Shown here piece after piece: positions 1 through 6,391 of a stretch of 6,391 nt of DNA (position 1 is the first letter of the stretch; every line of letters begins with the position of its first letter). This stretch comes from Anaerolineae bacterium (GTDB lineage: Bacteria; Chloroflexota; Anaerolineae; B4-G1; SLSP01), in assembly GCA_016927095.1 (NCBI GenBank), contig JAFGNI010000164.1:1-6391 (forward strand). The letters run 5' to 3'. The notes below the pieces were generated by a model. The model had not been told where the DNA came from. It saw only the letters and a program-made list of their open reading frames with translations, and searched no databases. The position numbers and the translations under genes were made by a program.

Positions 1-754
1 ACTTCCCCATCGCCCGCAGTGCCGCGAGGCTCCGCCGGCATGACTCCAGCGGCGGGTACGGGTAGTTCTCCTGCTCGACGATGTACCACTCGGTGGCACC
101 CTGGCCCTCGATCACGTCGAAAACCTCCTGCCAGGCGACGTCGCCGTCACCAATGACGACCAGCTCTTTGTCGTGCGCGTACTCCTTCAGATGGACGGTC
201 AGCGAGCGGCCCGGATAGCGCTTGAGGACGGCGATAGGATCGGCGCCGCCGTGTAGGGCGTTTCCCAGGTCGAGCTGCATCACCACGCGGTCCGTCGTGT
301 TGCCGAACAGGATGTCCCAGCCACACGCACCGTTCTCCAGCGTCTCAAACTCCACGGTGTGGTTGTGGTAGCCGGTGTACATCCCCTCGGGCTTCAGCTT
401 CTCGCCGATCTCGTTGAAGACATCGGCGGTCCGCCGCCAAGCCTCCGCCGAGTCGCGGTACTCGGGCGGCAAGCCCGGCACCACCAGGTACTTGTTGCCC
501 AGCGTCTGGTTGAAGGCGACCGTCTTTGCCAGCTCGTCGCCCAGCAGCGTGCTGATCGCTGTGTGGCACCCCGCGGCCTTCAAGCCCAGGCCGTCGAGCA
601 TCGTCCGGATCGTCTTGGCGTCGTAGCCGTAGTAGCCGGCAAAATCGACGCCCTCGTAGCCCATCTCGGCTACCGCCTTCAGCGTCGCTGGTAGATCCTC
701 CTGGCACGCCTCACGGACAGAATACAACTGCAAAGCGATGGGAATGCGGTTCAT
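1..754 (-). CDS. Sugar phosphate isomerase/epimerase family TIM-barrel protein (3' end at window edge)
   Basis: The 251 readable codons begin at an ATG (754-752) with an AAGGAGGT Shine-Dalgarno element 4 nt upstream. The protein opens with LQLYSVR (residues 8-14) and GYEGVDFAG (32-40), typical of the xylose isomerase-like TIM-barrel family (COG1082, PF01261). Further family motifs are GYHNHTVEF (128-136), LDLGN (161-165), VHLKE (187-191) and WYIVEQE (223-229). The likely divalent metal ligands are E135, D162, H188 and E227. Members isomerise or epimerise sugars, inositol derivatives or keto-sugars; the substrate here cannot be told. There is no signal peptide, so it is probably cytoplasmic. 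The last readable codons give A-M-G-K and the next codon begins with T, so a stop may lie just outside and the protein is probably almost complete. It is transcribed divergently from the VIT1-like gene; any operon partners lie to the left, outside the window. Confidence 0.9.
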   Translation of the reverse strand, partial: MNRIPIALQLYSVREACQEDLPATLKAVAEMGYEGVDFAGYYGYDAKTIRTMLDGLGLKAAGCHTAISTLLGDELAKTVAFNQTLGNKYLVVPGLPPEYRDSAEAWRRTADVFNEIGEKLKPEGMYTGYHNHTVEFETLENGACGWDILFGNTTDRVVMQLDLGNALHGGADPIAVLKRYPGRSLTVHLKEYAHDKELVVIGDGDVAWQEVFDVIEGQGATEWYIVEQENYPYPPLESCRRSLAALRAMGK

Positions 755-775
755 GGTTACCTCCTTGATGTTCAA

Positions 776-804
776 CCTATTCTCTGCGTTGGAAACGACC
801 TCAA
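776..804 (-). promoter_or_regulatory. Weak candidate promoter for the sugar isomerase gene
   Basis: On the minus strand TTGAGG (804-799) and AATAGG (781-776) are separated by 17 bp, about 20 bp before the start codon. The -35 matches the sigma-70 consensus at four positions and the -10 at only three. A transcript from here would have a very short leader containing just the Shine-Dalgarno. This is a guess from spacing. Confidence 0.2.
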
Positions 805-832
805 CCATCAACAGTCACGAGTCACAAGTCAT
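800..832 (-). repeat. Degenerate 7-bp tandem repeat upstream of the isomerase gene
   Basis: Read on the minus strand, the stretch splits into GACTTGT, GACTCGT, GACTGTT, GATGGTT and then GAGG. That is four to five units with a 7-bp period and a constant GA start. It begins about 46 bp upstream of the isomerase ATG. It resembles in style, but not in unit, the octamer arrays at other gene junctions in this window. Confidence 0.55.
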
Positions 833-1131
833 GTTCGGCTGCGGCCCTGACTCGAGACTTTCGGCGCAGGACTTGCGACCACGGCGCTGTTGCCTCGTCA
901 AACGACCTTCGCACTGTGATGATCCTCAGTCTACGCCAACTCCGGGAAAAACGAAACTGCTTCGCCCCCGCGGCTTCGCTCGTAATGCCAACAGCATCAC
1001 CAGGTGCTACGGTCATGCCCAGCCCGCCGTCGCTATCCCCGCCTGCCGCCTAGGGCTGTCGCATTTCACCTCAAGTCAGCCACCGATAGCTCTTCTTGAG
1101 TTTCAAATGCGATTGGCCCTGGCCTGCCGCC

Positions 1132-1159
1132 TTGCTTTCAGCGGATCTACCATTACAAT
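1132..1159 (+). promoter_or_regulatory. Candidate sigma-70-like promoter under a dyad
   Basis: TACAAT (1154-1159) is one mismatch from the -10 consensus. A weak TTGCTT (1132-1137) lies 16 bp upstream. The -10 sits inside the perfect inverted repeat at 1147-1164. If used, it would drive the VIT1-like gene with a leader of roughly 250 nt. The -35 is poor, so the call rests mainly on the -10 and its overlap with the dyad. Confidence 0.3.
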
Positions 1160-1164
1160 GGTAG
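1147..1164. promoter_or_regulatory. Perfect 8-bp inverted repeat, possible operator
   Basis: CTACCATT-AC-AATGGTAG is a perfect dyad with 8-bp arms and a 2-bp centre. It stands out as AT-richer than its surroundings. The size and tight centre suit a dimeric helix-turn-helix repressor such as a GntR, TetR or MarR type. Its overlap with a possible -10 box suggests repression by blocking the promoter. No run of T follows, so it is not a terminator. No regulator gene lies in the window. Confidence 0.45.
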
Positions 1165-1230
1165 TAGTGCTTACTTGTGTGATCCTGAAGGACGATGGAC
1201 GTAGACCCTTCTGAACAGCTGTGGACTTGG

Positions 1231-1263
1231 CGTGCCGGCCCACCCGACGGTGCCCGTGGCACG
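1231..1263 (+). other. Potential stem-loop in the long leader of the VIT1-like gene
   Basis: The outer arms CGTGCC (1231-1236) and GGCACG (1258-1263) pair perfectly, and inside them CACC-CGAC-GGTG (1241-1252) can form a second helix with a four-base loop. An asymmetric internal loop separates the two. No U-tract follows. It could be part of a structured leader, or chance in GC-rich DNA. Confidence 0.25.
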
Positions 1264-1413
1264 CGCTCTGGGGCCCTCCCAAGTACAAAGACCACGTTGT
1301 CGCGAAACGAACCCACTTTCTCGCCTCGCTTGTGTGTCCCCCTGCCTGTGATGCGTTGGTCAAGATTCCAGTCCTAATCCTAGTTATGCCGCAAAGGAGA
1401 TAGCAACTTAGTC

Positions 1414-2013
1414 ATGTCACCCCTGCAAAGCCGGCTTGCCAAACTGAGAGAGTACAGCGAGCTGTCGGAGGCCGGACAGATCGCGCGCCGGGCCTTCGCC
1501 AACAACTCCTTCGATGGCGTCCTTACCATGATCGGCGTCGTCATGGGCAGCTTCGTCGTCGGTGTCCAGGACCCGAAGGTCGTGCTCGTCACCGGCCTCT
1601 CCACCGCGCTGGCGATCGGCATCTCCGGCGCCTGGGGCGCCTACTTGACGGAGTCCGCGGAGCGGCGTCACGAGATGACAGAACTCGAGCGCTTCACGCT
1701 GACAGAGCTGCACGATACCAAGATCGGCCGGGCCTCCAGGGCCGCGGTCTGGATGGTTGCGACGGTCGATGGGCTCTCGCCTTTCCTGGCGGCACTCCTC
1801 GTCGTCGTGCCTTTCTTCTTCGCCGCTCTGTTGCCCTCTGTTGCCATCGCCTACTACGCCTCGATCGGGATGGCTCTCATTGCCCTTTTCGGCTTGGGTA
1901 TCTACCTTGGCAATATCGCCAAGGAGAACGTTCTCGTCCTAGGGGTGAAGACTGCCTTCGCCGGCGTCGTCTGTATGGCCCTCAGCGTCTTCCTGGAGAG
2001 CATCTCGGGCTAG
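1414..2013 (+). CDS. VIT1/CCC1-like Fe2+/Mn2+ transporter family membrane protein
   Basis: The 199-residue protein has about five hydrophobic segments (roughly 34-50, 55-77, 111-135, 141-165 and 172-196). The N-terminal FANNSFDGVLTMIGVVMG stretch (28-45) matches the first-helix signature of the VIT1/CCC1 family, whose conserved Asp (here D34) belongs to the metal pathway. Family members move Fe2+ or Mn2+ out of the cytosol, usually by proton exchange. The linker between helices 2 and 3 (79-110) is short and rich in Glu and His (E80, E83, H86, E87, E90, E92, E98, H100), consistent with a reduced metal-binding helix. The size resembles the short bacterial and archaeal forms (TIGR00267-like). 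The AAGGAG at 1394-1399 is 14 nt from the ATG, unusually far, but no alternative in-frame start lies closer. The gene is probably co-transcribed with the UroD-like gene 38 bp downstream. Family is well supported; the transported metal is inferred. Confidence 0.8.
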   Translation: MSPLQSRLAKLREYSELSEAGQIARRAFANNSFDGVLTMIGVVMGSFVVGVQDPKVVLVTGLSTALAIGISGAWGAYLTESAERRHEMTELERFTLTELHDTKIGRASRAAVWMVATVDGLSPFLAALLVVVPFFFAALLPSVAIAYYASIGMALIALFGLGIYLGNIAKENVLVLGVKTAFAGVVCMALSVFLESISG

Positions 2014-2051
2014 TCCAGCAGTGTAGGTGCGGCCCAGAGGGAACGCAGGCC

Positions 2052-3038
2052 ATGACGCCCCGCGAACGCGTGTTCGCCGCGCTGCATCACCGGCCGGCCG
2101 ACCGCGTCCCCCGGTTCGAGATCTGGATTGACGCGCTCTTCGACGAGCTGGGCTGTCCCGACCCCGTCGGTGTCTATGCTGCGCTCGGACAGGACTGTGT
2201 GATGATGCCGTCGCAGCTGCCGCCGGGCAGCAATGCCTGGCGGACCGGCGTCGATGAATGGGGTCGCATTTGGCAGGATGGCACCTATGCCGGCGGCGCT
2301 GTCGACACGCTTGACGATCTCAAACGCTACACGCCGCCGCTCCGCCTGGTCGAGCGGCGTTTCGACGTCGCGCGCGTGCGAGCCGCGCGCGAGGCCTATC
2401 CGGATCACGTCCTGATCTTCGGCACCCACAATGGCCCATTCACCGCCGGCTACATGGCGATGGGCTTTGAGCGCTTCTTCCTGCGCTGTGTCGACGATCC
2501 GGGCTTCGTTCACCGGCTTCTGGAGGCACGCACCGACTGGGCCGTCGCCGTCTACCAGCGCGCCATCGCCCTCGGCGCCGAGGTCCTGGTGCTTGGCGAT
2601 GACGCCGGCAGCACCAAGGGGCCGATGATCCCGCCGGGGCTCTGGCGCGATCTCGTCCTGCCCTACCACCGGCGCATGGTCGCGGCGCTGGATGTGCCTG
2701 TGCTCTGGCATAGCGATGGTAACATCGCCGCGCTGCTGCCGGTGGCGATTGAGGCCGGCTTTGTTGGGGTGCACGGTCTCGATCCCATCGCCGGCATGGA
2801 CCTAGCCGCGATCCGGGCGGCGTTTGGCGGTCAGTTGGTCCTAGCCGGCAACGTCGATGTCCGCGTCCTATGCCATGAGGACCTCACCGCCGTGCGGGCC
2901 GAGGTCGACCGCTGCCTGCTGGAAGGATCGGGCCCTGGGGGCGGCTATTTGCTTGCAACCTGCAACAGCATCTTCGCCGGGATGGACGCCGTTGCCGTGG
3001 CAGAGTACTTCAGGTACAGCAGCAGCCTAGCGACCTAG
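2052..3038 (+). CDS. Uroporphyrinogen decarboxylase-superfamily protein (methyltransferase-like, not HemE)
   Basis: The 328-residue protein starts MTPRERVFAALHHRPADRVP, the usual opening of the UroD/MtaA-like TIM-barrel family (PF01208). Later motifs are LGDDAGSTKGPMIPP (181-195), WHSDGN (219-224), GVHGLDPIAGMDL (239-251), LAGNVD (264-269) and GGGYLLATCNSI (296-307). The Arg-rich substrate loop of true HemE near the N terminus is absent, so haem synthesis is unlikely. Relatives include corrinoid:coenzyme M methyltransferases, which bind zinc through His-x-Cys and a distal Cys. Here the equivalents appear to be H220-S-D222 and C304, so the first Cys is replaced by Asp. Many uncharacterised bacterial relatives share the HxDG form. 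AGAGGGA about 9 nt upstream supports the start. The protein looks soluble and cytoplasmic. Its TAG stop lies within an octamer repeat. Substrate unknown; a methyl-transfer role is inferred. Confidence 0.85.
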   Translation: MTPRERVFAALHHRPADRVPRFEIWIDALFDELGCPDPVGVYAALGQDCVMMPSQLPPGSNAWRTGVDEWGRIWQDGTYAGGAVDTLDDLKRYTPPLRLVERRFDVARVRAAREAYPDHVLIFGTHNGPFTAGYMAMGFERFFLRCVDDPGFVHRLLEARTDWAVAVYQRAIALGAEVLVLGDDAGSTKGPMIPPGLWRDLVLPYHRRMVAALDVPVLWHSDGNIAALLPVAIEAGFVGVHGLDPIAGMDLAAIRAAFGGQLVLAGNVDVRVLCHEDLTAVRAEVDRCLLEGSGPGGGYLLATCNSIFAGMDAVAVAEYFRYSSSLAT

Positions 3039-3107
3039 CGTACCCGTTTCGGCGGGCTTTGGCGCCCATTCGCCTACTCGCTCATTCGCTGATTCGTTGG
3101 TTCTTTG
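3026..3107 (+). repeat. Degenerate octamer tandem array spanning the UroD-like / YdeI gene junction
   Basis: The clear core is five units at 3068-3107: ATTCGCCT, ACTCGCTC, ATTCGCTG, ATTCGTTG and GTTCTTTG, with CGCT-like cores at exactly 8-bp steps (3071, 3079, 3087, 3095, 3103). Two more units, TAGCGACC and TAGCGTAC (3028-3043), keep the same register, as does a CGCC at 3063. Positions 3044-3059 fit poorly. The left units encode the last residues and the stop of the UroD-like gene. The right end lies just before the GGGAGG of the YdeI gene. Positions 3076-3095 match 6282-6301 exactly in inverted orientation. Confidence 0.8.
3043..3060 (+). terminator. Weak terminator-like hairpin after the UroD-like gene
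   Basis: CCCG (3043-3046) and CGGG (3053-3056) can pair around a 6-nt loop and are followed by CTTT. The stem is only 4 bp and the T-run is short, so this is marginal and might be fortuitous within the repeat region. Confidence 0.2.
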
Positions 3108-3120
3108 CGGGAGGACACCG

Positions 3121-3684
3121 ATGACTGAAGCCTCGATGCGGCTACGCTTCCACGATCGTGCATCCTGGCGCGCCTGGTTGCAGACGAACCACCGGCAGTC
3201 CGACTCGGTCTGGGTCGTGATCAACAAGAAGGCCACGCCGGCGCCGGGCTTGCCATACGAGGACGCCGTCGAGGAGGCGCTCTGCTTCGGATGGATCGAC
3301 AGCACGCTCAATACCATGGACGATCGCACCTATGCCCTGCGCTTCAGCCCCCGCCGGGCCAACAGCATCTGGTCTGAGTCCAACAAGGCCCGCGTGGCGC
3401 GCTTGATCGCAGACGGGCTGATGGCACCATCTGGTTTTGCCGCCATCGAGGAGGGCAAGGCCAACGGTCAGTGGGACGCCGTGGCTGAGCGGGAGGATGT
3501 AGATACAGTACCGCCCGACCTTGAGGCCGCGCTAGCCGTGCGCGAAGGTGCCGTCGACGCCTACGCAACCCTTTCCCCTTCCCGCCGCAAGCAACTCCTC
3601 TACTGGCTAGCCAGCGCCAAGCGTCCCGAGACCCGCGCCCGGCGCATCGAACAGATCGTCGCGGAGGCGATAAAAGGCCTTTGA
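3121..3684 (+). CDS. YdeI/OmpD-associated (OmdA) family protein
   Basis: The 187-residue protein carries the signature of the YdeI/OmdA family (PF13376). It has SVWVVINKKATPAPGLPYEDAV near the N terminus (with DAVEEALCFGWIDS at 48-61), then RFSPRRANSIWSESNKARV (74-92), and a C-terminal YWLASAKRPETRARRIEQIV (161-180). In enterobacteria the family is linked to resistance to antimicrobial peptides and to OmpD; its biochemical activity is not well defined. There is no signal peptide or membrane segment, so it is likely cytoplasmic. I chose ATG 3121 because GGAGG lies 6 nt upstream. An upstream in-frame TTG at 3097 is inside the octamer array and has no ribosome binding site. The last codons and TGA stop are inside a long hairpin. 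The gene may have its own promoter, since the array separates it from the gene before. Confidence 0.88.
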   Translation: MTEASMRLRFHDRASWRAWLQTNHRQSDSVWVVINKKATPAPGLPYEDAVEEALCFGWIDSTLNTMDDRTYALRFSPRRANSIWSESNKARVARLIADGLMAPSGFAAIEEGKANGQWDAVAEREDVDTVPPDLEAALAVREGAVDAYATLSPSRRKQLLYWLASAKRPETRARRIEQIVAEAIKGL

Positions 3685-3709
3685 GGTTTCGGAGAACTTC
3701 AAAGGTCTT
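3674..3709. terminator. Bidirectional terminator hairpin between convergent genes, overlapping the YdeI stop
   Basis: Positions 3674-3688 pair with 3695-3709 as a 15-bp stem with two G-U pairs around a 6-nt loop (TCGGAG). The TGA stop of the YdeI-like gene (3682-3684) is in the left arm. In the plus direction the stem is strong but the T-run is short (TCTTG). In the minus direction two pairs become A-C mismatches, but the stem is followed by CCTTTTATC, a better U-tract. It could therefore end both the YdeI-like transcript and the converging symporter-hydrolase transcript. Confidence 0.7.
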
Positions 3710-3716
3710 GCGGTAG

Positions 3717-3764
3717 CCCTCGCTACGACGCTAAGTCGCTACGCCGCTAGGACGCTAGGACGCT
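3717..3764. repeat. Six-unit octamer tandem array at the 3' end of the serine hydrolase gene
   Basis: On the plus strand CGCT occurs at exactly 8-bp intervals six times (3721, 3729, 3737, 3745, 3753, 3761). The units are CCCTCGCT, ACGACGCT, AAGTCGCT, ACGCCGCT, AGGACGCT and AGGACGCT; the last two are identical. On the minus strand the unit reads TCCTAGCG. The array runs into the serine hydrolase coding region and provides its TAG stop (3757-3755) and last codons. Confidence 0.85.
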
Positions 3765-4777
3765 GTCCTGATCGTCTCCAAGATGGGCCAAGCCCCGCCG
3801 GTGGTGTTCGAGATCACTGTGACCTCCAGGTCGCGGGCCAGATTCCGGCCTGAGCGGAAAGAGACGCCGGCATCGCAGCCCTCGATGTAGTGCTCGCGCG
3901 TTCCTGCACCATCATCATAGATCCAGATGCCGTGGCCGTAGAAGGCGTGCTCGCCCTCGGACTCGGCTCGCGCATGAGGTTCCGTGAACAGCGCCACCAA
4001 GGCAGGCGCCACGATCCTCTCACCCCAAAACGCTTGCCAGAGCTGCGTCATATCGTCCAGCGTCGTGTAGGCACCGCCATCCGAGGCGCCGATGATCGGT
4101 AGGTTGTAGATGTTCGTGCGCCAGCCATCCTCTTCGTCAATGTAACCCCAGGCCGTCTCCCCGGGCAGCCGGTTGAAGGCGTAGAAACCGGAATGCATCA
4201 TCCCGGCGGGGCGGAGTACCTCTTCGGTGACGAAATCCCGGTAGGCGCGCCCGGTCAGTGCCTCAATGGCGATGCCCAGCGCAATGTAGCCGCCGTTTGA
4301 GTACGAGAAGCGCGTGCCCGGCGCGAACTTCATCGGTCCCTTGGGGAAAACGGCGAGGTAGTCACGCGGTCCCCGGAGCTGTGACCACGGCACGCCAACA
4401 CTGAAGTTGTCGAAGTCGTCGGCGAGCTCCTCATCGTAGTAGTCGGGGATACCCGAGGTGTGGGTGAGCAGGTGTTGGATCGTAATCTCTGGCGCGTACT
4501 GGTCGAATCCCAGGTCGACGACATCACAGAGTCGGGTGTCGAGAGCGACTGTGCCGGCTTCGATCAGCTTTCCGACGGCGAGGGCCGTGAAGAACTTGGT
4601 CCCCGAAGCGATCCCGAACCTCGTGGTCACTGTGTTGGGCAGGCGGTTGGCCCGGTCGGCGTATCCCGCAGCGACCTCATAGACCGTCTGGCCCGCAAGC
4701 CTGATGCGGACCACGCCGGAGAAGTCGTGGTCCGCGATCGTGGCGCCAATCTGTTCTCTTAGCCGTGCCAAATCCAT
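3755..4777 (-). CDS. Serine beta-lactamase-like hydrolase (class C / PBP fold)
   Basis: The 340-residue protein has the beta-lactamase/D-peptidase fold (PF00144). It shows the nucleophile motif S58-G-T-K61, the LLTHTSGIPDY stretch (103-113), and Y159-S-N161 for general base chemistry. A SDGGAYTTLDDM segment (232-243) corresponds to the usual SAGGL..T..DM. The third-motif region reads E299-GCDAGVSF-307, where relatives usually have HxG or KTG followed by PGF. No signal peptide or lipobox is visible, so it is probably cytoplasmic. This favours an esterase, amidase or peptidase role over periplasmic drug resistance. A GGGAGGG about 12 nt upstream supports the start. It lies 24 bp after the GPH symporter stop, so both probably share a transcript, and it might act on the imported compound. 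Its stop codon is inside an octamer array. Family assignment is firm; substrate unknown. Confidence 0.88.
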   Translation of the reverse strand: MDLARLREQIGATIADHDFSGVVRIRLAGQTVYEVAAGYADRANRLPNTVTTRFGIASGTKFFTALAVGKLIEAGTVALDTRLCDVVDLGFDQYAPEITIQHLLTHTSGIPDYYDEELADDFDNFSVGVPWSQLRGPRDYLAVFPKGPMKFAPGTRFSYSNGGYIALGIAIEALTGRAYRDFVTEEVLRPAGMMHSGFYAFNRLPGETAWGYIDEEDGWRTNIYNLPIIGASDGGAYTTLDDMTQLWQAFWGERIVAPALVALFTEPHARAESEGEHAFYGHGIWIYDDGAGTREHYIEGCDAGVSFRSGRNLARDLEVTVISNTTGGAWPILETIRTAS

Positions 4778-4787
4778 CGCGTCTTTC

Positions 4788-4807
4788 GCCCTCCCTATCC
4801 CCTAGCC
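4788..4807 (-). repeat. Short G-rich heptamer repeat at the symporter / hydrolase junction
   Basis: On the minus strand the junction reads GGGCTAG, GGGATAG, GGAGGG, a 7-bp period of about three units. The first TAG is the stop of the symporter gene and the last unit forms the Shine-Dalgarno of the hydrolase gene. It is short enough to be chance, but it parallels the stop-containing repeats elsewhere in the window. Confidence 0.4.
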
Positions 4808-6265
4808 CTTTTCCCCTATGAGCCGCGCCTTGAGCACCTCGACTTCACGGCGTTCCTGCGGACTGAGCGCATCGCTGCGTCGACAGGCGGCGAGCAGATG
4901 GCGGAGGCGTGCGTGTGCCTCGGGGCTGAGGGGGTAGCGGGAGGCAAAGACCAGGGCCACAGCCAGGAGCGCGATGGGCACACCGGCGAAGATCCAGCGT
5001 AGCGTCGTGATAAAGGCTGGGGACTGGGCTTGCTCGATGAGCCGGGTGCGTCCGTTGGCGAGTTCCTCCACGGGTGGAATGTAGCCAGCCACCGCCAGCG
5101 CGTTGGATACTAGGAAGATGGCCACCGCCGAGCTGAACTTTCGTACAAACGTGATGAGCGCGGAGTAGGTGCCCTCGCGGCGCTCGCCTGTGGCCAACTC
5201 ATCGACGTCGGGGATGTCCGGGAAGATGGCGTAGATCATCACTACGATACCGCCGGTACCGATGCCCACGATGGATGCAAAGACGTAGACGGCCCACGCG
5301 GGGCTCGCCGGCGTGATCAGCCCGCTCACGACCATCGCCGCCATCCAGATACCGGCGCCGACCATATAGCCGGTCCGCTTGCTCGTGTGCCGGCTTAGCC
5401 AACTGTAGAAAGGCAGTGAAACAACCTGGGCGACCAGAAGCGTGCCATTGACGAAGCTCACCTCACCCCCGCGCAGCAAGTGGTACTTCATATAGTAGAC
5501 GACGATACTGCTCACCGCGTCAATGGCGACGAAGGCGAGCAGATACATGAGCAGCGCCATCACGAACGTCTTCGTTTGGAACGGCTGTAGGTAGGTCTTG
5601 CGCCAGTCGAAGGGCTGCGGCGGTCGTTGGAACTCGGAGCGTTCCCGGGTTGTGAGCACCGTCGCAATGAAGGGCAACGCGAAGATGGCGCCGAAGGTGA
5701 GCCCCATCGCGACGTAACCCGTTCGTACACTATCGAAGGCCCCCACGATTTCCAGCGGCACCAGCGCGGCGGCGATGGAGCCGATTGTGGAGAAGAAGAT
5801 GCGCACGGAGCTGAGGACAGTCCGCTCGTTGTAGTCGAGCGTCAACTCCGACTGCAGCGCGTTGTAGTTGAGCATCACGATGCTGACGATGGTCGAGAAG
5901 AAGAGGTAGGTAGCTACGACGAAGAGAAAGCGCGAGGTCTCGCTGGGGAGTGACGTGGGATAGAAGAGCGCGAAAAACGAAAGGAAGACCAACGGCACGC
6001 CCGCCAGCAGATAGGGCCGGCGCCGGCCCATTCGGGTGCGCGTCCGGTCAGCAATCACGCCCTCGAAGGGATCGGTGATCGCGTCGTAGACCTTGCTGAT
6101 GAGGATCACCGTCCCGGCCAGCCCCGGGCGGATTCTGACGACGTCGGTGAGGAAGACCAAGTAGTAGAAGCTGATCAGCGTCCCTGCCCCGCCGCCATAG
6201 ATGTCGCCGAGGCCATAGCCGATCTTTTGCAGCAGTGTGAGTTCGCGGTTGGTGTCGTTGGTCAT
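4802..6265 (-). CDS. GPH-family (MelB-like) sugar:cation symporter
   Basis: The 487-residue, polytopic protein fits the usual 12-helix glycoside-pentoside-hexuronide:cation symporter (MFS, TIGR00792). The N-terminal KIGYGLGD (14-21) and the loop after helix 2, with YDAITDPFEG (60-69) and ADRTRTRMGRRRPYLL (72-87), are diagnostic. D61 and D65 correspond to the paired Asp of the MelB cation site. The C half has IFPDIPDVDELATGERREGTYSAL (347-370) followed by FVRKFSS (373-379), the second conserved loop. Members import glycosides, pentosides or hexuronides with Na+ or H+ across the inner membrane. The charged tail (from about 445) is cytoplasmic. I chose ATG 6265-6263, which has GGAG 5 nt upstream. 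The open frame extends 37 codons further, but only through an octamer array and a hairpin. It is probably the first gene of an operon with the serine hydrolase. Confidence 0.92.
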   Translation of the reverse strand: MTNDTNRELTLLQKIGYGLGDIYGGGAGTLISFYYLVFLTDVVRIRPGLAGTVILISKVYDAITDPFEGVIADRTRTRMGRRRPYLLAGVPLVFLSFFALFYPTSLPSETSRFLFVVATYLFFSTIVSIVMLNYNALQSELTLDYNERTVLSSVRIFFSTIGSIAAALVPLEIVGAFDSVRTGYVAMGLTFGAIFALPFIATVLTTRERSEFQRPPQPFDWRKTYLQPFQTKTFVMALLMYLLAFVAIDAVSSIVVYYMKYHLLRGGEVSFVNGTLLVAQVVSLPFYSWLSRHTSKRTGYMVGAGIWMAAMVVSGLITPASPAWAVYVFASIVGIGTGGIVVMIYAIFPDIPDVDELATGERREGTYSALITFVRKFSSAVAIFLVSNALAVAGYIPPVEELANGRTRLIEQAQSPAFITTLRWIFAGVPIALLAVALVFASRYPLSPEAHARLRHLLAACRRSDALSPQERREVEVLKARLIGEKG

Positions 6266-6278
6266 CGTCTCTCCAGTT

Positions 6279-6318
6279 GCAGAATCAGCGAATGAGCGAG
6301 TCAGCGAGAAAGCGAGCC
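6279..6318 (-). repeat. Octamer tandem array just upstream of the symporter start
   Basis: On the minus strand (coding for the symporter) the units read GGCTCGCT, TTCTCGCT, GACTCGCT, CATTCGCT and a degenerate GATTCTGC. On the plus strand AGCG occurs at exactly 8-bp steps (6287, 6295, 6303, 6311). Positions 6282-6301 match 3076-3095 exactly in inverted orientation. The array ends about 14 bp before the symporter ATG, next to its Shine-Dalgarno. Confidence 0.82.
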
Positions 6319-6357
6319 GGTCCCATAGTCGCTGACCGCTCCGATATCGAACGGACC

Positions 6358-6374
6358 GCGGGCATCCTGCCCGC
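6358..6374. repeat. Perfect 7-bp hairpin palindrome upstream of the symporter operon
   Basis: GCGGGCA-TCC-TGCCCGC is a perfect inverted repeat with a 3-nt loop, about 93 bp upstream of the symporter start. No T-run flanks it, so a simple intrinsic terminator is unlikely. It could be a dispersed palindromic (REP-like) element, an operator, or the 3' hairpin of a gene beyond the window. Confidence 0.45.
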
Positions 6375-6391
6375 ATGCGCGCAGCGTCGCC

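Follow-up and report, generated by a model that had tools for sequence, protein, structure and literature searches.

The window, meaning the whole 6,391-nucleotide stretch of Anaerolineae bacterium DNA that was analysed, holds three arrays of 8-bp units and a weak tract of 7-bp units, all placed at the boundaries of genes. Genes were called with a home-made codon-pair model, which yields the six expected genes in the window. The features that bear on the arrays are as follows:

798..832, strand not assigned: weak 7-bp tract with CAACCAT / AGTCACA units, ahead of a minus-strand sugar-isomerase-like gene
2052..3038, plus strand: URO-D-family gene (PF01208, domain match)
3062..3109, plus strand: octamer array 1, degenerate (ATTCGCTG)n, an 8-bp tract that follows the URO-D-like stop (3038) and precedes the Shine-Dalgarno of the YdeI/OmdA gene
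3076..3095, plus strand: arm a of the 20-bp identity, identical to 6282-6301 when the latter is reverse-complemented
3109..3115, plus strand: Shine-Dalgarno GGGAGGA of the YdeI/OmdA gene, directly 3′ of array 1 (ATG 3121; start by gene finder)
3121..3684, plus strand: YdeI/OmdA-like gene (PF13376, domain match)
3718..3768, plus strand: octamer array 3, CGCTNNNN, an 8-bp tract of 6 steps between convergent genes
3755..4777, minus strand: beta-lactamase-family gene (PF00144, domain match), with its stop inside array 3
4802..6265, minus strand: MFS_2 transporter gene (PF13347, domain match)
6269..6274, minus strand (read 6274-6269): Shine-Dalgarno GGAGAG of the MFS_2 gene (ATG 6265; start by gene finder)
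6279..6318, minus strand: octamer array 2, (ATTCGCTG)n-like, an 8-bp tract with 4 CGCT steps, 5′ of the MFS_2 gene
6282..6301, minus strand: arm b of the 20-bp identity, an exact match to 3076-3095

Among the 120 relatives listed for the URO-D protein of the window the best identity was 75%, with Chloroflexota relatives at 67% and 68%, and the best-scoring match to the MFS_2 protein in 400 Chloroflexota genomes shared 36% identity, which places the window probably in Chloroflexota, in a lineage that has been sampled only distantly. Rfam had no matches in the window at gathering score.

The first-pass annotation had reported a 20-bp inverted identity between the leaders of the YdeI-like and MFS_2 genes. 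The identity is exact and stretches to 26 bp at 92% identity; in 300 dinucleotide shuffles of the window the longest match between sites >200 bp apart was 17 bp, and a shuffle test made without exclusion of local palindromes reached 20 bp in 2 of 200. The longest chain of CGCT at 8-bp steps, 6 steps in array 3, compares with at most 2 in 300 shuffles. A chance origin of the window arrays is thus ruled out by the shuffles for both the 20-bp match and the CGCT chain. As had also been claimed, both matching segments lie in 8-bp arrays with a CGCT core (2 exact CGCT steps in array 1 and 4 in array 2) and have the same orientation and place relative to their genes, the AYTCGCT-like units standing on the sense strand of the downstream gene and the array stopping just 5′ of the Shine-Dalgarno. 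Array 3 and the weak 7-bp tract had been overlooked. In its CGCT direction, array 3 runs towards the opposite-strand beta-lactamase-family gene, the stop codon of which (TAG, 3757-3755) lies within the array; its GC skew is weak and it was judged by its CGCT strand.

Beyond the window, a 20-base pattern of the array, AYTCGCTSAYTCGCTSAYTC, matched at least 119 stretches; by record title, 76 of the 119 matches listed were Chloroflexota, and one array among the matches listed had 33 units. A 4-step CGCT array was present in 29 of 38 genomes (all 38 reached through this 20-base pattern), a stricter 4-unit pattern had matches in 4 Chloroflexota genomes out of 400, counting the centre genome, and overlapping pattern matches numbered 208 in genome G002 and 219 in G016. 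The pattern read backward was unusable as a control in both the 38-genome and the 400-genome searches because TCGC is its core too. The octamer family is patchy, mostly in a minority of Chloroflexota. The proposal of a dispersed family that favours gene boundaries was borne out in these relatives, where the arrays occur far above chance (in one genome) and show a boundary bias.

The orientation of arrays around genes was tested on stretches from four Chloroflexota genomes (G001, G002, G005 and G016; 1.37 Mb), most of the sampled genomes being metagenome bins. The four were picked as array-rich, so the sample tests a polarity rule and gives no phylum-wide frequency. Stretches of ≤20 kb were taken from the first 40 contigs of G005 and the first 20 of each of the others, not picked for arrays save one G016 contig placed around a known match. 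Strict intergenic tandem tracts comprised 70 of period 7 and 35 of period 8, with ≤3 tracts at each of the other periods from 3 to 13 and 11 at period 14; Markov-resampled sequence of one genome gave no tracts at periods 4 to 25. In these array-rich genomes, 7- and 8-bp units are nearly the sole intergenic tandem repeats of period 3–13. Two cyanobacteria had tracts of the same kind (Calothrix, 30 of period 7 and 8 of period 8 in 137 kb; Brasilonema, 7 and 1 in 100 kb), while Streptomyces and Burkholderia, 80 kb each, had none of period 7 or 8. At a looser cut, a single tract came from twelve short, gene-centred and so mostly coding loci (47.9 kb) in other Chloroflexota. Many different units occur per genome, including GGGATTA, AAGGAGT, GATTGGTA, GGTGACAA, GCGTATT and AGCGAATC. 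More abundant octamer families accompany the TCGCT octamer in some of its genomes, as at loci L106 and L093 (GGTTGGTA / GGTGGTTG) and at L191 and L197 (GGTGACAA).

Across these families a single polarity rule holds: the C-rich strand runs into the nearest gene, ending before the Shine-Dalgarno at gene starts and against the stop codon at gene ends. The count covered 140 intergenic tracts with a period of 7 or 8 and a called gene at either flank: 100 ran into the nearest gene, 22 ran away and 18 were far (>60 bp from a gene) or tied, 122 of the 140 arrays lying within 60 bp; tracts inside ORFs, containing N or without two flanks were dropped uncounted. At an absolute GC skew >0.3 the four Chloroflexota genomes had 76 arrays into and 10 away from the gene, with similar strength at starts (40:3) and stops (36:7), and Calothrix had 24 into and none away, with 17 far or tied. 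A looser threshold (skew >0.15) gave 38:5 at starts and 40:10 at stops in same-direction spacers of the Chloroflexota, 9:1 at divergent starts and 3:1 at convergent stops; the two cyanobacteria together had 25 conforming and 3 contrary arrays (absolute skew >0.15), with 10:1 at convergent stops. Arrays touching or overlapping a stop codon (within 3 bp) numbered 48, of which 38 were in Chloroflexota, the list being of the conforming orientation alone. The polarity is not an artefact of Shine-Dalgarno scoring by the gene caller, because stop positions are independent of the choice of start. Once repeats are masked, the remaining spacer DNA is skewed only weakly in that sense, its purine fraction being 0.48–0.53 before starts and 0.51–0.55 after stops. 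In the window, arrays 1–3 conform to the rule and the 7-bp tract at 798–832 is contrary.

The TCGC octamer itself was followed in 69 arrays with ≥4 TCGC units (59 in pattern-selected loci and 10 in the samples), 42 of them intergenic and 27 inside called ORFs, some of which are perhaps miscalled. The 3′ end of the TCGCT strand was nearer a gene in 31 of 38 two-flank arrays (p = 1e-4). Intergenic arrays pointed towards a same-strand start in 28 cases, 15 of these ending 8–35 nt from the start, and towards an opposite-strand stop in 13, with positions of -3 to +26 nt in every case; when only arrays within 60 bp are counted, 18 pointed towards starts and 13 towards stops. The preference for gene starts proposed in the first-pass annotation is thus supported only in part: TCGC octamer arrays favour starts (28 against 13), and in all 7- and 8-bp families together starts and stops are about equal; it is only part of the rule because the C-rich strand also runs into gene ends. 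Within called ORFs, 26 of the 27 octamer arrays were antisense. Coding repeats were considered and rejected as an explanation of these arrays: the antisense octamer is open in all frames, and the antisense excess within these putative ORFs follows from the TGA of the sense unit. Antisense octamer arrays in several long called ORFs (loci L025, L024, L089, L096 and L118) may be in-frame linkers, or the ORFs may be miscalled.

Where a spacer contains two arrays, these tend to be inverted relative to each other. Among 33 Chloroflexota pairs in which both arrays had an absolute skew >0.1, the order was G-rich then C-rich in 24, C-rich twice in 4, G-rich twice in 3 and C-rich then G-rich in 2; Calothrix had 6 pairs with the G-rich array first and the C-rich second, 5 with both G-rich and 2 with both C-rich, and Brasilonema had 2, both G-rich first and C-rich second. 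The 24 G-then-C pairs had a mean arm complementarity of 0.694, against 0.552 when arms were re-paired within a genome (0 of 200 re-pairings reached 0.694), with values ≤0.62 in 6 of the 24. The gap between arms was ≤22 bp in 15 of 32 such pairs, cyanobacteria included. Single arrays keep the polarity (43:10), and those without a detectable inverted partner show it more weakly (21 into against 7 away, in spacers <600 bp).

Comparison of congeners indicated how the arrays change. For eight array-bearing Thermoflexus spacers of which both flanks were located in a congener, 17 region-by-congener comparisons detected arrays in 12 and none in 5. In one case a spacer of 13 bp in one congener stands opposite 112 bp with arrays in another. 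The unit at orthologous spacers differs in some and is kept in others, for example as octamers in both G001 and G437 (L148 11926-12167). In the leader of a gene that, from its first residues, we take to be dnaK-like, ATTACTC-type heptamers in G001 and G013 correspond to octamers of the GATTCGCT type in G437, all of them 5′ of the Shine-Dalgarno, and a G-rich heptamer array follows the preceding stop in all three genomes (the G001 spacer being partly N). This spacer (L148 3437-3750; L285, L286) consists almost entirely of arrays. Another Thermoflexus spacer has a G-rich arm of AAGGAGT type in G001 and G013 and of GGTAACT type in G028, with a C-rich arm after each; in G437 the C-rich arm alone passes the cut and is preceded by a GGTAATC-like stretch. 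A genus search found no congener of G005. Within Thermoflexus, one unit can thus stand in for another, even a 7-bp unit for an 8-bp one, with place and polarity staying. An octamer-specific protein site, one of the roles that had been proposed, is therefore unsupported, since the corresponding place in a congener can have a different unit. In a trio of Calothrix genomes the array at one orthologous site is 139, 111 and 41 bp long, which is consistent with a further proposed role, that of a spacer whose length shifts by whole units.

The window arrays belong with the known intergenic short tandem repeats, being tandem, of 7–8 bp, dispersed and polar. The closest described system is that of Rehm et al. 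2015, who studied heptamers of the form GGGNATC / GGGGA(C/T)T in Xanthomonas and Nostoc. The G-rich strand of these repeats is antisense ahead of starts and sense behind stops; the repeats lie nearer the 5′ neighbouring ORF whatever the ORF direction, occur as inverted, convergent pairs (two Xanthomonas genomes had 70 and 75, Nostoc few) and are under-represented between divergent ORFs (PMC4692102). The Chloroflexota arrays are likewise dispersed, intergenic, near ORFs, of the same polarity and arranged in inverted pairs; relative to the available text of that paper they differ in their hosts, in having units of both 7 and 8 bp with many sequences per genome, in the swapping of units shown here at orthologous sites, and in that the octamer arrays are not rare between divergent genes (7 of 38 arrays, against 94 of 783 spacers). 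The window octamer is also without the G-runs needed for a quadruplex: there is no GGG in the unit AGCGAATC, which is not a member of the GGGNATC quadruplex-heptamer family.

MacGregor 2015 described TAACTGA direct repeats in Beggiatoaceae, cyanobacteria and Bacteroidetes, located just 5′ of start codons in one orientation and proposed as sites for a post-transcriptional regulator (PMC4679880). These too are short direct repeats oriented upstream of starts; as far as the accessible text describes them, they have one fixed 7-bp unit, run mostly towards starts and are mostly without a ribosome-binding site, whereas the Chloroflexota arrays have many units and adjoin starts and stops alike (PMC4679880). 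Membership of the octamer arrays in the TAACTGA family was rejected, as unit and length differ and the octamer arrays also adjoin stop codons. A third precedent, the dispersed short-unit satellites of PMC6749651, includes (GATAGRA)n in Chloroflexus aurantiacus, an octamer family, (AGGGGAGT), in Mesorhizobium ciceri, and units of 6–8 nt in Burkholderia; one of its families is thus in a Chloroflexota genome and some are of 8 bp, and octamer units as such are not new, given the Mesorhizobium family. The unit sequences are other than those found here, and polarity at gene boundaries is not described in the available text of PMC6749651.

Six 16-mers of the arrays had no match in the open-access papers searched, and among the open-access titles and abstracts surveyed none concerned a TCGCT octamer family in Chloroflexota, many units under one polarity, or unit swapping at kept polarity. 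The short tandemly repeated repetitive (STRR) heptamers of heterocystous cyanobacteria and the P6b repeats of the trnL intron are degenerate heptamer arrays and stem-loop repeats with variable copy number. The sampled Calothrix obeys the Chloroflexota polarity (24:0 at skew >0.3); the window arrays differ from STRR in having octamer units and in occurring in another phylum. Together these comparisons suggest that the STRR, GGGNATC and TAACTGA families may share one rule, under which the sequence of the unit is free and its length (7 or 8), place and polarity are kept.

With moderate confidence, the arrays are read here as a genome-wide, STRR-like class of 7–8 bp tandem repeats that make up intergenic spacers, originating by slippage and by fold-back or recombination, with a weakly structured leader as one result. 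The full layout of a spacer would be gene, G-rich array, C-rich array, gene, with inverted and often complementary arms whatever the direction of the genes. Replication slippage would lengthen the arrays, together with fold-back copying or recombination involving arms and dispersed copies, and growth would be limited by the signals of the neighbouring genes, the stop codon and the Shine-Dalgarno. Slippage and fold-back alone leave the G-rich-arm-first order unexplained, and an origin by hairpins only does not predict that partnerless single arrays are still polar (21:7).

In the leaders of the YdeI-like and MFS_2 genes the C-rich arm would serve as a spacer of little structure, leaving the Shine-Dalgarno open, as a ribosome standby region; upstream standby sites are an established idea. 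RNA folding gave medians of -0.028 kcal/mol per nt for the C-rich and -0.149 for the G-rich strands of 83 arrays, against -0.260 for 291 random 50-mers. The C-rich strand being nearly unfolded as RNA, arrays 1 and 2 plausibly hold the Shine-Dalgarno open; the G-rich strand, too, folds less than random sequence, so that weak folding is no peculiarity of the leader strand. The C-rich arm at these two genes would not act as a gene-specific switch. A tandem-repeat regulator specific to the YdeI-like gene or the transporter was rejected because arrays sit by many genes and at gene ends.

Selection on the mRNA alone, a somewhat unlikely alternative, would have dispersed repeats land any way round and wrong orientations be lost, the favoured RNA being C-rich and unstructured before the Shine-Dalgarno and purine- or G-rich after the stop codon. 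It accommodates the ends of arrays at the Shine-Dalgarno or stop codon, the nearly unfolded C-rich strand, the persistence of place and polarity that can accompany a swap of units, the polarity of partnerless singles and the weak skew of masked non-repeat DNA in the same direction. However, it needs two mirrored selections of similar strength to give 40:3 at starts and 36:7 at stops, polarity extends to convergent spacers with no start near (10:1 in the two cyanobacteria, 3:1 in Chloroflexota), and complementary arms are not predicted. The mirror symmetry of starts and stops points to a cause at the level of DNA over transcription or translation alone, though two matching selections could also produce it.

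Inverted arms and dispersal would suit a mobile cassette with inverted array ends, MITE- or REPIN-like, copied into spacers, as would the 13-bp Thermoflexus spacer that stands opposite 112 bp with arrays. Such a cassette is unlikely, since no fixed ends were seen by eye in the spacers inspected and the arms of one spacer are often from different families.

Repair of broken ends is decidedly unlikely, even though it predicts much of what is seen. G-rich repeats, templated, telomerase-like or made by a slipping polymerase, would be attached to each 3′ end where a spacer is broken, and the ends rejoined head to head. A G-then-C order whatever the orientation (24 of 33 Chloroflexota pairs), short gaps between arms (≤22 bp in 15 of 32), two different units in one spacer and polar singles would all follow. 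DRT10 reverse transcriptases of bacteria make tandem-repeat DNA, with a 9-nt repeat in one system; their product is, however, a protein-primed cDNA, and insertion into the chromosome is not described in the available text (PMC12632851). Many units per genome are also not what a single RNA template gives. That spacers are rebuilt by a DNA-end process, with G-rich 7–8 nt repeats placed on both 3′ ends and joined head to head, possibly by reverse transcriptases related to DRT10, is accordingly put forward as a very unlikely proposal; if true, it would be a bacterial counterpart of telomere addition and fusion, and the strand polarity around genes would be a by-product of repair and not regulation.

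Least likely is a regulator that recognises the TCGCT octamer ahead of a regulon: the TCGC core is the least variable part of the listed arrays (by eye) and octamer arrays precede starts oftener than stops (28 against 13), but 13 arrays of the same units abut stop codons, one Thermoflexus gene has the octamer where congeners have unrelated heptamers, and the strict 4-unit pattern is found in only 4 of 400 Chloroflexota genomes.

A rule shared by the STRR, GGGNATC and TAACTGA families would recast a long-standing problem of bacterial intergenic repeats as questions that can be tested, namely what sets the unit length at 7–8 bp and whether the mirror-symmetric polarity comes from a DNA process or from selection on mRNA. 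Outside Chloroflexota, an Advenella genome (L088, near 989-1110) has (GATTCGCT)5 and, directly after it, (ACGTCGCT)9, an adjacent pair of octamer families.
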